Source: Streptomyces griseochromogenes (GTDB lineage Bacteria; Actinomycetota; Actinomycetes; Streptomycetales; Streptomycetaceae). From it: a stretch of DNA of 64,000 nt. The notes beneath the pieces were generated by a model. The model had not been told where the DNA came from. It did no database searches and worked only from the letters and a program-made list of their open reading frames with translations. Shown in pieces: positions 1 to 64,000 of this stretch. Positions within the stretch are counted from its first letter, which is position 1; every line of letters begins with the position of its first letter. The DNA lies in assembly GCF_001542625.1 (NCBI RefSeq), contig NZ_CP016279.1, forward strand, positions 10,354,001 to 10,418,000, given 5' to 3'. The position numbers were made by a program, and so were the translations under genes.

Positions 1-585
1 GACGACGACGCCGTGGCCGCCGAAGGCGGAGACGGAGCGGACCACCGCGCCGAGGTTGCGCGGGTCGGTGACCCCGTCGAGCGCGACGATCAGCGGGTCC
101 TCGCCCTCGTCGTAGGCGGCCGCGGTGAGGTCCTCCGGGTGCGCGTACTCGTACGGCGGGACCTGCAGGACCAGGCCCTGGTGGTTCAGGCCGTTCGTCA
201 TGCGGTCCAGCTCGGGGCGCGGGGCCTCCATGAGGTTGATGCCGCCGCGCTCGCCGGCGAGCTGGAGGGCCTCGCGGACGCGCTCGTCGTTGTCGATGAA
301 CTGCTGGACGTAGAGGGTGCTCGCGGGCACGCCCTCGCGCAGCGCCTCGACCACCGGGTTGCGGCCGACGACCAGCTCGGAGGACGACTTGCCGCCGCGG
401 CCCCGGGCCACGGGGCGGCGTACGGCCTGCTTCGCCTTGGCGTTGGCGATGCGGTTCTTCTTGTGGCCCTTGCGCATCTCGGCGGGCGGGGTCGGACCCT
501 TGCCCTCCAGGCCCTTGCGTCGCTGGCCGCCACTGCCGACCTGCGCGCCCTTCTTGCCGGACATGCGGCGGTTGTTCGCGGCCAT
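1..585 (-). CDS. rlmB: 23S rRNA (guanosine-2'-O-)-methyltransferase RlmB, 3' part outside window
   Basis: SpoU/TrmH-family enzyme that 2'-O-methylates a guanosine of 23S rRNA using SAM. The first 195 codons are visible. A basic, disordered N-terminal tail (starts [15 protein letters not shown]) precedes a substrate-binding domain ([15 protein letters not shown] near residue 75). The SpoU signature [14 protein letters not shown] follows just before the window edge. The catalytic C-terminal knot lies outside. The ATG at 585 is the first start before the basic tail. It lies downstream of cysS on the same strand, the usual actinobacterial order. Confidence 0.93.
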
Positions 586-630
586 GACCTACCTGTCTTC
601 GTGAGCTTTCGTACGTACGTCTTATGCAGT

Positions 631-656
631 GTGCCGCCCGGAGGGCCGGGCGGCAC
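631..656. terminator. Hairpin between cysS and rlmB
   Basis: Perfect 11-bp arms (631-641 and 646-656, left arm GTGCCGCCCGG) with a 4-base loop, just after the cysS stop and before rlmB. No clear T-run follows on the minus strand, so it may terminate only partially or stabilise the cysS mRNA end. Confidence 0.7.
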
Positions 657-674
657 AATCGATCAAGAGGGGAG

Positions 675-2078
<1,404 letters not shown>

Positions 2079-2149
2079 CACTCCAGAGTAGTGGGCAGAG
2101 GGCGGTGGGTTGCACCGGTCCGGGTCAATCCGGTTCCGGCCTCGGGCCT

Positions 2150-2674
2150 TCAGGCGGTCCGGGCCACCAGCGCGGTGGCGACGGCCATCAGTCCTTCGCC
2201 CCTGCCGGGGAACCCGAGTCCGTCGGTGGTGGCACCGGAGACCGACACCGGGGCGCCGGCCGCCTCGGTGAGGATCTTCTGTGCCTCGTCCCGGCGCTTG
2301 CCGATCTTCGGGCGGGGGCCGACGACCTGGACCGCGATGTTGCCGATGGTGAACCCGGCCTCGCGGACGATCCGGGCGGCCTCGGTGAGCAGGGTGACCC
2401 CGGAGGCGCCGGACCACTCGGGGCGCCCGGTGCCGAAGTGCTGGCCGAGGTCGCCGAGCCCGGCGGCGGAGAAGAGCGCGTTGCAGGCCGCGTGGGCGAC
2501 GACGTCGGCGTCGGAGTGCCCGGCCAGGCCGGGTCCCTCGCCCTCCCACTTCAGGCCGGCGCACCACAGCTCGCGGCCTTCCTCGAAGGCGTGGATGTCG
2601 GTGCCGATGCCGACCTGGGGCAGCGGCGGGAGGCCATCCGGCGGCAGCCGGAGACCGGATGCCTCAGAAGCCAT
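2150..2674 (-). CDS. ispF: 2-C-methyl-D-erythritol 2,4-cyclodiphosphate synthase
   Basis: Fifth step of the MEP isoprenoid pathway: cyclises CDP-methylerythritol 2-phosphate with release of CMP. 174 residues. The zinc-site N-terminus is clear ([10 protein letters not shown]), as is [11 protein letters not shown] and the C-terminal signature [13 protein letters not shown]. The ATG at 2674 overlaps the last 11 bases of ispD, so the two are translationally coupled. The order ispD-ispF is common in bacteria. Confidence 0.96.
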
Positions 2675-3416
2675 CGTTGAGCCTCCTGCGGGCCAGGACC
2701 GCCTCGGCGAGGACCAGGTCGAGGGGGCGGGTGACCTTGAAGGCCTCCTCGTGGCCGGGGACGGTGACGACGCCGAGGCCCAGCTGCTCGACCATGCTCG
2801 CGTCGTCGGTGACGTCCTCGGTGACGGTCGCATGGGCGCGGACCAGGGTCTCCCGGTCGAAGCCCTGGGGCGTCTGCACGGCGCGCAGCCGGGCCCGCTC
2901 GGGCGTGGCCACGACCGGCTCGGGCTCGCCGGGTCCGGCCGCGGGCTCGACCTCCTTGACGGTGTCGGCGAGCGGCAGCGCGGGGACGACGGCGGGGGCG
3001 CCCTCGCGGACGGCCTCGATGACCGCGTCGACCGTGTCGACGGGAACGAGCGGGCGGGCCGCGTCGTGGACGAGGACGATGCCGTACTCGGGCGGCAGGG
3101 CGTCCAGGCCGAACCGGACCGACTCCTGGCGGCTGTCCCCGCCGGGGACGACCAGGAAGTCGGTGCGCTCGGGCAGTGCGTGCGCGTCGAGCAGGGACTT
3201 GACCTCGGCGGTGCCGTCGGGCGGGGCCACGACGACGACCAGGGAGACGTGGCGGGAGGCGGCGAGGGCGCGGACCGCGTGGATCAGCATGGGCGTGCCG
3301 TTCAGCGCGCGGAGCGCCTTGGGGGCGCCCGGGCCGAGACGTACGCCCCGGCCGGCGGCGGGAATCACGGCGGCGACGGGGATCTGCGCGGGTGAAGGGC
3401 GCGAATCGTCAGACAT
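2664..3416 (-). CDS. ispD: 2-C-methyl-D-erythritol 4-phosphate cytidylyltransferase
   Basis: Third step of the MEP pathway: transfers CMP from CTP to methylerythritol 4-phosphate. 250 residues. The nucleotide-binding loop [14 protein letters not shown] is at residues 15-28. The family landmarks VHDAARPLV and [10 protein letters not shown] are both present. The C-terminus overlaps ispF. First gene of the ispD-ispF pair, after a 339-bp gap from carD. Confidence 0.96.
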
Positions 3417-3755
3417 CGGTTCCTGTCAGGTTTGTGTGCTCGACCTACGTGGGTATGGCCTGGGGGAGTGCCGGGCGCGACGCCCTGACCGGACCCTTCC
3501 GTGACCCTGGTCGAGCCAATTGCCCGGGCCCGGCACACCAAGTATCGGGGGACTTCCCCCGAGGTGAACGGCAGGCGTTACGGCGGCCCGTCGAGGCGGC
3601 CGTACGGCAACCGGAAATCCGGCAACCGCTATTCCACCGGCATTTCCGGGGACGAACATGCCGCAGCGCCCGGCGACAGGGTCAGTGTCATCGGGCACCG
3701 CGGCATTTTCACTGTGCTGAGCGCGCTGCGGGCAGCGAATGCCGCCTGTCGCGCG
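3417..3755. other. Gap between carD and ispD
   Basis: 339 bases holding the upstream region of ispD on the minus strand. Short open frames on both strands have no ribosome binding site or recognisable product. I see no convincing hairpin or promoter hexamers. Confidence 0.4.
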
Positions 3756-4238
3756 TCAGGAGGCGAGCACCTCGTCGAGCAGGGCCTCGGCCTTGTCCTC
3801 GTTGGTGTTCTCCGCGAGAGCGAGCTCGCTCACCAGGATCTGACGGGCCTTGGCGAGCATGCGCTTCTCACCGGCGGACAGTCCGCGCTCGCGCTCGCGA
3901 CGCCACAGGTCACGCACCACTTCCGCGACCTTGATGACATCGCCGGAGGCAAGCTTCTCCAGGTTTGCCTTGTAGCGACGGGACCAGTTCGTGGGCTCCT
4001 CTGCATACGGTGCGCGCAGCACCTCGAAGACCCGGTCGAGCCCGTCCTGACCGACCACATCACGCACGCCCACGAACTCAGCATTGTCCGCCGGCACACG
4101 CACCGTCAGATCACCCTGGGCGACCTTCAGCACCAAGTAGGTCTTGTCCACGCCTTTGATCTGGCGAGTTTCGATGGCCTCGATCAGCGCGGCCCCGTGA
4201 TGGGGATAGACCACGGTGTCGCCAACCTTGAACGTCAT
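3756..4238 (-). CDS. carD: CarD-family RNA polymerase-binding transcription regulator
   Basis: Essential actinobacterial regulator that binds the RNA polymerase beta subunit and stabilises open complexes at housekeeping promoters, including rRNA. 160 residues. The N-terminal RNAP-interaction (Tudor-like) domain begins [17 protein letters not shown]. The C-terminal helical DNA-binding domain includes the conserved Trp/Arg stretch [27 protein letters not shown] ribosome binding site precedes the ATG. Its position next to ispD-ispF is conserved in actinobacteria. Confidence 0.96.
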
Positions 4239-4813
4239 GTGACAGGTACCCCTTCCGTGGCTATCCAGGGTAACACGGATACGGCGTCTTCTGAATGGCG
4301 TTTTCGCAGGTCAGGGCATATCTCGGGGCTTGACAACAGCGACTCGAACGTGCTTCGAGGGGCCTGCGGAAGCAGGAATTCGCAGGTCGGAGGGGCTCTT
4401 CGGGCGAGGTGAAACGCGTACGTTACACGCCTGCAGAACCGTCCCCAAGTGGATGAACGTCCCGATTTGTCCGCTTCCAAGCGTACGACTTCCGCTACTC
4501 CGTTCGGTGACGCCGAGCCGGACTCGAGACGATTCCAGAATTGATCACAGGAGCCCGGAAGGGCGGTGGGTGATCAATATCCGGGGTGGCCGCGCATTCC
4601 TTCACGGAAATTTTGCGGGGCGTGTTGCGGGGATGCCGACTGCGGCCTTGCGGGCGCGTTATGTGAATGGACGACGAGTGCCCGGGCAAAGTGACTCATG
4701 GGTCACTTGTGGCGGGCGGGGTACGGGCGATGTACGCCCAGCCGGAGGGAAGCCAGGGGCTTGGGGGAGGGTCGGGTGCGGACGCTCGGGAACGGCTCGG
4801 TAACCTAAGGCCG
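4239..4813. other. Long intergenic region upstream of carD and the lipoprotein gene
   Basis: About 575 bases between the divergently read carD and the lipoprotein gene. It must hold the carD promoter on the minus strand, but I cannot assign its hexamers. No coding frame with a credible start and composition is seen on either strand. Confidence 0.4.
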
Positions 4814-4842
4814 CTGACAGACACTTAGGGTGGCTTTATAGA
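4804..4842 (+). promoter_or_regulatory. Promoter with overlapping inverted repeat, lipoprotein gene
   Basis: A near-consensus vegetative promoter: -35 CTGACA (4814-4819), 17-bp spacer, -10 TATAGA (4837-4842), about 35 bases before the GTG at 4878. An inverted repeat CCTAAG (4804-4809)/CTTAGG (4824-4829) brackets the -35 box and could be an operator. The hexamers are seen directly; use in the cell is inferred. Confidence 0.6.
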
Positions 4843-4877
4843 GGAGCCGCCCCTGCGTTCAAGGAGTTGCCGCCGCC

Positions 4878-5585
4878 GTGAGCAGCAGCCTTCGACGCGG
4901 CGCCCTCGCCGCCTCCGCCATCGTCTTCTCGATCGCCTCGCTCGCCGCCTGCGGCGCCGGCAACAACTCCCAGACCCTGGAGATCACGCCGGACAACGCG
5001 GCGACCAGCGTCGGCGCCATCAAGATCCAGAACGCCACGATCATCACACAGCCCGATCCGAAGGCGTCCGGCCCGGCCGTCATCTCCGCGACCGTCTTCA
5101 ACACGGGCACGACGTCCGAGACCCTGCAGTCGGTCGCCGTCGCCGGCAGCGGCGAGACCGTCAAGCTCTCCCCCGCCAAGGGCCAGAGCTTCACCATCCC
5201 GGCGCACAGCTCGCTGATCATCGGCGGCAAGGACAACGCCGCCGCCGTGATCGCCAGCGGCCGTGAGGCGGTCCAGGACGGCAACGCCCAGCAGGTCACG
5301 TTCACCTTCAGCCAGACCGGTCCGGTGAACCTGCGCGCCTTCGTGGTCCCCGCCGCCGGCTACTTCACCGGCTGGGGCCCGAGCGAGATCCCGTCCGCCC
5401 CGGCCACCACCTCCGCGAGCCCGGGCTCGGCCGGGGCCGGCAACGGCAAGCCGGGCAAGGGCGACAAGCACTCCCCCTCGGCGAGCGCGACCGCAACCGC
5501 GACCGCAACCGCGACCGCCGGCGACAAGGCGACCACCGGCGCCACCCCGAGCGACTCGGCGTCCCAGTCGGCCGCCGGCCACTGA
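4878..5585 (+). CDS. Secreted lipoprotein, DUF461/copper-chaperone-like fold
   Basis: 235-residue predicted lipoprotein. A short basic N-terminus, a hydrophobic segment and the lipobox SLAAC with Cys25 as lipidation site are visible. A beta-rich globular part (about 30-165) resembles the PCuAC/DUF461 extracellular domain, but the copper-ligand motif is not obvious. The tail after residue 170 is a low-complexity Ser/Ala/Thr/Gly linker with an (AT)n stretch, probably a cell-wall spacer. It lies next to phoP, separated by a strong bidirectional terminator. Start GTG at 4878 follows AAGGAG. Confidence 0.85.
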   Translation: MSSSLRRGALAASAIVFSIASLAACGAGNNSQTLEITPDNAATSVGAIKIQNATIITQPDPKASGPAVISATVFNTGTTSETLQSVAVAGSGETVKLSPAKGQSFTIPAHSSLIIGGKDNAAAVIASGREAVQDGNAQQVTFTFSQTGPVNLRAFVVPAAGYFTGWGPSEIPSAPATTSASPGSAGAGNGKPGKGDKHSPSASATATATATATAGDKATTGATPSDSASQSAAGH

Positions 5586-5612
5586 GCATCCGCGAAGCGG
5601 CCTCACGCACGA

Positions 5613-5640
5613 GGGCGGCACCCCACACGGGGTGCCGCCC
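5613..5640. terminator. Bidirectional terminator between lipoprotein gene and phoP
   Basis: Perfect 12-bp arms (GGGCGGCACCCC and its complement) around a 4-base loop. The two genes converge here, so it can serve both. Confidence 0.88.
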
Positions 5641-5697
5641 TTCGTCGTGAACCGTGCGCTCGGGCCTGCGGCCCGACGCGGACCCGGTTTCGTCGGC

Positions 5698-6378
5698 CTA
5701 CGGCTCGAACTTGTAGCCGAGACCGCGGACCGTCACCAGGTAGCGCGGCGCGCCCGGATCCGGCTCGATCTTGGCGCGCAGGCGCTTGACGTGAACGTCG
5801 AGGGTCTTGGTGTCGCCCACGTAGTCGGCGCCCCAGACACGGTCGATCAGCTGCATACGGGTCAGGACACGGCCCGCGTTGCGCAGCAGCATCTCCAGGA
5901 GGTCGAACTCCTTGAGGGGGAGGTCGACCTTGGAGCCGGAGACCGTCACGACGTGCCGGTCGACGTCCATGCGGACCGGACCCGCCTCCAGCGCGGCCGG
6001 CGTCACCTCCTCCGGCTCACCGCGGCGGCGCAGGACGGCCCGGATGCGGGCGACCAGCTCGCGGGACGAGAACGGCTTGGTGACATAGTCGTCGGCTCCT
6101 ATTTCGAGGCCGACGACCTTGTCGATCTCGCTGTCCTTGGCCGTCACCATGATCACGGGGACGTTGGAGCGGCCACGCAGCTGGCGGCACACCTCCGTGC
6201 CGGGCAGCCCCGGCAGCATCAGGTCGAGGAGGACGAGGTCGGCGCCGTTGCGCTCGAACTCGTCGAGTCCGTCGGGGCCGGTCGCCGCCACGGCGACCTC
6301 GAAGCCCTCCTTGCGGAGCATGTACGACAGGGCGTCGGAGAAGGACTCCTCGTCCTCGACGACGAGCACTCGGGTCAC
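5698..6378 (-). CDS. phoP: Phosphate response regulator PhoP
   Basis: OmpR-family response regulator controlling phosphate starvation genes and, in streptomycetes, antibiotic production. 226 residues. The receiver domain has acidic residues at 8-11, phospho-acceptor Asp52 (LVLLDLMLPGLPG) and the conserved Lys in YVTKPFSSREL. The C-terminal winged helix includes LLRNAGRVLTRMQLIDRVWG and the DNA-recognition helix KTLDVHVKRLRAKI. The GTG start at 6378 overlaps the phoR stop by 4 bases, so translation is coupled. Confidence 0.97.
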   Translation of the reverse strand: MTRVLVVEDEESFSDALSYMLRKEGFEVAVAATGPDGLDEFERNGADLVLLDLMLPGLPGTEVCRQLRGRSNVPVIMVTAKDSEIDKVVGLEIGADDYVTKPFSSRELVARIRAVLRRRGEPEEVTPAALEAGPVRMDVDRHVVTVSGSKVDLPLKEFDLLEMLLRNAGRVLTRMQLIDRVWGADYVGDTKTLDVHVKRLRAKIEPDPGAPRYLVTVRGLGYKFEP

Positions 6379-7628
6379 GGAAGGACCTCCGGGGCGGGAA
6401 GCGGTTCGTACGGGGATGTCTCGGTGGGGCCGCCCGCCTCGTCGTCGAGGTCGGGGTGCTGCTGTGCGCGGTCGCGGGCGACACCCGCCTCCGGCAGTCT
6501 GAGGGTGAAGGTGGAGCCCTGGCCTTCGGCGCTCCACACCGTGACCTCCCCGCCGTGCGAGGCGACCACGTGCTTGACGATCGCGAGACCCAGACCGGTG
6601 CCTCCGGTGGCCCTGGAACGGGCCGGGTCGACGCGGTAGAAGCGCTCGAAGATGCGCTCCTTGTCCTTGTCGGTGATGCCGATGCCCTGGTCCGTGACGG
6701 CGAGTTCGATCATGTCGCCGCCGGACGCGCTGATCCGGCGGGCGGCTATGCCGACGCGGGTGCGGGCCGGGGAGTAGTTCACGGCGTTCTCGACGAGGTT
6801 GCCGAGGGCTGCGGCCAGCTGGCCGCGGTTGCCCCAGACGTGCAGGTCGGCGGTACCGCCGGCGGCCATGGTGATCTGCTTCGTACCGGCCTGGTGACGG
6901 CAGCGGTCGATGGCCTCGGCGACCAGCTCGTCCACCCGGACGGGCTCGGCGTCCTCCAGCGGGTCGTCGTTCTGCACCCGCGAGAGGTCGATCAGTTCCT
7001 GGACCAGGTTGGTCAGCCGGGTCGCCTCGATCTGCATACGGCCCGCGAAGCGCTGTACCGCCTCGGGGTCGTCGGAGGCGTCCATGACGGCCTCCGAGAG
7101 CAGGGAGAGCGCGCCGACGGGTGTCTTCAGCTCATGGCTCACATTGGCCACGAAGTCACGCCGTACGGCCTCGATCCGGCGGGCCTCGGTGAGGTCCTCG
7201 ACCAGCAGCAGGACCAGGCGGGAGCCGAGCGGGGCCACGCGCGCGGAGACGGCGAGGGCCTCGCCCCGTCCGGTGCCGCGCCGGGGCAGATCCAGCTCGA
7301 CCTGGCGTATCTCGCCGTCACGTCTGGTGTCCCGGGCCATCTGGAGCATGGGCTCGATGGCGAGCTTGCCGCCGCGCACCAGCCCGAGGGCGTAGGCGGC
7401 GGAGCTGGCCTTGACGACGGCGTCGGCCTCGTCGAGGACGACGGCCGAGGAGCGGAGCACCGACAGAACGGTGTCCACTCCGGGCGGGAGTACGGGATCG
7501 GTGTGCAAAGAAGTCCTGGTCGGTCGCTTCTGGTCGCGTTCGCTCCAGCGGAACGCCAGCATGGCGATGACGCCGGTGAGCACCCCGGCGATCGCTGCCG
7601 CTGCGGCGACCGCCGCGTTCACGTCCAT
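6375..7628 (-). CDS. phoR: Phosphate sensor histidine kinase PhoR (SenX3-like)
   Basis: Membrane sensor kinase that phosphorylates PhoP. 417 residues. One N-terminal membrane segment (about 4-26), a PAS-like region (about 50-150), the H box VSHELKTPVGAL with His near 165, the N box LVENAVNYS, and ATP-lid glycines DQGIGI and GGTGLGLAIV. The acidic, proline-rich C-terminus overlaps phoP. It is read divergently from phoU across a region with a PHO-box-like repeat. Confidence 0.97.
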   Translation of the reverse strand: MDVNAAVAAAAAIAGVLTGVIAMLAFRWSERDQKRPTRTSLHTDPVLPPGVDTVLSVLRSSAVVLDEADAVVKASSAAYALGLVRGGKLAIEPMLQMARDTRRDGEIRQVELDLPRRGTGRGEALAVSARVAPLGSRLVLLLVEDLTEARRIEAVRRDFVANVSHELKTPVGALSLLSEAVMDASDDPEAVQRFAGRMQIEATRLTNLVQELIDLSRVQNDDPLEDAEPVRVDELVAEAIDRCRHQAGTKQITMAAGGTADLHVWGNRGQLAAALGNLVENAVNYSPARTRVGIAARRISASGGDMIELAVTDQGIGITDKDKERIFERFYRVDPARSRATGGTGLGLAIVKHVVASHGGEVTVWSAEGQGSTFTLRLPEAGVARDRAQQHPDLDDEAGGPTETSPYEPLPAPEVLP

Positions 7629-7701
7629 GCATCCAGGTTAGGCATGGGGTACGACATGACCACAGCCGTCGAGGTGCGACCTCGGACACTCGTCGCCCAG
7701 A

Positions 7702-7734
7702 GTTCACCTTGGAGCCAGTATTGGTTCATTTGGG
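7702..7734. promoter_or_regulatory. PHO-box-like direct repeats between phoR and phoU
   Basis: Three consecutive 11-base units start at 7702, 7713 and 7724. Units one and three begin GTTCACC and GTTCATT and match the Streptomyces PhoP direct-repeat unit; the middle unit is degenerate. The site lies between divergent phoRP and phoU, where PhoP autoregulation is established in S. coelicolor/S. lividans. The assignment here is by pattern only. Confidence 0.75.
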
Positions 7735-7861
7735 GTGGCAGAAACGGTCGCGTCCGGAGCGGAACGTGGGAGCGTGGGGTTCGCACCGCTGGTTTGGCCA
7801 CGGGGCGCGTGGTGTCACGGCCCCCGGAACCCCGAAGCACAACGTACGAGAGGGAACCCTG

Positions 7862-8551
7862 ATGCGGGACGCGTACCACGAGGAACTTGACTCGATCGGC
7901 GACGGTCTGGTGGAGATGGCCCGGCTCGTCGGGTCGGCGATCGGACGCGCCACGACCGCCATCCTCGACGCCGACCTGAAACTGGCCGAGAGCGTGATCG
8001 AGGCGGACCAGAAGGTCGACGAGCTCCAGCACGACCTGGAGGCGCGGGCCATAGCCCTGCTCGCCCGCCAGCAGCCGGTGGCGACGGACCTGCGTATCGT
8101 CGTCACGTCGCTGCGCATGTCCGCCGACCTGGAGCGCTCCGGCGACCTCGCCCAGCACGTGGCGAAGCTCGCCCGGCTGCGCTTCCCCCAGCGCGGCGTC
8201 CCGCAGGACCTGCACGCCACGATCCTGGAGATGGGCCAGCTCGCGCAGCGCCTGATGGCGAAGGCCGCCGAGGTGATCATCACGAAGGACGTCGACCTCG
8301 CCCTCCAGCTGGAGCAGGACGACGACGCGATGGACCTCCTCCACCGCACCCTCTTCCAGCACCTGATCGACGACCGCTGGAAGCACGGCATCGAGACGGC
8401 CGTCGACGTGACCCTGCTGGGCCGCTACTACGAGCGGTACGCCGACCACGCGGTGGCCGTCGCCAAGCGCGTCGTCTTCCTGGTCACGGGTGAGCACGCG
8501 GACGAGCTGCAGGCGGACATCCACCCGGTCACCGGGGTCGACGGCGCCTGA
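7862..8551 (+). CDS. phoU: Phosphate signalling protein PhoU
   Basis: Cytoplasmic negative modulator of phosphate signalling and transport, acting with PhoR and the Pst transporter. 229 residues, all helical, with the two-fold PhoU repeat: the metal-binding E/DxxxD patterns appear in LRMSADLERSGDLAQH (first bundle) and YYERYADHAVAVAKR (second). The ATG at 7862 begins the family N-terminus MRDAYHEELD; the open frame upstream of it covers the phoR-phoU regulatory region. Confidence 0.97.
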   Translation: MRDAYHEELDSIGDGLVEMARLVGSAIGRATTAILDADLKLAESVIEADQKVDELQHDLEARAIALLARQQPVATDLRIVVTSLRMSADLERSGDLAQHVAKLARLRFPQRGVPQDLHATILEMGQLAQRLMAKAAEVIITKDVDLALQLEQDDDAMDLLHRTLFQHLIDDRWKHGIETAVDVTLLGRYYERYADHAVAVAKRVVFLVTGEHADELQADIHPVTGVDGA

Positions 8552-8601
8552 CCGGCCCTCCGGACCGACCGGCCTCCGGGTCCCCCCCCGGCTCAGAAGT
8601 C

Positions 8602-8635
8602 CCGCGAGCCCTCCGAGCCCTCGGGGGGCTCGCGG
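8602..8635. terminator. Terminator after phoU
   Basis: Long hairpin (arms about 8602-8616 and 8620-8635) with one mismatch, 50 bases after the phoU stop. Confidence 0.75.
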
Positions 8636-8654
8636 AATTCCGGTCGGGGCGCGC

Positions 8655-8683
8655 GGGCGCATCGATGCGCCGTTGATGCGCCC
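8655..8683. promoter_or_regulatory. Repeated half-sites upstream of the Cys-rich gene
   Basis: The octamer GATGCGCC occurs twice directly (8664-8671, 8675-8682) and once inverted (8656-8663). The inverted copy and first direct copy form a perfect 16-bp palindrome. It sits 57-85 bases before the start of the cysteine-rich gene and looks like a repressor or activator operator; the cognate protein is unknown. Confidence 0.5.
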
Positions 8684-8739
8684 AGCGGAACGGGCATGCA
8701 ATGGGCGAGGGCACCAGCCCCCGTGTCGAGGAGGGACCC

Positions 8740-8895
8740 ATGGCCGAATCCCCCAGCACCACGCCCGACCCCGCCCAGGACCGCCAGACCGACCAGCTCA
8801 CCGAGATCAGGAGCCTGCCGCTCGTAGGCGCGTGCGGCTGCGGCTCCGGCTGCAGCTGCGGGTGCCAGTCGGGCGCGCCCTGCCAGTGCGGCTGA
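8740..8895 (+). CDS. Small cysteine-rich protein (metallothionein-like)
   Basis: 51 residues. The last 21 residues carry seven cysteines among Gly, Ser and Gln (pattern ACGCGSGCSCGCQ, then CQCG). The density and CxC/CxxC spacing suggest metal binding, as in bacterial metallothioneins, but no family can be named. The N-terminal 30 residues are polar and probably disordered. The ATG at 8740 is chosen because GAGGAGGGA lies at the correct distance; an ATG at 8701 is poorly placed. It follows the phoU terminator and so has its own promoter. Confidence 0.7.
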   Translation: MAESPSTTPDPAQDRQTDQLTEIRSLPLVGACGCGSGCSCGCQSGAPCQCG

Positions 8896-8959
8896 CCGTA
8901 CGAAGGCCGGGGGCCGGTGTGGACGCGACACGGTTCACACCGGCCCTCGTCGTCGCGCG

Positions 8960-9285
8960 CCCCCTCGGCCAGGCGGCGATGACGGCCACCGTGGTGCGCC
9001 CGCCGTCCACGTCGGGCACGGCACCGTGGACGAAGGCGGCCTCCTCGCTCGCGAGAGGGACCGCGGCGTGCCCGACGGCCCGCGGCGTGCCCATGCCCCC
9101 CGGCCGGGGTGCCGTTCACCATCACCTCTCCGGGGTGCGCCCGGCCCGGCACCCGCTCCTGGATCACGCCGGGAGAGACGGCGTTGACGCGCACACCCCG
9201 CGGGCCGAACTCGGCGGCCCAGGCCCGGGTGAGGGTCTCCACCGCGCCCTTGGACCGGACTTCCGGGTCCAGGCTACGGGGGGGG
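8960..9285 (-). pseudogene. Remnant of a short-chain dehydrogenase/reductase gene
   Basis: Only the C-terminal half of an SDR survives. From about 9275 the frame reads SKGAVETLTRAWAAEFG, then VRVNAVSPGVI, which is the canonical SDR segment after the YxxxK lysine. The catalytic Tyr and everything upstream are missing. After about 9100 the frame shifts, and the SDR tail resumes in another frame (PLASEEAAFVHG, then VDVDGG-type ending) without its expected stop. Truncation plus frameshift make it non-functional. Confidence 0.8.
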
Positions 9286-9314
9286 CGGCGCCGCTCACAG
9301 CGGGGCGAATGACG

Positions 9315-9761
9315 TCAGGCCGCGGTTTCCGCGCCGTCGAGGGGGATGACCCGGGCCGTGGCGCTGGCGGTCGCGACCACCACATCGTCCGCGTCGGACA
9401 ACGAGGCCTCCAGGAACGCGATGTCCCCTACCCGGTGCACCACGCGGCCCCTGCCGAGGATCCGGCCGGGCCGCACCGGCCGGAGGAAGGACGCGTTGAG
9501 CTCCATGGTGGACTGGAACTGGTCCGGCCCGAGCGTGGCGAGCAGGGCGGGGCCGACGGTGTCGTAGAGCATCGCGGAGAGAAAGGCCCCGAGGACGTTA
9601 CCCGTGGGGTTGGTGCACTCCTCGCTCGCGGTGAAGGCCACCTGGACCGTGCCGTTCTCCACGTCCGTCTCGAGGAGTTCCGTCCCCAGGGCGACAGCGG
9701 CGCGGGGCAAGGGGACGCGTCCCTGCAGCGCGTCCCAGAAAGACGGGCATCGTCCGTTCAT
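9315..9761 (-). CDS. Hotdog-fold acyl-CoA thioesterase (PaaI/YdiI-like)
   Basis: 148-residue hotdog protein, likely hydrolysing small or aromatic acyl-CoA thioesters in the cytoplasm. The family core is visible: NPTGNVLGAFLSAMLYDT (helix following the N/G catalytic region) and TMELNASFLRPVRPGRILGRGRVVHRVG. The ATG at 9761 is chosen because GGAGGCGTG lies immediately upstream; a longer reading lacks a binding site. Substrate cannot be told from sequence. Confidence 0.8.
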   Translation of the reverse strand: MNGRCPSFWDALQGRVPLPRAAVALGTELLETDVENGTVQVAFTASEECTNPTGNVLGAFLSAMLYDTVGPALLATLGPDQFQSTMELNASFLRPVRPGRILGRGRVVHRVGDIAFLEASLSDADDVVVATASATARVIPLDGAETAA

Positions 9762-9882
9762 CACGCCTCCCTGGACGCGGTCCGACACCACCGATCCCTC
9801 CCCTCCTTCGCCCACGGGCTGCCGGTCACCGACCGGATACCACCCGAATGACCGGCGGCCCGCCCGGGGACGGCGACCGCCG

Positions 9883-10521
9883 TCAGGCGTGGTCGTGACC
9901 GCCCGCCGTCTTGGTCACCGCGCCGATGAGCGGCTGGAGTCCGCCGACCAGCGACTGGTAGTCCTTGGCGCGACCGTCCGACCACTGGGCCAGGCCGACC
10001 ACCGCCAATCTGCCCGTCCCCGCGAAGGACTGCACCAGCCCGCTGTCCGCCGGCAGCGGGCGCAGACCGGATCCGGCGGGCGGCAGCAGCACACCGACCT
10101 CGTAGTCCATGGGGTTCGACCCCAGCGTGGTGACCAGATGGACGGCGTCCCGAGGGTCCTTCATCCCGAACACGACGATCGTGTACTCGTTGTTCGCCGC
10201 GTCCTTGTACAGCGCCCCTACGACACCCCGGCAGCCCTTGCTCCGCCGGATCAGCGCGGTCAGGTTCGGGCCGACCATGCCCGAGCCCGTGCAGTTCGGG
10301 CCGCCGGACTGCTTGACCGTGGTGAAACCGTCGATGCGTGCGGGGAACGCCTGATCAGCGGTCACCATGCGCTGCGTGGACGGCTTCGCCGCCCGGGAAG
10401 CGGTGGTCGCCGTCGGCCGGACCGAGGGCGCGGCCGACGTATGCGCTGCGGCCCGGTGCCCCGCGCTCAGCCAGAAACCCGCCCCTGCCACCACGGCCAC
10501 GGCACCGAACACGGCCGCCAC
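9883..10521 (-). CDS. Membrane-anchored or secreted protein of unknown function, probably 5'-truncated
   Basis: 212 residues. One hydrophobic N-terminal segment, then an Ala/Thr/Ser-rich linker to about residue 50, then a globular domain with two cysteines (GPNCTGSG and SKGCRGVV) that may form an extracytoplasmic disulfide. The C-terminus ends HDHA. The only available start is a GTG directly after an in-frame TAG, with no ribosome binding site, so the cytoplasmic N-terminus may have been lost. I do not recognise the family. Confidence 0.6.
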   Translation of the reverse strand: MAAVFGAVAVVAGAGFWLSAGHRAAAHTSAAPSVRPTATTASRAAKPSTQRMVTADQAFPARIDGFTTVKQSGGPNCTGSGMVGPNLTALIRRSKGCRGVVGALYKDAANNEYTIVVFGMKDPRDAVHLVTTLGSNPMDYEVGVLLPPAGSGLRPLPADSGLVQSFAGTGRLAVVGLAQWSDGRAKDYQSLVGGLQPLIGAVTKTAGGHDHA

Positions 10522-10535
10522 CTAACGGGACGGGT

Positions 10536-10856
10536 TCACGCACCGGGAGCCCGGAAGGCGACCTGCCGACGAACCGCCTCGTCGATCTCATCGAGCGTCA
10601 GGAGCGGGGTGGCCCGGGTGTGGAGAGCGCCGCTGGCTTTGACGGTGAGACTGACGGCCGCCATGGTGACCGCGTCGGGGAAGTCGACGATCAGCACGAT
10701 GTCGTCCTCCCCGAAGGCGAAGTACATGGCCTCGACCTCCCCGCCGAGGTCGGCGACGATCTGGTCGACGGCGGCACTGCGGCCACTCGCGCCTTCCCTG
10801 AGCAGCCCCTTCGTGCCCTCGGGCGTGTAGGAGGCCTGGATGAGGAACTTCGGCAT
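10536..10856 (-). CDS. GYD-domain protein
   Basis: 106-residue alpha/beta-barrel (dimeric ferredoxin-like) protein of the GYD family: N-terminus MPKFLIQASYTPEGTKGL, then a segment near residues 35-65 (GGEVEAMYFAFGEDDIVLIV). The name motif Gly-Tyr-Asp is replaced by Gly-Glu-Asp. These small proteins are widespread and uncharacterised. It is only 14 bases upstream of the previous gene and could be co-transcribed with it. Confidence 0.85.
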   Translation of the reverse strand: MPKFLIQASYTPEGTKGLLREGASGRSAAVDQIVADLGGEVEAMYFAFGEDDIVLIVDFPDAVTMAAVSLTVKASGALHTRATPLLTLDEIDEAVRRQVAFRAPGA

Positions 10857-11156
10857 AGGGATGCTTCCTGCCCGTCACTTGTCCGGTACGCACAAGGGCC
10901 TTCCCGCTGCCGCGCCGGGCGCCTCTCCCCGAACGGACGAATTCACTCGTTGGAAGCCGAGCCCCGGACCTGAGCAGGGGCATGAGCCTCGGCCTGCGTT
11001 CCGCGCCGGCTACGCCTCGGGAATTCCGCGGCCGCATGGCTCATGATCGAAATGCGGGCGGCGTCGCACGCCTCGACGATGGCGGTGAAGGGCGGAGCGC
11101 GAAGCTTGTGACAGCCGAGCACTCCGCCGAGTCATGCGTCAAAGAAAGAGGAAACC
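10857..11156. other. Upstream region of the repeat-protein gene
   Basis: 300 bases between divergent genes. It ends in the purine stretch AAAGAAAGAGGAAACC, a good ribosome binding site for the ATG at 11157. No other feature can be assigned. Confidence 0.4.
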
Positions 11157-11669
11157 ATGACGGCAGCGACGGAGACTCCCACTCGAGAAAAGGCCGGTGT
11201 GGGCCAGGAAGAGTTCGGGGAGGAATCCGCCTTCGGTCCGCTCCTGTTGGCAGCGATGCTGTCCCGCCGCGAGGAACGCGGTGAGGAGCCGATCATCGAA
11301 CACCCGCTCCTTCTCGCCGCGCTCATGCGCCACCGCCGTGAGGAGCGCGGTGAAGAGCCGATCATCGAGAACCCGCTTCTCCTCGCGGCGCTCATGCACC
11401 ACCGCCGTGAGGAGCGCGGTGAAGAGTCCATCATCGAACACCCCATCCTCCTCGCCACGCTGATGCGCCGCCGCCGTGAGGAGCGCGGCGAATCAGTGAT
11501 CCAGAACCCCCTCCTGCTCGCAGCGCTCATGCGCCGCCGTGAGGAGCGCGGTGACGAGTCCATCATCGAGAACCCGCTTCTCCTCGCCGCGCTCATGCGC
11601 CACCGCCGCGAGGAGCGCGGCGAATCAGTGATCCAGAACCCCCTCCTCCTCGCCGCGCTCATGCGCCGC
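11157..11669 (+). repeat. In-frame tandem repeats of 66/69 bp
   Basis: Near-identical direct repeats of 66 or 69 bases run from about 11243 to the stop codon, all in frame. Length differs only by whole codons, so selection has kept the reading frame. They encode the repeat protein described above. Confidence 0.9.
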
Positions 11670-11672
11670 TAA
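11157..11672 (+). CDS. Tandem 22/23-residue amphipathic repeat protein of unknown function
   Basis: 171 residues made almost entirely of one repeat. After a 25-residue acidic N-terminus come six copies plus a partial seventh at the C-terminus. The unit is N/H-P-L-L-L-A-A-L-M-R-x-R, then R-E-E-R-G-E-E-P/S-I-I-E. Units are 22 or 23 residues long, varying by one Arg/His or one Glu. Each has a hydrophobic half (PLLLAALM) and a strongly charged Arg/Glu half, predicting amphipathic helices broken at Gly and Pro. DNA repeats are nearly identical, indicating recent expansion. No signal peptide or cysteine. I do not recognise the family. An intergenic hairpin separates it from a companion gene. Confidence 0.85.
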   Translation: MTAATETPTREKAGVGQEEFGEESAFGPLLLAAMLSRREERGEEPIIEHPLLLAALMRHRREERGEEPIIENPLLLAALMHHRREERGEESIIEHPILLATLMRRRREERGESVIQNPLLLAALMRRREERGDESIIENPLLLAALMRHRREERGESVIQNPLLLAALMRR

Positions 11673-11689
11673 TGGGAAATGGCGACACC

Positions 11690-11731
11690 CCTGCCCTCCG
11701 ATGCTCGCAGTCGTCGGCATCGGGGGGCAGG
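11690..11731 (+). terminator. Intercistronic hairpin between repeat protein and companion
   Basis: Arms of 15 bases (11690-11704 and 11717-11731) match at 14 positions around a 12-base loop. It could partly terminate transcription, giving more repeat protein than companion, or protect the first gene's mRNA end. Confidence 0.65.
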
Positions 11732-11765
11732 ACCCATAGGGCAACCGAAGACTTGAGGAACCACA

Positions 11766-12155
11766 ATGGCAGCTGAGTCCGGCGGACAATCGGAACGGGA
11801 TCCCCTGGAGGCCTTCATCGACGAGGTCTTCGAGGAAATGGTGCGCGATGCCGGATTCCCGCATACCGGCAGCGGTGTCAAGCTTGGCAAGGACCCACTG
11901 GCGGGAGCCCTGATGGAAGCGGCCGTGGCGTCCCTGTCCCGGCCGCCCTCCCATTCCTCCGAACTGGAGAGGATGCTCTTCGCGCAGACCCTCGCGACCG
12001 CGCTGGCCGACTCCCTCGCACCCGCTCTGGCAGAAGTGCTGGCCTCGGAGATCATGAAGGTGCTGACCCACCACGCGGCCGCCCAGAGCGGCACCCATGA
12101 ATCCGTCGGCGGATCCGGCCGCGGCCACCGCTCTTCCGGCGGCGAACATTCCTGA
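11766..12155 (+). CDS. Helical companion protein of the repeat protein, unknown function
   Basis: 129 residues, predicted mostly helical (about 12-110) with a Ser/Gly/His-rich tail. The segment DPLAGALMEAAVASL resembles the PLLLAALM core of the neighbouring repeats, and LAPALAEVLASEIMKVL is similarly amphipathic, so a shared assembly is plausible. It has no signal peptide, cysteine or catalytic motif. The start ATG follows GAGGAACCACA. It is followed by a strong terminator, so the two genes form a closed unit. No family recognised. Confidence 0.75.
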   Translation: MAAESGGQSERDPLEAFIDEVFEEMVRDAGFPHTGSGVKLGKDPLAGALMEAAVASLSRPPSHSSELERMLFAQTLATALADSLAPALAEVLASEIMKVLTHHAAAQSGTHESVGGSGRGHRSSGGEHS

Positions 12156-12196
12156 CCGAACCACCACCCCGCCAACTGACGCCCCTGCCCAGCGAC

Positions 12197-12235
12197 AAGC
12201 CCCCTGCCAGCGGAGAGACCGCGGGCAGGGGGCTT
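12197..12235. terminator. Terminator after the repeat-protein unit
   Basis: Perfect 12-bp arms (AAGCCCCCTGCC at 12197-12208 and its complement at 12224-12235), 40 bases after the companion stop. Confidence 0.88.
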
Positions 12236-12682
12236 GGTCAGGCAGGCCGGCGGCAGCGCCGCTCGACTCGCTCCGAGCGGTTGTCATGGGTCGTTGTCGG
12301 GCGCTGTCGTAAGGCGATGAAAGGCACGTCGCGCCGCTACGTCCATCAAGGTGAGTGGACCGAGCGCGGCCGGCGTGCGCGACCTTGCGCGCGGAGGACA
12401 GGGCGCATGAGCGGCGGCATCCGCGCCCGACGCGCACGCGGGTCAGTACATCCGGCGCGCTTCCCGTGCACGCCCAAGTCTGCCGGCGCCTGCTCGGGGG
12501 CGCGTACAAGCCCGTTCCGGTCTCGTCACGGGAAGACCCCGGCACACACTCTGCGTCTCGTCTCGTCTCGTCCGAACGACGATGAACGGGGCTGGCTGAG
12601 ACGGAAACTGAGACGGCCGCACTCCTCTGCGGCACGGAATACGGCCCGCGGCCAGTTGCCGGAGCCACCGTCATTCGTGGAG
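12236..12682. other. Non-coding stretch
   Basis: About 450 bases without a credible gene. A short CTCGT tandem run lies near 12560-12575. Open frames on both strands lack start signals and family-like composition. Confidence 0.4.
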
Positions 12683-12900
12683 CTAAGCCGCCTTGGGCCG
12701 CGCCGCACGTATGCCCGGGGCGACGTCCTGCGCGTCCTCGAGCGGCAAGGTCTCGTCCTCCCCGAAGTCAGGGGCCTGGAAGGGGTTGGTCGTCGGAGGC
12801 GGCGATGCCGCGGTGGAGCGGCGGGGTTGCACATCCGGGGCGGAGAACAGCGACGTCAGATCGATGGGAGGACTCTCTTTCGTGTCAGGTCCCGGAAGGG
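12683..12900 (-). pseudogene. Possible gene remnant with Ser/Pro-rich product
   Basis: The minus-strand frame ending at 12683 reads protein-like for about 70 residues (SPPIDLTSLFSAPDV, then a Ser/Pro/Thr linker, NPFQAPDFGEDETLPLED, ending RPKAA). No ATG, GTG or TTG with a binding site precedes it before the next gene's stop at 12934. It is either a small gene that lost its start or a chance frame. Confidence 0.3.
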
Positions 12901-12933
12901 GCCTGGGTGTGCCGTGACCCGGGCACAGCGGTC

Positions 12934-13155
12934 CTACAGCTTGGTCATCTTGGCGTACGGGCTCAAGATCCGCATCTGCGCCGAGCCGAAATCCACGAGC
13001 GCCGCGATTCCGTCCTCGATGCCGATCACTCGGCCGAGGCCGTACACGTCGTGGGTGACCTGGTCGCCCACGGCGAAGTGCTTGGGAGCCGGTGTGACCG
13101 GGGCCTTGAAGGGGCTGGTGGGCAGATGACGCTTCGGCGCAGCAGGCTTTGTCAT
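12934..13155 (-). CDS. Mini Tudor/RNAP-interaction-domain protein (PcrA-C/CarD-like)
   Basis: 73 residues: a basic Pro-rich tail (1-25), then a single small beta-barrel (FAVGDQVTHDVYGLGRVIGI, later ALVDFGSAQMRIL, ending YAKMTKL). The pattern GDxVxHxxYGxGxVxxxExxxxxVxFG is that of the Tudor-like domain at the C-terminus of PcrA/UvrD and in CarD/TRCF, which binds RNA polymerase or DNA. A free-standing version suggests a small transcription- or repair-associated adaptor. Function is inferred from fold pattern only. Confidence 0.75.
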   Translation of the reverse strand: MTKPAAPKRHLPTSPFKAPVTPAPKHFAVGDQVTHDVYGLGRVIGIEDGIAALVDFGSAQMRILSPYAKMTKL

Positions 13156-13556
13156 GGTTCAGTATGAGCCTACGTGCATCCCGTTCGCTGTGGCCGTCGG
13201 CACAGATCCAGACGGCGACAGCCGCTGCATGCCACTGACCTGGGGTTTCGAGACCCGGTGGGGCGAAACTGGACCGTAAGTCTCCTTCCCTGACCGTGGC
13301 TGACAAGCCCCGACGACCGGCCCGTGCCGGCCAGGAGCTTCCTGGACCTCACCTTGGGAAGCCTGGGTGCCTCACCCCTGGAGCCGGCCGACGAGGTGTA
13401 CCGCCGCGGGCGGCACGCCGCGGGACGTCCCGCTCCCCGGACCGGTCGCCGATGCCGGGAGGTGCGGAGGCGGGCTCTTCCAGTTGCCGTTGGGGTGTGC
13501 TCAGCGCTTTCTAGAAGAGCGGGTGGAACGGCCCGTTCTTCCAGGAGGAGCGCACC
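13156..13556. other. Gap before a small hypothetical gene
   Basis: About 400 bases. Plus-strand frames contain gene-like fragments (for example RSFLDLTLGSLG) in shifting frames, suggesting eroded coding DNA, but nothing can be named. The last bases (CCAGGAGGAGCGCACC) are the binding site of the next gene. Confidence 0.35.
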
Positions 13557-13850
13557 ATGGCGCAACCGGTAAGTCGGCCGACGATCAGCGCGGAACAATT
13601 CAGCCGAGTGTGTGACGAGATCAGGAACATGGCGGCGCCCGAGAAGGACGCTCAGTCCATCCGGGACTGTGCTCTGCGCGTCGTGCAGACTCTGGGGCTG
13701 GCGCTGTCCACGGATGACCTGAGCGGGCTCCTCGCCGAACTCATGGCCCCTGGGGCGGCCCCACGCCCACGGAGCCCTCAGTACACCCGAGAGGCCATCC
13801 TGGACATGCCTGACGAACAGCCGGGAGAGGATGAAGGTCCGGTCAGGTAG
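13557..13850 (+). CDS. Small hypothetical protein
   Basis: 97 residues, soluble, acidic C-terminus. A helical segment of about 15-65 (FSRVCDEIRNMAAPEK and LSTDDLSGLLAELMAPG) precedes a Pro/Arg-rich tail. The strong AGGAGG seven bases before the ATG supports expression. No family recognised; it stands alone before the gpmA terminator. Confidence 0.6.
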   Translation: MAQPVSRPTISAEQFSRVCDEIRNMAAPEKDAQSIRDCALRVVQTLGLALSTDDLSGLLAELMAPGAAPRPRSPQYTREAILDMPDEQPGEDEGPVR

Positions 13851-14001
13851 GGGGACGTCACGGCCGACTGGACCCTCGGCTCGCCGGAGGGCGGGTGAAG
13901 AAGAGCAGCAGCGACGTCGCGGACGACAACCCGGTCGGCCGGCTCCTCGAATACGTGTAACAGCCCGGAGCATCAGCTTGCGACGGCCCCAGCACAGCGA
14001 C

Positions 14002-14040
14002 AAGCCCCCCACCCGCAGAGAACCCGCAGGCGGGGGGCTT
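14002..14040. terminator. Terminator after gpmA
   Basis: Hairpin with nine perfect base pairs (AAGCCCCCC/GGGGGGCTT) extended by further pairs after one mismatch, 12 bases beyond the gpmA stop. Confidence 0.82.
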
Positions 14041-14052
14041 GATCAGTGGGGC

Positions 14053-14814
14053 TTACTTCTTCTTGCCCTGGTTCTTGACCGCCTCGATCGCCGCCGCGGC
14101 AGCCTCGGGGTCGAGGTACTTGCCGCCGGGGGTGACCGGCTTGAAGTCGGCGTCGAGTTCGTAGTACAGCGGGATGCCCGTCGGGATGTTCAGGCCCGCG
14201 ATGTCCGCGTCCGAGATGCCGTCCAGGTGCTTGACCAGGGCGCGCAGGCTGTTGCCGTGGGCCGCGACCAGGACCGTGCGGCCGGTCAGCAGGTCGGGGA
14301 CGATGCCGTCGTACCAGTACGGGAGCATGCGGACGACGACGTCCTTCAGGCACTCCGTGCGCGGGCGCAGCTCCGGCGGGATGGAGGAGTAACGCGCGTC
14401 GGCGGCCTGGGAGAACTCGGAGTCGTCGGCGAGCGGGGGCGGCGGGGTGTCGTAGGAGCGGCGCCAGAGCATGAACTGCTCCTCGCCGAACTCGGCCAGC
14501 GTCGCCGCCTTGTCCTTGCCCTGCAGGGCGCCGTAGTGGCGCTCGTTCAGACGCCAGGAGCGGTGGACCGGGATCCAGTGGCGGTCCGCGGCCTCCAGGG
14601 CCAGCTGGGCCGTGCGGATCGCGCGCTTCTGGAGCGAGGTGTGGACCACATCGGGCAGCAGGCCGGCGTCCTTGAGCAGCTCACCGCCGCGGACCGCCTC
14701 CTTCTCGCCCTTCTCGTTGAGGTTGACGTCCACCCAGCCGGTGAACAGGTTCTTCGCGTTCCACTCGCTCTCGCCGTGGCGGAGGAGGATCAGCTTGTAC
14801 GGTGCGTCGGCCAT
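14053..14814 (-). CDS. gpmA: 2,3-bisphosphoglycerate-dependent phosphoglycerate mutase
   Basis: Glycolytic enzyme interconverting 3- and 2-phosphoglycerate through a phosphohistidine. 253 residues, the usual length. The phosphohistidine motif [12 protein letters not shown] is near residue 10. The family segments [12 protein letters not shown] and [14 protein letters not shown] are also clear. The C-terminus is Lys-rich. The ATG at 14814 gives the expected N-terminus MADAPYKL; the open frame upstream is non-coding. Confidence 0.97.
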
Positions 14815-14977
14815 GCCCAAGAGCGTAATCCACGCATTCGGCCCCCCAGAGGCCACGCCCATCAGCCGGACAGTTGACGGCATCTGTTAATTGAGTGGCC
14901 GCGGTCAACCACATGATCGTAAGGTGCGCATGCCGCTTGAGCCGCTTACGTCACCGTGCATCCGTGGGGGTCCCGTC

Positions 14978-16231
14978 ATGTCCGTCGCCCGTCTTCGACG
15001 AGCCGCCCGGGAGAGCGTCTCCGGGCTCCCCCGTGAGTTCTGGTGGCTGTGGACCAGCACCCTCGTCAACCGTCTCGGCGCCTTCGTCGCCACCTTCATG
15101 GCGCTCTATCTGACGCTCGACCGCGGATACTCGGCCTCGTACGCCGGTCTCGTCGCCTCCCTGCACGGGCTCGGCGGGGTCGTCTCCGCGCTGGGGGGCG
15201 GGGTGATGGCCGACCGGCTCGGCAGGCGGCCCACCCTGCTGATCGCGCAGACCTCGACCGCCGTCTCCGTCGCGGCGCTCGGCTTCGTGCACGACCCCGT
15301 CGCCATCGCCGCCGTCGCCTTCCTCGTCGGCATGGCCTCCAACGCCTCCCGGCCCGCCGTGCAGGCGATGATGGCCGACATCGTCCGGCCCGAGGACCGG
15401 GTGCGGGCCTTCTCCCTGAACTACTGGGCCATCAACCTCGGCTTCGCCGTCTCCTCCATGGCCGCCGGGTTCATCGCCGAGTTCAGCTATCTCGCGGGGT
15501 TCCTGATCGAGGCGGGGATGACGCTGGTCTGCGCGGTCGTCGTCTTCCTCAAGCTGCCCGAGTCGCGGCCCACGGCCACCGCCGAGCAGGCGGAGGCCGG
15601 CATCGGCCTCGGGACCGTGCTGCGTGACGGGCGGTACATGGCCGTCGTCGCGCTGTCCTTCCTCGTCGCCCTGGTCTTCCAGCAGGGCTCGGTCGGACTG
15701 CCGGTGGCCATGGGGCGGGCCGGGTTCTCACCGGCCGACTACGGTCTGGCCATCGCCGTGAACGGCATCCTGATCGTCGCCCTGCAGATCCCGGTCACGC
15801 GCTTCATCGAGCACCGCGACCCGCGCACCCTGCTGGTCGCCTCCTCGCTGCTCGCGGGCTACGGCTTCGGGCTCACCGCCTTCGCCGGGTCGGTCGGCGT
15901 CTTCGCGCTCACCGTGTGCGTGTGGACGCTCGCCGAGATCGTCAACGCTCCGACACAGACCGGGCTCGTCGTCCGGCTGTCGCCCGTGCACGGGCGCGGC
16001 CGCTATCAGGGCATGTACACGCTGTCGTGGTCCGTCGCCTCGCTGGTCGCGCCGTTGATGTCCGGCGCCGTGATCGACCGGTTCGGGGCGGAGTGGCTGT
16101 GGGCGATGTGCGCGGTGGTGGGGACGGTCGCGGGCGTCGGATACGGGGTGCTCATGCGGCGGCTGCCGACGGAACCCTCGACCCCGGCCGCCCCGAAGGC
16201 CGACGCCGAGCCCGAGGTCCGCGCCGCCTGA
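14978..16231 (+). CDS. Major facilitator superfamily transporter (drug:H+ antiporter type)
   Basis: Predicted 12-helix inner-membrane exporter of 417 residues. The MFS motif between helices 2 and 3 is present as GGVMADRLGRRPTLL, and a second copy-like turn occurs after helix 8. Substrate unknown. The ATG at 14978 gives a short basic N-terminus before helix 1; an in-frame ATG at 14930 is an alternative. It is read divergently from gpmA and followed by a terminator. Confidence 0.9.
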   Translation: MSVARLRRAARESVSGLPREFWWLWTSTLVNRLGAFVATFMALYLTLDRGYSASYAGLVASLHGLGGVVSALGGGVMADRLGRRPTLLIAQTSTAVSVAALGFVHDPVAIAAVAFLVGMASNASRPAVQAMMADIVRPEDRVRAFSLNYWAINLGFAVSSMAAGFIAEFSYLAGFLIEAGMTLVCAVVVFLKLPESRPTATAEQAEAGIGLGTVLRDGRYMAVVALSFLVALVFQQGSVGLPVAMGRAGFSPADYGLAIAVNGILIVALQIPVTRFIEHRDPRTLLVASSLLAGYGFGLTAFAGSVGVFALTVCVWTLAEIVNAPTQTGLVVRLSPVHGRGRYQGMYTLSWSVASLVAPLMSGAVIDRFGAEWLWAMCAVVGTVAGVGYGVLMRRLPTEPSTPAAPKADAEPEVRAA

Positions 16232-16259
16232 GAAGCCAGGGCGTCCATGGGGCATGGCC

Positions 16260-16298
16260 GAGCCCCCTACCGGGGAATTCTCCGTCGGTAGGGGGCTC
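16260..16298. terminator. Bidirectional terminator between MFS gene and leader-peptide gene
   Basis: Perfect 13-bp arms (16260-16272 and 16286-16298) around a 13-base loop between two converging genes. Confidence 0.88.
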
Positions 16299-16317
16299 GG
16301 TGCGGCGATCGGAGTGA

Positions 16318-16527
16318 TCAGAAGGAGGCGCTGACGCCGACCTGGTGGAACTGGCCGAGGGTTCCCAGCGCCTCGCCCTTGACGGCGTCCAGCTGGGAGA
16401 GCAGGCCGGCGCTGCTGAGGGTCGTGGACCCGGCCACGACACTGGCCTCGGGGCTCAGGCCGCCGGAGACGTTGTCGAGTTCGGCCTCGGAGATCTCGAG
16501 GGTCTGAACCTGGTGAGCGGAGTTCAT
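16318..16527 (-). CDS. Double-glycine leader peptide, cysteine-free RiPP-like precursor
   Basis: 69 residues. The N-terminal half is a textbook class II leader: acidic helix LEISEAELDNVSGG with the Gly-Gly cleavage site at residues 22-23. The 46-residue remainder is rich in Ser, Thr, Gly, Ala, Leu and Val, has no cysteine, and ends VGVSASF. Without Cys it cannot form lanthionines. No modification enzyme, C39 peptidase or ABC exporter lies nearby. It may be an unmodified secreted peptide, or be processed by enzymes encoded elsewhere. The ATG at 16527 has a purine-rich AAGGGCAGTTTCCCC upstream. Confidence 0.7.
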   Translation of the reverse strand: MNSAHQVQTLEISEAELDNVSGGLSPEASVVAGSTTLSSAGLLSQLDAVKGEALGTLGQFHQVGVSASF

Positions 16528-17322
16528 GGGGAAACTGCCCTTCGCATGGATGGTTCACAAGGGGAGCGGCCCCGCTGGGGACAGACGGTGGGCCGCGACC
16601 GCGGGCGGGCGCCAGCCCTTTCAGGACACCTTGGCGTGATCCCTGCGGCGCGAGCGATCAAATCACGGAGCGCGCCCGGCATCCAGGCAACCGCCGTTCA
16701 CACCTGCCCGGTTGACAGCGTCGGTGACTCACCCGTGCGGGCGCGGTCACGCGTTGGGGGCAGTTTCTCCACACGCCGTGCCACACAGGCAGGCCACAGG
16801 TATTGCCACTGCCACGCCGACCAGGACAACTCCGTACCAACGGAACCCACCCTGCGCGCAGTTGCGTACACGCTGTGCAGATTCCGTTCACGGATGGATC
16901 CGCGCCCCCTTCTGCACCTCTTCCACCCCATGGGAGGTGACACCGCGGCGTCGAGCGTCACGTTCCCGCGCCCCACCGCGCGGCGCGGCTCCACCGGCCC
17001 GCAGACCGTCCGGCGGTACGGCCCGGCGCCTGTGGGACGAAGTGGGGGCGGTCTACGCGTGGCCGACCGAGAGGGGGCGTCCCCCTGTCGAGCGGTCGGC
17101 TCCATTCCGGGCGCCGAGAGGGCGGCAACCGGCGCGCACGCCGGCTCCGGCTCGGCGGCTGTCCGCCTCGGGACCGGAGTCCGTGCCTCGGGAGGCGGCC
17201 CGAGGGGAGCGGCACCGCTCCGGCGCTTGTGTGGTCAGTGATCGATTCCGGAGTGAGGATCCCTCGGCCCCGCACCGAGAGCATCACGGCGCGGGGCAGG
17301 GAATGGAGGCATGGCCCGGTCG
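16528..17322. other. Gene-poor stretch with a DUF2000 3' remnant
   Basis: About 800 bases. Apart from the DUF2000 remnant near 16890-16935 I find no credible gene on either strand; the upstream part must carry the promoter of the leader-peptide gene. Confidence 0.4.
16889..16935 (-). pseudogene. 3'-end remnant duplicating the DUF2000 gene
   Basis: Read on the minus strand this encodes GVEEVQKGARIHP followed by TGA. That parallels the real DUF2000 C-terminus GVGKVLKGARMHP followed by TGA at 18746. About 38 of 43 bases match the 18746-18789 copy in the same orientation. No upstream coding sequence remains. Confidence 0.6.
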
Positions 17323-17556
17323 TCAGCGGCCGATGGCCTTGTCGAAAACGGAACCCGATTGGCCGAAAACAGACCCGGACTGGCCGCCGCCAGGCGCGCT
17401 GTGGCCGTCAGGCGTGGCCTGAGGGCTGCTCCCGAATTCAGCTCCGAAATTACCCATACCCATGTCGTCGTTGTCGTCGGCCAGGGCGTGGCCCGCGCCT
17501 CCGAGCAGAACGGTCCCGGCGAACGCGACGGCGGCCAGCACGGTACGTGCACGCAT
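17323..17556 (-). CDS. Small secreted protein
   Basis: 77 residues. Clear Sec signal peptide: MRARTVLAAVAFAGTVLL, then cleavage after AGHALA. The mature 50 residues are acidic, then Gly/Ser/Gln-rich, with a repeated QSGSVF motif (two copies near the C-terminus). No cysteines, so not a chaplin. The second ATG at 17556 is chosen because AAGGAG lies six bases before it. Function unknown; a surface or secreted role is inferred. Confidence 0.75.
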   Translation of the reverse strand: MRARTVLAAVAFAGTVLLGGAGHALADDNDDMGMGNFGAEFGSSPQATPDGHSAPGGGQSGSVFGQSGSVFDKAIGR

Positions 17557-17793
17557 GCGCATCTCCTTTTCAGTCGGTGTGTACTCGCCCAGAGGTATGC
17601 CGCCGGCCCACTTGCGAGAAGCACCGACATGCATATAAGCACCCGAATAGGCCACGGCGGCGTGAGCGGAGTGCGCGGTGCCGAGTGCGCGCCGCCGCAC
17701 AACGCGCGCCCTCGGGACCGACCATTTGATTTCGATATTCATGGAATGTTCCCCCGAATGCCCGACACCCCGGCGTCCGGTCCGCTTCGTTAG

Positions 17794-17973
17794 GTGACCG
17801 TGACGCGACTGGACTGGCACGCAGCAGAAGATCATCCGACGACCGCACTTCACTGGGACGGAGATGCGGGCCTCAAGTCATGCTCCGACCTGCTCCACGA
17901 TTTCCTGAATAAAATCAACAGAATGGAAACCGAATATCGGCGGGCGATGGCCGATTTGTACGGAGCCTCCTGA
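17794..17973 (+). CDS. Small hypothetical protein upstream of the DUF2637 gene
   Basis: 59 codons from a GTG directly after a TAG to a TGA. The C-terminal half is helical (LLHDFLNKINRMETEYRRAM). It is followed after 31 bases by the DUF2637 gene in the same direction, so co-transcription is likely. The ribosome binding site is weak, hence moderate confidence. Confidence 0.5.
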   Translation: MTVTRLDWHAAEDHPTTALHWDGDAGLKSCSDLLHDFLNKINRMETEYRRAMADLYGAS

Positions 17974-18004
17974 GGGAGAGCGCGGAGGATCCGGAGGATT
18001 ATCG

Positions 18005-18697
18005 ATGGACAGGATTTACGACGAGACCGGTCTGTACGACACCACCGGTCTCTACGACCCGGTCTGGAACGTCCCCGAACCGGACATCGCGCCGCCGAGC
18101 GACTGGGACCCGGTCGAGGAGCTGGCCCAGATACTGTCCACGACGTCCAGTGTGAGCCCCGCGCCCACCCCGCCGGACATTCACTCGGACACTCACTCGG
18201 ACACTCCCTCCCGCCACCGCAGCAGCCGCCGGCGACTCCGTCAGGAATCCCATCTGCACGACAGCGGCCGGCGCGCCACGCACGTCACGCTGCTGATCAC
18301 CATGGTCTCGCTGTGCGCGGTGTGCATGCTGGGATGGTCCGTCTCCTATTCCTATGGGCAACTGCGCGGGATCGCCTCGACCGTGCTGCCCGTGAGATTG
18401 GCGCAATGCTGGCCGCTGACGGTGTACGGGCCGTGGTTCGTGGCCGCTCTCTCGGTTCTGCGGGCCACCGTCCAGCGGCGCAGTGCGCGACGTTCCTGGT
18501 GCGTTGTGGTGACCGCCTCCGCGATGGCCGTGGCGTTGTGCGTCAGTAACGCCTCGCACGCCGTGCTTTCGTCGGTGATCTACGGAATTCCACCGGTCAC
18601 CGCTCTGGTGTGCTTCGGGGAACTCGTCGGCCAGATCTCGGCCAAGAGCCGGCCCCGGCACGCCACGCATACCGAGCGCCCGATTTCCAAGCCGTGA
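18005..18697 (+). CDS. DUF2637 (SpdB-like) membrane protein
   Basis: 230 residues. A 90-residue acidic then Arg-rich cytoplasmic N-terminus with the repeated LYDxTGLYD motif precedes about four membrane helices (about 93-115, 130-150, 160-180, 185-205). The motifs YSYGQLRGIA and CWPLTVYGPW are the DUF2637 signature. This domain occurs in Streptomyces chromosomal proteins and in SpdB spread proteins of conjugative plasmids, so it may be a trace of mobile DNA. Start ATG follows GGAGGATTATCG. Confidence 0.85.
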   Translation: MDRIYDETGLYDTTGLYDPVWNVPEPDIAPPSDWDPVEELAQILSTTSSVSPAPTPPDIHSDTHSDTPSRHRSSRRRLRQESHLHDSGRRATHVTLLITMVSLCAVCMLGWSVSYSYGQLRGIASTVLPVRLAQCWPLTVYGPWFVAALSVLRATVQRRSARRSWCVVVTASAMAVALCVSNASHAVLSSVIYGIPPVTALVCFGELVGQISAKSRPRHATHTERPISKP

Positions 18698-18745
18698 AAG
18701 CCGTGAGGGCGTGAAAGCCGCGGAGAAGCGACGGCTTTCATGGCC

Positions 18746-19195
18746 TCACGGATGCATCCGCGCCCCCTTCAGCACCTTGCCCACCCCGTTCCGCGGCCCG
18801 TACACCGCCAGCCCGACCAAGTCCAGACCGGCCGTGGTCACCGCCCGCACCGCGGCGCGGTTGTCGCGGTCGTTGCCCGTCGCGAAGAGGTCGGAAGTGA
18901 ACACCGCGCACGGCAGGGCCCGCGTCAGTGCCCGGCCGTGCGCCGCCGTCAGGATCTCCTTCGTGCCCTCGAAGACCAGCACCGGCTGGCGGAACATCGG
19001 GAGGTAGGAGACGCCGTCCGCGTCCTCGTAGGGGGCGCCGATCACCTCGGGGACCTGGCTGCCCAGGCCGCTGACCAGGAACGCCGTCACGTTCAGGCGC
19101 TGCCAGGGCTCCAGGTCCTCGCGCAGCAGCACGGCGATCTTGGTGTCGAAACGGATCGGCTCGGCCGGGGTGTCAGGGCGCTGTTCGGTGTTCAT
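18746..19195 (-). CDS. DUF2000 family protein (PTH2-like fold)
   Basis: 149 residues. The family has a peptidyl-tRNA-hydrolase-2-like fold and no known function. Visible pattern: KIAVLLREDLEPWQRLNV at the start, a middle strand VLVFEGTKEIL, and the closing helix segment NGVGKVLKGARMHP. The ATG at 19195 follows purine-rich sequence. It is read divergently from an AraC-type regulator, a frequent pairing. Its 3' end is duplicated about 1.86 kb away (16889-16935). Confidence 0.87.
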   Translation of the reverse strand: MNTEQRPDTPAEPIRFDTKIAVLLREDLEPWQRLNVTAFLVSGLGSQVPEVIGAPYEDADGVSYLPMFRQPVLVFEGTKEILTAAHGRALTRALPCAVFTSDLFATGNDRDNRAAVRAVTTAGLDLVGLAVYGPRNGVGKVLKGARMHP

Positions 19196-19244
19196 GGAGT
19201 GAGACTGCCGGTCGTCGTACGCCGTCGTCTTGTACGTTTTTTGC

Positions 19245-20054
19245 GTGGCCGCCGCAGTCCAGCCCGAGGTCTCCGCCTGGCGCCCGCGCATCCCGGGTGT
19301 CGTGGAGGTCTTCCACGCCCACTTCACCGAGTACGCCTACCCGATGCACGTCCACGACGCCTGGACGCTGCTCATCGTCGACGACGGGGCCGTACGGTAC
19401 GACCTGGACCGGCACGAGCACGGGACCCCGCACGACACCGTCTCGCTGCTGCCGCCGCACATCCCGCACAACGGCTCCCCCGCCACCCCGCACGGCTTCC
19501 GCAAGCGGGTGCTGTACCTCGACGGCAGTCATCTCGGGGACGAGCTGATCGGTCCCGCCGTCGACGGGCCCGACCTCCGGGACCCCGTACTGCGGCAGCG
19601 GGTCGGGCAGGTGCACGCCGCGCTCGGGCGGCCCGGTGACGAGCTGGAGGCGGAGAGCAGGCTGGTCCTCGTCGGGGAGCGGCTCAGGGACCATCTGCGG
19701 CGCCGGGAGAGCGGCACCGGCCGCCCCGACCCCGCCCTCGCCCGTTCCCTGCGCGAACTGCTCGACGCGCAGGTCACCGAGGGGCTCGCGCTCGCCGACG
19801 CCGCGCGGCTGCTGCACGCCCATCCCGCCCATCTGGTCAGGGCGTTCAGCGCGGCGTACGGCATCGCGCCGCACCAGTACCTGACCTCCCGCCGGGTCGG
19901 CCGGGCCCGCCGGCTGCTGCTGGACGGGCTGGCGCCGGGCGAGGTGGCGGCGGCGACCGGGTTCTGCGACCAGGCCCATCTCACCCGGCACTTCAAGAAG
20001 CTGGTGGGGGTGACTCCCGGGCGCTACCGGAACAGTGCGCGCTGGGCGTCGTAG
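19245..20054 (+). CDS. AraC-family transcriptional regulator
   Basis: About 269 residues. An N-terminal cupin sensor domain (HAHFTEYAYPMHVHDAW and LLPPHIPHNG) precedes a C-terminal AraC DNA-binding domain with two helix-turn-helices (LADAARLLHAHPAHLVRAF and FCDQAHLTRHFKKLVGVTPGRYR). The likely start is the GTG at 19245; the upstream run of T and TATA-like bases suggests a near-leaderless transcript. It shares a 50-base divergent region with the DUF2000 gene, its likely target. The 3' end overlaps the converging beta-helix gene by 31 bases. Confidence 0.9.
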   Translation: MAAAVQPEVSAWRPRIPGVVEVFHAHFTEYAYPMHVHDAWTLLIVDDGAVRYDLDRHEHGTPHDTVSLLPPHIPHNGSPATPHGFRKRVLYLDGSHLGDELIGPAVDGPDLRDPVLRQRVGQVHAALGRPGDELEAESRLVLVGERLRDHLRRRESGTGRPDPALARSLRELLDAQVTEGLALADAARLLHAHPAHLVRAFSAAYGIAPHQYLTSRRVGRARRLLLDGLAPGEVAAATGFCDQAHLTRHFKKLVGVTPGRYRNSARWAS

Positions 20055-21667
20055 AGGTTGCGCGGGCGTACGGCGTCCGTGGCGCCGTACAGCTCCAGGC
20101 GGGAGTGCAGATCGCCGGTGAAGTCGGGGACGTCGGTCTGGTCGAACTCCCGGACCTCGTTCAGGCCCACCGTCGCCGACCAGGGCGCCAGGCCGTCGAT
20201 CTTCATCAGGCCCGCGCGGCCGTTGGTGACCCTGATGTTCCAGTGGGTGAAGCGGGCGCCGAACAGGGGGCCCGCGCTTGCGTCTCCGCCGTGGCGGCCG
20301 TCGTTGTTCACCGTGATGTCGGTGCGCACGTCGGCGAAGGGCAGGCCGCGGTGCGAGTCGAAGGTGCCCGTCCGCATGTCGCCGCGGGACCAGACGTTGT
20401 GGGAGGACAGGCCCTCCACGTTGATGCCGTGGAGCTGGGTGTTCGGCGGCGCGGGGACCGTGCGCTCCTCGATCGTGAAGTCCTCGACCAGGTTGTCGTG
20501 GGAGCCCTCGCGGCAGAAGTAGGGGTGGTGGGAGCCCCGCCCGGCGACGCGGGTGCGGCGCAGGGTGCAGGCGGAGGCGGCGACCAGGCCGAAGCCGTTG
20601 TCGACGTGACGGACCGTGACGTCGTCCACCCAGCAGTCGTAGGCGCATTGGAGGACGACACCGTTGTAGCCCTTGTCGAGCAGGTGCGGGGACTGCGGGG
20701 TCTGAACCGCCTCCAGGGTGAGGCCCTCCACGCCCGAGCCCGTCAGTTCCTGGACGTGCGTGGTCAGCCGGGGGTCCCACTCCGGGCGCGCATCGAGCGG
20801 GAGCGGGCGTTCGAGGGTGACGCGGCGGCCGTGGACGCGGGTGACGCGGACGGGCCATTCGTAGGGGACGTAGGAGGTCAGCTTCGTCTTGTCGTCCCAG
20901 GAGTAGGCCGCGGGGCCGGGGCCGCCGCCCGCCATGTGCTGGAGGAGGGTGTGGGCCCTGTCGTCGTCCAGGCGCAGCAGGATCAGCTGTCCCGGCTTCA
21001 GCGCGGCCGCGTCGGCGACCGTGACCGTCCATGAGCCCTGGCGGGCCGGCTCGACGGTCGTGAGGGTCGTCCACTCGTCCCGCTTGTTGCCGGTCCAGCC
21101 CTCGAAGGGCCAGGACCTGGCGCGGATCGCCGCCACCAGGGAGTCCAGGCGGGCCCTCGGAGCGAGCCAGATCAGACCGCCGGCCCAGGACCAGGACGAC
21201 TTGTCGCCGCCGTAGCGGGAGCCGTAGACGCCGATCAGCTCGGTGAGGTTCTTCGTGGCGTACAGGGTCGTACGGCCGCTGCCGGCGCCCCGCAGGACGA
21301 CGTTCGAGTCGCCGACGCGGATCAGGTCGTCGATGAGGAAGGTGCCGGGCGGGATGGTGACCGTGCCACCGCCGGCCCTTCCGGCGGCGGCGATGGCACG
21401 GTTGATCGCGGGGGCGCAGTCCGTGGCGCCGTCGGGCACGGCGCCGAAGTCGGTGACGTCGGCGACGACCCGGCCGCGGCCCGTGGTGCGGCAGCCCGCC
21501 CGGCCGACGTAGGGGATCTGCGGGTGGGTGAACGGGGTGCGGGTGAACTCCCGCCACAGGGACGGCACTCGCGTTGTCGCCGCTGCCGCCGGACCGGTCG
21601 CCGCGCCCAGGGCCACGGCGGTGGCGCCGGCGAGGAGTGTCCGTCTGCTGATGCGCCCGTGGTTCAT
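20024..21667 (-). CDS. Tat-exported pectate-lyase-like (parallel beta-helix) protein
   Basis: 547 residues. The N-terminus has a twin-arginine signal (RISRRTLLAG, hydrophobic stretch, AAA cleavage region). The mature part begins with the pectate-lyase-3 signature VTDFGAVPDGATDCAPAI, then GGGTVTIPPGTFLI, followed by repetitive beta-helix coils (VVLQCAYDCWVDDVTVRHVDN). It is probably a secreted polysaccharide lyase or glycosidase; the substrate is unknown. The ATG at 21667 has AAGGGG upstream; in-frame ATGs at 21691 and 21685 would only lengthen the tail. Confidence 0.87.
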   Translation of the reverse strand: MNHGRISRRTLLAGATAVALGAATGPAAAATTRVPSLWREFTRTPFTHPQIPYVGRAGCRTTGRGRVVADVTDFGAVPDGATDCAPAINRAIAAAGRAGGGTVTIPPGTFLIDDLIRVGDSNVVLRGAGSGRTTLYATKNLTELIGVYGSRYGGDKSSWSWAGGLIWLAPRARLDSLVAAIRARSWPFEGWTGNKRDEWTTLTTVEPARQGSWTVTVADAAALKPGQLILLRLDDDRAHTLLQHMAGGGPGPAAYSWDDKTKLTSYVPYEWPVRVTRVHGRRVTLERPLPLDARPEWDPRLTTHVQELTGSGVEGLTLEAVQTPQSPHLLDKGYNGVVLQCAYDCWVDDVTVRHVDNGFGLVAASACTLRRTRVAGRGSHHPYFCREGSHDNLVEDFTIEERTVPAPPNTQLHGINVEGLSSHNVWSRGDMRTGTFDSHRGLPFADVRTDITVNNDGRHGGDASAGPLFGARFTHWNIRVTNGRAGLMKIDGLAPWSATVGLNEVREFDQTDVPDFTGDLHSRLELYGATDAVRPRNLYDAQRALFR

Positions 21668-21779
21668 GTCCAGCCGCCCCTTCATATTCATGGATATGAA
21701 CGACGTTCAGGAATGCGTTGGCGGCGAGCATGCCACCACCCCGGGGCGGAGGGAAGGGGTCGTACGAGCAGACGTCCGG

Positions 21780-22304
21780 TCAGTCGGCCGGTCGTTCAGC
21801 CGGGCGGTCAGCCGGACGCTCGATCAGATGCTTGAACGCATCCAGGTTCCGCGTCGGCTCCCCCCGGGACACCCGCCACGCGTACTCCCGGCGGATCGCG
21901 GAGGCGAAACCCAGCTCCAGCAGGGTGTTGAAGGCGCCGTCGGCCGCCTCCAGGACCTGGCCGAGGAGCCGGTCGATCTCCTCGGCGGTGACGGCGGCGA
22001 GGGGCAGACGGGCGGTGACGTAGATGTCGCCGAGGCGGTCGACGGCGTAACTCACGCCGTACAGCTTGAGATTGCGCTCCAGCAGCCAGCGGTGGACGCC
22101 CGCCTCGTTCTCGTCGGGGTGGCGGATGACGAAGGCGTTGAGGGAGAGGGTGTGGCGGCCCACGAGGAGGCTGACGGTCGTGGAGAGCTTGCGGGTGCCG
22201 GGGAGTCTGACGACGTAGTTGCCGGGCTCCGGGCTCTCCCACTCCAGTTCGGCGTCCTTCAGGACACCCTCGACGACCTGCGCGCCCTTGTCCACGTCAC
22301 CCAT
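21780..22304 (-). CDS. YbjN-domain protein
   Basis: 174 residues of the YbjN family, related to type III secretion chaperone-like folds, with a conserved actinobacterial version beside mshA. Visible: [36 protein letters not shown] and [13 protein letters not shown]. The last 15 residues are an Arg/Pro/Ala repeat from a tandem DNA repeat near 21780-21825. The start overlaps the end of mshA by 8 bases, indicating co-translation. Confidence 0.9.
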
Positions 22305-23634
22305 GCTGGGAGCGTACGCGACGGCGGTGCGCCTGGGTCGCGGCCGTGTACGCGTCGGCGGTGGCGGCCGCCGACGCGTCCCAGCCGAAGGACCGCGCGT
22401 GCCGGGCGGCGGCCGCGCCCATGCTCGCCGGCAGGGACGGCTCGTCGGCGAACCGGCGCAGCACGCGCGCGTAGTCCGCCGGATCGTGGCCCTCCACGAG
22501 GAAACCGGTGACGCCGTCGCGCACGGCCACCGGCAGGCCGCCGACCGCCGCGGCGAGCACCGGCGTCCCGGCCGCCTGCGCCTCTATGGCGACCAGGCCG
22601 AAGGACTCGCTGTAGGAGGGCATGACGAGGACGGACGCGGCCCGGAACCAGTCGGCGAGCTGCTCCTGGCCGACCGGCGGGCGGAACCGTACGACGTCGG
22701 CGACGCCGAGCCGGGCGGCCAGCTTCTGCAGGCCCTCGGGCTTGGCGAGGCCGCTGCCGCTCGGGCCGCCGACGACGGGAACGACGATCCGGGAGCGCAG
22801 CTCGGGACGCTCGTCCAGCAGGACGGCCACGGCCCTGAGCAGGATGTCCGGGGCCTTCAGGGGCTGTATGCGGCCCGCGAAGAGCGGGATCAGGGCGTCC
22901 TGCGGGAGGCCGAGGCGGTGGCGGGCGGCGGCGCGGCCGTCGGCGGGGCGGAAACGGTCGAGGTTCACGCCGGGATGGACCACGGCGACCTTGGCCGGGT
23001 CGGCCCGGTAGTGCCGGACGAGTTCGCCGGCCTCTTCGGCGGTGTTGGCGATGAGCCGGTCGGCGGCGGCGACGATCTGGGTCTCGCCGATGACGCGGGC
23101 GGCGGGCTCGGGGGTGTCACCGTCGGCCAGGTTGGCGTTCTTGACCTTGGCCATGGTGTGCATGGCGTGCACGAGCGGGACGCCCCAGCGCTGGGCGGCG
23201 AGCCAGCCGACGTGGCCGGAGAGCCAGTAGTGGGAGTGGACGAGGTCGTAGTAGCCGGGGCGGTGGCCGGCCCAGGCCTGCATCACGCCGTGGGTGAAGG
23301 CGCACAGCTGGGCCGGGAGGTCCTCCTTGGCGAGACCCTCGTAGGGGCCCGCGTCGACGTGCCGGACCAGGACGCCGGGGGCGAGCTGGACCGTGGGCGC
23401 GAGGCCGCCCGCCGTGGCCCGGGTGAAGATCTCGACCTCGATGTTGATCGCGGCCAGACGCTGGGCCAGCTCCACGATGTAGACGTTCATGCCGCCGGCG
23501 TCCCCGGTACCGGGCTGGTGGAGCGGCGAGGTGTGCACGGAGAGCATGGCGACGCGGCGGGGCCTGCGGTGCAGCCTGAGCCGCGAGGGAGCCACCGGAG
23601 AGCGTCGCCCGAGCCTGCTGACGTACTGGCTCAC
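22297..23634 (-). CDS. mshA: D-inositol-3-phosphate glycosyltransferase MshA
   Basis: First enzyme of mycothiol biosynthesis: transfers GlcNAc from UDP-GlcNAc to inositol 3-phosphate. 445 residues, GT-B fold, GT4 family. N-domain: [20 protein letters not shown] and the loop HSHYWLSG. C-domain: [15 protein letters not shown] and the nucleotide-sugar motif [19 protein letters not shown]. The GTG at 23634 follows AAGGAGGAACGCCAC, an excellent site; the open frame continues upstream without signals. mshD lies in the same window. Confidence 0.97.
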
Positions 23635-23816
23635 GTGGCGTTCCTCCTTGCTGCGGGCAAGCCGACCGGAGGACCGTCCACGCCCTCCGAGCAGGTCCAA
23701 CAGCGAGCGGGTGGCCTCCATTTCCCCCGTAAGCGGTTTTACCAAATCATGACCATGTATCGCTCAACCGTTCGACACCGAACGTGTGTATCCGGCCCCC
23801 GCATACCCTCGTAGGC

Positions 23817-24668
23817 ATGACAGCCCGCGCGACGCCCCTCCCCCATTCTCGGCCTCGCTCGACCGGGGGGACCCCCGTCGTGGGAACGGTGACGCGCGGG
23901 ACGACCAACCCCAATCGACTGCGGCGCATGGACCGCTGGATCGCGGCCGTGCACGGCGCCGAGCTGCGGCGCGCCGAGGATCCGGTGGCGGTCGACCTCG
24001 GCTACGGGGCGGCGCCCTGGACCGCCGTCGAACTGCTCGGCCGGCTGCGCACGGTCGCCCCGCGCGCGCGGGTGGTCGGCATCGAGATCGAGCCGGAGCG
24101 GGTCGCGGGGGCGAGGCCGTACGAGCGGGAAGGGCTGACCTTCCGGCACGGCGGCTTCGAGATGCCCGTGACCGGGAGCCCGGTGCTCGTGCGGGCCGCC
24201 AATGTGCTGCGGCAGTACGACGAGGACGAGGTCGCCGCCGTGTGGCAGCGGTTGTGCGCGCGGCTCGCCCCGGCCACGGGCGCCTCGCGCGGGGGGCTGC
24301 TGGTCGAGGGGACGTGCGACGAGATCGGGCGGCGGCACGTGTGGGTGGCGCTCGGCCCGGAGGGACCGCGGACGGTGACCTTCGCGACCCGTCTCGGCTC
24401 CCTGGAACGCCCCTCGGACCTCGCCGAACGGCTGCCGAAGGCGCTGATCCACCGCAATGTCCCCGGCGAGCCGGTGCACGCCTTCCTGCGCGACTTCGAC
24501 CGCGCCTGGGCCGCCGCCGCGCCCTACGCCTCCTACGGCGCCCGTCAGCGCTGGATCCGCGCGGTGCGGGACCTGCGGGCCGACTGGCCGGTGACGGACT
24601 CCCCGGCGCGCTGGCGGCAGGGGGAAGTGACCGTGGCGTGGGGGGCGTTGGCACCGGGCGTCCGCTGA
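23817..24668 (+). CDS. Class I SAM-dependent methyltransferase
   Basis: 283 residues. The SAM-binding core is visible: motif I VAVDLGYGAAPWTAVEL, motif II VVGIEIEPERV, and VLVRAANVLRQYDEDE near the post-I/II region. The substrate is unknown. It is read divergently from mshA, the conserved neighbour arrangement in streptomycetes as I recall it. Start ATG at 23817; an upstream ATG in frame lacks a binding site. Confidence 0.85.
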   Translation: MTARATPLPHSRPRSTGGTPVVGTVTRGTTNPNRLRRMDRWIAAVHGAELRRAEDPVAVDLGYGAAPWTAVELLGRLRTVAPRARVVGIEIEPERVAGARPYEREGLTFRHGGFEMPVTGSPVLVRAANVLRQYDEDEVAAVWQRLCARLAPATGASRGGLLVEGTCDEIGRRHVWVALGPEGPRTVTFATRLGSLERPSDLAERLPKALIHRNVPGEPVHAFLRDFDRAWAAAAPYASYGARQRWIRAVRDLRADWPVTDSPARWRQGEVTVAWGALAPGVR

Positions 24669-24928
24669 GCGGCCGGCCGACGGGAACGGTACGCGCCCGT
24701 CGTACGTCACATGGGCGAGGTGATCGCCGCGGGCGGCGGGGGTAGGGACAAGCGCGCACGGAGGACGGCTGGAAGGGCGAGGGAAGCGCACGGAAAGGGC
24801 GGGGGCGGCGCGCCGTGGGGACAGGGCGAAAATCCGACTTCCGACGACCTCTGTCGCTTTGCGCCCGTCCGTGGCACGATCCCTCAGGCGACCGTAAGTT
24901 ACTGACGGTAAATCAGTTTGGGGGACGT

Positions 24929-26014
24929 ATGGGTACGGGCAAGCGTGGCCTGCTCGCGGCTGCCGTGACCGTCGTGTGCGCGGTGACCGTGCTGGCCGCG
25001 CCCGGCGCGGCGTTCGCCGCCCCGAAGCCCACGCCGAGCACGAGCGCGACGCCGGACCCGTCCGCGACTCCCCCGCCCGGCAAGGACCTTGAGAAGGTCC
25101 GCGAGAAGCTCGACAAGCTGTACCACGACGCGGCCGTGGCCACCGACGCCTACAACGCGGCGGAGGAGGCGGCGAAACAGCAGTCGGCCCGGATCGTCGA
25201 GCTGGCGAAGAAGATCGTCGAGGGCCAGAAGAAGCTGGACGGGCTCAAGGACCAGGCGGGCGCGGCGGCCCGGGCGCAGTACCGCGACGGCGGACTGCCG
25301 CCCACGGCCCAGTTCCTGCTCAGCGACGACCCGCAGCAGTTCATCGACGGCGCCGGGACGGTGCTCAACGGCCAGCGGGCGACCAGCAAGCTGATCACCG
25401 AAATGACCCGCACCCAGAAGGACTTGCAGGACTACGCCGACGACGCCTCCACCCAGTGGCAGAAGCTGGAGGCGGGCCGCAAGGCCAAGGCGGCCGCCAA
25501 GAAGAAGATCACGCAGCAGATCACCGAGGCGGAGCAGCTCGAATCCCGGCTGGAGAAGAAGGAGAAGGAGCGGCTCGCCGAACTGGAGCAGGAGGCCGCC
25601 CACAAGGCGCAGACCGCCTGGCTGGACACGGGCATCCTCAAGGAGATCAACGGCAAGGCCTCCGAGCAGGGCAAGAAGGCGGTCGAGTTCGCCACGGCCC
25701 AGCTGGGCAAGCCGTATGTGTGGGGCGCCGAGGGGCCCCGGTCCTACGACTGCTCGGGCCTGACCTCCCAGGCCTGGGACGCGGCCGGACACCCCATCCC
25801 GCGCACCTCGCAGGAGCAGTGGAAGCAGCTCAAGCACGTCGACATCGAGGACATGCGCCCCGGCGACCTCATCATCTACTTCGACGACGCCAGCCATGTC
25901 GCGATGTACGTGGGCGACGGCGCGATCATCCACGCCCCGCGACCGGGTCGGACGGTCACGGTCGCGGGCGCGGGCTCGATGCCGATCCTGGGGGTTGTAC
26001 GGCCGGACGCGTGA
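24929..26014 (+). CDS. Secreted NlpC/P60 peptidoglycan hydrolase (RipA-like)
   Basis: 361 residues. Sec signal peptide (1-30), Pro/Thr/Ser linker (30-55), long Ala/Lys/Glu-rich coiled coil (55-245), then a C-terminal NlpC/P60 endopeptidase domain. Catalytic Cys in SYDCSGLTSQAW, His in ASHVAMYVGDGAI, third residue near IIHAP. It cleaves gamma-D-Glu-diaminopimelate-type bonds in the wall; the coiled coil may mediate autoinhibition or FtsEX-type control. The ATG at 24929 follows GGGGGAC. A 25-base tandem repeat starts in its last codons. Confidence 0.92.
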   Translation: MGTGKRGLLAAAVTVVCAVTVLAAPGAAFAAPKPTPSTSATPDPSATPPPGKDLEKVREKLDKLYHDAAVATDAYNAAEEAAKQQSARIVELAKKIVEGQKKLDGLKDQAGAAARAQYRDGGLPPTAQFLLSDDPQQFIDGAGTVLNGQRATSKLITEMTRTQKDLQDYADDASTQWQKLEAGRKAKAAAKKKITQQITEAEQLESRLEKKEKERLAELEQEAAHKAQTAWLDTGILKEINGKASEQGKKAVEFATAQLGKPYVWGAEGPRSYDCSGLTSQAWDAAGHPIPRTSQEQWKQLKHVDIEDMRPGDLIIYFDDASHVAMYVGDGAIIHAPRPGRTVTVAGAGSMPILGVVRPDA

Positions 26015-26121
26015 GGCCGTCGTACGGCCGAACGCATGAGGCTGTCGTACGGCCGAACGCATGAGGCTGTCGTACGGCCGAACGCATGAGGCGTCATACG
26101 GCCGGACGCGTGAGCCAGGTC
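25997..26121. repeat. 25-bp tandem repeat at the 3' end of the NlpC/P60 gene
   Basis: Five direct units of exactly 25 bases start at 25997, 26022, 26047, 26072 and 26097, each beginning GTACGGCCG (last copy ATACGGCCG). The first unit encodes the gene's own ending V-R-P-D-A-stop, so the 3' end has been amplified past the stop codon. Units two to four are nearly identical. Confidence 0.88.
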
Positions 26122-26413
26122 ATGTGACGCCCCGCACCACCGGCTCCGCGCGCCGCCGAAGCCCCCGCCGTGTGACCCACCGCACGCCCAACCCCCGGCC
26201 CAAACCGGGGCGGTACGTGAGCTTCGTCATCCCCGATCCCGCGGCGGCCTGTCCAACTGCGGTATAGAACGCGGCATATGACAGGGGCCTGCACCGGAGC
26301 GACGCGGCTCACACCATTCCATCGGGGCGGGCACTACCGCTATGGTCCCGGTCGGTGGGTCGAGGTCCCTCGCCCCCACCATGCCCTCGGGGGGAGGGAA
26401 GGAACCCAAGACG
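26122..26413. other. Upstream region of the receiver-PP2C gene
   Basis: About 290 bases with no gene. The sequence GGGGGGAGGGAAGGAACCC just before 26414 is a strong ribosome binding region. In-frame ATGs at 26342 and 26381 exist but are less well placed. Confidence 0.4.
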
Positions 26414-27712
26414 ATGCCCGTACCCGTACCGCGGCAGAGAGCTATCCCGGCCGTGGAAGGTGGTCAGGCGCAGGCCGCTGTCCAAGGCGGCCCCCTCAAG
26501 GAAGAGGCTCACCGCAAAGCCACGGCCACCGGCGCGAACAGCGCCGCTCTCACCCTGCTGCTGATCGAGGACGATCCGGCCGGTTCGCCGATCGTGCCCG
26601 AACTGCTGGACTCCTCCGGCAAGCCGATCCGCGTGCGCACCGCCCGCAACCTCACCGAGGCCGAGCGGCTGCTCACCGACGACGTCCACTGCATCCTGCT
26701 GGACCTCGCGCTCCCGGCGCCCGGCGGCAGCGGGGACGACGACGAGCTGGCCGTGCTCAAGCACGTGCTGGAGCTCGCGCCCCGGCACGCCGTGCTCGCG
26801 CTGACCGCCTCCGGCGACGCCGAGCGTGCGGCCGAGGCCGTGCGCGTGGGCGCCCAGGACTACCTGTTCCGGGACGAACTGGACGGCCGGCTGCTCAGCC
26901 GCGCCATCCGCTACGCGGTGGAGCGGAAGCGTTCCGACACCGCCGAGCGGCGGCTGGCCGAGGGCCGGCTGCGCGCCCAGGAGAACCGCCGCCTCGAGCG
27001 CGGGCTGCTGCCCACGCCGCTGCTGGAGGGCTCCTCGCTGCGCTTCGCCGCCCGCTACCGCCCCGGCCGCTCCCGGGCCCTGCTCGGCGGCGACTTCTAC
27101 GACGCCGTCCGCACCCCGGACGGCACCGTGCACGCCATGATCGGCGACGTCTGCGGCCACGGCCCGGACGAGGCCGCGCTCGGCGTGGAGCTGCGCATCG
27201 CCTGGCGGGCGCTGACGCTGGCCGGGCTGTGCGGGGACGAACTGCTGAGCACGCTCCAGGAGGTGCTGGAGCACGAGCGCGCGGACGAGGAGATCTTCGC
27301 GACGCTGTGCACGGTGGACATAGCCCCCGACGGCCGCCGGGCGGGCCTGTGCCTGGCCGGCCACCCGTCCCCGCTGGTCGCCCGCCCGGGCCGCACCGCC
27401 AGGCTGCTGCCGTACGACAAGAACGGCCCCGCCCTCGGCCTGCTCCCCGGTGCCCGCTGGCCGCGGATGCAGGTGGAGCTGGGGTCCGAGTGGAGCCTGA
27501 TGCTCTACACCGACGGCCTGATCGAGGGCCGGGTCGGCACGGAAGGGGACCGTCTGGGCCAGGACGGCATGGTGGACATGATCCGCCGCCAGCTCTCCGA
27601 AGGGCTGCGGGGTGAGGATCTGCTGCGGGCCGCGGTGAGTGAGGTGCGCAACCTCAACGGGGGCGAGCTGACCGACGACGTGGCGGTGGTTCTGCTGGAC
27701 CGGACGTCCTGA
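26414..27712 (+). CDS. Receiver-PP2C (SpoIIE-type) phosphatase
   Basis: 432 residues. An N-terminal receiver domain (about 45-165; LTLLLIEDDPAGS and the phospho-acceptor region HCILLDLALP) is joined by a coiled-coil linker (SDTAERRLAEGRLRAQENRRL) to a PPM/SpoIIE serine phosphatase. Metal-binding residues are visible in GGDFYDAV, IGDVCGHGPDEAALG and LTDDVAVVLL. Such proteins usually dephosphorylate anti-anti-sigma factors. No partner anti-sigma gene is adjacent. Confidence 0.9.
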   Translation: MPVPVPRQRAIPAVEGGQAQAAVQGGPLKEEAHRKATATGANSAALTLLLIEDDPAGSPIVPELLDSSGKPIRVRTARNLTEAERLLTDDVHCILLDLALPAPGGSGDDDELAVLKHVLELAPRHAVLALTASGDAERAAEAVRVGAQDYLFRDELDGRLLSRAIRYAVERKRSDTAERRLAEGRLRAQENRRLERGLLPTPLLEGSSLRFAARYRPGRSRALLGGDFYDAVRTPDGTVHAMIGDVCGHGPDEAALGVELRIAWRALTLAGLCGDELLSTLQEVLEHERADEEIFATLCTVDIAPDGRRAGLCLAGHPSPLVARPGRTARLLPYDKNGPALGLLPGARWPRMQVELGSEWSLMLYTDGLIEGRVGTEGDRLGQDGMVDMIRRQLSEGLRGEDLLRAAVSEVRNLNGGELTDDVAVVLLDRTS

Positions 27713-27772
27713 GCCGGGGCTCGCCACACGCCCGCACCCGGCGATCGACGAGCAACCCCACGGCGGGAGCCG

Positions 27773-28120
27773 CTAGCGGCCGCCGTTCCACGGCCCGTAG
27801 GGGCCGTCGCTGCTGCTTCCGCCGCGGCGGCGGCCGAAGCCGCTGCCGCCGCCGACCTGCTTGAGCGCGGGGCGCACGTCCACGATGTAGACGATGCTCG
27901 CGACCACGCCGGCGATCGGCAGGATGGACAGGAGCGAGAACAGATAGCTGACGATCAGCGCGATGCCGAGGATGATCAGCCAGAAGACCTTGTTCTGCTT
28001 GTCGGCCGCGCGGAAGGCGTCCTCGCGCCGGAACGCGGCGTCGAAGAGCCCGAAGGCGGCCAGGGCCATCATGACGATCTTCAAGATCCCCATGAACCCC
28101 GCGAAGCCCAACATCAGCAT
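27773..28120 (-). CDS. DUF2516 membrane protein
   Basis: 115 residues with three predicted membrane segments (about 1-25, 45-65, 65-85) and a Gly/Ser/Arg-rich cytoplasmic tail ending PYGPWNGGR. Pattern and size match the DUF2516 family, which sits beside HbhA-like genes in streptomycetes. Starts at 28120 (MLML), 28129 (GTG) or 28114 are all possible. Function unknown. Confidence 0.8.
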   Translation of the reverse strand: MLMLGFAGFMGILKIVMMALAAFGLFDAAFRREDAFRAADKQNKVFWLIILGIALIVSYLFSLLSILPIAGVVASIVYIVDVRPALKQVGGGSGFGRRRGGSSSDGPYGPWNGGR

Positions 28121-28173
28121 GCTGTCCACCGCCCGCTCTCTCCCGGTCCGTACGCCGCCACGGTACCCGTAGA

Positions 28174-28206
28174 ACGGGCCGGCCACCCCAAAGGTGCCCG
28201 GCCCGT
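28174..28206. terminator. Hairpin between HbhA-like and DUF2516 genes
   Basis: Arms of 14 bases (28174-28187 and 28193-28206) with one mismatch, just after the HbhA-like stop. It would separate or attenuate transcription into the DUF2516 gene. Confidence 0.75.
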
Positions 28207-28226
28207 ATCCGCCTGGTCCGCCGTGC

Positions 28227-28820
28227 TCACTTGGCCGGCGGGGTCGTCTTCTTCGCGCCGGTCGCCTTGCGAGGCGCCGGGGCCTTCTTCGCCACGGGCT
28301 TCTTGTCCGCGGGCTCGGCCTTGGCCTCGGCCGGCTTCGGCTGCTCCTTGGCCTCGGCCGGCTCGGGCTTGCCCTCGACGGCGATGGCCAGCTCCTCGAT
28401 CTCCTCGGCGGTCTCGCCGCGCCAGGACTTCACGGCCTGCTCGCCGTGCTCGGCGACCTTCTCGTAGGTCTCACGGGCCTTGACGGCGTACTCGGCGGCG
28501 ACGCCGACACCGCGCAGCGCGAGGTCCTGGGCGTTCTCGCCGAACTTCTTCAGGTCGACGTCGAGGGTGCCGATGAACTCGTTGACCTTGGTCTGGAGGG
28601 TCGCCTGAGCCTCCTTGGCCCGGGCGGCGGCCTTCTCCTGCACGGCCTTCGGGTCGGTGTGGCGCACGGCCTCGATCCGGGCCGGGGCCTCGGCGCGCAG
28701 CTGCTCGACCAGAGCCGGCACCTTCTTGGCCTGCTGCAGGGCGAGGTCGGCGGTGCCGGCGGCGAAGTAGAGCGGGGTCGGGTCGCTGAGGGTCTTGCGC
28801 AGGTCGTCGGTGATGGCCAT
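28227..28820 (-). CDS. Heparin-binding hemagglutinin (HbhA)-like protein
   Basis: 197 residues. A long amphipathic helical/coiled-coil N-terminal part (MAITDDLRKTLSDPTPLYF, then AAARAKEAQATLQTKVNEF) precedes a Lys/Ala/Pro-rich tail (KKPVAKKAPAPRKATGAKK). This is the layout of mycobacterial HbhA, which binds heparan sulfate and associates with surface and lipids; in a soil streptomycete the role is more likely envelope or DNA/polyanion binding. Its probable regulator is encoded immediately upstream. Confidence 0.85.
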   Translation of the reverse strand: MAITDDLRKTLSDPTPLYFAAGTADLALQQAKKVPALVEQLRAEAPARIEAVRHTDPKAVQEKAAARAKEAQATLQTKVNEFIGTLDVDLKKFGENAQDLALRGVGVAAEYAVKARETYEKVAEHGEQAVKSWRGETAEEIEELAIAVEGKPEPAEAKEQPKPAEAKAEPADKKPVAKKAPAPRKATGAKKTTPPAK

Positions 28821-28906
28821 GGTGATGGTCCTCCCGGATTCGCGTTCGGCTGAGGTTGGTGTGGTCCGCGGTGTCGGCGGCCGGGGCTGAATGGTCCAGA
28901 TCCGGC

Positions 28907-29398
28907 TTATCCGGCCGTCCGCCGCGGACCGGCATCACTGCCGCCGGCCGTGCGGGTGCCGCGTACGACGGTGTCGCTCGGGACATCGGTGTCGTCGGGC
29001 GCTTCCTCCGCGGCCCCTTCACCGAGGTCCTCCACCGCTTCGCCGACCCCGAATCCGTTCTCTTTGCGGAAGGACTCGTAGATCTGGAGCAGCACCTGCT
29101 TCTGCCGCTCGTTGAGCGTGGGATCGGCGAGGATGACCGCTCTGGTCTCCACCTCGTCCCGGTCCCGTTCGGCGTCGAGGATGCCGGCGCGGACGTACAG
29201 CGTCTCGGCGGAGATGCGCAGCGCCTTGGCGACCTGCTGGAGCACCTCCGCGCTGGGCTTGCGCAGCCCGCGCTCGATCTGGCTCAGGTACGGATTGGAC
29301 ACCCCGGCGGCATCGGCGAGCTGCCGCAGCGAGAGCTGGGCGTTGCGCCGCTGCTCGCGCAGGTACTCACCGAGATTGCCGACGTTGAGCGATGCCAT
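28907..29398 (-). CDS. XRE-family transcriptional regulator
   Basis: 163 residues. The N-terminal helix-turn-helix (about 5-65) reads LGEYLREQRRNAQLSLRQLADAAGVSN, then PYLSQIERG. A helical middle part (ERQKQVLLQIYESFRKE) and a disordered acidic C-terminus follow. The ATG at 29398 matches family members located upstream of HbhA-like genes. A large palindrome directly upstream suggests autoregulation. Confidence 0.88.
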   Translation of the reverse strand: MASLNVGNLGEYLREQRRNAQLSLRQLADAAGVSNPYLSQIERGLRKPSAEVLQQVAKALRISAETLYVRAGILDAERDRDEVETRAVILADPTLNERQKQVLLQIYESFRKENGFGVGEAVEDLGEGAAEEAPDDTDVPSDTVVRGTRTAGGSDAGPRRTAG

Positions 29399-29424
29399 GT
29401 CTCCACCTTGCACCATCGCCGCTA

Positions 29425-29452
29425 ACTATTGCAAGCACATGCTTGCAATAGT
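29425..29452. promoter_or_regulatory. 28-bp palindrome upstream of the XRE gene
   Basis: Perfect 12-bp arms, ACTATTGCAAGC and its complement, around a 4-base spacer, 26-54 bases before the ATG. The A+T-rich TATTGCAA half stands out in G+C-rich DNA. Position fits the promoter of the regulator gene and suggests an autoregulatory operator. Confidence 0.75.
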
Positions 29453-29479
29453 GCGCCACGCCACGCGAGGGATTCACCC

Positions 29480-29704
29480 GCTCGCCGCAGGCCCCGCCGT
29501 CCGTCGCGGGTCATGGCGTCGGTGACGGCGCCGTGGATCGCCGCGTGCAGCATGAGGTTGTCGGCGGGCAGCTCACGGTGAAGGCGGGACCGGCGACAGA
29601 CGGTGCCGTAGCGGCCGGATGCCGATGTCCATGACCTGCTCACGGCCGAGCAGATCGGCGAGGGTGGGGGTGGGGATCTCCTGGAACCCGGTGGCGTCAG
29701 CCAT
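29480..29704 (-). pseudogene. Broken RraA-family gene
   Basis: The N-terminus of an RraA/demethylmenaquinone-methyltransferase-like protein is intact (MADATGFQEIPTPTLADLLG, then REQVMDIGIRPL). The frame then breaks near 29590. A second frame carries the next conserved piece (ADNLMLHAAIHGA) and then diverges to an unrelated end. Most of the normal roughly 200-residue protein is missing. Confidence 0.7.
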
Positions 29705-29860
29705 GAGGGGGACGGTAGCGTCACGGCATGACTGCCGGGTCGGCCATGGGCCGTGAGCGAGTTGGGTGCCCGGCCTCTGAGTGAGGTCCGCGCGGGCGAG
29801 GAGCCCGCCGCTTTCTCTGCGCACTGAAGCAAGCGACCAGCCGCAGAGAGAGAAGACAGA
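29705..29860. other. Gap before the F420/hemerythrin fusion gene
   Basis: About 155 bases with the upstream region of the next gene (AGAGAGAGAAGACAGA acts as ribosome binding site). Nothing else seen. Confidence 0.4.
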
Positions 29861-30709
29861 GTGCCCAACGCGTTCAATCAGAAGATCATCGACGAGTTCC
29901 GCGCCCACCACGGCCGTATGAGCGGCTACTTCGAAGGCGCCCGCCTCATCCTGCTCACCACCACCGGCGCTCGCACCGGCACCCCGCACACCACCCCGGT
30001 CGGATATCTGCCCGACGGCGGCGACCGGATCCTGGTCATCGCCTCGGCCGGCGGCTCGCCCCGCCACCCCGACTGGTACCGCAACCTCCTCGTCCGCCCC
30101 GAAGCGACCGTCGAGAGCGGCGTGTTCACCTACCGGGCCCGCGCCGAGGTGCTGGCCGGCGAGGAGCGCGAGCGGGCCTTCGCACGGGCGGTGGAGACCG
30201 ACCCGGGCTGGCAGGCGTACCAGGAGAAGGCGGGCGGCCGGGTGATACCCGTCGTCGCGCTGTACGAGATCGCGCAGGGCGGGCCGCCCGACATCGCCGC
30301 GGACTCGCCCGGCGAGGCGATCCGGCTCGTCCACGACGTGTTCCGGCGCGAACTCGACCTGATCCGCAAGGAGATGGCCGCGGGCGACGGCTCCACCCTC
30401 GGCGCCCAGCTCCGTGTCAACTGCCTCACCCTCTGCCAGGGACTCCACAACCACCACACCGGCGAGGACACCGTCCTGTTCCCCTTCCTCGCCGACCGGC
30501 ATCCGCGTCTCGCGCCCACCCTGGAGCGGCTGCGCGAGGAGCACGTCCGTATCGCCGATCTCGTGGCGGAGCTGCGCCGCGCGGTGTCCGGCGCGCACCC
30601 CGACCCGGCCGCCGCCCGCGCCGAGGTGGACCGGCTCACGGCCGAACTGGAGGCCCATCTGACCTACGAGGAGGAGCAGTTGGTGCCCCTGCTGGACCGA
30701 GGCCGCTAG
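29861..30709 (+). CDS. F420-type deazaflavin oxidoreductase fused to a hemerythrin-like domain
   Basis: 282 residues, two domains. Residues 1-140 are a DUF385/Ddn-type split-barrel nitroreductase (ILLTTTGARTGTPHTTPVGY and PDWYRNLLVRPEATVE), a family that uses F420H2. Residues 150-282 are a four-helix hemerythrin HHE domain with candidate iron ligands in LHNHHTGEDTVLFPFL, LREEHVRIADLV and LTYEEEQLVPLL. The fusion suggests a redox or oxygen/NO-sensing enzyme. GTG start with a GA-rich binding site; the 3' end meets the converging helicase gene. Confidence 0.87.
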   Translation: MPNAFNQKIIDEFRAHHGRMSGYFEGARLILLTTTGARTGTPHTTPVGYLPDGGDRILVIASAGGSPRHPDWYRNLLVRPEATVESGVFTYRARAEVLAGEERERAFARAVETDPGWQAYQEKAGGRVIPVVALYEIAQGGPPDIAADSPGEAIRLVHDVFRRELDLIRKEMAAGDGSTLGAQLRVNCLTLCQGLHNHHTGEDTVLFPFLADRHPRLAPTLERLREEHVRIADLVAELRRAVSGAHPDPAAARAEVDRLTAELEAHLTYEEEQLVPLLDRGR

Positions 30710-32745
30710 AACGGCAGCGGCCGCCCGTGGACGACGTCCAGCCGGGAGACGGCGCGCGTCAGCACCACGTACAGCCGGTGCGCGCCCCGCTCCTCCGCCT
30801 CGGCGACGGCGGCCGGTTCCACGGCGACGACGTGGTCGTACTCCAGGCCCTTGGCCAGACTCGCCGGCACCACGGCCACCCGGGCGCCCAGGTCCTCGGG
30901 TCCGGCCGTCCGGATGCCGGCCGCGGTGAGCGCGTCCCGCACCCGGGCCACGTCCGCGTCCGCGGCGACCACACCGACCGATCCCTCGCGTTCCAGCGCG
31001 TCCCGTACGGCCGTCACGGTCGTGCCGGGCACGTCGTCGGTCGGCCGGATGCTCAGTTCGCCGTCCGGGCGCAGGGACCGGGCGGCGGGCACGGCCACGT
31101 CCAGCCGTGCCAGCAGCCGGTTGGCCAGCTCGACCACCGCGGCGGGCACCCGGAACCCGATGGTCAGCGGCACCACGGCCGCGTCCGGCTTGCCGAGGTG
31201 GCGCAGCTGGACGTCCCAGTCGCGGGCGGCCCACGGGGTGGTGCCCTGGGCGAGGTCGCCGAGCACGGTCAGCGAGCCGAAGGCGGCTCGGCGGGCGATC
31301 GCCCGGCACTCCATCGGCGAGAGGTCCTGCGCCTCGTCCACGACGATGTGGCCGTACCCCTCGGGGTGTTCGATCAGCCCCGACAGCTCGTCCAGGAGCA
31401 CGAGGTCGGCGGCCGACCAGCGGGCGGACTTGTACGAGCGCGGCGGGCGCGGCCACCGCAGCGCGGCCTGCTCACCGGCGTCCAGCAGTCCGTCGGCGAC
31501 CCGCGCCAGCGCCTCGCCGTCGCCGAGGAGTTCGGCGAGGACCTCCTCGGGCCGGACCTTCGGCCACACCACGTCGAGCCGGGCGGTGAGCGGCCGCATC
31601 CGCTCGACCTGGCGCAGCCAGGCGTTCGGCGGCGGCCCCGACCGCCGCTCCACCTGCTCCTGCAGCAGTCGCACCACCCGGGCACGGACCCGCTCGCGCC
31701 CGATCGCGTACGGCGGCTCCTGAGCACGCACCTCGTCGACGATGCCGGCCAGCTGCCCGGCGGTGACCCGCAGCCAGTAGGAGCCGTCCCGTACGGCGAG
31801 GTCGGTCACCCCCTCGGCGCTCACGCGCGCGTACAGCGCCCGGCGCAGCACCTCGGCCATGCGGGCGTCGTGCTTGACGGTGGCCGCGGGGACGGGGTCG
31901 GTACCGGTGGCCGGGTGGCGGGCGATCTCGTCCAGGAGGGTGGACTGGCGGACCCCGGTCTCGCCGAGGGAGGGCAGCACCTCGGCGATATAGGTGAGGA
32001 AGGTGCGGTTGGGGCCGAGGATCAGCAGGCCGGAGCGCTGGATGCGCTTGGGGTGGGTGTAGAGCAGATAGGCGGCGCGGTGCAGGCCGACGGCCGTCTT
32101 TCCGGTGCCCGGGGCGCCCTGGACGCACACGGAGACGGTGAGGTCGCCGCGCACGAGGTCGTCCTGCTCGGGCTGGATGGTGGCGGCGATGTCCCGCATC
32201 GGTCCGACGCGGGGCCGCTCGATCTCCCGCGCCACGATGTCGCTCGCGCACGACTCGCCCCGGCCCAGGCGCTCGTCCTCGAACCCGGTGAGGTCGGCGG
32301 ACTCGCCCCGGCTGCCGGGCGCCCAGCCGAAGCGCCGGCGGACCTCGACGCCCTGCGGCTCGCGCGCGCTCGCCTGGTAGAAGGCACGGGAGACGGGGGC
32401 CCGCCAGTCGACGACGAGCGGCGGGGCGGCCGGGTGCTCGGTGATCCGGAGCCGGCCGACGTGGTAGTTCTGCCCGCCGTGCCCGGGGTCCGCGTCGGCG
32501 AAGTCCAGACGGCCGAAGAACAGCGGTCCCTCGGGCAGTTCGCGCAGCGCTTTGGCCTGGCTGCGCAGCCGGTGGCCGAGGACCTCGGCGTCGGCGCCGG
32601 AGGCGGAGACGTCCTCGCCGATGACGACCTGTTCGGCGGCGCCGTCGACCATGGCGGCGAGGGCGGCGCGGCAGGTGTCGTGATGGGCGCGTTCGCCGTG
32701 GAGGGTGGCCTGGATGTCCTCGGGGGCGGGGTGGAGTGACGTCAT
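30706..32745 (-). CDS. HelD-type (UvrD-like) helicase/RNA polymerase remodelling ATPase
   Basis: 679 residues, superfamily 1. An N-terminal coiled-coil arm (1-60) is followed by Walker A GAPGTGKTAVG near residue 210, motif II region IVVDEAQDLSPME, motif III LGDLAQGTTPW, motif VI-like VVLTRAVSRLDVV near the C-terminus. HelD proteins pull stalled or rifampicin-bound RNA polymerase off DNA. The ATG at 32745 is 40 bases after a TetR gene on the same strand, giving a TetR-HelD operon. No rifampicin-associated element is visible upstream. Confidence 0.88.
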   Translation of the reverse strand: MTSLHPAPEDIQATLHGERAHHDTCRAALAAMVDGAAEQVVIGEDVSASGADAEVLGHRLRSQAKALRELPEGPLFFGRLDFADADPGHGGQNYHVGRLRITEHPAAPPLVVDWRAPVSRAFYQASAREPQGVEVRRRFGWAPGSRGESADLTGFEDERLGRGESCASDIVAREIERPRVGPMRDIAATIQPEQDDLVRGDLTVSVCVQGAPGTGKTAVGLHRAAYLLYTHPKRIQRSGLLILGPNRTFLTYIAEVLPSLGETGVRQSTLLDEIARHPATGTDPVPAATVKHDARMAEVLRRALYARVSAEGVTDLAVRDGSYWLRVTAGQLAGIVDEVRAQEPPYAIGRERVRARVVRLLQEQVERRSGPPPNAWLRQVERMRPLTARLDVVWPKVRPEEVLAELLGDGEALARVADGLLDAGEQAALRWPRPPRSYKSARWSAADLVLLDELSGLIEHPEGYGHIVVDEAQDLSPMECRAIARRAAFGSLTVLGDLAQGTTPWAARDWDVQLRHLGKPDAAVVPLTIGFRVPAAVVELANRLLARLDVAVPAARSLRPDGELSIRPTDDVPGTTVTAVRDALEREGSVGVVAADADVARVRDALTAAGIRTAGPEDLGARVAVVPASLAKGLEYDHVVAVEPAAVAEAEERGAHRLYVVLTRAVSRLDVVHGRPLPF

Positions 32746-32785
32746 GACCCCACCGTACCCAGAAAACGTAACCAGGTTAAATTTA

Positions 32786-33412
32786 TTACCGGGTATCACC
32801 TGCTCGGCCCGTGAGCCCGGGGAGCCCCGCCGCCAACCGCCCGAAGGCCCGCTCGGCCGCCTCCACCGCGTCCGGCCGTACGCCCTCCACGTCCTCCCCC
32901 GCCGCGATCCGCCGCCAGTTCTCCAGCGCGAGGATCCGCTGCACGGCGATGATCTGCCCCGCGGCCAGCCGTGCGTCCAGACCGCCGCCGAGGGCCTCGG
33001 CGAGCGCCTCCTCCGACCGCTCCAGATACCCGTACAGCCGCGCCACCAGGGCGGGCGTGCCGTACAGCAGGGTGTGGAAGGCGAGCACCGCCGGATGGCT
33101 GTTCAGGCCGGTGACCGGATCGCACTCGTCCAGCCCGGCGAGGAAGTTCCGGCGCAGCGCGTCCAGCGGCTCGGCCGCTCCCGCCACCACCCGCGCGGCC
33201 TCCGTCTCGTGGTCCGCGAACCGGTACAGGACCAGGTCCTCCTTGGCGGGGAAGTACCGGAAGAGGGTCGGCTTGGAGATCCCGGCCGCGGCGGCGACCT
33301 CCGCGACCGACACCGCGTCGAAGCCCCGCTCCAGGAACAGCCGCACGGCGGTGTCCGACACGTCCTGGTACATCCGCTGCTTCTTACGCTCACGCAGGCC
33401 CATCTCTCCCAT
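32786..33412 (-). CDS. TetR-family repressor
   Basis: 208 residues. The N-terminal TetR helix-turn-helix is clear: VSDTAVRLFLERGFDAVSVA, then GISKPTLFRYFPAKEDLVL. The C-terminal ligand/dimerisation domain is of the MftR/C23-like type (VLAFHTLLYGTPALVARLYG). It is the first gene of the pair with HelD and probably regulates it. The start could be 33412 or the in-frame ATG at 33403. Confidence 0.88.
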   Translation of the reverse strand: MGEMGLRERKKQRMYQDVSDTAVRLFLERGFDAVSVAEVAAAAGISKPTLFRYFPAKEDLVLYRFADHETEAARVVAGAAEPLDALRRNFLAGLDECDPVTGLNSHPAVLAFHTLLYGTPALVARLYGYLERSEEALAEALGGGLDARLAAGQIIAVQRILALENWRRIAAGEDVEGVRPDAVEAAERAFGRLAAGLPGLTGRAGDTR

Positions 33413-33479
33413 AGGGCGAGCCTACGCAGGGGCGGGCCGCACCCCGGCAGGCGCCGGAGGCGAGCGGGGCCCGGACGAC

Positions 33480-33594
33480 CACCGCTCCAAGGCGTGCGCC
33501 GCTCGTCGGGCGGCAGACCGCCCAGCTCGACCTCGTCCCCGTTCAGCAGCGCGTTCCGGAACTCCGCCACCAGCTCGTTCGGAGTACGGCGCAC
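33480..33594 (-). pseudogene. Possible gene fragment between HAD and TetR genes
   Basis: A GTG at 33594 opens a frame that reads plausibly for about 36 residues (RRTPNELVAEFRNALLNGDE) and then turns into an antisense-like shadow of the TetR gene without stopping. It may be the 5' remnant of a deleted gene. Confidence 0.25.
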
Positions 33595-33607
33595 GCCAGG
33601 CCCCCGG

Positions 33608-34315
33608 TCAGAGGTTCCCTGACGGGGTCCGGCCGGAGCGGGTCGCCCTGAGGGCCGACAGAACCGGCTCGAACGATCTCACGATCGCCGAGGCACCGGC
33701 CTGCCGCAGGAGGTTCTCCTCGTCCTGGTTGCGCGCGTGGCCCAGGAACGGCACACCTGCCGTCTGCGCGGCGCGCAGGTCCGCCGGTGTGCCACCGATG
33801 ACCAGCGCATCCGCGGGCGCGGTGCCCATCGCGTCCAGTGCGCGATCGAGGCGATACGGGGCGTCCTGGGTGCGGCCGTGGATGTGCGGGCCGAAACAGG
33901 AGATCAGACCACGGCTGTCGAGATAGGCCCGGACCGCCCGTGCAGAGGTGTCGGTGGCTATGGCCATGCGGGCGCCGATAGCCGTCCAGGTGCGGATCAG
34001 GGGATCGGCGTAGGCGGTCGGCATCGCCGAGGACACGGCCCGCAGCTCCTCCCGGGCGAGCAGTTCCTCCAGCTCGGCCCGCAGGTCGGTGCCCGGCGGG
34101 AGACGGTGCGCGGCGCGCAGCACCACCCGGGGGTCGCGCGTCTCCCGTTCGGCGTCGGTCAGCAGGCCGGACAGGCCCTGCCGCTCCAGCGGCGCCACCA
34201 GCGCGGCGGCCGCCCGCTCCGCTTCGTGCCCGGCGAACAGGCGGCAGATCGGCCCGTCGAAGTCCCATACGACGACACGAGCCGGTGCGATCAGTTCGGT
34301 CAGCTCAGGGGTCAC
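33608..34315 (-). CDS. HAD-superfamily phosphatase
   Basis: 235 residues. HAD motif I VVVWDFDGPICRLF has the two catalytic aspartates (Asp18, Asp20). Motif II region is AIATDTSARAV, and motif III/IV is ALVIGGTPADLRAA, where the usual paired acidic residues (GDxxxD) read GGTPAD, so one metal ligand may be altered. Substrate unknown. A helical cap lies between motifs I and II. Confidence 0.85.
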   Translation of the reverse strand: MTPELTELIAPARVVVWDFDGPICRLFAGHEAERAAAALVAPLERQGLSGLLTDAERETRDPRVVLRAAHRLPPGTDLRAELEELLAREELRAVSSAMPTAYADPLIRTWTAIGARMAIATDTSARAVRAYLDSRGLISCFGPHIHGRTQDAPYRLDRALDAMGTAPADALVIGGTPADLRAAQTAGVPFLGHARNQDEENLLRQAGASAIVRSFEPVLSALRATRSGRTPSGNL

Positions 34316-34364
34316 CAGGAAAGTGTCGGGTCCGTGGTGACGATTTCCCAGAGGGCGTCGAACG

Positions 34365-35603
34365 CTAGAACACGTCCGGGCACCAAGGGCGCCTGGAGCC
34401 GCGCAGCAGCGCGTCCGCCGTGCGGACGGCGCCCGCCCGCTCCTCCCGTACCCGGCCGAGCGCGGCCAGCCGCGACGCGGACTCGTCGCCCAGCCACAGC
34501 GCCGCCAGCTCGGACACGTCGAGGACCAGATCGGCGTCCCGGGTGGTCACGGCGCAGGAGGCCCCGTCGGGGGACGCCTCCAGCAGATACCGGCCCTGGG
34601 CGAGACCGGCCCCGTCCACGACCTCCAGCACCAGCGAGCCCGTCGCCTCGTACGCACGCGCCTGAAGGGCCCGTACGACGTCCAGGATCCGCACCCACAG
34701 CCAGTCCGCGTGGTCGGTGACGCGGGCCGCGCGCGGGTCGGGCAGGAAGAAGGGCAGCAGGTCGTCCGGGCCGCGCCAGCCGCTCTTGACCTTGGTGATC
34801 CAGTCGATGGAGCACAGATACCGCCACAGGGCGCGCTCGGCCTCCGGGGTCGCGGCGATCAGCCAGTTGACCTCGGCGGTGTCGTGCGGCTGCTTGTGGT
34901 GCCAGGTGTCGTCCGACTCGTACGACACCATGCCCTGCACCTCGCCGGAGGCCGAGCGGTAGACGGCGTAGAACGGCTCTTTCCAGGTGCCGCCGAAACG
35001 CACGACGCCGGTGTTCACCTGCCACCACAGCTCGTTGCGGCTGACCGCCCCGGGCTGTGCGCGGCGCACCCGCTCATACAGCTCGGGGCCGAGCTTGCGC
35101 ACGTCCTCGCCGTCCACGAGGTCGATCCGGCTGCCGTCCTCGGGACCGGACCAGCGGGGGTCGAGGCCCGCGCGGGGGACCTCGACGGACCACTGGGTCG
35201 TCCAGGTCGCCGGGCCGAAGCCGAAGCGGCCGTAGATCGGGTACTCGGCGGCGATCAGGGTCGCGACGACGTCACCGCGCTCCTTCGCCGCCGCCAGGTC
35301 CCGGCCCATCATCCGGCTCAGCAGGCCGCGGCGGCGGTGCGTGGCGGTGACCGTGACATTGGATATGGCGTTCGCGGCGACGGAGGTGCCGCCCACCGCG
35401 GTCAGCTCCTGGGCGAAGGAGCGGAAGGTCGCCACACAGCGGCCGCCGTCGAAGGCGCCGAGCAGACGCCCCTCGACGAACTGCCGGCGGCGCGCTTCCA
35501 ACTGCTCGGCCGTCAGCACCGGCTCCTGCAGGAATCCGGTGCACAGCGCACGGTGCCAGTCCTCGAACTCGGCCTCGGTGACGGTGCGGACGTCGATCGT
35601 CAT
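34365..35603 (-). CDS. Eis-like GNAT acetyltransferase
   Basis: 412 residues, the length of the Eis family (enhanced intracellular survival; multi-site N-acetyltransferases). N-terminal GNAT domain with acetyl-CoA loop [15 protein letters not shown], central GNAT-like domain ([20 protein letters not shown]), C-terminal sterol-carrier-like domain ending in the carboxylate WCPDVF that serves as catalytic base in this family. Eis proteins acetylate aminoglycosides or other amines; substrate here is unknown. ATG at 35603. Confidence 0.92.
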
Positions 35604-35674
35604 GGGGTCACCGTAGGCGCGCGGACAGAGGCGTGTCGCGCGGATTTCGCCCGCCCCGCCCGTCCGCCGCCCCC

Positions 35675-36268
35675 TCAGGTCAGCAGGTCGTCCACCTGCG
35701 CCTCGCCGACCCGGTAGCGGCGCGCGATCTCCCCGCTGCACTCGTCGGTGGTGCCCTGCAGCCGCTGGCGGCGCCGGGAGACCTCCTGCTCATAGCCGAC
35801 CAGGCGGCCCATCGCGGTGGTCAGTTCGAGGTCGGTGCGGGCCTCGAGGTCCGACAGCTCGACCTCGGCGAGCATCTCCGCGGCCAGCCGCCGGTACTCC
35901 TCGTTGTGCGGGGTGCCGAGCGTGACATGGCGGGCCGAGGAGCGGTTGCGGGCCGGGGCGTCGGTGAGGATCTCCGGGAGCCGCTCCACCACGGAGGCGT
36001 CCGCGGGCGCCGGCACCGACGCCCGGCCCCGCCGTGCCAGTTCCGCGCGCAGGATGTCGATCCGGCCCTGCAACAGCCGCCGCACATAACTGAGATCCGC
36101 CTCGTCGCGCTGGGCGTCACGGCGCAGCGCCCGCAGTTCCGGCAGGCTCAGCCGGGCCAGGTCGTGCGCGGGCGGCTCCGCGGGCAGCGACGGCCCGGAC
36201 GGGCTGTCGCCGCGCTGTGCGGGCGGCCGGTGGGTCTCCAGCCGCCCGCTGGTGCTCGGTGTGCTCAT
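35675..36268 (-). CDS. rsiG: RsiG, c-di-GMP-dependent anti-sigma factor for WhiG
   Basis: 197 residues. RsiG holds the sporulation sigma factor WhiG inactive when bound to c-di-GMP. Its signature is E(X)3S(X)2R(X)3Q(X)3D on each of two antiparallel helices. Both copies are exact: [16 protein letters not shown] near residue 70, and [16 protein letters not shown] near residue 165. A Pro-rich N-terminal tail and a C-terminal helix ([16 protein letters not shown]) complete it. The ATG at 36268 starts MSTPSTSG. This marks a sporulating Streptomyces. Confidence 0.93.
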
Positions 36269-36428
36269 GTTGCTTGTGACCGTCCCCTCGACCGGCGTGT
36301 GGAAGCATCGTGCCACCCCAAGTGGCCACTATGTGACCGAGTGCCCCCGAACGGCCCCAGATGGGGGGTTAAGGATCAATAATGGGCCCCTGGTGAGGGC
36401 GTACGGGCCACCCGGCATGATGGTCCGC

Positions 36429-36854
36429 ATGCGAGCGGTGGTGCAGAGAGTGGACGGCGCGAGCGTCGTCGTGGACGGCGCGACGGTGGGCGCGATCGAG
36501 GGCGAGGGGCTGTGCGTCCTCGTCGGCGTCACCCACGAGGACACCAAGGAGAAGGCGGCCCAACTGGCCCGCAAACTCTGGTCGATCCGGATGCTCCAGG
36601 ACGAGAAGTCGTGCAGCGACATCGACGCCCCGCTGCTCGTCATCAGCCAGTTCACCCTTTACGGCGACGCCCGCAAGGGCCGCCGCCCCACCTGGAACGC
36701 GGCCGCCCCCGGCGAGAGCGCCGAACCGCTGGTGGACGAGGTGGTCGCCCAGCTGCGCGCACTGGGTGCCACGGTGGCCACGGGCCGGTTCGGGGCGAAG
36801 ATGCGGGTGTCCCTGACGAACGACGGCCCGTTCACCGTGCTTCTGGAGATCTGA
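36429..36854 (+). CDS. dtd: D-aminoacyl-tRNA deacylase
   Basis: Proofreading enzyme that hydrolyses D-amino acids (and Gly) from mischarged tRNAs. 141 residues, exactly the family length. Conserved motifs [28 protein letters not shown] (catalytic SQFTL) and the C-terminal cross-subunit motif LTNDGPFT (normally NxGPxT/V) are all present. ATG at 36429. Read divergently from rsiG. Confidence 0.95.
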
Positions 36855-36898
36855 GATCCCCCCGAGTGGGGGCGATCAGACCCGAGTCGCACCGCGCC

Positions 36899-37864
36899 TC
36901 AGGGCTCCACGACGACTTCCTGGGCGGCGGCCGTGTTCCCGGCGACCAGGGGCTCGTCCACGGGGACGTTCCGCTTGACCAGCGCCAGTGCCACCGGACC
37001 CAGCTCGTAGTGACGCACCGAGGTCGTCACGAAGCCGATCTTGCGTCCGTCCGGGCCCTCACCGGCGACCCGGATCTCCGTGCCCGGCGCGGGCAGATGG
37101 ACCTCACTGCCGTCCAGGTGCAGAAAGACCAGCCTCCGAGGCGGCTTGCCCAGGTTCTGCACGCGGGCGACCGTCTCCTGCCCCCGGTAGCAGCCCTTCT
37201 GGAGGTGGACCGCGGTGCCGATCCAGCCCAGCTCGTGCGGGATGGTGCGGTGGTCGGTCTCGAAGCCGAGGCGGGGGCGGTGATGCTCGACCCGCAGCGC
37301 CTCGTGGGCGAGCAGGCCGACGGCGGGTCCCGCCTTCGCCGCGAAGTCCTCCAGCTGCGCCCGCGGCAGGAACACATCACGGCCGTACGCCGTCTCGCGC
37401 ACGACGACGCCCTCCGGCACCTCGGCGATCGACCCGGCCGGCAGATACACCACGGCGACATCGGCCGTGCGGTCGGCGACATCGACGCGGTAGAAGAACT
37501 TCATGGACTCCAGGTACGCGATCAGCGCCTCCTGGGTGCCGGGCTCCACATGGGCCCAGACCGTCGTACCGTCGTCCACCAGGTACAGGGCGTGCTCGAT
37601 GTGCCCGTGCGCGGAGAGGATCAGCGCCTCGGTGGCCTCGCCCGCGGGCAGATCGCTGACGTGCTGGGTGAGCAGCAGATGCAGCCAGCTCAGACGGTCC
37701 TCGCCGGTGACGGTGACCACCCCGCGGTGGGAGAGGTCGACGAAGCCGGTGCCGTCGGCGAGGGCGCGCTGCTCGCGGAACAGGTCGCCGTAGTGGGCGG
37801 CGACGCCTTCGTCCACGCCCTCGGCGGGGACGGCGCCGGGCAGGGACAGCAGAGGGCTCTTCAT
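36899..37864 (-). CDS. ygfZ: YgfZ/GcvT-like folate-binding protein
   Basis: 321 residues. YgfZ proteins use tetrahydrofolate to support iron-sulfur cluster enzymes. The N-terminal GcvT-like domain has DLSHRGVVTVTGEDRLSWLH. The diagnostic motif K-G-C-Y-x-G-Q-E is present as KGCYRGQETVAR near residue 220, with the conserved cysteine. Transcribed upstream of nothing on its own strand but 10 bases downstream of nur, so co-transcription is likely. Confidence 0.93.
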   Translation of the reverse strand: MKSPLLSLPGAVPAEGVDEGVAAHYGDLFREQRALADGTGFVDLSHRGVVTVTGEDRLSWLHLLLTQHVSDLPAGEATEALILSAHGHIEHALYLVDDGTTVWAHVEPGTQEALIAYLESMKFFYRVDVADRTADVAVVYLPAGSIAEVPEGVVVRETAYGRDVFLPRAQLEDFAAKAGPAVGLLAHEALRVEHHRPRLGFETDHRTIPHELGWIGTAVHLQKGCYRGQETVARVQNLGKPPRRLVFLHLDGSEVHLPAPGTEIRVAGEGPDGRKIGFVTTSVRHYELGPVALALVKRNVPVDEPLVAGNTAAAQEVVVEP

Positions 37865-37874
37865 ACGGGTAAGC

Positions 37875-38312
37875 CTACGACTTGGTACTTGAACCCTTGA
37901 GCGAACAGGCCTGACAGCGGCCGAAGATCGCGAAGTGCTTCATGTCGGTGTCGAAGCCGAACTGGTCCCGCAGCTTGGCCGTGAAGTCCGCGGCCACCTC
38001 GACGTCCGCCTCGATGACGTTCTCGCAGTCGCGGCACACCAGGTGGAGATGGTGGTGGCGGTCGGCGAGGTGGTAGGTGGGCGCCCCGTGGCCGAGGTGG
38101 GCGTGACTGACCAGGCCCAGCTCCTCCAGCAGCTCCAGCGTGCGGTAGACGGTGGAAATGTTGACCCCCGACGCCGTCTTCCTCACCTCGCCGAGGATGT
38201 CGTCGGGGGTCGCGTGCTCCAGGGTGTCCACGGCTTCGAGCACGAGTTGCCGCTGCGGCGTCAGCCGGTAGCCGCGCTGCCTGAGGTCGCTCTTCCAGTC
38301 GGTGCTCACCAC
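37875..38312 (-). CDS. nur: Nickel-responsive Fur-family regulator Nur
   Basis: 145 residues, the length of S. coelicolor Nur, which senses Ni(II) and controls superoxide dismutases and nickel uptake. Winged helix: RLTPQRQLVLEAVDTLEHAT and STVYRTLELLEELGLV. Metal sites: HLADRHHHLHLVCRDC with the His cluster and the first CxxC; the second pair reads CQAC near the C-terminus. The identity as Nur rather than Zur/Fur rests on synteny and recalled sequence. GTG at 38312 is chosen by length; the next codon is also GTG. Confidence 0.9.
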   Translation of the reverse strand: MVSTDWKSDLRQRGYRLTPQRQLVLEAVDTLEHATPDDILGEVRKTASGVNISTVYRTLELLEELGLVSHAHLGHGAPTYHLADRHHHLHLVCRDCENVIEADVEVAADFTAKLRDQFGFDTDMKHFAIFGRCQACSLKGSSTKS

Positions 38313-38328
38313 ACCACAGAGCATAGGA

Positions 38329-38904
38329 CTACTTGAAGAATGCGATCCCGTCGTCCGGCATGTCGTCCGGCAGGGCCTTGGCCCAGCGCTCGACGTCCTC
38401 CGGGGTGACGACCTTCTTCAGGTGGGCCGACATGTAGGGGCGCAGCTCGACCTCGGGGGTCTGCTTCTCGCCGACCCACATCAGGTCGCTCTTGACGTAG
38501 CCGTACAGGCGCTGGCCGCCGCTGTACGGGCCGGAGGCTGCCGTGCGCGCCACGGTGTCCGTGACCAGGTCGATCTGCGGCTTCTTGGCGGCCAGCTCGC
38601 CGTACCAGATCTCCACGACGCCGTCGTCGCGCGTCATCGTGACCTCGACCTTGCGGTCGGCGTCGATCCGCCAGAAGCCGGACTCCGACTCCAGCGGGCG
38701 GACCTTGTTGCCGTCGTTGTCCAGCACCCAGGTGCGGGAGTGGTACTCCAGGAAGTCCCGGCCGTCGTGGCTGAAGGTGACTTCCTGCCCGAAGTTGCAC
38801 TTCTCCGAGCCGGGGAAGTCGTGCACGCCCGCGCCGGCCCAGTTACCGAGCAGGAAGGCGAGCGGGACGAGGTCCTTGTGCAGGTCGGACGGGATCTCGA
38901 TCAT
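38329..38904 (-). CDS. Nitrobindin-like FABP heme-binding protein
   Basis: 191 residues, DUF1794/nitrobindin beta-barrel. The family motif GxWxGxG appears as LGNWAGAGVHDFPG. Further strands: FLEYHSRTWVLDNDG and the segment VEVTMTRDDGVVEIWYG. The proximal heme His region is near YMSAHLKKV. Members bind ferric heme and react with NO or peroxynitrite. Transcribed just upstream of nur on the same strand. Confidence 0.9.
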   Translation of the reverse strand: MIEIPSDLHKDLVPLAFLLGNWAGAGVHDFPGSEKCNFGQEVTFSHDGRDFLEYHSRTWVLDNDGNKVRPLESESGFWRIDADRKVEVTMTRDDGVVEIWYGELAAKKPQIDLVTDTVARTAASGPYSGGQRLYGYVKSDLMWVGEKQTPEVELRPYMSAHLKKVVTPEDVERWAKALPDDMPDDGIAFFK

Positions 38905-38927
38905 GAGGGGCGGTTCCTAGGTGGGGG

Positions 38928-39026
38928 TCAGCGCTGGCCCTGGTACAGCTTCTTCACGGTCAGTCCGGCGAAGGCGAGGACGCCGACGCAGACCAGGACC
39001 AGCAGGGTTTCGAAGAAGATCTCCAC
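38928..39026 (-). CDS. 32-residue single-pass membrane peptide
   Basis: A GTG at 39026 preceded by AAGGAG at ideal spacing opens a 32-codon frame: acidic start (VEIFFE), one membrane helix (TLLVLVCVGVLAFAGLTV) and a basic end KKLYQGQR. The layout is a genuine small membrane protein. It lies 23 bases upstream of the nitrobindin-like gene. Function unknown. Confidence 0.75.
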   Translation of the reverse strand: MEIFFETLLVLVCVGVLAFAGLTVKKLYQGQR

Positions 39027-39192
39027 GGGTGCTCCTTGAGCGAGGGTGGGCGTACGACAGAGCCGGGGCCCAGCTTACGCGGCCGGGGCCCTGCCCTCCT
39101 GACGAGGGCCCGTCGGCAGACCGGGCCGGCTCCGGCCGACGGCGCCCGGCCGGCACGGGTGGGCGGAGCCCTGTGCGGGCTACGCTTCCGGC

Positions 39193-39555
39193 ATGGCGAA
39201 GAAGCTCGTGATCAAGGTGACTGCCGGCTCCGATGCCCCCGAGCGCTGCTCGCAGGCGTTCACGGTGGCGGCGGTGGCCGTGGCCAGCGGGGTCGATGTC
39301 TCCCTGTGGCTGACCGGTGAGTCGTCCTGGTTCGCGCTGCCGGGGCGCGCCGCCGAGTTCGAGCTGCCGCACGCGGCGCCGCTGCCGGACCTGATCGACT
39401 CGATCCTCGCGGCCGGCCGCGTCACGCTGTGCACGCAGTGCGCCGCCCGGCGCGAGATCACCGAGAAGGACGTCCTCGAGGGCGTACGGATCGCGGGCGC
39501 GCAGGTCTTCGTACAGGAGTCACTGGCGGACGACACCCAGGCGCTCGTGTACTGA
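39193..39555 (+). CDS. DsrE-family protein
   Basis: 120 residues. DsrE/F-like fold associated with persulfide relay. The conserved Cys pair lies in RVTLCTQCAARREI near residue 80, suitable for sulfur transfer. N-terminus KLVIKVTAGSDAPERCSQAF has another cysteine. It is isolated, with no tus operon beside it, so function is inferred from fold only. Confidence 0.87.
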   Translation: MAKKLVIKVTAGSDAPERCSQAFTVAAVAVASGVDVSLWLTGESSWFALPGRAAEFELPHAAPLPDLIDSILAAGRVTLCTQCAARREITEKDVLEGVRIAGAQVFVQESLADDTQALVY

Positions 39556-39573
39556 ACAGTCCCTGCCACGACG

Positions 39574-39837
39574 CTACGACCTGGGCCGCTTCTTGCCGTC
39601 CAGCTCGTCCCACCACTCGTCGGACTGCGGGTCCCCGGAGGGATCGTCCCACCAGCGGTCCTCCGGCCCCCGCCGGTTGGCCATCACCGCGGCGACCGGC
39701 GGGATGACCATGGCCACCACGCACATCCCGACGGCCGCGGGAACCGACCAGAGGCGCACGACTGCCCACGCCAGGACGAAGAGGACGATGCACGTCCCCA
39801 TCATGGCGAAGTACACGTGACGTCGCCGTGCGTACAT
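39574..39837 (-). CDS. DUF3099 small membrane protein
   Basis: 87 residues. A basic start (MYARRRHVYF), two membrane helices (about 8-28 and 32-52), then an acidic Trp/Asp-rich tail (RWWDDPSGDPQSDEWWDELD) and a basic end. The pattern matches the actinobacterial DUF3099 family. ATG at 39837 chosen by family N-terminus. Confidence 0.85.
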   Translation of the reverse strand: MYARRRHVYFAMMGTCIVLFVLAWAVVRLWSVPAAVGMCVVAMVIPPVAAVMANRRGPEDRWWDDPSGDPQSDEWWDELDGKKRPRS

Positions 39838-40054
39838 GGTTCCAGAGTAGGTCTCCGCGTACGGTTCAGCCGTAGCGGCGATCGGCGGCACACCGGGGAA
39901 GGCGGCCACAGGAGAGGGCCGTGGAGAGACGACGGGCGGAGTCCGGCAGGCCCGGGCCCCCTGTCACAAGTGATCCACAATCGGCTGCCCGGCGGGCCGT
40001 ACGGAGCTACCGTTGCGTAGCCGTACACGTCAACGACCCGGGGGACACACCACC

Positions 40055-40792
40055 ATGCGCGCCCTGCGAATAATTCTGATTCTCGTCGTGATTCTGGGCG
40101 GGCTCTTCGTGATCGTGGACCGGGTCGCCGTGCACTTCGCCGAGAGCGAGGCCGCGGACAAGCTGAAGGCGACGCAGAACCTGGCCTCGACGCCGGACGT
40201 GAGCATCAAGGGCTTCCCGTTCCTGACCCAGGTGGCGGGCGGCTCCCTGGACGATGTCGAGGTCGGCATCAAGGACTACCAGGCGACCACCGGTACGGCG
40301 GGCAAGACGATCCGTGTGGACGACCTGAAGGCCGACATGAAGGGCGTCGACTTCTCCGGCGACTACAGCTCCGCCACCGCGGCCACCGCCACCGGCACCG
40401 CGACGATCTCCTACGACGAGCTGCTGAAGACCGCCAAGGCCGAGCCGACCCAGGTCGCCCCGGGCGTCACCGCCGAGGTCGTCGGCCTCTCCGACGGCGG
40501 CAACGGCAAGATCAAGGTCGCGGTGGCGGCCACCGTCTTCGGCGCCAAGCTGCCCGAGCCGGTCTATGTGCTCAGCTCGGTCGCGGTGGAGAACGACAAG
40601 GTGAAGGTGCACGCCGACGCCCTGCCGAGGCTCGGCGGCGCCGACATCGCCGAGGGCCGCATCCGGCAGATCACCGACTTCCAGCAGGCCGTCGACCACC
40701 TCCCCGGCGGCATCAAGCTGGACAAGGTGCAGGCCGCCAAGGACGGCGTGGAGATCAGCGTGAAGGGTTCGGACGTCAAGCTGGCGGGGTAG
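40055..40792 (+). CDS. DUF2993 (LmeA-like) membrane-anchored protein
   Basis: 245 residues. One N-terminal membrane helix (LRIILILVVILGGLFVIVDR), then an extracytoplasmic TULIP-like lipid-binding domain: AESEAADKLKATQNLASTPD, IKGFPFLTQVAGGSLDDVEV. In mycobacteria the homologue LmeA takes part in lipomannan maturation. ATG at 40055. The promoter side holds a short non-coding region. Confidence 0.9.
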   Translation: MRALRIILILVVILGGLFVIVDRVAVHFAESEAADKLKATQNLASTPDVSIKGFPFLTQVAGGSLDDVEVGIKDYQATTGTAGKTIRVDDLKADMKGVDFSGDYSSATAATATGTATISYDELLKTAKAEPTQVAPGVTAEVVGLSDGGNGKIKVAVAATVFGAKLPEPVYVLSSVAVENDKVKVHADALPRLGGADIAEGRIRQITDFQQAVDHLPGGIKLDKVQAAKDGVEISVKGSDVKLAG

Positions 40793-40985
40793 GACGACCG
40801 ATCGAGCCTCGGTGTCCGAGTGGCGAGACGCCTCGTCCGTACCGCAGATGCATGGAGCGACCCCAGCGCCCGGAAGCCGTGGAACGCGGCTCCGGGCGCG
40901 TCTCATGTCCCGCTATACGGACGATCGCGTCTCAGCATGCGACACACCGGTGACATGCCCACCGGACGTCCCTACGATCGGGGCC

Positions 40986-41066
40986 ATGAAGCGACAGGCG
41001 GTTCTCACAAAGCGGCGGGCAGTGGACCTGTGCCGCGTTGCCGCCATGCTCTGTCGCCCCTTCTGA
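40986..41066 (+). CDS. Cysteine-codon leader peptide upstream of sulfurtransferase
   Basis: 26 residues: a basic start (MKRQAVLTKRRAVDLCRVAA, then MLCRPF). The repeated LCR/LCR cysteine codons mark the actinobacterial class of leader peptides found ahead of sulfur-metabolism genes, where ribosome stalling at Cys codons controls the downstream gene. It sits 140 bases before the thiosulfate sulfurtransferase start. Confidence 0.8.
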   Translation: MKRQAVLTKRRAVDLCRVAAMLCRPF

Positions 41067-41130
41067 GCGAAATTCCGCGGGGAATCCCGTGGATGCCGCA
41101 TTCTCAGCCGCCCTGTCTGGAAGGGCACCC

Positions 41131-41157
41131 GTGCGCCGCTCGGGCCTGAGCGCGCAC
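41131..41157 (+). promoter_or_regulatory. Hairpin between leader peptide and sulfurtransferase
   Basis: Stem GTGCG + CGCTC (one bulged C) pairing with GAGCG + CGCAC, loop GGGCCT. Position after the leader peptide fits an attenuator or an element masking the downstream ribosome binding site, but the folding is read by eye. Confidence 0.45.
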
Positions 41158-41205
41158 CCTCGCTATACGCACCCCCCGCCGTAACTGCCCCGGAGGAGAT
41201 TGAGC

Positions 41206-42045
41206 ATGAGCCGCAGCGACGTCCTGGTCGACGCCGACTGGCTCCAGGAGCACCTGGACGACCCGACCATCGCCATCGTCGAGGTGGACGAGGACACGTC
41301 CGCCTACGAGAAGAACCACATCAGGAACGCGATCCGCATCGACTGGACCAAGGACCTCCAGGACCCGGTGCGCCGCGACTTCGTCGACCAGGCGGGCTTC
41401 GAGAAGCTCCTCTCGTCGAAGGGCATCGGCAACGACACCCTGGTGATCCTCTACGGCGGCAACAACAACTGGTTCGCCTCCTACGCCTACTGGTACTTCA
41501 AGCTGTACGGCCACGAGAACGTCAAGCTCCTCGACGGCGGCCGCAAGAAGTGGGAGCTGGACGCCCGCGAGCTGGTCGAGGAGGTGCCCGAGCGCGCCGG
41601 TACCGCTTACAAGGCCCAGCCGCAGAACACCTCGATCCGGGCCTTCCGCGACGACGTCGTGGCGGCCATCGGCTCGTACAACCTGGTCGACGTCCGCTCG
41701 CCCGACGAGTTCTCCGGCAAGCTGCTCGCGCCGGCCCACCTCCCGCAGGAGCAGTCGCAGCGCCCGGGCCACGTCCCGACCGCGAAGAACATCCCGTGGT
41801 CGAAGAACGCCAACGACGACGGCACCTTCAAGTCGGACGACGACCTGAAGGAGCTGTACGCCACCGAGAACGTGGACCTCGCCAGGGACACGATCGCCTA
41901 CTGCCGCATCGGTGAGCGTTCGGCCCTGACCTGGTTCGTGCTGCACGAGCTGCTGGGCGTCCAGAACGTCAAGAACTACGACGGCTCCTGGACCGAGTAC
42001 GGCTCCCTCGTCGGCGTGCCGATCGAGCTCGGCGCCGGCAAGTAA
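41206..42045 (+). CDS. Thiosulfate sulfurtransferase (rhodanese)
   Basis: 279 residues, two rhodanese domains. Transfers sulfane sulfur from thiosulfate to cyanide or thiol acceptors. The C-terminal domain carries the active-site loop CRIGERS with Cys233. The N-terminal domain has the CDC25-like entry HIRNAIRIDWTKDLQD, and the linker DVRSPDEFSGK is typical. Ribosome site CGGAGGAGATTGAGC. It is 44 bases upstream of the DUF1416 gene, its conserved actinobacterial partner. Confidence 0.95.
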   Translation: MSRSDVLVDADWLQEHLDDPTIAIVEVDEDTSAYEKNHIRNAIRIDWTKDLQDPVRRDFVDQAGFEKLLSSKGIGNDTLVILYGGNNNWFASYAYWYFKLYGHENVKLLDGGRKKWELDARELVEEVPERAGTAYKAQPQNTSIRAFRDDVVAAIGSYNLVDVRSPDEFSGKLLAPAHLPQEQSQRPGHVPTAKNIPWSKNANDDGTFKSDDDLKELYATENVDLARDTIAYCRIGERSALTWFVLHELLGVQNVKNYDGSWTEYGSLVGVPIELGAGK

Positions 42046-42089
42046 TCCCACCCGACCGACCTTCTGGTCAGACCCCTCTGGAGAAAGAC

Positions 42090-42377
42090 ATGTGTGGAGC
42101 GAAGGCCGGCGGCCCCGACGCCTCGACGATCAAGCCCGGTGAGACCACGATCCAGGGTCAGGTGACCCGCGACGGCGAGCCGGTGACGGGCTACGTGCGT
42201 CTCCTGGACTCGACCGGAGAGTTCACCGCGGAGGTGCCCACCTCCGCCACGGGCCAGTTCCGCTTCTACGCGGCCGAGGGCACCTGGACCGTGCGGGCTC
42301 TCGTTCCCGGCGCCACGGCCGACCGTACGGTCGTCGCCCAGAAGGGCGGGCTGGCGGAGGTCGCCATCGCGGTCTGA
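42090..42377 (+). CDS. DUF1416 protein
   Basis: 95 residues, a small beta-sandwich (transthyretin/CNA-B-like) always found next to actinobacterial thiosulfate sulfurtransferase. Starts MCGAKAGGPDAST with a near-N-terminal cysteine that could accept sulfur. GQFRFYAAEGTWTVRALVPG is a typical Cna-B-like repeat segment. Likely an accessory of the sulfurtransferase. Confidence 0.9.
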   Translation: MCGAKAGGPDASTIKPGETTIQGQVTRDGEPVTGYVRLLDSTGEFTAEVPTSATGQFRFYAAEGTWTVRALVPGATADRTVVAQKGGLAEVAIAV

Positions 42378-42418
42378 ACGGACCGGACGGGCTCAGTGAC
42401 GGGCTCTCAGTGACGGGC

Positions 42419-42468
42419 CGAAGGGCCGTACCCCCTGGGTTGGACGCCAGTGGGGGTACGGCCCTTCG
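42419..42468. terminator. Strong terminator after the sulfurtransferase operon
   Basis: Perfect 17-bp arms (42419-42435 and 42452-42468) around a 16-base loop, 42 bases after the DUF1416 stop. Confidence 0.9.
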
Positions 42469-42481
42469 GCTTCCCGCCGCC

Positions 42482-42605
42482 TCATGGGCGCGCCCCCTCC
42501 GCCCCGCCGACGCACACCCGCGTGCCGTGCTTCGGGAGGTAGCAGGCGGTGACGCGGTCCGGCGTCCGCGTGGTGAGCATCGGTGTGGAGAGGTAGCCGC
42601 CGGTC
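42482..42605 (-). pseudogene. C-terminal remnant of an unidentified minus-strand gene
   Basis: The minus-strand frame reads KTGGYLSTPMLTTRTPDRV, then TACYLPKHGTRVCVGG and ends GARP-stop. It looks protein-like, with two cysteines, but has no start; upstream sequence is replaced by another gene's remnant. Confidence 0.4.
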
Positions 42606-42627
42606 TTCGCCGGGCGACGGGGCGCCC

Positions 42628-42696
42628 ATGTACCGGACCTCGACGGGCAACGTCTATGCCAACGAGGGCAGCCACTGGGACATCACGTTCAAGTGA
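42628..42696 (+). pseudogene. C-terminal remnant of an unidentified plus-strand gene
   Basis: Plus-strand frame MYRTSTGNVYANEGSHWDIT, then FK-stop. It reads like the last strand of a beta-rich secreted protein. It abuts the previous remnant with no room for the 5' part of either gene, indicating a deletion junction. Confidence 0.4.
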
Positions 42697-42896
42697 CCGC
42701 CCGCGCGAAGAGGGCCGCATTCCCCTGCCGGGGGGGTGCGACTCTTCGGCCTGAGGTGCGGGGGCGTCATGTGTGCCGCGCGCACCGGGACGAAAACACC
42801 TGAGCGGCTTTCATGGACGAAATCAAGTCAAAGCCGGTTATATGACCTTGAGTTGGGGCGTAGCGCCGCCTTCTGGGTCTCTCCTATTCTCATTTC
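42697..42896. other. Gap before the orphan pectate-lyase-like gene
   Basis: About 200 bases of upstream region, noticeably richer in A+T near 42800-42895 than its surroundings. It probably holds the promoter of the next gene; no specific hexamers assigned. Confidence 0.4.
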
Positions 42897-45536
42897 ATGG
42901 CATCCGTGATCGCCAATGTCCGGGATTTCGGCGCTGTGCCTGGCCCGGACGGCTCCACCACGTGTTCGGACGCGTTCCAGCGGGCGGTGGACTCACTGGA
43001 CGAGAACATCGGCGGGATCGTCTTCGTACCTGCCGACTCCCAGCCCTACGAACTCCGGCGGTCGGTGATGGTCGACCGCAACAAGGTCCGCGTCGTCGGT
43101 GAAGGCAGTACCGCGAGCACGCTGCACAGCGCGGGGGCCACGCCCGCGCTGACCTTCGGTCTCCGGCGCATCACCCATGGGCGGCCGTTGAGCGACGGGC
43201 ACTGGGCCGATCTGCGCGGCATGCTCGACGCCTCCGTCACCGACCGGCGGTGGGGCTGCCGCTCGCGCGTCCCCTCCCCGGTGGAGGGGGAGCCGACGAG
43301 CGAGGCCACGGTGACCTTTCCCTGCTCCCCTTTCCAGTTCGGCCCGCCGGACGGCAACTACTGGTCCGACGTCCGCCGGCTGACGCTCGACTTCGTGGTG
43401 CGCAACGACGCCATGCCGTGGTCCGCACAGCCGCTGTTCGGCATGGCCGACGCGTTCTACCGGCCGTCGCCCTTCTGCGCGTACGTCGAAGCGAACTCCG
43501 GCGTGGTCGTCTTCAGGTTCCGGACGGCCGACGGACTGCAGCGCGACGTCCGGATCCCCTTCGACCCCGCACAGCCCGTGCTGCGCTGCTCTCTCCAACT
43601 CGACCTGGACGCACGCACGGTGGCGGCCTGGACGAACAGACAGCAGGCGACGCAGCGGATCCAGGTGCGGCCGGACCTCGCATTGGTCAACGACGGATGG
43701 GCGCCCGGGGAATCCGGCGGCGAACTCGCCTTCGTGCCCAACTGGTACGCCCCGTTCAGGATCGCCGCCGTGGGGCCGGAGTCGTCCGGCTGGGGCGGCG
43801 GTGGCGAACTGCCCGGCGGGCCGAAACAGCCCGTCGATCTCACCTTCGGCGCGCTGCGGTTCTCCGACACCCTCCGCTACCGGGACCTCGGGGAGGGCCA
43901 GGAGCAGCAGGACGCGCACGGCAAGGTCGACGACCTGCGCTGCCTGACCGTCGAACCCCATGTCTTCGGGGCCCTGACGATGCGGGAGGAGGTGCACAAG
44001 AGCGCCGCGGGCGTGCCCGACCTCCAGATCCTGTGGGAGGGAATCGGAACGTTCGGGCACGGCTTCTTCGTACCGCACGACCTTGTCGAATACGTGGAGG
44101 GAAACGGGTGCGAGAAGCTGAACGTCAGGGGCTTCTCATTCGCCCCCAGGCCCGCCAACTACGGCCAGGTCATCGGGCTGGGGCTCCTGTACAACATGTC
44201 GCTGAACGACCTGAAGGTGGAATTCGGCGCACAGGGGCTGAGCACGCACCACTTCGGCGCCAACTACCCGGTCTCCCTGCGTTCCTGCCGGTTCGAGCAC
44301 CAGAGCGACTGCGCGGTCTACAGCTACTTCCAGAACACCACCGCCGACTACATGGGCCTGGGCTATTACGGGCGCTCCGCGTTCAAGGCCCTCAGGTCCC
44401 GCGTGGACCTGCGCAACGTCTACTGCACCGACTCCAAGGTCTGTGAATCGGCCGTCAGGCTGTTCCAGACCCAGGCGGTACTCGACAACTGGCAGATCGA
44501 CTTCGAGGGATTCACCGAGGATCTGCCCCGCGACAGCTACATCTGGGCGAGCATCGCCGACGACATCGGCGGACCGACCCAGCTGTGCCTGCGCGACTGC
44601 GTCGGGAGCGCCGGGGGCGAACACACGGTGGCGATCCGGCTGGTCAGCAACGAACGCGGGGCCGGGTTGCCGGACATCTCCAGGCAGGCCGGCTGGTGCA
44701 CCATCGAAAGGTCCTTCAACCACTTCTCGGACCCCCGCATGCCCGCGCTCGTGGCGGTCGACGGCCCGCTGTGGCAGGGCCTCTACGAAGGCATCCCGCC
44801 CACGGACAAACCTCTGGTGATCAACACCGCCACGCCGGGCGCGTCCGCCAGGATCGGCATCGGGACGGTCCCGCCCCCGGCCACCGTCCCCTTCGTACCC
44901 CCCGCCGGCGACCCGCTGCTCGGGCTGCCGGGCCTGATCGGCTACTACCGCGCCGACGCGCTCGGCCTGCGGGACGGCGCCCCGGTGACCAGCCTCACCG
45001 ACCTCAGCCCCGCCGGCCACCACGGCACCCCCGTGGGCAGCCCGGCCGTGCTCGACAGCTCGGCGGCAGGCGGCCTCGCGGCCCTGCGCTTCGCCGGCGG
45101 CCGGTACGAGTTCGCCGGGACGGCGGGCACGACAGGTGCCGCGACCTGGTTCTTCGTCGCGAAACGGCTGCCGTTCTTCGAGTCGGCCCCCGGCCGTCGC
45201 GGTTCGCTCCGCACATACGGGCAGGGCTTTCTGATCGACCCCCACCTCCTGACGTACTGCGCCGAATCCGACACGGACTGGGCGGTGTACGCCGTCCGCT
45301 GCACCGCCGGACCCGCCCGCCGGCTCCAGACCTACGTCAACAGCTACCCGTACGACCTCCGCAGGGACGACCGGGCCAGCACCGTCGCGTGGGCCACTCC
45401 GGTCCTGTCCCATCGCGACGACGTGAAGTTCCGGGGGCTCCTGGCCGCCGCGGTCATCTGCGACGCGGCACTGGACGACGAGCAGGTGACCGACACCTGC
45501 CGGTACCTGCTGCACCGCTACCGCATCCCGGTCTGA
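42897..45536 (+). CDS. Large pectate-lyase-like beta-helix protein with C-terminal lectin-like domain
   Basis: 879 residues with no signal peptide. N-terminus has the pectate-lyase-3/tailspike signature (VRDFGAVPGPDGSTTCSDAF, then GGIVFVPADSQPYELRRSV). An inserted domain of about residues 90-350 precedes beta-helix coils (LSLRSCRFEHQSD-type repeats, 350-650). A Pro-rich linker leads to a concanavalin/LamG-like C-terminal domain (LPGLIGYYRADALGLRDGAP; GGRYEFAGTAGTTGAATWFF). The lack of export signal plus tailspike-like layout suggests a phage tail or injection-particle fibre, or an enzyme exported by another route. ATG at 42897. Confidence 0.75.
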   Translation: MASVIANVRDFGAVPGPDGSTTCSDAFQRAVDSLDENIGGIVFVPADSQPYELRRSVMVDRNKVRVVGEGSTASTLHSAGATPALTFGLRRITHGRPLSDGHWADLRGMLDASVTDRRWGCRSRVPSPVEGEPTSEATVTFPCSPFQFGPPDGNYWSDVRRLTLDFVVRNDAMPWSAQPLFGMADAFYRPSPFCAYVEANSGVVVFRFRTADGLQRDVRIPFDPAQPVLRCSLQLDLDARTVAAWTNRQQATQRIQVRPDLALVNDGWAPGESGGELAFVPNWYAPFRIAAVGPESSGWGGGGELPGGPKQPVDLTFGALRFSDTLRYRDLGEGQEQQDAHGKVDDLRCLTVEPHVFGALTMREEVHKSAAGVPDLQILWEGIGTFGHGFFVPHDLVEYVEGNGCEKLNVRGFSFAPRPANYGQVIGLGLLYNMSLNDLKVEFGAQGLSTHHFGANYPVSLRSCRFEHQSDCAVYSYFQNTTADYMGLGYYGRSAFKALRSRVDLRNVYCTDSKVCESAVRLFQTQAVLDNWQIDFEGFTEDLPRDSYIWASIADDIGGPTQLCLRDCVGSAGGEHTVAIRLVSNERGAGLPDISRQAGWCTIERSFNHFSDPRMPALVAVDGPLWQGLYEGIPPTDKPLVINTATPGASARIGIGTVPPPATVPFVPPAGDPLLGLPGLIGYYRADALGLRDGAPVTSLTDLSPAGHHGTPVGSPAVLDSSAAGGLAALRFAGGRYEFAGTAGTTGAATWFFVAKRLPFFESAPGRRGSLRTYGQGFLIDPHLLTYCAESDTDWAVYAVRCTAGPARRLQTYVNSYPYDLRRDDRASTVAWATPVLSHRDDVKFRGLLAAAVICDAALDDEQVTDTCRYLLHRYRIPV

Positions 45537-45570
45537 CGCCGACCGGCCAGGAAGGAGACCCGAACGGCGA

Positions 45571-46794
45571 CTAGCCCAGCGCCCGCCCCAGCACCCACAC
45601 CACCGGCGCGGCCGCCGACAGCGGCAGGGCCACGCCCGCCGTGAAGTGGACGAAGCGGGACGGATAGTCGTAGCTGGCGACCCGGTGGCCGACCAGGGCG
45701 CAGACACCCGCCGCCGCCCCCAGCGCGGCGCCCTTCGCGCCGAAGCCCGTCATACCGCCCACCGCGATGCCCGCGCCGGCGGCGGCCAGCACGGAGGCCA
45801 CGACCGAGGCCGGGCCGGGCAGGGGCAGGGCGCGGGCCAGGACGGCCACCGCGACCGCCGCCGCGCCCACCGACACCGCGTCCGGATCGGCGGCCAGGTA
45901 GCCCGTCGCGAGGACCGTGAGGGCCGCGGAGACGACCGTCGCCATCAGGCCGTACATCCGCTCGTCGGGCGAGGCGTGCGAGCGCAGCTGGAGCACCAGC
46001 GACAGCAGGACCCAGACGCCGAGCGGGCCGAGGATCGCGACCGGCGCGTGGTCGCGGCCGGCGGCGAGGACCGCGACATCCGCGGTGAGCCCGCCCGCGA
46101 AGGCCAGCGCGATGCCCTGCCGGGCGGGCCACATGCCGTTCAGCCGGAACCAGCCGGCGGCCGTGACGGCCTGCAGCAGCACCAGGGGCACGACGAGCGC
46201 GTACGAGGCGACGGGCGCCGTGGCGGCGAGCAGCACGCCCAGCAGCGCGGTGAGCGCCGCCGGCTGCATGCCGGGCGCGATGATCGGCGAGCGGCCCTCC
46301 GACCGGGCCCGCTGGGCGTCGGTGACCCGGGTGTTGCCGGCGAGGGTGGCGGGGCCGTAGGAGGGGTCCGCCTCGTCGGCGTGCTCCGGTTCGGGGGCCG
46401 CGGACGGCTGGGGCTGCGGCGCGGGCGCGGAAGCGGGTTCGGGCGCGGGTGTGGGTGTGGGTGTGGGCTGTGCGTACGGCTGCTGGTACTGCTGCTGGTA
46501 CGCCTGCTGGTGGTACTGCTGCTGGTGGGCCTCCTGCGGCGGGTACGCCGTCCCCTCCGCCGGCATCGACGCGTGCGTCTGCGTCTCCCAGGTCTGGCCC
46601 TGCCACTGCTGGGTGTCCTGCGGGTCGTAGCCGGTCTGCTCGTACTGGCCTGCCTGCCCCGCGTACTGGTCGTACCCGGACCAGGCCTGCTGTGCCTGGT
46701 GCTGCTGGTGCTCTTGGTGCTGCTGGTGCTGCTGGTGCTGCTGGTAGGGGTCGTAGCCCTCGTAGGGGCCGCCCTGATACGGCTGGTCGCTCAT
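45571..46794 (-). CDS. Q/H-rich tail polytopic membrane protein
   Basis: 407 residues. The first 165 residues are disordered and extremely Gln/His/Tyr/Pro-rich (QQHQQHQQHQEHQQHQ and YHQQAYQQQYQQPYAQ), encoded by CTG-CTG-GTG type repeats on the plus strand. The rest has about eight membrane helices (from LTALLGVLLAATAPVASYAL onward). No transporter motif is recognisable. The ATG at 46794 starts MSDQPYQGGPYEGYDPY and lies 4 bases after the MoaD-like gene, so the two form an operon. Confidence 0.85.
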   Translation of the reverse strand: MSDQPYQGGPYEGYDPYQQHQQHQQHQEHQQHQAQQAWSGYDQYAGQAGQYEQTGYDPQDTQQWQGQTWETQTHASMPAEGTAYPPQEAHQQQYHQQAYQQQYQQPYAQPTPTPTPAPEPASAPAPQPQPSAAPEPEHADEADPSYGPATLAGNTRVTDAQRARSEGRSPIIAPGMQPAALTALLGVLLAATAPVASYALVVPLVLLQAVTAAGWFRLNGMWPARQGIALAFAGGLTADVAVLAAGRDHAPVAILGPLGVWVLLSLVLQLRSHASPDERMYGLMATVVSAALTVLATGYLAADPDAVSVGAAAVAVAVLARALPLPGPASVVASVLAAAGAGIAVGGMTGFGAKGAALGAAAGVCALVGHRVASYDYPSRFVHFTAGVALPLSAAAPVVWVLGRALG

Positions 46795-46798
46795 CGCC

Positions 46799-47053
46799 TC
46801 ACCCTCCTGCGAACGGCGGGAGCACCTCGACCGTGCCGCCCTCGGCCAGCCGTACCGTCTCATGTGCGCGGGTCCCGACGGGGTCACCGTCGACGAGGAA
46901 GGAGCATCGCTGCAGGACGCGCGTGAGTTCACCGGGGTGTCGCGCACGCACGGCGGCGAGCGCGTCGGCGAGGGTGGCCGCGTCGTACGGCTCCTCGGCG
47001 ACCTGGGCCGCGGCCTTGGCAGCGGCCCAGTAGCGGACCGTGACCTTGGGCAT
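46799..47053 (-). CDS. MoaD/ThiS-family sulfur carrier protein
   Basis: 84 residues, ubiquitin-like beta-grasp fold ending in the required Gly-Gly (VEVLPPFAGG), which is adenylated and thiocarboxylated in sulfur transfer for molybdopterin or related cofactors. N-terminus MPKVTVRYWAAAKAAAQ is typical of MoaD. No other molybdopterin genes are adjacent. Confidence 0.9.
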   Translation of the reverse strand: MPKVTVRYWAAAKAAAQVAEEPYDAATLADALAAVRARHPGELTRVLQRCSFLVDGDPVGTRAHETVRLAEGGTVEVLPPFAGG

Positions 47054-47099
47054 CTGGTTCCTCAATCGACGGCAAGAAAGAAACAAAGACGGGGCCAGG

Positions 47100-47951
47100 C
47101 TAGCCCGCCCGTGCGACCGACCAGTGCCCGATCCGGGCCAGCAGTCCGTCGTCGGCCGCGTGTTCGGCGTGGCCCATGCCGGGCTCCAGCCAGAGTTCTC
47201 CGTGGCCACCGGCCGCCTCGGCGAGCATCCGGGGATGGTCGAGGGGGAAGTAGCCGTCGCGGTCGCCGTGCACGATGAGGAGCGGGGTGGGAGCGATGCG
47301 CGGGACCGCTTCCGCCGGGGACAGCGGCACCGGATTCCAGTCCCGGTGGTGGATGCGGGTGCGCAGGCCGTAGCGGCCGACCAGGCGGCCCTCGGGGCGG
47401 GTGACCAGCCAGTGCAGGCGGCGCATGGGGGCCGTGCCCCGGTAGTACCAGCGCGCGGGGGCGCTGACCGAGACCACCGCGTCGACCGTGCCGGGGTGCA
47501 GGGCCGCGTGCCGCAGCACCACCGAGCCGCCCATGGAGAAGCCGACGCTCACCACGCGCGCGTGCCCGAAGCCGCGCGCCCACCCCACCGCCGCGGCCAG
47601 GTCCAGCACCTCCCGGTCGCCGACCGTGGAGCGGCCGCCGGAGGCGCCGTGCCCGCGGAAGGAGAAGGTGACGACGGAGCCGTAACGGGCCAGCGCGTCC
47701 GCCACCCTTCGCACATGCGGGCGGTCCACGTCCCCGGTGAAACCGTGGGCGATCACGAACACGAGGTCGCCGGAGAATGGACGGGAGGTGTCCGGCGCCG
47801 CTTTGTATACGACCGTGCCCGGGTTGTATACGGAATCGACCGGGATCCCGTCGGCGGTGCGCAGAAACGTCCGGATAGGCCCCCCTCTGCCTGTCTCGGC
47901 ATTCGGACGAACGGTGGAACGTGCCGCATGACCTGCCGGACGATTGCTCAT
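47100..47951 (-). CDS. Alpha/beta hydrolase
   Basis: 283 residues. Nucleophile elbow [14 protein letters not shown] (GxSxG with Ser), oxyanion region [15 protein letters not shown], acidic residue in [15 protein letters not shown], catalytic His in [14 protein letters not shown] probable carboxylesterase or lipase-type enzyme; substrate unknown. It is read divergently from glnR. Confidence 0.9.
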
Positions 47952-48029
47952 GTGGGCTATTCTGCTGGGCAGAGGACTCGGGCAGCGTAGCCCCCGGGTC
48001 CTTTTGTGCTTTCGGAAGCGTTGTATACG
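47802..48029. promoter_or_regulatory. Three copies of TTGTATAC around the hydrolase/glnR region
   Basis: The octamer TTGTATAC occurs at 47803-47810, 47824-47831 and 48021-48028, each containing the palindrome GTATAC. The first two are 21 bases apart inside the 5' end of the hydrolase gene; the third is about 100 bases upstream of glnR. Three copies in 230 bases is unexpected in such G+C-rich DNA. A shared operator is possible; none is known to me. Confidence 0.35.
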
Positions 48030-48121
48030 AAGCGGGAAACCGCGGGTGTACGGGGCCCCCGGGATCGCAGAGCAGTGCCCGTCCGCACAGCCCTCGCAGG
48101 GACCGAGGAGGAACCAGACGT

Positions 48122-48901
48122 ATGAGTTCTCTGCTGCTCCTGACCAACGCCCTCCAGCCGTCGACGGAGGTGCTGCCCGCGCTCGGACTGCTGCTGCACA
48201 ACGTGCGGGTGGCCCCGGCGGAGGGCCCCGCCCTCGTCGACACCCCTGGCGCCGACGTCATCCTCGTCGACGGGCGCCGCGACCTGCCGCAGGTGCGCAG
48301 CCTGTGCCAGCTGCTGCGCTCCACCGGCCCCGGCTGCCCCCTCCTGCTCGTCGTCACCGAGGGCGGCCTGGCCGCCGTCACCGCCGACTGGGGCGTCGAC
48401 GACGTACTGCTCGACACCGCCGGCCCGGCGGAGGTCGAGGCCCGGCTGCGGCTGGCCATGGGCCGGCAGCAGATCGTCAACGACGACTCCCCCATGGAGA
48501 TCCGCAACGGCGACCTGTCCGTCGACGAGGCCACCTACTCCGCCAAGCTCAAGGGCCGGGTCCTCGACCTCACCTTCAAGGAGTTCGAGCTCCTGAAGTA
48601 CCTCGCCCAGCACCCGGGCCGCGTCTTCACCCGCGCCCAGCTGCTGCAGGAGGTCTGGGGCTACGACTACTTCGGCGGCACCCGGACCGTGGACGTGCAC
48701 GTACGGCGGCTGCGCGCCAAGCTCGGCCCCGAGCACGAGTCGCTGATCGGAACCGTCCGGAACGTCGGTTATCGATTCGTTACGCCCGAGAAGGGCGACC
48801 GGTCCGGCGACGAGGCCAAGGCCAAGGGGAGCCGGGCAAAGACGGAAGATGCGGACGCCTCGGCCGTCCTGGACGCCTCCGAACTCCACGCGGACGCCTA
48901 G
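48122..48901 (+). CDS. glnR: Global nitrogen regulator GlnR
   Basis: 259 residues. OmpR-like orphan regulator of nitrogen genes (glnA, amtB, nir and others). Atypical receiver ([36 protein letters not shown] with the conserved Asp near residue 50) and an OmpR winged helix ([51 protein letters not shown]). The C-terminus is Lys/Ala/Glu-rich and less conserved. There is no cognate kinase gene, as expected. ATG after GGAGGAACCAGACGT. Confidence 0.95.
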
Positions 48902-48998
48902 CGCAGGCATGGACACCGCTCCGGCTGGGCATTGCTTCCGCACAGCCGGGATGCGATACGCCCTGCCCAGAGCGGGTCCATCCGCGTAGACTCCGCGC

Positions 48999-50021
48999 GT
49001 GGCCAAGGTGACTCGGGATGACGTGGCACGGCTGGCTGGGACCTCCACCGCCGTCGTCAGTTATGTCATCAACAACGGACCCCGGCCGGTCGCCCCGGCC
49101 ACGCGCGAGCGTGTCCTCGCGGCGATCAAGGAACTGGGGTACCGGCCCGACCGGGTCGCCCAGGCGATGGCGTCCCGGCGCACCGACCTCATAGGCCTGA
49201 TCATCCCGGACGCCCGCCAGCCGTTCTTCGGCGAGATGGCGCACGCGGTCGAGCAGGCCGCCTCCGAGCGCGGGAAGATGGTGCTCGTCGGCAACACCGA
49301 TTACATCGGCGAACGCGAGGTTCACTATCTGCGCGCGTTCCTCGGTATGCGGGTCTCCGGCATGATCCTCGTCTCGCACGCCCTGAACGACCTCGCGGCG
49401 GCCGAGATCGAGGCCTGGGACGCCCGGGTGGTGCTGCTGCACGAGCGCCCGGAGGCCATCGACGACGTCGCCGTCGTCACCGACGACCTGGGCGGCGCCC
49501 AGCTCGCCGTACGCCATCTGCTGGAGCACGGCTACGACTACGTCGCCTGTATGGGCGGTACGGCGGAGACGCCGGCCGTGGGCGACCCGGTCTCCGACCA
49601 CGTCGAGGGCTGGCGGCGGGCCATGGCCGAGGCGGGCGTCTCCACCGAGGGCCGCCTGTTCGAGGCGCCGTACAACCGCTACGACGCCTACCGGGTGGCC
49701 CTGGAGGTGCTCTCGGGCCCCGACCGGCCGCCGGCGGTCTTCTGTTCCACCGACGACCAGGCGATCGGCCTGCTGCGAGCCGCGCGCGAGCTGCGCATCG
49801 ACGTCCCCCGGGAGCTGGCGGTGGCGGGCTTCGACGACATCAAGGAGGCGGCGCTCGCCGACCCGCCGCTGACGACGGTCGCCTCGGACCGTTCGGCGAT
49901 GGCCCGGGCGGCGGTCGACCTCGTCCTGGACGACGGGCTCAGGGTGGCGGGCTCCCGGCGCGAGCGGCTGAAGACGTTCCCGTCCCGGCTGGTCGTACGC
50001 ACCAGCTGCGGCTGCGGCTGA
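48999..50021 (+). CDS. LacI-family transcriptional regulator
   Basis: 340 residues. N-terminal HTH ([20 protein letters not shown], hinge [19 protein letters not shown]) and a periplasmic-binding-protein-like ligand domain ([46 protein letters not shown]). It ends in the unusual CGCG tail. Ligand unknown; the conserved position next to the following protease gene is known in streptomycetes but the target is not shown by sequence. GTG start. Confidence 0.92.
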
Positions 50022-50133
50022 GCCGCCGCCTTCAGAGCCGGGCCACCGCCTTTATATCGGGCAAACACGGTTCTGCCGGGCTTCTCAGGGAGCACTCAGG
50101 AAGCTCTCATGGTCGCAGGGAAGGCTGTTTGTC

Positions 50134-51159
50134 ATGACCGAGAGCATCCGCCGCAGCGGCGAGTACGACGAGAACCCCCAGGGTCCCTACGCTCCGCAGC
50201 ACGCCTACTCCGCTCCCGTGAACCCCGAGTGGCCGCCCCCGCCCTCGTACCAGCCGGCGGCGGCCCCGGACCCCGGGCCCGCGCCGCGCAGGAAGCGCGC
50301 CCGCGGCCCGGTCGGGCTGCTCGCCGCGGTGGCGATCGTCGCGGCCGCCGTCGGCGGTGGCACGGCCTACGCCTTCCAGCAGCTGACCGGGAAGGACACG
50401 GCCGCCTCGGCCGGTACCACCACCAACGTGGTGCCCACCGGCAAGAAGGGCGACGTCGCCGCGATCGCCTCCGCGGTCAGCCCGAGCGTGGTCGAGGTCC
50501 AGGCGACCCTCGGCAACGGCTCGTCCACCGGCTCCGGCGTGATCATCACCGGCAACGGCGAGATCGTCACCAACAACCACGTCATCTCCGGCGCCTCCTC
50601 CGTCAAGGTGCGCACCAGCGACGGCAGGGTCTACCCGGCCGAGGTCGTCGGCACCGACAGCTCCAAGGACCTCGCGCTGATCAAGCTGAAGGGCGCCTCG
50701 GGCCTGAAGCCCGCCGCGCTCGGCAGCTCCTCTTCCGTCCAGGTCGGTGACGCGGTCGTCGCGATCGGCTCCCCCGAGGGCCTGACCGGCACCGTCACCA
50801 GCGGCATCGTCTCCGCGCTCAACCGTGACGTGACGGTCTCCACGGACGAGAGCCAGGGCCAGGGAGGCGACGGACAGTGGCCGTTCCAGTTCGGCGGCCG
50901 ACAGTTCAACGGCGACACGGGCTCGTCCACGACGACCTACAAGGCGATCCAGACGGACGCCTCGCTCAACCCCGGCAACTCCGGCGGCGCGCTGATCGAC
51001 GCGGCCGGCCGCGTCATCGGCATCAACTCCGCGATGTACTCGTCGAGTTCACAGGCCTCGTCCTCCTCGGACGCGGGCAGCATCGGCCTCGGCTTCGCGA
51101 TCCCCATCAACACCGTCAAGTCCGACCTGGCGAAGTTGCGGGCCGGCTCCACCAGCTGA
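50134..51159 (+). CDS. Membrane-anchored trypsin-like (HtrA/DegP-type) serine protease without PDZ
   Basis: 341 residues. A 55-residue Pro-rich cytoplasmic tail, one membrane helix (VGLLAAVAIVAAAVGGGTAYAF), then an extracytoplasmic trypsin-like domain. Catalytic triad: His in VTNNHVISGASS, Asp in DSSKDLALIKL, Ser in NPGNSGGALID. The protein stops at residue 341, so the PDZ domain of HtrA/PepD relatives is absent. Probable envelope protease or signalling protease. ATG after the gap from the LacI gene. Confidence 0.9.
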   Translation: MTESIRRSGEYDENPQGPYAPQHAYSAPVNPEWPPPPSYQPAAAPDPGPAPRRKRARGPVGLLAAVAIVAAAVGGGTAYAFQQLTGKDTAASAGTTTNVVPTGKKGDVAAIASAVSPSVVEVQATLGNGSSTGSGVIITGNGEIVTNNHVISGASSVKVRTSDGRVYPAEVVGTDSSKDLALIKLKGASGLKPAALGSSSSVQVGDAVVAIGSPEGLTGTVTSGIVSALNRDVTVSTDESQGQGGDGQWPFQFGGRQFNGDTGSSTTTYKAIQTDASLNPGNSGGALIDAAGRVIGINSAMYSSSSQASSSSDAGSIGLGFAIPINTVKSDLAKLRAGSTS

Positions 51160-51190
51160 CCGATCCACCCGGCACATCAGGGAGCACGTC

Positions 51191-51439
51191 ATGATCAGGA
51201 AGGTTTCCCACCAGGCCGCCGGCACCGGCCCGGCCGCCCTCGCACTGGCCCTCTCGGTCGCGTACGAACTGCACGCGCCGACCGCGGCGACCCGGCCCGC
51301 CCCGGCCCCCCGGCCCCCGCAGATCGCCCACGTCCCCGAGATGATGGGCCTGCGCACCTCGGCCGACCGCCCGCACCGCCGCAAGGTGCCGCTGCGCCGC
51401 CTGAACACGGTCCGCGGCCTGGCGGTGCTCCAGGCCTAG
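51191..51439 (+). CDS. Small hypothetical protein
   Basis: 82 residues, Ala/Pro/Arg-rich, no signal peptide and no recognised domain. AGGGAGCACGTC before the ATG is a fair ribosome site. It could be a real small gene or chance in G+C-rich DNA. Confidence 0.4.
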
Positions 51440-51545
51440 CCCGGTCCGCGTGCCCGGCGGGCCGGAAACATGCGACGCTGAGAGACGCTCCCGCCGAGAG
51501 ACACTCCGTCCACACGCCCCACCGCACCCCGAGGAATCGCGAGCG

Positions 51546-52280
51546 ATGAGTCCCGCCGAAGGCGACCGTGACCCCCTGCGCATTCTGATCGTCGACGACG
51601 AGCCCGCCGTCCGCGAGGCACTCCAGCGCAGCCTCGCCTTCGAGGGGTACGACACCGAGGTCGCGGTCGACGGCGCGGACGCGCTGGAGAAGGCCACGGC
51701 CTACCGGCCGGACCTGGTCGTCCTGGACATCCAGATGCCCCGCATGGACGGTCTGACGGCGGCGCGGCGCATCCGGGGCACCGGGGACACGACCCCGATC
51801 CTCATGCTCACGGCCCGCGACACGGTCGGCGACCGGGTGACGGGACTGGACGCCGGGGCCGACGACTACCTGGTCAAACCCTTCGAACTGGACGAACTCT
51901 TCGCCCGCATCCGTGCACTCCTGCGCCGCAGCTCCTACGCGGCGGCGGTCTCCCCCGAGGCCCAGCAGGACGAGGCGCTCACCTTCGCCGATCTGCGCAT
52001 GGACCTCGCGACACGGGAGGTCACGCGCGGCGCGCGGCAGGTGGAGCTGACCCGCACGGAGTTCACGCTCCTGGAGATGTTCATGGCCCATCCCCGCCAG
52101 GTACTCACCCGCGAGCAGATCCTCAAGGCCGTTTGGGGCTTCGACTTCGAGCCCTCCTCGAACTCACTGGACGTCTACGTCATGTACCTGCGCCGCAAGA
52201 CGGAGGCCGGGGGCGAGCCGCGGCTCGTGCACACGGTCCGGGGCGTGGGGTATGTCCTGCGGCAGGGCGGCGCGGAGTGA
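51546..52280 (+). CDS. OmpR-family response regulator
   Basis: 244 residues. Receiver domain with acidic pocket ([15 protein letters not shown]), phospho-acceptor region [14 protein letters not shown] and Lys in [11 protein letters not shown]; OmpR winged helix ([36 protein letters not shown]). Stop overlaps the kinase GTG by four bases (GTGA). Cognate of the following kinase; stimulus unknown. Confidence 0.95.
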
Positions 52281-53740
52281 GGAGGCTGGTACGCCGGTAC
52301 CGGGCACTGCCGATCCGGGCACGCCTGGCGATGCTGGTCGCGGCCGCGGTGGCGTTCGCGGTGGCGGCGGTCTCGGTCACGTGCTGGTTCATCGTGCAGC
52401 GGAAGCTGTACGACCAGGTCGATGCCGACCTGCGCAAGGCCTGGCAGCCTCAGCACCTGAACGACGTGGTGGGCGCGCTCGCAACGTGTCCGCAGAAGCC
52501 CAGCCAGTCCAACCTCGGCATCCTCCGCAACAACGGCAACTACTACTACGTCGAGCTGGTCAAGCGGAACGGCACCGCCTGCGTGTCCTCCAGCTCCGCG
52601 GGGCGGGTGCTGACCACCTCTTCGGACACCGGTGTCATCGCTTCGTCCTCCGACGACGCCGTACAGCGCAACGGCACCGACTCCGACGGCCACGCCGTAC
52701 GCGTCCTGACCGCGCCCCTCACCGTCACCCAGGGTTTCGGCAATCCGCCGGAGCTGTATCCGGGCACGGCCCTGCTCGTCGCCATCCCGCTGAGGAACAC
52801 CCAGAACACGCTCAACGATCTCGCGCTGATCCTGCTTCTCGTCTCCGGCATCGGAGTGGTGGGTGCCGGCGCGGCCGGGCTCGCGGTGGCTCGTGCGGGT
52901 CTGCGTCCGGTCGACAAGCTCACGGATGCCGTCGAACACGTGGCGCGGACGGAGGACTTGAGCGTCCGCATCCCCGTGGACGAAGACAGCGAGGACGAGG
53001 TCGCCCGCCTCTCCCGGTCCTTCAACTCGATGACCACCGCGCTGGCCAGCTCCCGCGACATGCAGCAGCAGCTGATCGCGGACGCCGGTCACGAGCTCCG
53101 CACCCCCCTCACCTCCCTGCGCACCAACATCGAACTGCTCACCCGCAGCGAGGAGACGGGCCGCCCCCTCCCCCCGGAGGACCGCAAGGCGCTCCTCGCC
53201 TCCGTGAAGGCGCAGATGTCGGAACTGGCCTCGCTGATCGGCGACTTGCAGGAGCTGTCCCGCTCCGAGGGCCAGCGCGGCGAACGAGTCGAGGTGGTCT
53301 CCTTCCAGGACGCCGTGGAGTCGGCCCTGCACCGGGCCCGGCTGCGCGGCCCCGAGCTGACGATCGCGGCGGACCTGAAGCCCTGGTTCGTCCGCGCGGA
53401 GCCCTCCGCGCTGGAGCGGGCGGTCGTCAACATCCTCGACAACGCGGTGAAGTTCAGCCCCGAGGGCGGCACGGTCGAGGTGCAGCTGAGCGAGGGAGTG
53501 CTGACGGTCCGTGACCACGGCCGCGGCATCCCCGCCGACGAGCTCCCCTACGTCTTCGACCGCTTCTGGCGCTCACCGAGCGCACGTGCACTGCCGGGTT
53601 CCGGCCTGGGCCTGTCCATCGTGGCCCGCACGATCCAGCAGGCGGGCGGCGAGGTGACGCTGGCGTGGGCGGAGGGCGGCGGGACCGTGGCGACGGTGCG
53701 GTTGCCGGGGGCGGCTACGGCTCCGCCGGAGGCGGTGTAA
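52277..53740 (+). CDS. Sensor histidine kinase
   Basis: 487 residues. Membrane helix near residues 20-40, extracytoplasmic sensor loop of about 130 residues, second membrane helix ([20 protein letters not shown]), HAMP, H box [14 protein letters not shown] with catalytic His near residue 275, N box [11 protein letters not shown]1 DHGRGI, G2 GSGLGLSIV. The GTG start at 52277 overlaps the regulator stop. Confidence 0.95.
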
Positions 53741-53874
53741 GAGGTTCGCTTCGACCATTCAGCCAGCCGTAGCTCGAACATCAGACCTTCCGGCATACGT
53801 CACCCGAACGTGCGCGGACCCGCCTCACCCTCGAGCGAGCGTTGCTGCCCGCCCGGGGACGCCACCGAGCGGCT

Positions 53875-53997
53875 GTGGCCCAACCACCGTTCGCCGAACC
53901 ACTGTTGACCGCACCCCCCGGTCACCGCATCGACGTATGCCCCTTTGAATGGGACACCCCTCTCGTACGCCCCTACCTCCTGGAGGTGTCCGCGTGA
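53875..53997 (+). CDS. 40-residue small ORF, overlapping the next gene
   Basis: GTG start, 40 codons, ending DTPLVRPYLLEVSA. Stop TGA overlaps the next GTG (GTGA), a coupling pattern typical of real genes. The motif WDTPLVRPY reads protein-like. Ribosome site is weak. Confidence 0.4.
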   Translation: MAQPPFAEPLLTAPPGHRIDVCPFEWDTPLVRPYLLEVSA

Positions 53998-54386
53998 ACG
54001 CCGCCGAAGGGCCGCAGGCCCCGCCCCCGGACACGCTCCGCCTCCTGCCCTGGACCACGCCCGAGGGCAAGCCCTGCCATCTCAGCGCCGACAGCGATAA
54101 CAGCAGGCTCTCCCTGCTCGCTGACGACGTGGAAGATGCCCAGCTCGGCTCGGGTGAACAGGTGCTCGTCGGTGCCCGGGCCGTCCTGGCCGACGCCGGG
54201 GCGGGCGAACACGCGGTGCGCTTCGCGCTCACGAGGGCCGTGGAGTCACTGAGCGATGTGCCGCGCATCGCGGTCAGCCGCGGCCGGCGTATGCCCGGAA
54301 GCGGATTCCGAGCCGGTCTGACGGTGGGTCACCCGCCCGGATGCGCTCGGCGCGCGCGTGGTCGCGAGGGTGTGCATGGTGAGCAT
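53994..54386 (+). CDS. Hypothetical protein, reads through into the next gene
   Basis: GTG at 53994 after GGAGGTGTCCGC. About 110 residues look genuine (RLLPWTTPEGKPCHLSADSD; GEQVLVGARAVLADAGAGEH). No stop occurs before the in-frame start of the following gene at 54387, and the last 25 codons look random, so the native stop may have been lost by a small frameshift. The alternative is a 213-residue fusion ending at 54635. No family recognised. Confidence 0.45.
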
Positions 54387-54635
54387 ATGAACACCACATC
54401 TCGCCCCCAGAAGACTGTTTCCCGGATTCCGCGAGTGTTCGCGGTGAGCGCCGCCCTGAGCATCGCCTGTGCGGCAGGGCTGGCAACTGCCACCTCCGCA
54501 GTGGCGGCAACCCCCGCCACGCACGTCGCCGCAAAGGCCACCCCGGCATACGGCCACGGCGGAGGCGGCGACGGCTACGGCGACGTAAACAAGTGCGGCA
54601 ACGGCATCCTCGACCTCCTCAACTTCTGCAACTGA
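54387..54635 (+). CDS. Small secreted peptide with C-terminal disulfide loop
   Basis: 82 residues. Sec signal (VFAVSAALSIACAAGLATAT, SAVAA cleavage). The mature part is Gly/His/Ala-rich and ends GDVNKCGNGILDLLNFCN: two cysteines ten residues apart around a hydrophobic segment, like a single chaplin-type or surface-active loop. ATG at 54387. Not a canonical chaplin (spacing and sequence differ). Confidence 0.7.
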   Translation: MNTTSRPQKTVSRIPRVFAVSAALSIACAAGLATATSAVAATPATHVAAKATPAYGHGGGGDGYGDVNKCGNGILDLLNFCN

Positions 54636-54705
54636 CATACACCCGGCGGCAGTTCCTGTCCGCCGACCGCACAACCACGCAGTGAAGAAGTCCACCCACC
54701 CGTCC

Positions 54706-54752
54706 CAGGGCGGTCAGGAGCAGGGCCAGGACCCCGCTCCCTGACCGCCCTG
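54706..54752. terminator. Terminator after the secreted peptide gene
   Basis: Long hairpin, outer arms CAGGGCGGTCAG (54706-54717) and its complement (54741-54752), extended inwards by GAGC/GCTC. Confidence 0.85.
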
Positions 54753-55032
54753 CCGACCGTGCCCGAAGGGCTATACGCCCGCTGCTCCGGCCGGGGCGGC
54801 AGCCAGGGCATCAACAACTCCGTGATCAGGGCCAGTACGGCCACCCGGTCACTGGAAGTCGGCCGCTTCCCTGCCGCTCCCCCTGAGCCGACGCCGCCGG
54901 CCCCGCATCGTCCTGGGCCAGGCCGCCCGGGCGATGCTCCGCGCCCTGCCGCTCTCCCAGGTCTCGTGGACCGCGACGCTCCGCCCTATGATCCCTCCGC
55001 ACAGATGTACGGACAGGGGCGGTGGGCGGGGC
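54753..55032. other. Gap before the PH-domain gene
   Basis: 280 bases. A minus-strand GTG at 54844 starts a hydrophobic frame (VAVLALITELLMPWLPPRPE) that runs through the terminator; possibly a tiny gene, too weak to call. No other feature. Confidence 0.3.
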
Positions 55033-55755
55033 ATGGACGGGTACGGGAGCGGGATCGAGCGGGAGTACCGCAAGCGGAGACGGATACCGCTGCTCATGTC
55101 CTTCAGCATCGGGCTGCTGGGCCTGAACGGCCTCCACCACATGTGGGAGCACCACACCCTGCCCCACTGGGTTCCGTTGTCACTCCTCGCGCTCTACCTC
55201 GCGCTGTTCGCGAAGATGGCGCTGTACACCCGGCGTGGCCGCACGCTCGTCACGGCCCACGGGATCACCGCACGGCGGGCACTGACCGAGCGCGGCCGGG
55301 CCTGGCACGACATCTACGACATCCGGGTCGAACAGGTGCCGAACGCCGCCAAGTCCGCCCGTAAGTGGATCACCTACCTGTACGACACCGAGGGCCGCCG
55401 GTTCGTGCTGCCGCACATGGACGACCTGCAGCTGGACGACCCGCGCCGGGAAGTCGCCGCGCTGCGCGAGGCCGCCGCACCGCACCGCGGCGCCGCCTGG
55501 GAGCGGCGGCCGCAGGTGGAGGCCCTGATCCGGCGGCGGGCCGGACACCGCAAGGCATGGGAGCGGGCCGTCACCGGCGGGCTCATCGCCCTCCTGTGCG
55601 GCTTCCTGCTGTGGGTGGCGCTGCTGTTCACCGATCCCCACCCGCCCACACTCCTGCTGCTCCTGGGGCTTCCGCTGGCCACGTTCGCGGTGCTCGCCGC
55701 GCTGCTGCACCGGCGCTGGGAGTCCCAGGTCCCCGCGGCGCCGTGGGAGCCGTAG
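55033..55755 (+). CDS. Membrane protein with PH-like domain
   Basis: 240 residues. Basic N-terminus, two membrane helices (about 18-65), a cytoplasmic PH-like domain (GRTLVTAHGITARRALTERG; AWHDIYDIRVEQVP; ITYLYDTEGRRFVLPHMDDL), then two further C-terminal helices. Resembles the bPH family in actinobacterial membrane proteins. ATG at 55033 follows GGGGCGGTGGGCGGGGC. Confidence 0.82.
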   Translation: MDGYGSGIEREYRKRRRIPLLMSFSIGLLGLNGLHHMWEHHTLPHWVPLSLLALYLALFAKMALYTRRGRTLVTAHGITARRALTERGRAWHDIYDIRVEQVPNAAKSARKWITYLYDTEGRRFVLPHMDDLQLDDPRREVAALREAAAPHRGAAWERRPQVEALIRRRAGHRKAWERAVTGGLIALLCGFLLWVALLFTDPHPPTLLLLLGLPLATFAVLAALLHRRWESQVPAAPWEP

Positions 55756-55881
55756 CCGAGCGCCTGTCTCTGGGACGTCCCTTGGACGCGGGACGGTTAC
55801 CGGGACGCGGGGCGGCGGGGGAGATTGGGCGGGCTCGACATCCGAGCCTCCCCATCTCCTGCGAAGACAACGGAGTTCCCC

Positions 55882-56313
55882 ATGCCTTCCCTGACCCGCC
55901 GTCTCGGTACGACGGGCGCCGTCATGGCGCTCGCCGCCTCCGGCCTGCTGTTCGGCACCGCCTCGCCCGCCTCCGCCGCGGCCGGCTGCTACGGGCCCGA
56001 ATGCAACGGCCGCAACCCGGCCGACACGTCCTGCGCGAACGACGCGAGAACCATCGACACCACCTGGACCCAGGTCGAGCTGCGTTACAGCCCCTCCTGC
56101 CGTGCCGCCTGGGCACGACGGGTCGGCGGGATCAACGGCGGCACGGACACGCTCTGGGTCGAGAACTCGAAGGGCACGGCGTACTCGGTGGACGTCCCGA
56201 GCAACGCGAGCGGGAACTACTTCACCGCGATGGTCGACGACAAGGATCTGTGGGCCCGGGCCTGCGACAACCTCGGCAGCGACGGCGGCTACAACTGCAC
56301 CTCCAAGTACTGA
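55882..56313 (+). CDS. Secreted DUF2690 protein
   Basis: 143 residues. Sec signal (LGTTGAVMALAASGLLFGTA, cleavage at ASAAA), then a compact cysteine-containing DUF2690 domain: GCYGPECNGRNPADTSC, TQVELRYSPSCRAAWAR (the family core). Six cysteines suggest three disulfides. Function unknown; two more DUF2690 proteins follow in this island. The ATG at 55882 follows a purine-rich site. Confidence 0.87.
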   Translation: MPSLTRRLGTTGAVMALAASGLLFGTASPASAAAGCYGPECNGRNPADTSCANDARTIDTTWTQVELRYSPSCRAAWARRVGGINGGTDTLWVENSKGTAYSVDVPSNASGNYFTAMVDDKDLWARACDNLGSDGGYNCTSKY

Positions 56314-56339
56314 CGGCCGCCGGAATGATCCCCGCACCC

Positions 56340-56759
56340 ATGCGCGCCCTTGCCCGACGGCTCGTCCCGCTCGGCGCCTCGCTGCTGCTCGCCGCCTCCG
56401 GGCTGGTCCTCGGCTCCGCCTCGCCCTCGTCCGCGGCCACCTGGTGCCGGATGGACCTGTGCGACGGTCTGGACCCCGCCACCACCGTCTGCCAGGACGA
56501 CGCGGAGACCGTGCACACCACGTACACCGGTGTCGAACTGCGCTACAGCCCGTACTGCCGTACCGCCTGGGCCCGGGTGAAGAACCCCGTGCCCTTCGAC
56601 AAGTACGAGGTCATGAACAACCGGTACTTCGGCTACTCCTTCATCCCCACCGGCACGTACACGCAGTGGACGGCCATGATCCAGGACGCCGATCTCAAGT
56701 CCCACGCCTGCCAGTACGACGACCACGGCAACAACCCGATCTGCACGGACTGGTTCTGA
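56340..56759 (+). CDS. Secreted DUF2690 protein, second copy
   Basis: 139 residues. Signal peptide (LVPLGASLLLAASGLVLGSA, cleavage after SAA) and DUF2690 domain (WCRMDLCDGLDPATTVCQDD; GVELRYSPYCRTAWARVKNP). Diverged paralogue of the previous protein, 26 bases downstream, same operon. Start could be ATG 56340 or ATG 56325. Confidence 0.85.
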   Translation: MRALARRLVPLGASLLLAASGLVLGSASPSSAATWCRMDLCDGLDPATTVCQDDAETVHTTYTGVELRYSPYCRTAWARVKNPVPFDKYEVMNNRYFGYSFIPTGTYTQWTAMIQDADLKSHACQYDDHGNNPICTDWF

Positions 56760-56778
56760 ACCCCTCTTGGAGTTGAAC

Positions 56779-57156
56779 ATGCGTTTCTTCAGCAAGGCGG
56801 GCACTGTCGCCGCCTCCCTCACCCTCACCCTCGCCGCGACGGCCGCACTCACCGTCGCCGCGCCGTCGGCCCAGGCGTACGACTTTCAGCACTACTCGAT
56901 GGACGCCAACTCGCGCCTGCGGAACGGCCCTTCGACCTCCAGCTCGACGCGTGGGATCTCCACCCAGGAGCTGGACTTCTGGATCTACTGCTACACCCGC
57001 GGCACGTACGTGGACGACGGGCACTACCACACGGACATCTGGTACAAGGGCAACGTCCATGACCCCGGCACCAGCACGCAGTACTACGACGTCTACTCGT
57101 GGGGCGGCAACGTCAACACCCCCTCCGACCCGCCCGCGGGACTGGAGGCCTGCTGA
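56779..57156 (+). CDS. Secreted SH3-like/hypothetical protein
   Basis: 125 residues. Signal peptide (AASLTLTLAATAALTVAAPS, cleavage at AQA), then a beta-rich domain (SRLRNGPSTSSSTRGI, ELDFWIYCYTRGTYVDD, DVYSWGGNVNTP) that resembles an SH3-like wall-binding fold. Its stop (TGA) overlaps the next ATG by one base. Confidence 0.8.
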   Translation: MRFFSKAGTVAASLTLTLAATAALTVAAPSAQAYDFQHYSMDANSRLRNGPSTSSSTRGISTQELDFWIYCYTRGTYVDDGHYHTDIWYKGNVHDPGTSTQYYDVYSWGGNVNTPSDPPAGLEAC

Positions 57157-58223
57157 TGCGGACGCCCGCACCCCGCCGCCGTACCGTCCTCACCGGGGCG
57201 CTCGCCATCGGCGCCGGCACCCTGATGGCGTCCGGACCGGCCGCCGGTACCGCGCGGGCCGCGAGCGGTCCGACGATCGCCGGGACGGACACATGGGGCG
57301 CCCGGCCGCCCTCGAAGCCGCTCAACGTCATCGGCGGCGCCCCGGACAAGGTCATCGTCCACCACACCGCGACCGACAACGTCACCGACTACTCGCAGGC
57401 GCACTCCTACGCGCTGGCCCGCGCGATGCAGACGTACCAGATGGACACCGAGGGCTGGATCGACACCGGCCAGCACTTCACGATCAGCCGGGGCGGCTAC
57501 ATCACGGAGGGCCGCCACAGCAGCCTGTCCACACTGCAGTCGGGCACCCAGCACGTGGAGTCCGCGCACTGCACGGGGCAGAACACGGTGGCGATCGGCA
57601 TCGAGAACGAGGGCACGTACAGCAGCGTCGATCCGCTCGGCACGCAGTACGCGGCACTCGTGGACCTCATCACCCACATCTGCCGGCAGTACGGGCTGCG
57701 CGCCTACCAGGTGTACGGGCACCGGGACTTCAACAACACCGAATGCCCCGGCGACCGCCTCTACGCGCTCATCCCGCAGATACGCAGGGACGTCGCCGCC
57801 CGTATCGGCGGCGATCCGACCGGCCCCGTCTGGCCGGTGCTGGCGAGCGGCTCCACCGGCGAACAGGTGCGGACGCTGCAGTACCTGCTGGTGCAGCGCG
57901 GGCAGACGCTCACCGTCGACGGCTCCTACGGGCCGGCGACGCAGGCCGCGGTCACCGCCTTCCAGAACACCACGCACGCCGCCGCCGACGGCATCGCGGG
58001 CAACCAGACCTGGAGCCAGGCGGTGGCGCCGCTGGCCGCCGGCGCCTCGGGCAGCGCCGTGAAGGCCGTGCAGAGCCAGCTCACCGCGCACGGCACCGCT
58101 ACGACGGTGGACGGTGCCTTCGGGCCCGGCACCGCGGCCGGGGTGAGGTCCTTCCAGTCCGCGGCGGGCCTGCCCGCCGACGGCGTCGTGGACGCCCGGA
58201 CCTGGAGCCGTCTGGTGGCCTGA
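57156..58223 (+). CDS. N-acetylmuramoyl-L-alanine amidase with two peptidoglycan-binding domains
   Basis: 355 residues. Tat-like/Sec signal (RRRTVLTGALAIGAG), amidase_2 domain (zinc His in VIVHHTATDN; YGHRDFNNTECPGD for the second His and Cys; IGIENEGTYSS), then two tandem C-terminal PG-binding_1 domains (VRTLQYLLVQRGQTLTVDGS; VQSQLTAHGTATTVDGAF). Cleaves the amide bond between MurNAc and the stem peptide. Coupled to the upstream gene; followed by a perfect bidirectional terminator. Confidence 0.93.
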   Translation: MRTPAPRRRTVLTGALAIGAGTLMASGPAAGTARAASGPTIAGTDTWGARPPSKPLNVIGGAPDKVIVHHTATDNVTDYSQAHSYALARAMQTYQMDTEGWIDTGQHFTISRGGYITEGRHSSLSTLQSGTQHVESAHCTGQNTVAIGIENEGTYSSVDPLGTQYAALVDLITHICRQYGLRAYQVYGHRDFNNTECPGDRLYALIPQIRRDVAARIGGDPTGPVWPVLASGSTGEQVRTLQYLLVQRGQTLTVDGSYGPATQAAVTAFQNTTHAAADGIAGNQTWSQAVAPLAAGASGSAVKAVQSQLTAHGTATTVDGAFGPGTAAGVRSFQSAAGLPADGVVDARTWSRLVA

Positions 58224-58240
58224 ACCCCCGTCGCCGGCGC

Positions 58241-58284
58241 ATGAGGGTGCCCCCGCAGATCCTGTTCTGCGGGGGCACCCTCAT
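58241..58284. terminator. Bidirectional terminator between amidase and M15 peptidase
   Basis: Perfect 19-bp arms (58241-58259 and 58266-58284) around a 6-base loop between converging genes, the strongest hairpin in the window. Confidence 0.92.
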
Positions 58285-58301
58285 GTCGTCGTGCGGCCTG
58301 C

Positions 58302-59069
58302 TTACGCCACGCCGTCCTGCCACCACCAGAAGCCCGACCCGTAGTTCGAGTGCTCGACCCGGCTGTCCACGTGCTGCCAGGACACGGTGTACGTCTCCAG
58401 GCCCGAGAAGCCGCACGTCTCGGCGATCCGGTACACCTGCAGCGTGGAGTGGCCGGCGACGGCGAGGTCGGCGGCGACACCGTAGACGTGCATCGAGTTC
58501 GACGCGCCGCCCACCGAGGAGTTGTACGCGACGCTGCGGAAGCCCGAGTTGATGGTGACCGCGCTGCCTCCGGCCTTCTTCCGCAGGGCCTCCAGCTTGT
58601 ACATGGTCCGCCGTACGTTCTCCTTCACCTCGCTCGCGCCGACCTTGCCGCCGCCGAAGCCGGAGCCGTCGTGGCTGGTGAACTCCGAGAAGTCGAAGTG
58701 CGCGGTGGAACCGTCGGACTTCTCCAGGCTGTTGAGCACGGAGAACGTCTGCGGCCCGGCGACGCCGTCGGCCGACAGCCCGTACGCCGACTGGAAGCGC
58801 CGCAGCGCCGCGTCGGTACCCGGCCCGAACGAGCCGTCGACGGCCACGTAGCTCTGCGACGCGGAGTCGGCGGCCCAGCCCGCGATCCGGATCTGCAGTT
58901 CGGCGACGTCGCTGCCGGAGGACCCCTGCGAGAGATTGCCGCCCCAGCTGTGGGCGGAGGCCTGGCCGGCCAGGCCGAGGTCGACGGCGACGGCGAGTGA
59001 GGCCGCGGCGGCGACGGTGCGGGTGCCGAGGCGGAGGAAACCACGGCGGTCGAGGGAGGAATGGGTCAC
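58302..59069 (-). CDS. Secreted M15-type D,D-carboxypeptidase with PG-binding domain
   Basis: 255 residues. Twin-arginine-like signal (LDRRGFLRLGTRTVAAAASL, cleavage near ASAHS), PG-binding_1 domain (VAELQIRIAGWAADSASQSY; DGSFGPGTDAALRRFQSAYG), then a peptidase_M15_3 domain: SMHVYGVAADLAV (HxxGxAxD metal motif) and WQHVDSRVEHS. Splits D-Ala-D-Ala or cross-link ends. The GTG at 59069 has AGGAG at six bases. Confidence 0.9.
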   Translation of the reverse strand: MTHSSLDRRGFLRLGTRTVAAAASLAVAVDLGLAGQASAHSWGGNLSQGSSGSDVAELQIRIAGWAADSASQSYVAVDGSFGPGTDAALRRFQSAYGLSADGVAGPQTFSVLNSLEKSDGSTAHFDFSEFTSHDGSGFGGGKVGASEVKENVRRTMYKLEALRKKAGGSAVTINSGFRSVAYNSSVGGASNSMHVYGVAADLAVAGHSTLQVYRIAETCGFSGLETYTVSWQHVDSRVEHSNYGSGFWWWQDGVA

Positions 59070-59258
59070 GTCACGCTCCTGAACGAGAGGTGGGAAACGT
59101 CCACCAGCGTGGTCCGCGGAGCCGCCGTCCCACCAGGGTTCAGGGGATCCCAGAGACGTCTGGGACGTCCCGTGACGCACGTCACCGGCGAGCCGGTCTC
59201 GGCCGGTCCTGGAGTGGCCGCAAAATGCTCTTGACTGGGGGAAAACTAGGGGGATTCT

Positions 59259-60143
59259 GTGACCGTTACGGTCAGTGGCGCGAGCAGTGCGCCTGTAGAT
59301 GGTAGAGAGCGGCTGCTCGCCGAGATGCGCCGGATGAAGGACGCCTCCGGACTCAGCTACGGACGCCTCGCCGGCCGCACGCACTACAGCCGCTCCTCCT
59401 GGGAGCGGTTCCTGAACGGCAAGCAACTGCCCACCCGGGTCGCGGTGGAGCAACTGGCCGCCGCCGTGGGCGAGGACCCCTCCCCGTTGCTCGCCCTCTG
59501 GGACGCCCTCGACACCACGTCCCGCGAGCTCGCCGAGACACCGCGGGACGCGCTCGCGGCCCCCGCCGACAGCCAGGAGACCGGTGCTCCCCGCACCACC
59601 GGCGGGAGCCGGGGCCGCGTCGGCCTGCTGCTGCGCCGGCTCCTGCCCCTGGGCTACGTCGCCTCCGGCGCCCTCCTGGGCGCACTCGGCGCGGTCCTGC
59701 TCATGGACGACGGCCACTCGGCCACCGCCACGCCCCCGGCGCTCCCGTCCCGCGAGGTCGCCGCCCGTGCCACGGCCACCGCCCCGAGGCCCGGCTGCCG
59801 GGGCGACAGCTGTCTCGAGGCAGAGCCCCAGGCCAGGAACTGCCAGTGGGACGCCGTCACCGCCCGCCAGACCTGGCTGAGAGGACTGCAGATACAGCTC
59901 CGCTACAGCCCCCGGTGCAAGGCCGTCTGGGGCCGCGTGGAGAACGGCACCGTCGGCGACGCCGTCTCCATCACCGACCGCTGGGGCCGCACCGAGGACG
60001 CCACCATCCGCGTCGGCACCGACACCTACACCCGCATGCTCTCCACCGCCGATGCACCCGCCTCCACCATCACCATCTGCGGCAAGATCCCCAGCCAGCA
60101 CGAACGGGAGTGCACGCCGACCGACCAGCCGCCCGCGCCCTGA
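59259..60143 (+). CDS. Membrane HTH-DUF2690 protein
   Basis: 294 residues. Cytoplasmic N-terminal XRE-like helix-turn-helix (about 15-75: LLAEMRRMKDASGLSYGRLA, SRSSWERFLNGKQLP), a Pro/Ala linker, one membrane helix (LGYVASGALLGALGAVLLM), then an extracytoplasmic DUF2690 domain (CRGDSCLEAEPQARNC; IQLRYSPRCKAVWGRVENG). The layout is that of a one-protein transmembrane regulator. It closes the DUF2690/hydrolase island. GTG start after AGGGGGATTCT. Confidence 0.87.
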   Translation: MTVTVSGASSAPVDGRERLLAEMRRMKDASGLSYGRLAGRTHYSRSSWERFLNGKQLPTRVAVEQLAAAVGEDPSPLLALWDALDTTSRELAETPRDALAAPADSQETGAPRTTGGSRGRVGLLLRRLLPLGYVASGALLGALGAVLLMDDGHSATATPPALPSREVAARATATAPRPGCRGDSCLEAEPQARNCQWDAVTARQTWLRGLQIQLRYSPRCKAVWGRVENGTVGDAVSITDRWGRTEDATIRVGTDTYTRMLSTADAPASTITICGKIPSQHERECTPTDQPPAP

Positions 60144-60229
60144 CCTCGGCGGTTCACGGCCGGCGACCGCCTCCGGCGGGCGCGCCGCGACGGTCCGGGC
60201 GGCCGGCGAATCGCCGAGGTCAGGGCGCG
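60134..60229. repeat. 18-bp inverted repeat over the end of the HTH-DUF2690 gene
   Basis: Perfect 18-base arms (60134-60151 and 60212-60229) separated by 60 bases. The left arm includes the last codons and stop. It could be a long-loop terminator or a remnant of an inverted duplication. Confidence 0.6.
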
Positions 60230-60481
60230 GCCGGCGCGGGAGCGGGCTTCTCCGGCGCCGGCCAGGTCTTGCTTCACGACCGTGATCCGGCGCGCCGGAG
60301 CGCGGCTGGCATCGAACCCCCCGGTGGGTCGGCTGTGGCGCGTGGCCGTTCCGGCGCAGCCCAGAGTCAATGCGCGTAGCGCAACGGGAGGTTCATGGTC
60401 ATACCCTGGTTTCCCTCTGCCCCTTCCTTTACCCGCTGCGGTGCCGCCCCTTCGCCCCGGCCGCGCCGTACCCTCATACGC
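60230..60481. other. Gap before mshD
   Basis: About 250 bases with the mshD upstream region. No promoter boxes or genes assigned. Confidence 0.4.
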
Positions 60482-61408
60482 ATGAGCAGCGACGACGCCG
60501 TACGGCCCTTCCCCTCCCGTTCCATCGAGACCCAGGCCGAACTCGGACCGGGCCAGGCCGAGGCCGTGCTCGGACTGCTCGCCGAGGCCGCCCGTGTCGA
60601 CGGGCAGCAGCCGGTGTCCGAGCAGGGGCGCCTGCAGCTGCGCGGCGGTCCCCGCGCGGGCGTGTCGCATCTGCTGCTGTCCGTCGGGGACGAACTCGTC
60701 GGCTACGCCCAGCTGGAGGACACCGACCCGGTGGAGGCGCCGGCCGCCGAACTGGTCATCCACCCGGCGCACCGCGGGCACGGACACGGGCGGGCGCTGG
60801 GCGCGGCGCTGCTGGCCGCCTCCGGCAAGCGGCTGCGGGTGTGGGCGCACGGCGGGCACTCCGCCGCCCGGCACCTCGCCCAGGTGCTGGGGCTGACCCT
60901 GTTCCGTGAACTGCGGCAGATGCGGCGGCCGTTGACCGGCCTGGAGCTGGCCGACCCTCGGCTGCCGGAGGGCGTGAGCGTGCGCTCCTTCGTGCCCGGC
61001 AAGGACGACACGGCCTGGCTCGCGGTGAACGCGGCCGCCTTCGCGCACCACCCCGAGCAGGGCTCGCTCACCCAGCGCGACCTGGACGACCGCAAGGGCC
61101 AGCCGTGGTTCGACCCGGCCGGGTTCTTCCTCGCCGAGCGAGCCGGGGAGCTGGTCGGCTTCCACTGGACCAAGGTGCACGCCGAGGAGGGGCTCGGCGA
61201 GGTGTACGTGCTCGGGGTGCGGCCGGGCGAGCAGGGCGGCGGCCTCGGCAAGGCCCTGACCACGATCGGCCTGCGCCATCTGGCCGGGCAGGGCCTGCCG
61301 ACGGCCATGCTCTATGTGGACGCCGACAACAATGCGGCGGTCTCGGTGTACGAGCGGCTGGGCTTCACCACCCACGAGACCGACCTGATGTACCGCACCG
61401 AGACATGA
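60482..61408 (+). CDS. mshD: Mycothiol synthase MshD
   Basis: 308 residues. Last step of mycothiol biosynthesis: acetyl-CoA-dependent acetylation of Cys-GlcN-Ins. Two GNAT domains: the N-terminal, degenerate one (ELVIHPAHRGHGHGRALGAA) and the C-terminal catalytic one (VYVLGVRPGEQGGGLGKALT; AMLYVDADNNAAVSVYERLG). ATG at 60482. Confidence 0.96.
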   Translation: MSSDDAVRPFPSRSIETQAELGPGQAEAVLGLLAEAARVDGQQPVSEQGRLQLRGGPRAGVSHLLLSVGDELVGYAQLEDTDPVEAPAAELVIHPAHRGHGHGRALGAALLAASGKRLRVWAHGGHSAARHLAQVLGLTLFRELRQMRRPLTGLELADPRLPEGVSVRSFVPGKDDTAWLAVNAAAFAHHPEQGSLTQRDLDDRKGQPWFDPAGFFLAERAGELVGFHWTKVHAEEGLGEVYVLGVRPGEQGGGLGKALTTIGLRHLAGQGLPTAMLYVDADNNAAVSVYERLGFTTHETDLMYRTET

Positions 61409-61701
61409 CATAAGCCCAGGTGGGGGGGCGGCCGTAGGCCGGCCGGGGGGCAGCCGTCGGGATGACCGCCCCGTTCTGGCCCCACACCACGACAGGTACG
61501 CCGTCGAGCCGCCCTGCGATATCCCGCACGTCATGTCGCCGTAACCATTGATTCAGCCGGGCTTGCGAGGCTCGGCCAATGCAGCCCGCCGTGCCAGCAC
61601 CTTCGCCGCCTCCCGTGGGGCCCGGGAGAAACGGGGTCGTGGCCCTCCCACCCGCACGTTCCGACGCGCCCGTATCGCCTCCGGCGCGGAAGAATGGGGT
61701 C
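61409..61701. other. ppk upstream region
   Basis: 293 bases. ppk is PhoP-controlled in related streptomycetes, but I cannot see a convincing pair of GTTCACC-type units here. No gene seen. Confidence 0.4.
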
Positions 61702-63933
61702 ATGAGTCAGCAAGACACCCAGGCAGAGGTCCAGCACCCACAGCCCTCCGTGGGCTCCATAGCGGCGCACCGGTCGCACGCCGTCGCGGCGAACGTCTCC
61801 GACCTGGAACCCGACATCGATGCCGACCTCGACGCGTACGAGGAGGCACCGGGGGAGGGTGCCCCCCTGCCGCTCGGCCGCTTCCTCGACCGGGAGCGCA
61901 GCTGGCTCGCGTTCAACGAGCGGGTCCTGGAGCTGGCCGAGGACCCGGACACACCCCTGCTGGAGCGCGCGAACTTCCTGGCGATCTTCGCCAGCAACCT
62001 GGACGAGTTCTTCATGGTCCGGGTGGCCGGTCTGAAGCGCCGCATCGCGACCGGCGTCGCCACCCGGTCGGCCTCGGGCCTGCAGCCCCGCGAGGTGCTG
62101 GAGATGATCTGGGCCCGCTCGCGCGAGCTCATGGCCCGGCACGCCGCCTGCTACCACGAGGACGTCGCCCCCGCCCTCGCGGAGGAGGGCATCCACCTGG
62201 TCCGCTGGAGCGAGCTGACCGACAAGGAGCAGGCGCGGCTCTTCACGCTGTTCCGGCACCAGATCTTCCCGGTCCTCACCCCGCTGGCCGTGGACCCCGC
62301 GCACCCGTTCCCGTACATCTCCGGCCTGTCCCTGAACCTGGCCGTCGTCGTACGCAACCCGGTCAGCGGCCACAAGCACTTCGCCCGGGTGAAGGTGCCG
62401 CCGCTGCTGTCCCGCTTCCTGGAGGCCGCGCCCGGCCGGTACGTCCCCATCGAGGACGTCATCGCCGCGCACCTGGAGGAGCTGTTCCCGGGCATGGAGG
62501 TGGTCGAGCACCACGCCTTCCGCCTGACCAGGAACGAGGACCTGGAGGTCGAGGAGGACGACGCCGAGAACCTGCTCCAGGCCCTGGAGAAGGAACTCAT
62601 GCGGCGCCGCTTCGGCCCGCCGGTGCGCCTGGAGGTCGAGGAATCGATCGACCGCGAGGTCCTCGACCTGCTCGTGCGCGAGCTGAAGATCTCCGAGGCC
62701 GAGGTGTACCCGCTGCCGGGTCCGCTCGACCTCACCGGACTGTTCCGCATCCACGGCCTGGACCGCCCGGAGCTGAAGTACCCGAAGTTCGTCGCGGGCA
62801 CCCACCGCGACCTGGCCGAGGTCGAGTCCGCCTCCGCGCCCGACATCTTCGCGGCCCTGCGCAGCCGGGACGTCCTGCTGCACCACCCGTACGACTCCTT
62901 CTCGACGTCCGTGCAGGCATTCATCGAGCAGGCGGCCGAGGACCCGGACGTCCTCGCGATCAAGCAGACCCTGTACCGGACCTCCGGCGACTCCCCGATC
63001 GTCAACGCGCTCATCGACGCCGCCGAGGCCGGCAAGCAGGTCCTCGTCCTGGTCGAGATCAAGGCCCGCTTCGACGAGCACGCCAACATCAAGTGGGCCA
63101 AGCGGCTGGAGGAGGCCGGCTGCCATGTCGTGTACGGCCTGGTCGGTCTGAAGACCCACTGCAAGCTGTCCCTGGTGGTCCGCCAGGAGGGCGAGACGCT
63201 GCGCCGCTACAGCCATGTCGGCACGGGCAACTACCACCCGAAGACGGCGCGCCTGTACGAGGACCTCGGCCTGCTCACCGCCGACCCGCAGGTCGGCGCC
63301 GACCTCTCCGACCTCTTCAACCGCCTGTCCGGCTACTCCCGCCGCGAGACGTACCGCCGCCTCCTGGTCGCCCCCAAGTCCCTGCGGGACGGCCTGATCT
63401 CGCGGATCAACAAGGAGGTCCAGCACCACCAGGCGGGCCGCCCGGCCTTCGTCCGCATCAAGGTCAACTCGATGGTCGACGAGGCGATCATCGACGCGCT
63501 CTACCGGGCGTCCCAGGCCGACGTGCCGGTCGACATCTGGGTGCGGGGCATCTGCGCGATCCGCCCGGGTGTCCCGGGCATGTCGGAGAACATCCGGGTC
63601 CGCTCGATACTCGGCCGCTTCCTCGAACACTCCCGGGTGTTCGCCTTCGGCAACGGCGGCGAGCCCGAGGTGTGGATCGGGAGCGCCGACATGATGCACC
63701 GCAACCTCGACCGCCGGATAGAGGCCCTGGTCCGGGTCACCGACCCCGGCCACCGGGCGGCCCTGAACCGGCTGCTCGACACCGGCATGTCCGACAGCAC
63801 CGCCTCCTGGCACCTCGGCCCCGACGGCGAGTGGACCCGGCACGCGACCGACGCGGACGGACAGCCCCTGCGAAACGTTCAGGAGATGCTCATAGACGCC
63901 CGGAGGCGCCGGCGTGGCACAGCAACACCTTGA
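61702..63933 (+). CDS. ppk: Polyphosphate kinase 1
   Basis: 743 residues. Reversibly transfers the terminal phosphate of ATP to polyphosphate. N-domain ([36 protein letters not shown]), head domain, and two phospholipase-D-like C-domains with the phosphohistidine region [20 protein letters not shown] near residue 505 and later [20 protein letters not shown] and [21 protein letters not shown] 50-residue acidic N-terminal extension is typical of actinobacteria. The next gene, a CHAD protein, overlaps its end. Confidence 0.97.
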
Positions 63934-64000
63934 CCCGATGGACCCCACGGCCGAGGCGGTCACCGGGGAGGCTCTCGCCGGCTACCTGCGCGCCCAGGCC
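63914..64000 (+). CDS. CHAD-domain protein, 5' end only
   Basis: Only 29 codons are visible. GTG at 63914, overlapping the last 20 bases of ppk. The segment [17 protein letters not shown] is the start of CHAD domains, which bind polyphosphate through conserved histidines; the link with ppk supports this. The start could also be the ATG at 63938. Confidence 0.6.

Follow-up and report, generated by a model that had tools for sequence, protein, structure and literature searches.

The whole stretch of DNA analyzed here (the window, 64,000 nucleotides) lies in a 10.76-Mb single-contig genome, and two adjacent genes within it, one for a repeat protein and one for a helical companion, are the subject of this report. 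Both ORFs are on the plus strand at exactly the positions proposed by the first-pass annotation, which had described a two-gene unit of no known family, and its count of six full 22/23-residue units plus one cut at the C-terminus of the repeat protein was right when read from the translation. The features of the locus, in window coordinates, are as follows.

11042-11156 (+), conserved leader that starts near CATGATCGAAATGCG and extends as far as the start codon; 14 Streptomyces sequences, window included, align
11091-11128 (+), 5' leader hairpin GGCGGAG ... CTCCGCC in the RNAalifold consensus of 14 sequences
11157-11672 (+), repeat protein gene, an ORF of 171 aa with GAGG shortly before its start codon
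11238-11669 (+), array of seven units with the consensus (S)II(E)(H/N)-PLLLAALMRRR-(E/R)E(R)GE
11690-11731 (+), intergenic hairpin with a 16-bp stem and no T-run, from the fold of the 93-nt spacer
11766-12155 (+), companion gene, an ORF of 129 aa with GAGG shortly before its start codon; predicted to form three helices, with a variable tail
11994-12041 (+), most conserved companion stretch, ATALADSLAPALAEVL, residues 77-92, by entropy over 131 sequences
12196-12236 (+), hairpin after the companion, a likely transcript end; strong fold, no T-run

The pair is flanked by a GYD-domain gene (10536-10856, minus strand) and by an ORF (12934-13155, minus strand) whose CarD-like match stays below threshold, and phoU is nearby. 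Further along, a 69-aa ORF (16318-16527, minus strand) with no Pfam match carries a leader-like ELDNVSGG motif, which we take to be reminiscent of a modified-peptide precursor.

At the DNA level, Tandem Repeats Finder reports a 69-bp period over 11264-11667 (6.0 copies, 79% matches, score 478). A conserved core (HPLLLAALMRRR) recurs from unit to unit, set among charged spacers whose length varies. When 235 units were compared over 43 loci, one of them the window, conservation of the core in residue order was 97% for Pro; 93, 93, and 97% for the three Leu; 99 and 89% for the two Ala; 91% for the next Leu; 65% for Met; and 73, 89, and 90% for the three Arg. The residues usually preceding it are Ile, then an acid or Gln, then His (79%). 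Successive units are 20-23 residues apart in 223 of 230 intervals; six intervals are 19, 24, or 25 residues, and one is 43. Arrays hold 2-11 units, some of them ending at contig edges, and the mean likeness is 70% for units within one gene and 61% for units of different genes. In all 40 of the 43 loci that had enough comparisons, pN was lower than pS between units of the same gene (for the window, pN 0.129 and pS 0.346), and because synonymous distance thus exceeds non-synonymous distance, the core is judged to be under selection and not merely freshly duplicated. Protein searches yielded at least 29 homologues of the repeat protein, which has one true copy in its own genome; two other matches there, one to its own antisense strand and one weak (E 0.09), were rejected.

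The repeats had been called heptad-like and strictly amphipathic, and neither term is appropriate. Units measure 19-25 residues and nearly all are initiated by Pro, and the first half of the helix is hydrophobic and the second charged, with no amphipathicity around the wheel: the hydrophobic moment of this helix at 100 degrees is 0.21, versus 0.48 in a typed amphipathic peptide used as a control. A coiled-coil filament was also rejected for the repeat protein, Pro standing at the helix start in 97% of the 235 units, every 19-25 residues. The AF2 model of both proteins as a single fused read-through chain is of low confidence (mean pLDDT 61.9, pTM 0.27) and consists of separate helices with no confident docking; within it, each unit is predicted as one short helix with loops between, several of which have pLDDT <50. 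The model puts 96 of the 171 repeat-protein residues in helices, so there is no firm basis for regarding this protein as a disordered chain. Repeats of 11 or 22 residues are familiar from apolipoproteins, LEA proteins, and synucleins, and our units are like these in being about 22 residues long, with Pro at the start and charged residues; they are unlike them in their variable spacing and in the low moment noted above.

A single-sequence search with the companion found 87 proteins, itself counted, and a profile search found 390, the best 120 of the 390 being listed; the closest protein relatives are from Streptomyces, to which the genome is taken to belong. Six comparisons gave a dN/dS of 0.24-0.48 for the companion. 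With 131 sequences as input, AF2 predicts helices at residues 13-28, 44-58, and 66-108, and the block at residues 71-100 reaches a pLDDT of 88-92; the pTM is nonetheless only 0.29, and for that reason no compact monomer fold is credited to the companion. Entropy over the 131 sequences is 0.0-0.1 at A77, L80, A81, L84, A85, P86, L88, A89, and L92, so that residues 77-92 form a nearly invariant pattern, A-x-x-LA-x-x-LAPALA-x-x-L, in which, judged by eye, Leu falls mostly at every fourth residue. The long helix has a hydrophobic moment of 0.15 at 100 degrees, and the companion further contains a short acidic helix and the tail. A DPLAGALM segment had been taken as evidence of kinship with the repeats, a suggestion that must be withdrawn: P44 and its neighbors vary among the 131 companions, the likeness being kept only in Streptomyces-like members, and profile-profile comparison detected no relation between repeat and companion (probability 0.1).

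A repeat-alignment scan of genome contigs from 84,980 species returned 48 loci, a count that includes some genomes twice, with an array spanning two contigs. Twenty are from Streptomyces, six from Dactylosporangium, three each from Nonomuraea and Streptosporangium, and two from Actinomadura; Planosporangium, Thermoactinospora, Dictyobacter, and a Ktedonobacteraceae MAG contribute one each, and the remaining ten are actinomycete MAG loci. Divergent members were missed because the scan used one core type. The pairing on which the first-pass annotation had staked its proposal is conserved: the companion lies just downstream of the repeat gene, on the same strand, in 42 of 43 testable loci, and five further loci end at a contig edge. 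Its range extends from Streptomyces, Streptosporangiales, and Micromonosporaceae (Actinomycetota) to Ktedonobacteria (Chloroflexota).

Searches centered on particular groups gave the same picture. The companion was found in 6/149 genomes of other Streptomyces, each time with a repeat gene upstream (6/6). At least 4/121 genomes of the Streptosporangiales, the order of Nonomuraea, have a true companion, with the repeat gene present in three of these four; at least 9/101 genomes of the Micromonosporaceae, the family of Dactylosporangium, carry 11 companions, each accompanied by a repeat gene. These order and family figures are lower bounds because at most 35 and 42 candidates, respectively, were scored per genome. 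Six of the 11 Micromonosporaceae pairs were absent from the first repeat scan, the repeat gene being just upstream of the companion. In the Ktedonobacteria, the class of Dictyobacter, the repeat gene is in 8/47 genomes, with a companion nearby in all eight. Two genomes, G541 (L035/L060 and L070) and G765 (L089 and L096), contain two divergent copies of the pair, in which each repeat subtype is accompanied by its own companion subtype; the core of the second, divergent pair is NPLVLAMMARRREER or similar, and these second pairs are among the six that the first scan lacked. A phylum-wide profile search in which 10 candidates per genome were scored recovered the own genome only and is no measure of prevalence; its match at L059 was a low-complexity false match. 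Matches G596/L087 and G731/L095 were dropped as due to chance, no companion-like frame being found.

Solitary forms were met twice, one for each gene. The two-unit repeat gene of Streptosporangium violaceochromogenes (L056) had no companion among all 100 first-look candidates scored in its genome, and no repeat gene was found in the genome of G683, whose companion (L085) lacks the usual first residues. Two units do not prove decay in L056, as the paired locus L054 also has two by the same rule. Two cases are of course too few to show that the genes depend on each other.

When the called genes up to 10 kb to each side of the 48 loci were clustered, no third neighbor kept its place from genus to genus. 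Because the simple gene caller misses short genes, the window companion included, a frame-based test was added: with every frame of >=40 aa taken in over some 3 kb, no cluster covered more than two groups, some loci having short flanks. The flanks of the window match those of only two of the 48 loci (L012 and L017), again with short flanks at some loci, and conservation within Streptomyces begins some 115 nt ahead of the repeat gene and ends with the companion stop codon. In the companion tree, Streptomyces and Dactylosporangium form a clade each (support 100/98 and 100/95, respectively), and the Ktedonobacteria stand beside a second Micromonosporaceae subfamily (99/96); several deep forks are weak. 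The sequences suggest that the pair is an old, patchily kept unit that has changed its chromosomal site.

Upstream of the conserved leader, similarity fades to a partial likeness in some loci, with L012 and L017 sharing wider flanks. The leader hairpin pairs are mostly invariant, and two of nine have changed on both sides. The hairpin between the genes is indeed present, as had been claimed, and placed where the two products could become unequal. A folding energy of -40.5 kcal/mol was computed for the 93-nt spacer (z -2.55), and 3/200 shuffles were as low. Of 41 spacers, the window included and those of L038 and L047 being taken 20-33 nt short, 37 have a stem score >=9; a good stem is absent from L018, L030, L031, and L043. 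The spacer z is <=-1.5 in 32/41, and L035, one of the other nine, was too long to shuffle and was scored 0. The place and strength of the hairpin persist between genera while its sequence changes, and within Streptomyces 3/16 consensus pairs have changed on both sides.

The two genes had also been assigned a shared terminator. There is a strong hairpin after the companion (12196-12236), but it has no T-run, and a terminator pattern scan called none at either hairpin; judged by eye, 2 of 16 other Streptomyces loci, L012 and L017, have similar sequence there. A hairpin without a T-run can mark a 3' end, since in S. clavuligerus the stem-loop is followed by fewer than three uridines at 353/535 highly structured 3' ends (PMC8269248). 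It is plausible that the 12196-12236 hairpin acts as a terminator. By analogy with those S. clavuligerus ends, partial termination or 3'-end protection after the repeat gene is plausible too. The repeat protein would then be the more abundant product through the hairpin.

Neither window protein scores above the cut-off in Pfam or NCBIfam, and PHROG, PADLOC, and PDB held no convincing match to either. The matches closest to notice were weak or compositional: TFIIB_C_1 (18 bits, cut-off 25) and PHROG 18666, a family without function (E 2.2e-4 over 25 residues), for the repeat protein, and YHR052C-B (15.7 bits, cut-off 27) for the companion. In sequence searches of PDB the companion reached no better than E 0.017 and the repeat profile no better than 0.063, and fold searches with both predicted models gave no significant match. 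That the unit is more than a chance pattern follows from its homologues in many genera and from the pN, pS, and dN/dS values given above. Rfam returned microRNA models only, all far below cut-off; the pair was not found in the collections of viral contigs, plasmids, and phages; and no toxin, antitoxin, or defense model passed for the window proteins. We found no literature on the gene pair, most subscription papers lying outside the search, and searching with motif strings retrieved a single paper, on a lipase.

One source names a few companions DUF2267, but 0/25 companions scanned match that family even at E 0.1, and only the name is shared; one source also names three repeat proteins uridine kinase, and the window repeat protein has no kinase match in Pfam or NCBIfam. 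A seeming natural fusion of a companion-like N-terminus to repeats (P0004) was left out as evidence because its contig is only 636 bp and other short-contig matches look chimeric (P0098 carries PF00571 and P0112 carries PF00158). The family pair is new, being of no known kind in the libraries searched, which agrees with the original description.

Both genes are under purifying selection, with the core constrained, the spacers variable, and the pairing, the gene order, and the position of a hairpin between the genes all kept. Our preferred interpretation, to which we give somewhat less than an even chance, is that one gene encodes a multivalent chain whose stickers are helices and the other a helical hub, that the two proteins co-assemble, and that the hairpin keeps the putative hub less abundant than the chain. 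Both genes would then make up one functional unit for a two-part protein assembly. The repeat protein would be a flexible chain in which each short helix (PLLLAALMRRR..) is a sticker; the charged spacers, variable in length, would join the stickers, and the number of units would set the valence. The companion would serve as the hub, its long Leu/Ala-rich helix with the LAxxLAPALAxxLA core packing with itself, with the stickers, or with both, and the intergenic hairpin would lower companion output relative to the chain. We infer mutual binding, the formation of a network, filament, or condensate, and a ratio set by the hairpin; the conserved pairing is also compatible with a regulatory pair or with a conflict system.

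Pyrenoid linkers provide the nearest precedent, at the level of architecture and with no claim of sequence likeness. They are recognized by two criteria: most of the protein is disordered, and structured elements recur in it at a spacing of 20-120 residues (PMC11570498). Like the EPYC1 and CsLinker types, the repeat protein would carry short helical repeats on a chain, at a spacing of 19-25 residues; with one predicted helix per unit and 223 of 230 intervals at 20-23 residues, its spacing falls within that range. The difference is in the partner, which is Rubisco for EPYC1 and CsLinker and here a small co-encoded helical protein. By this analogy the proposed mechanism resembles known multivalent linkers, and novelty rests on the family pair.

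Actinomycetes and Ktedonobacteria include lineages with mycelial growth and spores. A more doubtful extension of the chain-and-hub interpretation is that the two groups possess a previously unrecognized two-protein scaffold system, in which a chain of evolvable valence (2-11 stickers) and a putative hub, at a hairpin-fixed ratio, would form a condensate or body complete in itself. The pair is inherited like a single function, with one gene order, a hairpin between the genes, a distribution over two phyla, and rare solitary members. It would be a compact case of a possible new bacterial assembly, because there is no domain, structure, or conserved neighbor from which to borrow a function, and chain length would be its natural dial.

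An unlikely alternative is a surface coat: a membrane, lipid body, or storage granule would take up the hydrophobic half of each repeat helix, and the long Leu/Ala helix of the companion would insert likewise or cap the coat; phasins, perilipins, and apolipoproteins coat surfaces in this way. The hydrophobic PLLLAALM block beside an Arg cluster would suit such a role, and the only PDB sequence match of the companion profile, although insignificant (E 3.1), was an engineered GALA cage, the LAxA helix of the companion presumably recalling GALA, a pH-dependent membrane peptide. The low moments, 0.21 in the repeat helix and 0.15 in the long helix of the companion, argue against insertion, however, as do a spacing that varies instead of keeping a fixed 11- or 22-residue period and the absence of a third conserved neighbor.

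DnaK-binding peptides have Leu-rich cores flanked by arginines, a preference that the PLLLAALM-RRR core fits, and the patchy, accessory spread (6/149 other Streptomyces) would suit a stress aid. That the array is a chaperone decoy or stress protectant, occupying or recruiting DnaK under regulation by the companion, is nevertheless highly improbable: it leaves the conserved companion helix and the hairpin unexplained, and here also a third conserved neighbor is absent. Slightly more improbable again is a toxin-antitoxin or other conflict pair held together by co-dependence. Two small genes of patchy spread, carried by relatives at different chromosomal sites and rarely solitary, are what such a pair would look like, but the toxin, antitoxin, and defense models fail for the window proteins, the plasmid, phage, and viral collections did not contain the pair, and the companions of Streptomyces and of Dactylosporangium each form a single clade. 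Least probable is a precursor cut at its Arg clusters into several copies of one short peptide, with the companion as export or immunity helper: the near-identical tandem units with basic stretches do recall multi-core precursors, in which these are usual, but no protease, modifying enzyme, or transporter is among the conserved neighbors, and a multi-core RiPP precursor was rejected because processing and export genes are not conserved alongside the 48 loci, some of which have short flanks.

Two kinds of element were noticed upstream of repeat genes. An inverted repeat near TTCACCCG-N4-CGGGTGA lies at about -128 to -135 and occurs at L025, L030, L033, L035, L040, L042, L054, and L089; with <=2 mismatches allowed it was found in 11/54 upstream regions (three at other distances), none of them from Streptomyces, compared with a mean of 2.8 and a maximum of 5 in 20 shuffles, the motif having been picked after some of the sequences were seen. 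It recurs in several lineages and is possibly an operator. Elements resembling CTCGTACGTCAT are present in the last 140 nt before the second-subfamily repeat gene (L070, L093, L094, and L096) and are repeated in some of these.
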